Source of the DNA: an uncultured Caryophanales bacterium
GTDB lineage: Bacteria > Bacillota_I > Bacilli_A > RF39 > UBA660
NCBI GenBank assembly: GCA_937897245.1
Contig: CALCBO010000070.1
Span: forward strand, 1 to 9,978
Length of the DNA stretch: 9,978 nucleotides
Direction: 5' to 3'
The notes beneath the pieces are model-generated. The model had not been told where the DNA came from. It was given only the letters and a program-made list of their open reading frames with translations, and searched no databases. Positions 1 to 9,978 of this stretch are shown one piece after another. The position numbers were made by a program, and so were the translations under genes. Within the stretch, counting starts at the first letter, position 1, and every line of letters starts with the position of its first letter.

Positions 1-53
1 TAAATTAAACAAAACAATAAAACATCAATTAAATCACTTTTGAAAAGGAGAAA
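1..53. repeat. 53-bp direct repeat, copy 1 (leader sequence)
   Basis: Identical base for base to 9926-9978. It is a purine- and A-rich untranslated leader that ends in the ribosome binding site AAAAGGAG (43-50) of the small gene starting at 58. At the other end of the window the same leader follows a promoter at 9881-9909. This copy is either the wrap-around of a circular molecule or one member of a repeated leader family. Confidence 0.95.
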
Positions 54-57
54 AACA

Positions 58-180
58 ATGAAAAGAACGACTAGAAAAGTTTTAGCAATTGCAACCAAAG
101 GATTTAAAACCAAGAACCTTTATAATTGGGAACAGGTTAGAGTTTATCAGAATAGAGGTTGGAAGATTGAAATGGCTTGA
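58..180 (+). CDS. Small basic protein, 40 residues, unknown function
   Basis: I do not recognise this protein. It begins MKRTTRKVLAIATKG and ends GWKIEMA, is strongly basic, and has no membrane segment or obvious motif. I accept it as a gene because the ATG has a good Shine-Dalgarno sequence, AAAAGGAG at 43-50, 7 bases upstream, and because the leader before it is the 53-base repeat that follows a promoter at the other end of the window. A short basic protein first in an early phage transcript could be a nucleic-acid-binding or host-takeover factor, but that is only inference from position and charge. The gene ends 23 bases before a hammerhead ribozyme, so its transcript would be cut just downstream of its stop codon. 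Confidence 0.6.
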   Translation: MKRTTRKVLAIATKGFKTKNLYNWEQVRVYQNRGWKIEMA

Positions 181-186
181 AAATAT

Positions 187-198
187 AAATGATCATTT
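187..198. other. 12-bp perfect palindrome
   Basis: AAATGATCATTT is exactly self-complementary and lies between the stop of the 40-residue gene and the first hammerhead. It could be a protein-binding site, or part of an extended stem I region in RNA. No function can be assigned, and short AT-rich palindromes occur by chance. Confidence 0.3.
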
Positions 199-203
199 TA
201 AAA

Positions 204-262
204 GCCACACTGATGAGTCGTTGAAAATTACGACGAAACACCTCGAAAGAGGTGTCTGTGGT
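204..262 (+). ncRNA. Type I hammerhead ribozyme, copy 1
   Basis: The complete hammerhead core is present. C3-A9 is CUGAUGA at 210-216. Stem II is GUCGU 217-221 paired with ACGAC 230-234, closing loop UGAAAAUU. G12-A15.1 is GAAA at 235-238. Stem III is 238-244 paired with 249-255, seven unbroken pairs capped by a GAAA tetraloop. The cleavage triplet is GUC at 254-256. Stem I is open: GCCACA 204-209 pairs with UGUGGU 257-262, so this is the type I topology. Self-cleavage is predicted between 256 and 257. That would leave a 2',3'-cyclic phosphate upstream and a 5'-hydroxyl on the RNA carrying the next gene, whose ribosome binding site lies about 30 bases downstream. The A-rich bases outside stem I could form the loop that docks with loop II in natural fast hammerheads (inference). 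Confidence 0.96.
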
Positions 263-273
263 AAATAAATTTA

Positions 274-295
274 ATCACCTTTGAAAAGGAGAAAA
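274..295 (+). repeat. Partial second copy of the leader repeat with ribosome binding site
   Basis: This stretch matches 33-54 of the 53-base leader repeat with one T-to-C change (22 positions, 21 identical) and ends in the same AAAAGGAG ribosome binding site, 8 bases before the ATG at 300. In both copies the segment before the Shine-Dalgarno bases can fold into a tiny hairpin (CCUU-UGAA-AAGG here), and the base change turns a U-G pair into a C-G pair. This makes it a recurrent translation-initiation leader rather than chance similarity. Confidence 0.65.
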
Positions 296-299
296 TGAA

Positions 300-593
300 A
301 TGACTAAAAGAGTATGGACTGAAGAAGAAATCAAAGTTTTGATTCAGGAAAATGATAAGGTTTTGTATGGAGCTTTGAAAAAGCTTTACAATGAACAAAC
401 AAAGGATGAGCAGCAATCCGGACAAACAAAACATTATAATGGTGTTGGATTCAATGGAGCAGATTCAAAGTTTCTGTCAAGTGTTTCTGAATTCCTTATC
501 AAAAAAGGTTTTTTGACGGAAAAGCAGAAGTATTGTGTAAGGAAAAGGTTGATCAAATATAACAGGCAATTAACGAGGCTTGCAAACGAATAA
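300..593 (+). CDS. Small phage protein with NGVGFNGAD motif, 97 residues
   Basis: The protein is basic and mostly helical. Its centre (about residues 30-60) contains LYNEQTKDEQ, then NGVGFNGADSKFLSS, then LTEKQKYCVRKRLIKYNRQL near the C-terminus. From memory, similar segments occur in small phage and plasmid proteins and as a terminal module of some helicase-like proteins. I cannot verify that here and assign no function. The start is ATG at 300 with AAGGAG at 286-291. A two-codon ATG-AAA-TGA at 295 overlaps it and is not a rival start. The gene lies exactly between two hammerhead ribozymes: its leader begins at the first cleavage site and the second ribozyme begins 4 bases after its stop. 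It would therefore be released as a 398-nt monocistronic RNA. Confidence 0.85.
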   Translation: MTKRVWTEEEIKVLIQENDKVLYGALKKLYNEQTKDEQQSGQTKHYNGVGFNGADSKFLSSVSEFLIKKGFLTEKQKYCVRKRLIKYNRQLTRLANE

Positions 594-597
594 TAAA

Positions 598-660
598 GCC
601 GCCCTGATGAGTCGCTGAAAATTGCGACGAAACTCCCCTCTTTTTGAGGGGGTCGGTGGT
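598..660 (+). ncRNA. Type I hammerhead ribozyme, copy 2
   Basis: Core CUGAUGA is at 604-610. Stem II is GUCGC 611-615 paired with GCGAC 624-628, with the same UGAAAAUU loop as copy 1. GAAA is at 629-632. Stem III is 632-640 with 646-653, one bulged U at 634 and a UUUUU loop. The cleavage triplet is GUC at 652-654. Open stem I is GCCGCC 598-603 with GGUGGU 655-660, six pairs including two G-U. Predicted cleavage is between 654 and 655, just upstream of the leader and AAGGAGG site (688-694) of the gene at 706. Compared with copy 1, the inner pair of stem II changes from U-A to C-G and stems I and III differ while still pairing. This covariation shows that the RNA fold is under selection. Confidence 0.96.
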
Positions 661-705
661 AATAGTTCCACATAACATTAATTAGTCAAGGAGGACATTA
701 AATTT

Positions 706-1173
706 ATGAAGTACACAAAGAATCAGCTTGAAAGCATGAAGGCAAAGGAAATTCAGAGGGTTGCTTCCAAGGAGTTTGGAATCAAAGGGGCCTATGATAT
801 GAGGAAGGGAGAATGCATAGACAGAATCCTTGAATATCAGAGGAATTTCCAGAAAGCGGAAAGGGAAGCTGAAAGAAAGATTAAGGAAGCTGAGAAAGCA
901 GAATCAAAAGAGGCCTATCTGGAAGGGGCACCGCTTGGAACACTGGTCGCTTTTAAGGTCCCTGATGCAGCAATTGTGAGGCCTGGGGAAAAGAAGGTTA
1001 AATCTGCAAAAATTGTTGGCCGGAATGTTTCGAAGAAGAAGTTGCGTTTACAAACAGAGTATGATGCATTTTATATTGTTCCGTTTGAGAATGTTCTTTG
1101 GGTCAAAACAGGGTCCCGTTGGCCTAGGAGTATTTATAATTTACTCAAGGGAGTAACAAAGCTTGAAGGATAA
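706..1173 (+). CDS. SAP/Rho-N-like domain protein with charged coiled coil, 155 residues
   Basis: Three parts are visible. Residues about 2-45 look like a small helix-extended-loop-helix nucleic-acid-binding module of the SAP/HeH/Rho-N type (QLESMKAKEIQRVASKEFGI, then a K-containing loop and a second helix). Residues about 46-72 are a charged helix rich in E, K, A and R, probably a coiled coil. The C-terminal half (about 75-150) is beta-rich, with LGTLVAFKVPDAA and DAFYIVPFENVLWVKTG, and could be an SH3-like barrel. No enzyme motif is seen. The ATG has a perfect AAGGAGG at 688-694 with an 11-base spacer. It is the first gene downstream of the second hammerhead and heads the replication operon, which together with the SAP-like module suggests a DNA- or RNA-binding accessory role. 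That role is inference. Confidence 0.8.
   Translation: MKYTKNQLESMKAKEIQRVASKEFGIKGAYDMRKGECIDRILEYQRNFQKAEREAERKIKEAEKAESKEAYLEGAPLGTLVAFKVPDAAIVRPGEKKVKSAKIVGRNVSKKKLRLQTEYDAFYIVPFENVLWVKTGSRWPRSIYNLLKGVTKLEG
1147..1153 (+). promoter_or_regulatory. Ribosome binding site supporting a TTG start
   Basis: AAGGGAG lies 9 bases upstream of TTG at 1163 and inside the end of the preceding gene. No ATG is available in that frame until about 1268, well into the predicted N-terminal helix, so this site decides the TTG start. Confidence 0.6.
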
Positions 1174-1660
1174 GGCGGAAGTTGTCCGGAATTTTTATAA
1201 CAAGCAAAGGGAATTTTCCGATATAAAAAAGGCATTTGATCAACTTAAGAAATCTTTTGAAAAAGAAATGGAATTGGTTTTTACGGAAAGCGGAACTGAT
1301 TCTGTTTCTTTTTCTGTTGGTTCCGATTATGAAGATGGATTGTTTGTTGTAAAGAAAAGATGCAGAACTTATATCAAATGGAATTTCCAGAAACTTGCTA
1401 CAAATCTGGGCAATAAATTATTCAAGCAGGTTGTTAATAAAAAATATATTGTTAATGACATGTTTGGATTAATTGAGTACCTTAAATCTTGCAATGTGGA
1501 CCCCAACATTTTTAAAAAATATATTGATGTTGAATACTCTTTAAATGAAGCGGAACTTGATAATTTAGAGTTACTTGGAAAAGTTAAAGCGGAACAATTG
1601 GAAGGATGTTTTAATTTAAGTTTTTCAAAACCTTGGTATTCCGTAGAAAAGAAAGAATGA
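1163..1660 (+). CDS. Hypothetical phage protein, 165 residues, TTG start
   Basis: I do not recognise this family. Residues about 5-40 form an amphipathic helix with regular hydrophobics (NFYNKQREFSDIKKAF and onward), probably a coiled coil. The rest is mixed alpha/beta, with VKKRCRTYIKWNFQKL, then KKYIVNDMFGLIEYLK, CNVDPNIFKKYIDVEY and a C-terminal strand GCFNLSFSKPWYSV. There is no signal peptide, membrane segment or catalytic motif. The start is TTG, supported by AAGGGAG at 1147-1153, and overlaps the previous gene by 11 bases, suggesting coupled translation. It ends 1 base before the primase start. Its place between a SAP-like protein and primase suggests a replication or recombination accessory protein, by context only. 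Confidence 0.8.
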   Translation: MKDKAEVVRNFYNKQREFSDIKKAFDQLKKSFEKEMELVFTESGTDSVSFSVGSDYEDGLFVVKKRCRTYIKWNFQKLATNLGNKLFKQVVNKKYIVNDMFGLIEYLKSCNVDPNIFKKYIDVEYSLNEAELDNLELLGKVKAEQLEGCFNLSFSKPWYSVEKKE

Positions 1661-1661
1661 G

Positions 1662-2627
1662 ATGGAAATAAATAAAAACGGAACAGACTTAGCAAAGGTT
1701 TTGTGGTATTATAATATCCTTCCAGAATATGATGGTTATACATTTAAAATAGTTTGCCCTTTTCATGAAGATGTAAACCCGAGCATGATCGTTAATCTTG
1801 AAAATGGCAGTTGGTATTGTTTTGGTTGTGGACTATCTGGAGATGCAAGTAAGTTTGTTGCATTGATGGAAAATCAAAATGATTTGAAATCATATCAGAA
1901 ATTTTTGAGGATTCTGAAATCAAACAAATGTAGCTCAATCAAAATAAAAGGCCACAGAAGGCCTCTGAGAGGCTCTGTAAGGGATTTGTATAATGAGGCT
2001 TATGATTATTACCATGGATTGGCAAAAGTCAACTGGGAGGCTTCTGGAGGCCTTACAGAGGAAATTGACGAGGCTAGGGATTATATGATAAACAGAGGAT
2101 TTGATTGTAATGTGTTGATCAAATCAAAATGCAAGGTAACATACAACCCTAGTTATCAAGTGATTTTTCCAATACTGGATAATGGAAAATTTAAGGGTTG
2201 GGTGTGCAGAACAACAAAAAAGGAAGTTGAGGAAAAACGAAAATATTTATACAACAAAGGTTTTCACCGTAGCACTACTGTTGTTGGGAATTATGGTTCA
2301 AAAGATTGGGTTATTGTTGTTGAAGGTTTTATGGACAGGCTGAAATTTTTGCAATTTGGAGTGGATAATGTAGTTGCTATTTTTGGCTGGAAAATGTCCA
2401 TTGAACAGGAACAAAAATTGAAATCTGCTGGAATTAAATATATAATCTCAGCACTTGATAATGATAAATCTGGAAGGAAAGGAACAAAATATTTACAGAC
2501 AAGGTTTAAAACAGTGAGGTTTAAATATCTCAAAGGTTTTAAGGACCCAGGAGAAATGGAAAGAGATAAATTTGAAAAGATGTTTAACAAGACGATGGCA
2601 GAATTAAAACGATTGAAAGGAATTTAA
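1662..2627 (+). CDS. DNA primase, CHC2 zinc finger plus TOPRIM, 321 residues
   Basis: This is a bacterial DnaG-type primase that makes RNA primers for lagging-strand synthesis. The N-terminal zinc finger has ligands C32, H35, C53 and C56 (CPFHEDVNPS and YCFGCGLSGD). The middle has the basic-subdomain segment VIFPILDNGKFKGW (about 168-181). The TOPRIM metal site is seen as VVEGFMD with E221 and as LDNDKSG with D266 and D268. At 321 residues it is about half the length of cellular DnaG. It lacks a C-terminal helicase-interaction domain and has no fused helicase, unlike T7 gp4. No separate helicase gene is in the window, so the partner must be encoded elsewhere or supplied by the host. The ATG follows the upstream stop by 1 base and has only a weak ribosome binding site, so coupled translation is likely. 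Confidence 0.95.
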   Translation: MEINKNGTDLAKVLWYYNILPEYDGYTFKIVCPFHEDVNPSMIVNLENGSWYCFGCGLSGDASKFVALMENQNDLKSYQKFLRILKSNKCSSIKIKGHRRPLRGSVRDLYNEAYDYYHGLAKVNWEASGGLTEEIDEARDYMINRGFDCNVLIKSKCKVTYNPSYQVIFPILDNGKFKGWVCRTTKKEVEEKRKYLYNKGFHRSTTVVGNYGSKDWVIVVEGFMDRLKFLQFGVDNVVAIFGWKMSIEQEQKLKSAGIKYIISALDNDKSGRKGTKYLQTRFKTVRFKYLKGFKDPGEMERDKFEKMFNKTMAELKRLKGI

Positions 2628-2628
2628 A

Positions 2629-3432
2629 ATGGGTTTAGTTGATTCTATCAAAAGGGATGCAAAAAAAGCTGGCCAGAATAAAGGCAAATTTATGTACTTC
2701 AGGGAGGGAACAAAAACAAGGGTTAGATTTCTTACTGACATGGATGATGGTATGGAAGTTACCTTTCATGATAGTTTTGCAAGTGGTATAAATGTACCTT
2801 GCCAGGAAATTTTTGGCAGAGACTGTGACTATTGTGAAATGGAAGGCCTCAGAACAAGAAGCCAGTATATTTGGTCTGTTTGGGATTATGAGGCAAAGGA
2901 AGTTAAGCTGTTTATGTTCCCTGTAAACAATTGCTCTCCCATCCCTGCATTGATGGCAATGTATGAAAATTATGGAACTTTGGTTGATAGGGATTATATT
3001 ATTTCTGTTACTGGAAAAGCTCAGAATAAGACATTCACTGTTATCCCTATGGATAAGGTAAAATTTAGAAATGATAAGGCAAAACCTTATTCTGAAAAGT
3101 CCATTCTTAAAATGCTTGATAAAGCTTACCCTGCAGAAAATTCAAGTGATGAAGATGATGGGTATGAAAAACCTTCAAAGAAATCATCCAAGGCTAATAA
3201 GAGGAAATATGAGGAGCCTGAAGATGATTATGATGAAGATGATTATGATGAGGCAGATGAAAAAGATTATTCTGAGATGTCTCCAATTGAGCTTTATCGG
3301 ATTTGCAAGGAAAAGAAGATTGATGTTCAACCTAGAAAGTCTCAGAGGTATTACATTAAGCAGATTGAGGATTATGAACAGGCCCATGATGATTGGGATG
3401 ATGAAGATGAGGACGACTGGGAAGATGAATAA
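2629..3432 (+). CDS. gp32-like single-stranded DNA-binding protein with acidic tail, 267 residues
   Basis: The protein is probably the phage single-stranded DNA-binding protein that coats DNA at the fork. The N-terminal half is the likely OB-fold region, with a basic start (SIKRDAKKAGQNKGKF) and KTRVRFLTDMDDG. It holds a candidate zinc site H47, C58, C66 and C69, whose order and spacing closely follow the His-Cys-Cys-Cys site of T4 gp32. Residues about 165-215 are a highly acidic linker including two DDYDE repeats. Residues about 217-250 (SPIELYRICKEKKIDVQPRK) look like a SAP/HeH module. The last 15 residues are almost all D, E and W, the kind of tail that SSBs use to bind replication partners. 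The ATG has AAAGGA a few bases upstream and follows the primase stop by 1 base. Confidence 0.85.
   Translation: MGLVDSIKRDAKKAGQNKGKFMYFREGTKTRVRFLTDMDDGMEVTFHDSFASGINVPCQEIFGRDCDYCEMEGLRTRSQYIWSVWDYEAKEVKLFMFPVNNCSPIPALMAMYENYGTLVDRDYIISVTGKAQNKTFTVIPMDKVKFRNDKAKPYSEKSILKMLDKAYPAENSSDEDDGYEKPSKKSSKANKRKYEEPEDDYDEDDYDEADEKDYSEMSPIELYRICKEKKIDVQPRKSQRYYIKQIEDYEQAHDDWDDEDEDDWEDE
3223..3252 (+). repeat. Two tandem 15-bp units inside the SSB gene
   Basis: Two consecutive GATGATTATGATGAA/G units (14 of 15 bases identical) encode DDYDE twice in the acidic linker of the SSB. This is a coding micro-repeat that could change length by slippage without breaking the frame. Confidence 0.8.
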
Positions 3433-3448
3433 ATTTAGGGGGTGATTT

Positions 3449-3946
3449 ATGGCAAGGAAAATAGTTATATTTGGCCCTGATAATTCCGGAAAAACAACAT
3501 TAGCAAATCAGATTTCAAGAGAGTTTAAATTTTCATACATTCATAGTCTTGGTCCGGTGGATGTTGATAAAATGGTTCGGTTTATGGATGATATGTTAAG
3601 CAATGAGGAAAATGTTGTTTTTGACAGATTTCCAATTATCGAAGAATCAATCTATGGTTTAGCTTTAAGAGGCTCTAGCAAATTTGATTGTTTTGATAAG
3701 AAATACATCTCAAGTGTTTTGGAAAGGGTAAACCTCTTTATTTATTGCAATCCAAATTTAGACACCATCTGCAAGTGGGGAACTAGGGAACAGATGGATG
3801 GTGTAAAAGAAAACATCAACAAAATCAAATTAATGTATGATAATTACTATGATAAACTGGTTGTTGAAAATTACCCTGTTGTGTGTTATGATTACACTGC
3901 AGCTAATGGCCTTTTATCAATTAAGGAAAGGATTAAAATTTTATGA
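3449..3946 (+). CDS. Deoxynucleoside monophosphate (thymidylate-type) kinase, 165 residues
   Basis: This is a P-loop kinase of the thymidylate kinase superfamily. It has a Walker A motif GPDNSGKTT at 9-17 and a DR motif at D59-R60 in VVFDRFPIIEESIYG, which binds the acceptor nucleotide in TMK enzymes. The helical C-terminal region (WGTREQMDGVKENINKIK) corresponds to the LID and following helices. It is shorter than cellular Tmk (about 200-210 residues), as often seen in phages. The true substrate cannot be read from sequence. Next to a dUTPase/dCTPase-family enzyme and a probable dCMP-modifying enzyme, it could act on modified dCMP as well as dTMP, as the unrelated-in-detail T4 gp1 does (inference). 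The start is well supported by AGGGGGTGAT just upstream. It overlaps the next gene by 4 bases (ATGA). Confidence 0.85.
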   Translation: MARKIVIFGPDNSGKTTLANQISREFKFSYIHSLGPVDVDKMVRFMDDMLSNEENVVFDRFPIIEESIYGLALRGSSKFDCFDKKYISSVLERVNLFIYCNPNLDTICKWGTREQMDGVKENINKIKLMYDNYYDKLVVENYPVVCYDYTAANGLLSIKERIKIL

Positions 3947-4659
3947 ATATTACTCATGCTGTTGAAGAGAATGTTTCTGGGGATATGCTTGAAGCTATTT
4001 TTAGAAGACAGAATGAATTGATGATCAAATATCACGATATTGAGCTTAGGTCTGGATTGATGCAAACAGAGGATTGCCCTGTTAATCTGGATGATAAGCG
4101 AGGGCAGGCAAGAATTAAAGATTATTCTTGGAGAGTGACTGAAGAACTTGGAGAAGCTCTTGATGCAAGAATGCAGGATGATCTTCCTCACTTCAAAGAG
4201 GAATTGATTGATGGATTGCATTTTCTTACAGAACTCTCAATTCTTTCTGGTATTGGTGTTGATAACATCATTAGAAATGGAATTGATTACTGGGAGGAAA
4301 GAGAAGGAAATAATTGGGCTTCTGGTGTTCTTTGGGATTCTGTTATTGGTGAGGCTTATGATTTGGATAAGCTGAAAGGGTTGATTCACTTAGCTGGCTA
4401 TTTGTATGATGATTTTGATCTTGAGGAAAGAATTTCCAGTTTTGTTATGCATATTGGAATGACTTGCAATTGTTTGAAGAATAAGCCTTGGAAACAAAGC
4501 AACATGATAACAGATAAGGAAGCTTTCTATAAATCCCTTGGTGCAACATGGATTTCCTATATTTCCATTTTGATGTTTTTGATGGATGCTGAAGAAATTT
4601 GTGATATATACTTGAGAAAATCCCAGGTTAATAAATTTAGGCAGCGTAGTAATTACTAA
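3943..4659 (+). CDS. Dimeric dUTPase-family all-alpha NTP pyrophosphatase (dUTPase or dCTPase), 238 residues
   Basis: The protein is all-helical with the paired acidic metal-binding motifs of the dimeric dUTPase/MazG superfamily: EELGE at 67-71 and EELID at 86-90. The C-terminal segments KPWKQSNMITDKEAFY and VNKFRQRSNY match the late conserved parts of dimeric dUTPases. It would convert dUTP to dUMP and pyrophosphate, keeping uracil out of DNA and supplying dUMP. T4 gp56, which hydrolyses both dCTP and dUTP, is of this same general fold. Since the ThyA-family enzyme two genes downstream looks dCMP-specific, a dCTPase/dUTPase activity is plausible here. The gene starts in an ATGA overlap with the kinase and ends in a TAATG overlap with the next gene, so the three are translationally coupled. 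Confidence 0.88.
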   Translation: MNITHAVEENVSGDMLEAIFRRQNELMIKYHDIELRSGLMQTEDCPVNLDDKRGQARIKDYSWRVTEELGEALDARMQDDLPHFKEELIDGLHFLTELSILSGIGVDNIIRNGIDYWEEREGNNWASGVLWDSVIGEAYDLDKLKGLIHLAGYLYDDFDLEERISSFVMHIGMTCNCLKNKPWKQSNMITDKEAFYKSLGATWISYISILMFLMDAEEICDIYLRKSQVNKFRQRSNY

Positions 4660-5414
4660 TGCTAGTACGGAAATATAAAGACTTTGATGATTTGTTTTTA
4701 AACCTTACCAAGGAAATACTCGAGAATCCCAATGAATTGATTGATTATTCATCTGGGATTCTCGGTTATATTGATAACATGGTGCTTGCTACAAAATCCT
4801 GGGATTGCACCTTGGACCTTGGTGATTTTGGGTATGCTAAAAACAAATGGAACCAATTGATGAGAACATACATAGATTATGATCAGCTTGTTAAATTCCG
4901 AGAACGTATCAAAAATATGTCTGGTCTTAGCTTTACATATTATTTTAAACAAAAGAAAATTAACAATGGTAGTTGTTTAATTGCAGTTGTTTTAAGCAGG
5001 CAGGATAGGAAGGGAAAGTGGACTAAAGTAAATGTTCTTTACAGAACCACGGAAATCCAAAGAAGGTTTGCAGCTGACCTTGTAATGATTCACCATTTTA
5101 TAGAGGAACTCCCTAAGGAAATTTGTGATATACATAGGGTAATTTTTTACATGCCTCAATCATATATTTCAGCCATGGTTATAAATGGATATTATGATTA
5201 TTTTGGGGTGCCTCGGGAAAATCTGGATGATTCTAACCCTTGGATAAAATCCTTGATTAGTGTCCACAAAAGAAGTTTTGTTCCTGGGTCAAGAATAACA
5301 ACATACCAAAGCATGGCCAGGATGCAAAAGTTAGCTTTAGGGTTAACCTCTTATGATAGTCTAGATGTAAATGATTTCGGTATAGATAAACACTTCCAAG
5401 GAGGAAATAAGTAA
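4659..5414 (+). CDS. Divergent thymidylate-synthase-superfamily-like protein A, 251 residues
   Basis: This protein is clearly paralogous to the one at 6463-7140. Both share KDxDD at the N-terminus, DC(T/S)LDL followed by FGY, a YYFK segment, a Cys-Leu-Ile segment, R-x-T-E, RFAADL, and a collinear C-terminus. By position the conserved C106, R129, T130, E132 and D140 fit the thymidylate synthase pattern: catalytic Cys, then R166-S167-x-D169, then residue 177 eight further on, which is Asp here. I therefore propose a divergent thymidylate synthase/dCMP hydroxymethylase fold. The other conserved TS blocks are too weak to confirm this by eye. It sits directly before the real ThyA-family gene, whose ribosome binding site is inside this gene, so both are made together. 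It could be an inactive partner subunit or a separate base-modifying enzyme. Confidence 0.85.
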   Translation: MLVRKYKDFDDLFLNLTKEILENPNELIDYSSGILGYIDNMVLATKSWDCTLDLGDFGYAKNKWNQLMRTYIDYDQLVKFRERIKNMSGLSFTYYFKQKKINNGSCLIAVVLSRQDRKGKWTKVNVLYRTTEIQRRFAADLVMIHHFIEELPKEICDIHRVIFYMPQSYISAMVINGYYDYFGVPRENLDDSNPWIKSLISVHKRSFVPGSRITTYQSMARMQKLALGLTSYDSLDVNDFGIDKHFQGGNK

Positions 5415-6101
5415 ATGAGAATTTACACAAATTGGCAGGAGTGCTATGAAGAAACAAAACGGGACCTTGCAGAAATGGGGATTGATGTTTTCCCGAAAAC
5501 AATGCAAGACAAAAATATTGAGGGTAATTTGGAGTATGCAACAAAGGAGTTGCAGAATTATTCCTATTGTTTGCTTAATGTTAAATCATCCGAATATACC
5601 GGAGTTACTCAGCCGTGGGCGGATGCTGAATTTTTGGAAAGGGTAAACCCCTCCGGAAATATTAATCCCGGGGATGCTTGGAAGTTAAGGCCGGATATTT
5701 GGAATGAATTCATGCATGATGGTAAAATGGCTTATTCCTATAATGAGAGGTTTTTCTTTAATGATCAGTTAAACAAAATTATTGATAGATTAAAGAATGA
5801 TCATGATTCAAGACAGCTTTGGTTGTCTGTATGGAATCCAGCTGAGGACCCCGATAAGCTTGGGGGCATTTCAAGAGTACCTTGCTCCCTTGGGTATAAT
5901 TTCCAGTTTAGGGATGGTAAGTTAAATATCCATTATGTAATGAGGTCCTGTGATTTCAAAACACACTTTGTAAATGATAGTTACCTTGCAGCTAAGCTTC
6001 TTGAGTATGTTGCTGATAAAGCAGAACTTCCAACTGGCAGTCTTACTCATACAATGTTTTCCTTGCATATTTACCGAAAAGATGTTCAGGGTGTTTTCTA
6101 A
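5415..6101 (+). CDS. ThyA-family enzyme, probable dCMP hydroxymethylase (thymidylate synthase fold), 228 residues
   Basis: The thymidylate synthase fold is clear: E45 in KELQNYSY (general-acid region), DSRQLWLSVWNP, catalytic C157 in RVPCSLGYNF, then RDGKLN, MRSCD at 176-180 and SLHIY with H218 and Y220. Spacing from Cys to Arg (20), from Asp180 to the specificity residue (8), and on to His/Tyr (30 and 32) is identical to E. coli ThyA. At the specificity position, Asn177 in ThyA, this protein has D188 in FVND. T4 dCMP hydroxymethylase has FRND there, and Asn-to-Asp changes thymidylate synthase to prefer dCMP. The residue after the catalytic Cys is Ser, not the His of ThyA. Only 8 residues follow Y220, so the C-terminus is shorter than in ThyA or T4 gp42. 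The product is probably 5-hydroxymethyl- or 5-methyl-dCMP. Homology searches will probably label it thymidylate synthase. Confidence 0.9.
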   Translation: MRIYTNWQECYEETKRDLAEMGIDVFPKTMQDKNIEGNLEYATKELQNYSYCLLNVKSSEYTGVTQPWADAEFLERVNPSGNINPGDAWKLRPDIWNEFMHDGKMAYSYNERFFFNDQLNKIIDRLKNDHDSRQLWLSVWNPAEDPDKLGGISRVPCSLGYNFQFRDGKLNIHYVMRSCDFKTHFVNDSYLAAKLLEYVADKAELPTGSLTHTMFSLHIYRKDVQGVF

Positions 6102-6103
6102 GG

Positions 6104-6132
6104 TTGACAAAATATTTTATTGATGTTATAAT
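6104..6132 (+). promoter_or_regulatory. Perfect consensus sigma-A/sigma-70 promoter
   Basis: TTGACA (6104-6109) and TATAAT (6127-6132) are separated by exactly 17 bases, the full housekeeping consensus. It begins 2 bases after the stop of the ThyA-family gene and would start transcription near 6139, about 38 bases before the ATG at 6178. It should be recognised by unmodified host RNA polymerase, so the next gene is probably expressed immediately after infection and strongly. Confidence 0.93.
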
Positions 6133-6177
6133 GATTGAACAACCAAAAATATTCAAATCTTCAGAAGGAGGAACACC

Positions 6178-6366
6178 ATGAATAAGAAATTTAAAGAATG
6201 TAAGGCAATCATTGCAGAGGCACTTAAAAGACTGGAAGAAGCTGGTGATGGAGAATTTGAAGTTCCGGAAATTACAAAAGAACTTGTTTACAGTATCTTT
6301 GGTGAAAATCTGGATGTTGAAAATTCTGTTGAAGAAGTAATGTGGATGTTTATGATGGAACTGTAA
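6178..6366 (+). CDS. Small acidic protein, 62 residues, unknown function
   Basis: The protein is largely helical and strongly acidic (13 Glu and 2 Asp against about 7 Lys/Arg). It has one Cys near the N-terminus and a C-terminal run, EEVMWMFMMEL, rich in Met and aromatic residues. There is no recognised domain, signal peptide or transmembrane helix. It has its own perfect promoter, a near-ideal AGAAGGAGG ribosome binding site a few bases before the ATG, and a long hairpin 47 bases after the stop, so it is a self-contained, highly expressed cassette inserted in the replication operon. Small acidic early phage proteins are often inhibitors or DNA mimics aimed at host enzymes or defences. That is a hypothesis from size, charge and expression signals only. 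Confidence 0.85.
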   Translation: MNKKFKECKAIIAEALKRLEEAGDGEFEVPEITKELVYSIFGENLDVENSVEEVMWMFMMEL

Positions 6367-6373
6367 ATTAACA

Positions 6374-6399
6374 AAATAATGTTGTGAAATAATGTTGTG
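6374..6399. repeat. 13-bp perfect tandem repeat, two copies
   Basis: AAATAATGTTGTG occurs twice back to back (6374-6386 and 6387-6399) in the non-coding stretch after the 62-residue gene, followed by AATGAATG. It may be a binding site or a slippage product. It lies just upstream of the hairpin at 6413-6450. Confidence 0.85.
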
Positions 6400-6412
6400 A
6401 ATGAATGAAATG

Positions 6413-6450
6413 CAAAGCCACCTAGATAGGAAAATATTTAGGTGGCTTTG
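6413..6450 (+). terminator. Long hairpin, weak or partial intrinsic terminator
   Basis: Sixteen continuous pairs (6413-6428 with 6435-6450, one G-U) close a GGAAAA loop, with the central GCCACC/GGTGGC block forming the strong part. Only a short, interrupted T run follows (the TTT inside the stem at 6447-6449, then GTT), so termination is probably partial. It would end most transcripts of the 62-residue gene while letting some polymerase continue into the paralogue and DNA polymerase genes. The start codon at 6463 lies just 12 bases after the stem. Confidence 0.65.
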
Positions 6451-6462
6451 TTGGTGGTAAAA

Positions 6463-7140
6463 ATGTATTTGAAAGCAAAGGATTTAGATGATGCTTGGAG
6501 AAAAATAAATGTTGGCTGCATGACTGGAAAGGTCCCTTGTAAATCAATTTCCGTTTCCAGACATTTTATAGTTGACGGTGAGATAATTTGCTCTGTTGAA
6601 AATAAGGATTGTAGTTTGGACTTGAATAACTTTGGTTATCAGGATAGAAAATTGCAATTACTTTATAATAAGTATTTTGATCAGGAGCAGTGGGATATTT
6701 TCAATGATTTGGTTTTATCTGGAAAGAATGCAATATATTACTTTAAATCATCCAAGGTTTATGCAGGTAAGCCAAAAGCTAATTGTTTAATATGTTTGAT
6801 GTATGATAACAGAAATGATGAATATACTATAGTATGGAGGCAAACAGAACTTCTTGCCAGATTTGCAGCTGACCTTGTTTTTTTGTCAAAAATTCTTTTG
6901 GATAAAAGGTTGAGGTTGGTGATTTTAGGAGCCTATCAATATATTGTTGTCATATATGGAATTTTTAAAATGAATGGGGTTAGGTTTAAAAAACCTAAAG
7001 ATGAAAAATATGCCAAGGCTGTTGTAATGTCTAAGGAATTTTTCCCCGATTATGTTGATTTTGAATTTTATGAAAGGTGGCAACCTATCAAGTTGGTGCA
7101 GAAAAGCTATAAACGATATTTGAAAAGAAAAGAGAATTGA
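6463..7140 (+). CDS. Divergent thymidylate-synthase-superfamily-like protein B, 225 residues
   Basis: This is a paralogue of the protein at 4659-5414. I chose ATG at 6463 because its N-terminus, MYLKAKDLDDAW, then aligns with MLVRKYKDFDDLF of the paralogue. The in-frame GTG at 6442 would lie inside the hairpin and add residues with no counterpart. Conserved blocks are DCSLDLNNFGY, IYYFK, NCLICL with C108, then R126, T128 and E129 of WRQTE, and RFAADL with D137. These fit the Cys / Arg-x-x-Asp / residue-177 pattern of thymidylate synthases, with Asp at the 177 position, although the fold assignment remains unproven. The ribosome binding site is poor (GGTGG). The gene ends 1 base before the DNA polymerase start, so polymerase translation may depend on it. 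Confidence 0.85.
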   Translation: MYLKAKDLDDAWRKINVGCMTGKVPCKSISVSRHFIVDGEIICSVENKDCSLDLNNFGYQDRKLQLLYNKYFDQEQWDIFNDLVLSGKNAIYYFKSSKVYAGKPKANCLICLMYDNRNDEYTIVWRQTELLARFAADLVFLSKILLDKRLRLVILGAYQYIVVIYGIFKMNGVRFKKPKDEKYAKAVVMSKEFFPDYVDFEFYERWQPIKLVQKSYKRYLKRKEN

Positions 7141-7141
7141 T

Positions 7142-9856
7142 ATGGATTTACATAGACATGATGAATATAGTTCTTTTGATGGATTTGGAAAAGCTAAGGA
7201 ATTGGCAGAAATAGCATCTGAACTTGGTCATACCGCTTTAGGGATTTCAAATCATGGAAACACAAATGGCTTGGTTCAGCACTATATGGGATGTAAGGAG
7301 GCGGGGATAAAACCAGTTCTTGGGTGTGAGGGGTATTTTTTGCCGAAGTATGTTCCACAACATAGAGGCTATCATTTGTGTTTGTTTGCAAAGAATCATC
7401 AAGGATATAGAAATTTAAATGAATTGCAATTTGAAGGGGAAAAACAAAAATACTATAATCCAATTTGGACATTTAAACTTTTAGAAAAATATCATGATGG
7501 TTTAATATGTACTTCAGCTTGTATTGCAAGTTATTCAAGTCAGTGTTTAAAAGCAGGCAGGAAGGATTTAGCTGTTAAATACTTGAAGAAAATGGTTGAT
7601 ATTTTTGGAGATGATTTTTATATTGAGATTCAGCCATATAAAATATCAGAGAAAGGCCTTCAGGAAAAGGTTAATGTTGAATTGATCAATTTAGCAGATG
7701 AACTTGGAATAAAGTGCATTTTAACATCTGATTCTCATAGGGGTAGAAAAGAGGATTTTCCTACTTACTTAAAAATGCATGAAATAGCTGGCCATGATTT
7801 GGAACATATAGAGGGAACATATAAGGAAAGATACATGCCATCGGATGAGGAGCTATTTAAAAGGTTCTGCAAAATGCATTCAAAGGACATTGATGATTTT
7901 AGGTCTCGAGGCATGGAAATGATTTTTAATCTCAAGGAAATAGAAGATAAAGTTGAAGATGATATTTTTAAGGATTTGAAGGAAACATTGCCGGTTTATT
8001 CGGATGATTCAATGGGCCTTTTGAAAAAGAAAATTAAGGCGTTTTTAGTTGATCATGGCAAATGGAATAAGAAATATATTTCCAGAATAAAGCAGGAGCT
8101 GCATGTAATAAAAACCTTAGGATTTGAAGACTACTTTTTGATAGTTGCCGATTATGTAAACTGGGCAAAATCCCAGGATATTTCTGTTGGCCCAGGAAGG
8201 GGTTCTGCATGTAATTGTTTGGTTGCTTACTGTCTTGGTATTACTGCTGTTGACAGTTTATTGTTTGGCTTGGATTTTAGAAGGTTCCTGAGAGAAGATA
8301 AAAAGAAAATGCCTGATATTGATGTAGACTTTGAAACATCAAGAAGATATGATGTTATTCGTTATGTTGTGGATAAATACAAAGGCAAAACTGCAAGGAT
8401 TGCTTCTTATGGTTTGTATAAAGTTGATAATCTAATAAATGATCTTGCAAAGGTTTGTGGTTTACCAACGGATAAAAGTGTTGATGAAGAAGAAATAAAA
8501 GCAAACAAACAGACAATTGCTGCAATTAAAACCTTGGTTAATATTTATATTGATGATGATGGTAATTTAGCTGCTCCGGAATTACTTAAAAATCCAGAAG
8601 CAAAAACATTTAATTCAATGTATGATCACATAATAACCCATTTTACAAAGTTATATAAAAAGGTCCGCTTTATCGGTACCCATGCAGCTGGTGTTGCTGT
8701 TACTGGTGGAAACATCCTTGATTATACTTCCTTAAGGATTGATAAATCTGGGGATATATATACAAACTATGACTTGAATGATATGGAGAATATTAATGTT
8801 ATTAAGTTTGATATGTTAGGCCTCAAGACGGAAGAGGAAATTCATGAACTTAGAAGAGCAACTGGTGTTGTTGTTGATTATGACACTATAGTTGATGATC
8901 AAAAAGTTTTAGAAAGATTTGGTTCCGGAGATACAAAGGCAATTTTCCAGTTTGATAAAAAATCTGTAAGGGATATTTTGACGGGAATTAAATGTGATTG
9001 TTTCAATGATGTTGTAGCTGCCAATGCAATGAACCGCCCAGGACCATTATCACTAAAAATGCCTCAGGCCTATGCTGAAAATAAATTTAATATTGAAGAA
9101 GCAAAATTATCCCCATACTATGACTACACAAAAGAAAGTTATGGAACAATAATCTATCAGGAACAGATTCAGCAGATTTGTGTTAATGTTGGAAATATGA
9201 CTTGGGGAGACGCCGATAAAGTAATGAAAATGATTGGCGGACAATCTCAGTCGGAGGATGCAAGGGCGGAATTTGAAAGAACCAAAAAGGAAATGCATGA
9301 TAAGTTTGTAGCTGGTGCAGTTTCAAATGGTTATAGTGAATCCGAGGCAGAACAGATTTTTAACATGGTTTTGGTCTATTCATTTAATAAGGGCCATGCA
9401 ACAGGTTATTCTTTGATCTCGGTTGAGGAGATGTATTATAAAGTTTATCATCCAACTGAGTTTTGGTATGCTAAAATAAAATATGCTCCATCTGATTCTG
9501 ATTATGAAAAGTATTGTGTTTATGCTAGTAAGGATGATGTAGTTATATTCCTGCCTCATTGTAATTTATCTACTGAGAGGATGAGAATTAGAAATGAATC
9601 TGGGGAGTTATGTTTACAAAGAGGGATTTCTGAAATAAAGGGAATTGGGGAAAAGGCTGCAAAATATATTGTTGATGAAAGACGCAAAAATGGAATCTTT
9701 ACTTCTTATGATGATTTTGTTGATAGGTGCAAATCTAGAGTGGTTACTTCCAGAGTTATAAGTATTCTCAAAGAATATGGTGCACTTGAATTTAATAAGA
9801 AGGTTTATATTTCTAGAGTTACCAAATATAATTCTGCATTATATTCCAGAAATTGA
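7142..9856 (+). CDS. dnaE: DNA polymerase III alpha subunit, DnaE type with PHP domain, 904 residues
   Basis: This is the replicative C-family polymerase. The N-terminal PHP domain keeps all nine expected metal ligands: H4, H6, D13, H38, E63, H78, C127, D197 and H199, so an intrinsic 3'-5' exonuclease is likely. The palm has VGPGRGSACNC, the catalytic Asp pair D394 and D396 in PDIDVDF, and D557 in KFDMLGLKT. Further conserved blocks are GTHAAGVAVTGG, NRPGPL, YQEQIQQI, VMKMIGGQS and FNKGHATGYS. A helix-hairpin-helix motif, GIGEKAAKYI, is followed by about 55 residues. It is shorter than cellular DnaE (about 1,100-1,160) because the C-terminal OB-fold and tau-binding domains are absent. There is no inserted DnaQ-like exonuclease, so it is not PolC. 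The ATG lies 1 base after the preceding stop, with a weak ribosome binding site. Confidence 0.97.
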   Translation: MDLHRHDEYSSFDGFGKAKELAEIASELGHTALGISNHGNTNGLVQHYMGCKEAGIKPVLGCEGYFLPKYVPQHRGYHLCLFAKNHQGYRNLNELQFEGEKQKYYNPIWTFKLLEKYHDGLICTSACIASYSSQCLKAGRKDLAVKYLKKMVDIFGDDFYIEIQPYKISEKGLQEKVNVELINLADELGIKCILTSDSHRGRKEDFPTYLKMHEIAGHDLEHIEGTYKERYMPSDEELFKRFCKMHSKDIDDFRSRGMEMIFNLKEIEDKVEDDIFKDLKETLPVYSDDSMGLLKKKIKAFLVDHGKWNKKYISRIKQELHVIKTLGFEDYFLIVADYVNWAKSQDISVGPGRGSACNCLVAYCLGITAVDSLLFGLDFRRFLREDKKKMPDIDVDFETSRRYDVIRYVVDKYKGKTARIASYGLYKVDNLINDLAKVCGLPTDKSVDEEEIKANKQTIAAIKTLVNIYIDDDGNLAAPELLKNPEAKTFNSMYDHIITHFTKLYKKVRFIGTHAAGVAVTGGNILDYTSLRIDKSGDIYTNYDLNDMENINVIKFDMLGLKTEEEIHELRRATGVVVDYDTIVDDQKVLERFGSGDTKAIFQFDKKSVRDILTGIKCDCFNDVVAANAMNRPGPLSLKMPQAYAENKFNIEEAKLSPYYDYTKESYGTIIYQEQIQQICVNVGNMTWGDADKVMKMIGGQSQSEDARAEFERTKKEMHDKFVAGAVSNGYSESEAEQIFNMVLVYSFNKGHATGYSLISVEEMYYKVYHPTEFWYAKIKYAPSDSDYEKYCVYASKDDVVIFLPHCNLSTERMRIRNESGELCLQRGISEIKGIGEKAAKYIVDERRKNGIFTSYDDFVDRCKSRVVTSRVISILKEYGALEFNKKVYISRVTKYNSALYSRN

Positions 9857-9880
9857 TGGGATAAATTTTTAAAAAAGGTA

Positions 9881-9909
9881 TTTACAATACTTTTGAATTA
9901 TGGTACAAT
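9881..9909 (+). promoter_or_regulatory. Sigma-A/sigma-70 type promoter before the leader repeat
   Basis: TTTACA (9881-9886) and TACAAT (9904-9909) are 17 bases apart, one mismatch each from consensus. They lie 24 bases after the polymerase stop. Transcription would start near 9916 and run into the 53-base leader. In a circular molecule this promoter drives the 40-residue gene, the hammerheads and the operon. In a linear genome it drives another gene with the same leader. Confidence 0.85.
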
Positions 9910-9925
9910 AAAATTCCAAATTAAA

Positions 9926-9978
9926 TAAATTAAACAAAACAATAAAACATCAATTAAATCACTTTTGAAAAGGAGAAA
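9926..9978. repeat. 53-bp direct repeat, copy 2 (leader sequence at window end)
   Basis: Identical to 1-53, ending within the ribosome binding site region before any start codon. It follows the promoter at 9881-9909 and so would be the 5' untranslated leader of the next transcript. Confidence 0.95.

Follow-up and report, generated by a model that had tools for sequence, protein, structure and literature searches.

What two self-cleaving ribozymes might do on either side of a single phage gene is the question raised by this locus. The window, by which we mean the whole stretch of 9,978 nt that was analysed, is a phage contig coding for a primase, SSB-like, thymidylate-kinase-like and dUTPase/MazG-like proteins and a DnaE polymerase (assigned with Pfam and PHROG), and two hammerheads in it, HHR1 and HHR2, enclose a gene of 97 codons (Table 1). 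A preliminary description of this DNA had proposed that the pair excises one RNA which may then be closed into a circle. The reading that we consider probable is a different one, in which the hammerheads would process the transcript between cistrons into linear single-gene mRNAs, some of them with a hairpin at the 5' end.

Our parsing agrees with the preliminary description on the existence of two type I hammerheads on the same strand, on their coordinates and on their predicted cut sites. In HHR1, stem I pairs 204-209 with 257-262, stem II 217-221 with 230-234 and stem III 238-244 with 249-255, around a core made of CUGAUGA (210-216), GAA (235-237) and C256. The corresponding stems of HHR2 are 598-603 with 655-660, 611-615 with 624-628 and a bulged stem III within 632-653 (U634 is the bulge in the favoured fold), and its core consists of CUGAUGA (604-610), GAA (629-631) and C654. 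Both copies present the type I core (CUGANGA, GAA and UH), with stems II and III closed and stem I open. A strict descriptor of types I, II and III found exactly these two matches in the window, and five matches in 100 simulated windows generated by a second-order Markov chain. A covariance model built on 50 phage hammerheads scored HHR1 at 79.1 bits (E 8.5e-23) and HHR2 at 70.2 bits (E 7.1e-20), values that are inflated because both are among the 50 training rows. In the alignment of these 50 sequences, 94.9% of the cells are paired, versus 31-42% with slid partners, and 15 of the 18 pairs are altered on both sides by compensatory changes. The Rfam model RAGATH-1 (RF03152), which is independent of ours, gave 35.1 bits (E 0.007) for HHR1 and 24.0 bits (E 2) for HHR2, neither of which reaches its gathering score of 56.3 bits, and the HHR2 match taken alone is no better than chance. 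Equilibrium folds of the precursor depend on the segment folded: the stem I probability of HHR1 is 0.74-0.98 in 181-300 but 0.01 in 150-330 and in 1-720, and that of HHR2 varies from 0.07 to 0.75 with the chosen ends. Because these folds disagree, co-transcriptional folding would matter.

Table 1. Features of the window that bear on the processing of its transcript.
Feature	Position	Strand	Basis or remark
Leader of the 40-codon ORF	1..57	+	First 53 nt occur exactly again at 9926-9978
40-codon ORF, 5' of HHR1	58..180	+	ORF list
HHR1, type I hammerhead	204..262	+	Predicted cut 256/257; descriptor, covariance model, Rfam, folding
5' end hairpin of the HHR1 product, GUGGU 258-262 with AUCAC 274-278	257..278	+	Weak
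AAGGAG ribosome binding site of the 97-codon gene	286..291	+	Sequence
97-codon gene (ATG300 to TAA593), phrog_21015	300..593	+	All-helical model
HHR2, type I hammerhead	598..660	+	Predicted cut 654/655; descriptor, covariance model, Rfam, folding
5' hairpin of the HHR2 product, GUGG 656-659 with CCAC 668-671	656..671	+	-5.1 kcal/mol
Next gene, 3' of HHR2	706..1173	+	N-terminal Rho_N-like domain
Promoter-like TTTACA-17-TACAAT, TG before the second hexamer	9881..9909	+	5' of the contig-end copy of the leader

The bracketed gene reads as complete, and it lies with its ribosome binding site inside the would-be excised RNA, as had been claimed. Its product is predicted to be made of helices throughout (mean pLDDT of 86.6), has no match in Pfam and belongs by its PHROG match to phrog_21015, a family of unknown function. 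The model of the protein found no match in the PDB at E 0.001 or better, and in BFVD two matches at this threshold, both to uncharacterised phage proteins. A first search of IMG/VR gave 11 relatives of the gene, and 285 protein matches were obtained among 287 candidates. The family phrog_21015 is also present in cultured phages, e.g., in Xanthomonas phage XacN1 at about 39% identity.

The two closest relatives, L001 and L002, match the window at 91-92% over the 9.7 kb that run from the gene to DnaE, and the gene itself is 97% identical in the closest one. By a scan of the whole 52-kb record with the model, the single hammerhead of L001 is HHR2, located 3' of the gene. L002 presents two hammerheads 9.7 kb apart, HHR2 and an HHR1-type copy after DnaE. 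The records of L008 and L010 have one hammerhead each, about 8 kb from the gene, and the other seven of the 11 have none at E 0.001; some of the records are fragments. By sequence comparison, HHR2 is conserved beside this gene in three phages (the window, L001 and L002), and the 398-nt single-gene unit is found in the window only, among the 11 gene relatives scanned. Further away, the cultured Agathobaculum phage AB434P2, which has the nearest DnaE among the records listed (58%), presents no convincing hammerhead in the 16.3 of its 44.3 kb that were searched (best model match of 10.8 bits, E 0.14). When HHR2 was compared with the INPHARED phages, the matches were only partial and came from 12 records (best E of 0.04), three of them being the uncultured phages cr131_1, cr272_1 and cr53_1.

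The contig itself calls for care, since an exact repeat of 53 nt is present at both ends (1-53 = 9926-9978). The first leader is 90-91% identical to the leader that follows DnaE in L001 and L002, and most of 1-295 belongs, by homology, after DnaE. It follows that the contig would be a circle of 9925 bp, a segment of a linear phage in which the leader is duplicated, or the result of an assembly joint; it may be a circle holding the phage replication module only, a collapsed leader repeat or a chimera. That the contig is a chimera or a collapsed repeat, so that HHR1, the gene and HHR2 were never part of one molecule, we regard as unlikely. The end repeat would agree with it, as would the absence from IMG/VR of the window's joint as an exact 30-mer and the fact that in the relatives the HHR1-type sequence either stands after DnaE (L002) or is missing (L001), the gene there following another gene. 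Against this, the sequence before the gene differs from that of both relatives and does not switch at a long identical word, and the data fit equally well with a circle of 9.9 kb that truly exists or with a true loss, by deletion, of the gene upstream. The caveat bears on the pairing of HHR1 with the gene and not on HHR2. L005, a record of 9926 nt, was considered as a sister circle of the window and rejected as a coincidence: it has no end repeat, and the other proteins of the window are unmatched in it.

Several other features of the window deserve mention. At 6104-6132, upstream of a 62-codon gene and DnaE, there is a promoter sequence that matches the consensus perfectly (TTGACA-17-TATAAT), its second hexamer being preceded by TG. 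A paralogous pair of proteins is encoded at 4659-5414 and 6463-7140 (251 and about 225 amino acids), with about 30% identity over the matched part. Finally, 6411-6459 can form a strong hairpin, CAAAGCCACC...GGTGGCTTTG, followed by GTTGGTGGTAA, whose flanks resemble the stem I strands of HHR1 and HHR2 without a hammerhead core, and which is 96-98% identical in L001 and L002.

Comparing the order of elements after DnaE suggests how the hammerheads may travel. L001 has a leader followed by geneC, and L002 a leader, geneB (read by eye), a hammerhead, a copy of the leader and geneC, the latter being 96% identical between the two phages. The window presents a leader of the same type, the 40-codon ORF, HHR1, a second leader and the 97-codon gene, and its HHR1 with leader (196-295) is 88% identical to 19963-20061 of L002. 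The 40-codon ORF has no match in Pfam, PHROG or L002, and geneC has none in the window. The stretch 19598-20065 of L002, set against 19602-19665 of L001, has the appearance of a cassette inserted between a promoter leader and a shared downstream gene. On the one locus compared, gene-hammerhead-leader looks like a unit that is gained and lost. Hammerhead and leader might also mark the boundary of a DNA cassette, through which small genes come and go by recombination between similar leaders, with the ribozyme shielding the next gene from the insert. We hold this explanation to be possible rather than probable, and it is compatible with processing. The exchange between L001 and L002 and the likeness of HHR1 with its leader in two different contexts favour it, whereas the comparison concerns a single locus with geneB read by eye, and a cassette alone would leave unexplained both the placement of hammerheads next to stop codons and the hairpins of their products, to which we now turn.

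To place the locus among its kind, 313 type I hammerheads were parsed in 230 fetched loci, near-identical loci being retained. Scanning with patterns yielded two overlapping sets of 23 and 115 viral stretches, at least 120 for a second pattern, and 53 matches in genome contigs, about 40 of them labelled Clostridia or clostridial taxa. When 119 whole viral records were scanned with the model, 27 had at least two matches, a number which includes some type III hammerheads and some near-identical phages and to which a subset chosen partly for such records contributes; without that subset, the count is 13 of 95. Adjacent hammerheads on the same strand and at most 2500 nt apart form 79 pairs in 45 loci, of which 58 are at most 900 nt apart. 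Since 53 of these 58 enclose an ORF of 40 or more codons, pairs that bracket a gene are ordinary. L120 has nine hammerheads which delimit eight consecutive intervals of gene size, one of them with an ORF that extends a few nucleotides into the next ribozyme. In the same locus (5978-9610), stop codons stand at or within a few nucleotides of stem I, and seven of the nine hammerheads are followed by an almost unchanged repeat of the leader.

Over the whole census, when ORFs of at least 40 codons on the same strand are considered, the nearest stop falls between -6 and +12 nt from stem I for 204 of the 313 hammerheads (21 for random positions), a start codon led by a Shine-Dalgarno (SD)-like sequence follows within 70 nt of the cut for 228 (random, 85), and only 15 lie inside an ORF of at least 300 nt (random, 149). 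This placement grammar, as read from sequence, consists of stop codon, ribozyme, leader and start codon, and fits cutting between genes.

Does the same material support a circle? Cuts at the two predicted sites would free 398 nt, and the preliminary description had noted that 598-603 can pair with 257-262 in five of six positions. The hybrid parses in this way (G.U, C-G, C-G, G.U, C-G), the sixth position being a C.U mismatch directly beside the cut. In equilibrium folds of the linear 398-nt fragment, the closing helix has a probability of 0.38-0.40 and the hairpin of the HHR1 product one of 0.06-0.08. The hybrid duplex amounts to -5.9 kcal/mol, less stable than the native stems (-7.1 and -8.4 kcal/mol). 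The mismatched pair 1.1 is formed in 64 of 68 rows, a count with some circularity in it, since the hammerheads behind the model had been picked with 1.1 paired; the other four rows are in L013, L026 and L114 (all three called type III) and in L015 (not called).

Compatible stem I strands are widespread. At least four of the five inner pairs can form in 78% of the 79 adjacent pairs and in 81% of the 253 other combinations within loci, versus 14% between loci. Near-complementarity is the rule whenever two hammerheads share a locus, and the pair of the window is not singled out by it. With five of five inner pairs, the figures are 36 of 79 adjacent pairs (0.456) versus 0.379 for the 253 other combinations within loci, and this similarity indicates no clear tuning for circles. 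Stem I is, on its own account, largely phage-specific, the strands being swappable (5/5) among the hammerheads of one locus in 38-46% of cases versus 3% between loci. Cross-compatibility of stem I was rejected as evidence for circles, because all three stems are over-similar within a record: the excess of likeness is 0.36-0.49 at stem I positions, 0.29 for stem II and 0.34 for stem III (computed on 61 of the 68 rows, of which 56 come from 19 records that have at least two), so that shared descent explains most of the compatibility. Diverged copies in L029, L040, L050, L063, L097, L098 and L099 have at most 0.40 of stem I in common.

A circular single-gene mRNA, made from the excised RNA by self-ligation through the hybrid hammerhead or by a host ligase, is therefore the least probable of the readings that we weighed, and we consider it quite improbable. 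The five pairs, the closing helix, the energy of the duplex and the frequency of fully compatible adjacent pairs are in its favour. They are opposed by the mismatch at 1.1, the lower stability of the hybrid, the slight advantage of adjacent pairs over other combinations of the same locus and the absence of the unit from the two closest relatives. In addition, circular or spliced products of similar arrays were sought and none was detected, as far as the accessible part of that study goes (Perreault 2011, PMC3088659), and the 5' ends of type I products tend, above controls, to refold as hairpins which would compete with the closure of stem I. By sequence, two type I hammerheads around a whole gene are present, and the closing helix lends the proposed self-ligation a measure of thermodynamic support, lessened by the mismatch next to the cut; circularisation is possible and not favoured.

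These hairpins were studied in two sets of hammerheads. The rule required at least four Watson-Crick pairs starting from product nucleotide 1 or 2, with a loop of up to 14 nt. In the first set, it was satisfied in 35 of 142 clusters, versus 10.6 +/- 2.7 with swapped leaders (maximum of 19 over 200 trials) and 5.9 +/- 2.1 with shuffled ones; 27 of the 35 hairpins begin at nucleotide 1 and 21 have loops of 3-4 nt. The mean pairing probability of nucleotides 1-5 was 0.514 (shuffled, 0.407; swapped, 0.381), and it was at least 0.7 in 56 of 142 clusters, versus 15-17% in controls. The second set, obtained with another search pattern and after removal of relatives of the first, gave 39 of 129 versus 16.4 +/- 3.1 and 16.2 +/- 3.6 in controls, and a smaller effect on the pairing probability (0.428 versus 0.359 with swapped leaders at p 0.008 and versus 0.370 with shuffled ones at p 0.017). 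The shuffles made for each set preserve base composition only. With both sets pooled and one hammerhead counted per locus, the rule held for 51.8 of 201, versus 16.9 with another leader and 17.7 with dinucleotide shuffles; reversing, complementing or reverse-complementing the hexamer gave 16.4, 15.5 and 14.5. A mirror test on the upstream strand (0.260 versus 0.292) and a control block (0.209 versus 0.213) had no effect. It is new, and reproducible in these sequence comparisons, that the 5' end predicted to be freed can re-pair with its own leader more often than in controls.

The hairpin is not general: 107 of 142 and 90 of 129 type I hammerheads do not satisfy the rule. The excess also becomes smaller when the rule is tightened or relaxed. 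Longer helices of six or more pairs occur in 6 of 142 (swapped, 0.6) in the first set and show no excess in the second (1 of 129 versus 0.7); allowing G.U pairs, there are 15 of 142 versus 7.9 swapped and 8.4 shuffled (maximum of 16). The hairpin is present in 28 of 100 products with a following SD sequence and in 7 of 42 without. Five multi-hammerhead loci, taken from the top of the second-set list, were compared: in L268 the pairing is kept by differing arms (CGGU/ACCG, CGGAA/UUCCG and CGGGAA/UUCCCG), in L203 GUGG/CCAC is kept in four of six products with differing loops, and the hairpin is present in one of four products of L288 and in a minority of those of L232. On the minus strand of L203 (8690-13186), the 5' end of two of the six products would pair across the ribosome binding site and not with a nearby copy (GUGAC..GUCAC and UGUGAAU..AUUCACA), a possible translational switch. 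In the window, modelling gives a product hairpin that is clear for HHR2, with a probability of 0.81-0.95 and arms common to L001 and L002, and weak for HHR1, where it reaches -2.5 kcal/mol in segments of 24-30 nt and gives way to another pairing once at least 50 nt are folded.

Hammerheads of types II and III have a closed stem I, and because of this closure their downstream product has a 5' hairpin by construction, whereas type I leaves none. For many type I hammerheads of phages, the leader copy may be a built-in second partner of stem I that supplies what the other types leave automatically, making of the ribozyme one-way scissors which also cap the product with a 5' hairpin; we give this idea an even chance.

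Our preferred reading, intercistronic processing, can then be put as follows. HHR1 and HHR2 would be processing sites of a polycistronic phage transcript covering the replication module, probably an early one. Each is preceded by the stop codon of one gene and followed by the ribosome binding site of another, and every gene would leave as its own linear mRNA. The upstream piece would end in the fold of stems II and III and carry a 2',3'-cyclic phosphate. The downstream one would begin with a 5'-hydroxyl, 43 nt (HHR1) or 51 nt (HHR2) ahead of the start codon. Among phage type I hammerheads, a sizeable minority would let this new 5' end, formerly the 3' strand of stem I, re-pair with the stem I 5' strand in a copy close by, which gives a terminal hairpin and makes the cut hard to reverse; the hairpin could shield the message against decay by 5' exonucleases. 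Such an effect has a parallel in B. subtilis, in which, from the accessible part of the source, a 5' hairpin can stabilise an mRNA (PMC3997798). The ribozyme structures, their covariation, the placement grammar and the excess of hairpins are read directly from sequence, whereas we infer cleavage inside cells, a stabilising effect of the hairpin and a working RNA that is linear and not circular; the RNase J setting is likewise presumed, since the hosts are themselves inferred.

The cut could instead serve decay or timing, either because the leader hairpin rivals stem I in the uncut RNA and acts as an off switch or because the 5'-hydroxyl product is destroyed. One strand is indeed common to both helices, translation up to the stop codon beside stem I could gate folding, and RNase J1 degrades the 5'-hydroxyl product of the glmS ribozyme, according to the part of the source available (PMC3997798). 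We think this explanation unlikely, considering that SD-led start codons so often follow shortly after the cut, as expected of an mRNA that is used. If intercistronic processing is correct, phages need no protein to split a polycistronic message into single-gene mRNAs that are protected.

Compared with known systems, and as far as the accessible parts of the sources go, the locus differs from retrozymes, in which two hammerheads also bracket a unit of a few hundred nucleotides (PMC6155905, PMC4918200) but are of type III, within LTRs, and give a non-coding circular RNA (PMC6155905). Here they are of type I with a 97-codon gene inside, and the repeats at the ends of the unit are the 42-nt hammerhead parts themselves, so that the likeness put forward in the preliminary description fails on hammerhead type and coding content. 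The glmS ribozyme likewise cleaves itself 5' of a gene and gives an mRNA with a 5'-hydroxyl, but depends on a metabolite and leads to decay by RNase J1 (PMC3997798), whereas here there is no known dependence on a ligand and a protecting hairpin is possible. The Theta (HDV-like) ribozymes are also small self-cleaving ribozymes in genomes of gut phages, of another class and tied to tRNA-based recoding (PMC10879173). RAGATH-1 has the same open stem I and closed stems II and III, and both copies match its model end to end, although below its gathering score.

The closest parallel, again from the part of the paper available, is that of the prophage arrays in which clustered hammerheads of types I to III flank individual genes and for which single-gene mRNAs were proposed (Perreault 2011, PMC3088659). 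Three such arrays cleaved in vitro, that of A. tumefaciens also in E. coli, and circular or spliced products were raised and not detected (Perreault 2011, PMC3088659). The window presents the same arrangement, with two same-strand hammerheads around a gene and phage replication genes on the contig; the phage and the gene are new here, and the grammar of stop codon and leader and the 5' hairpin of type I products were not found in that part of the paper. Available parts of later sources describe the role of prokaryotic hammerheads as an open question (PMC6155905) and the reason for their association with genes as unknown (PMC10085705). Among the open-access literature matches listed, there is no report of a product 5' hairpin for type I hammerheads. 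Gene-flanking phage hammerheads are thus already in print and the product hairpin is, as far as searched, the new lead; together with the placement grammar, this refolding turns the suggestion that they perhaps process mRNAs into a specific and cheaply testable proposal.
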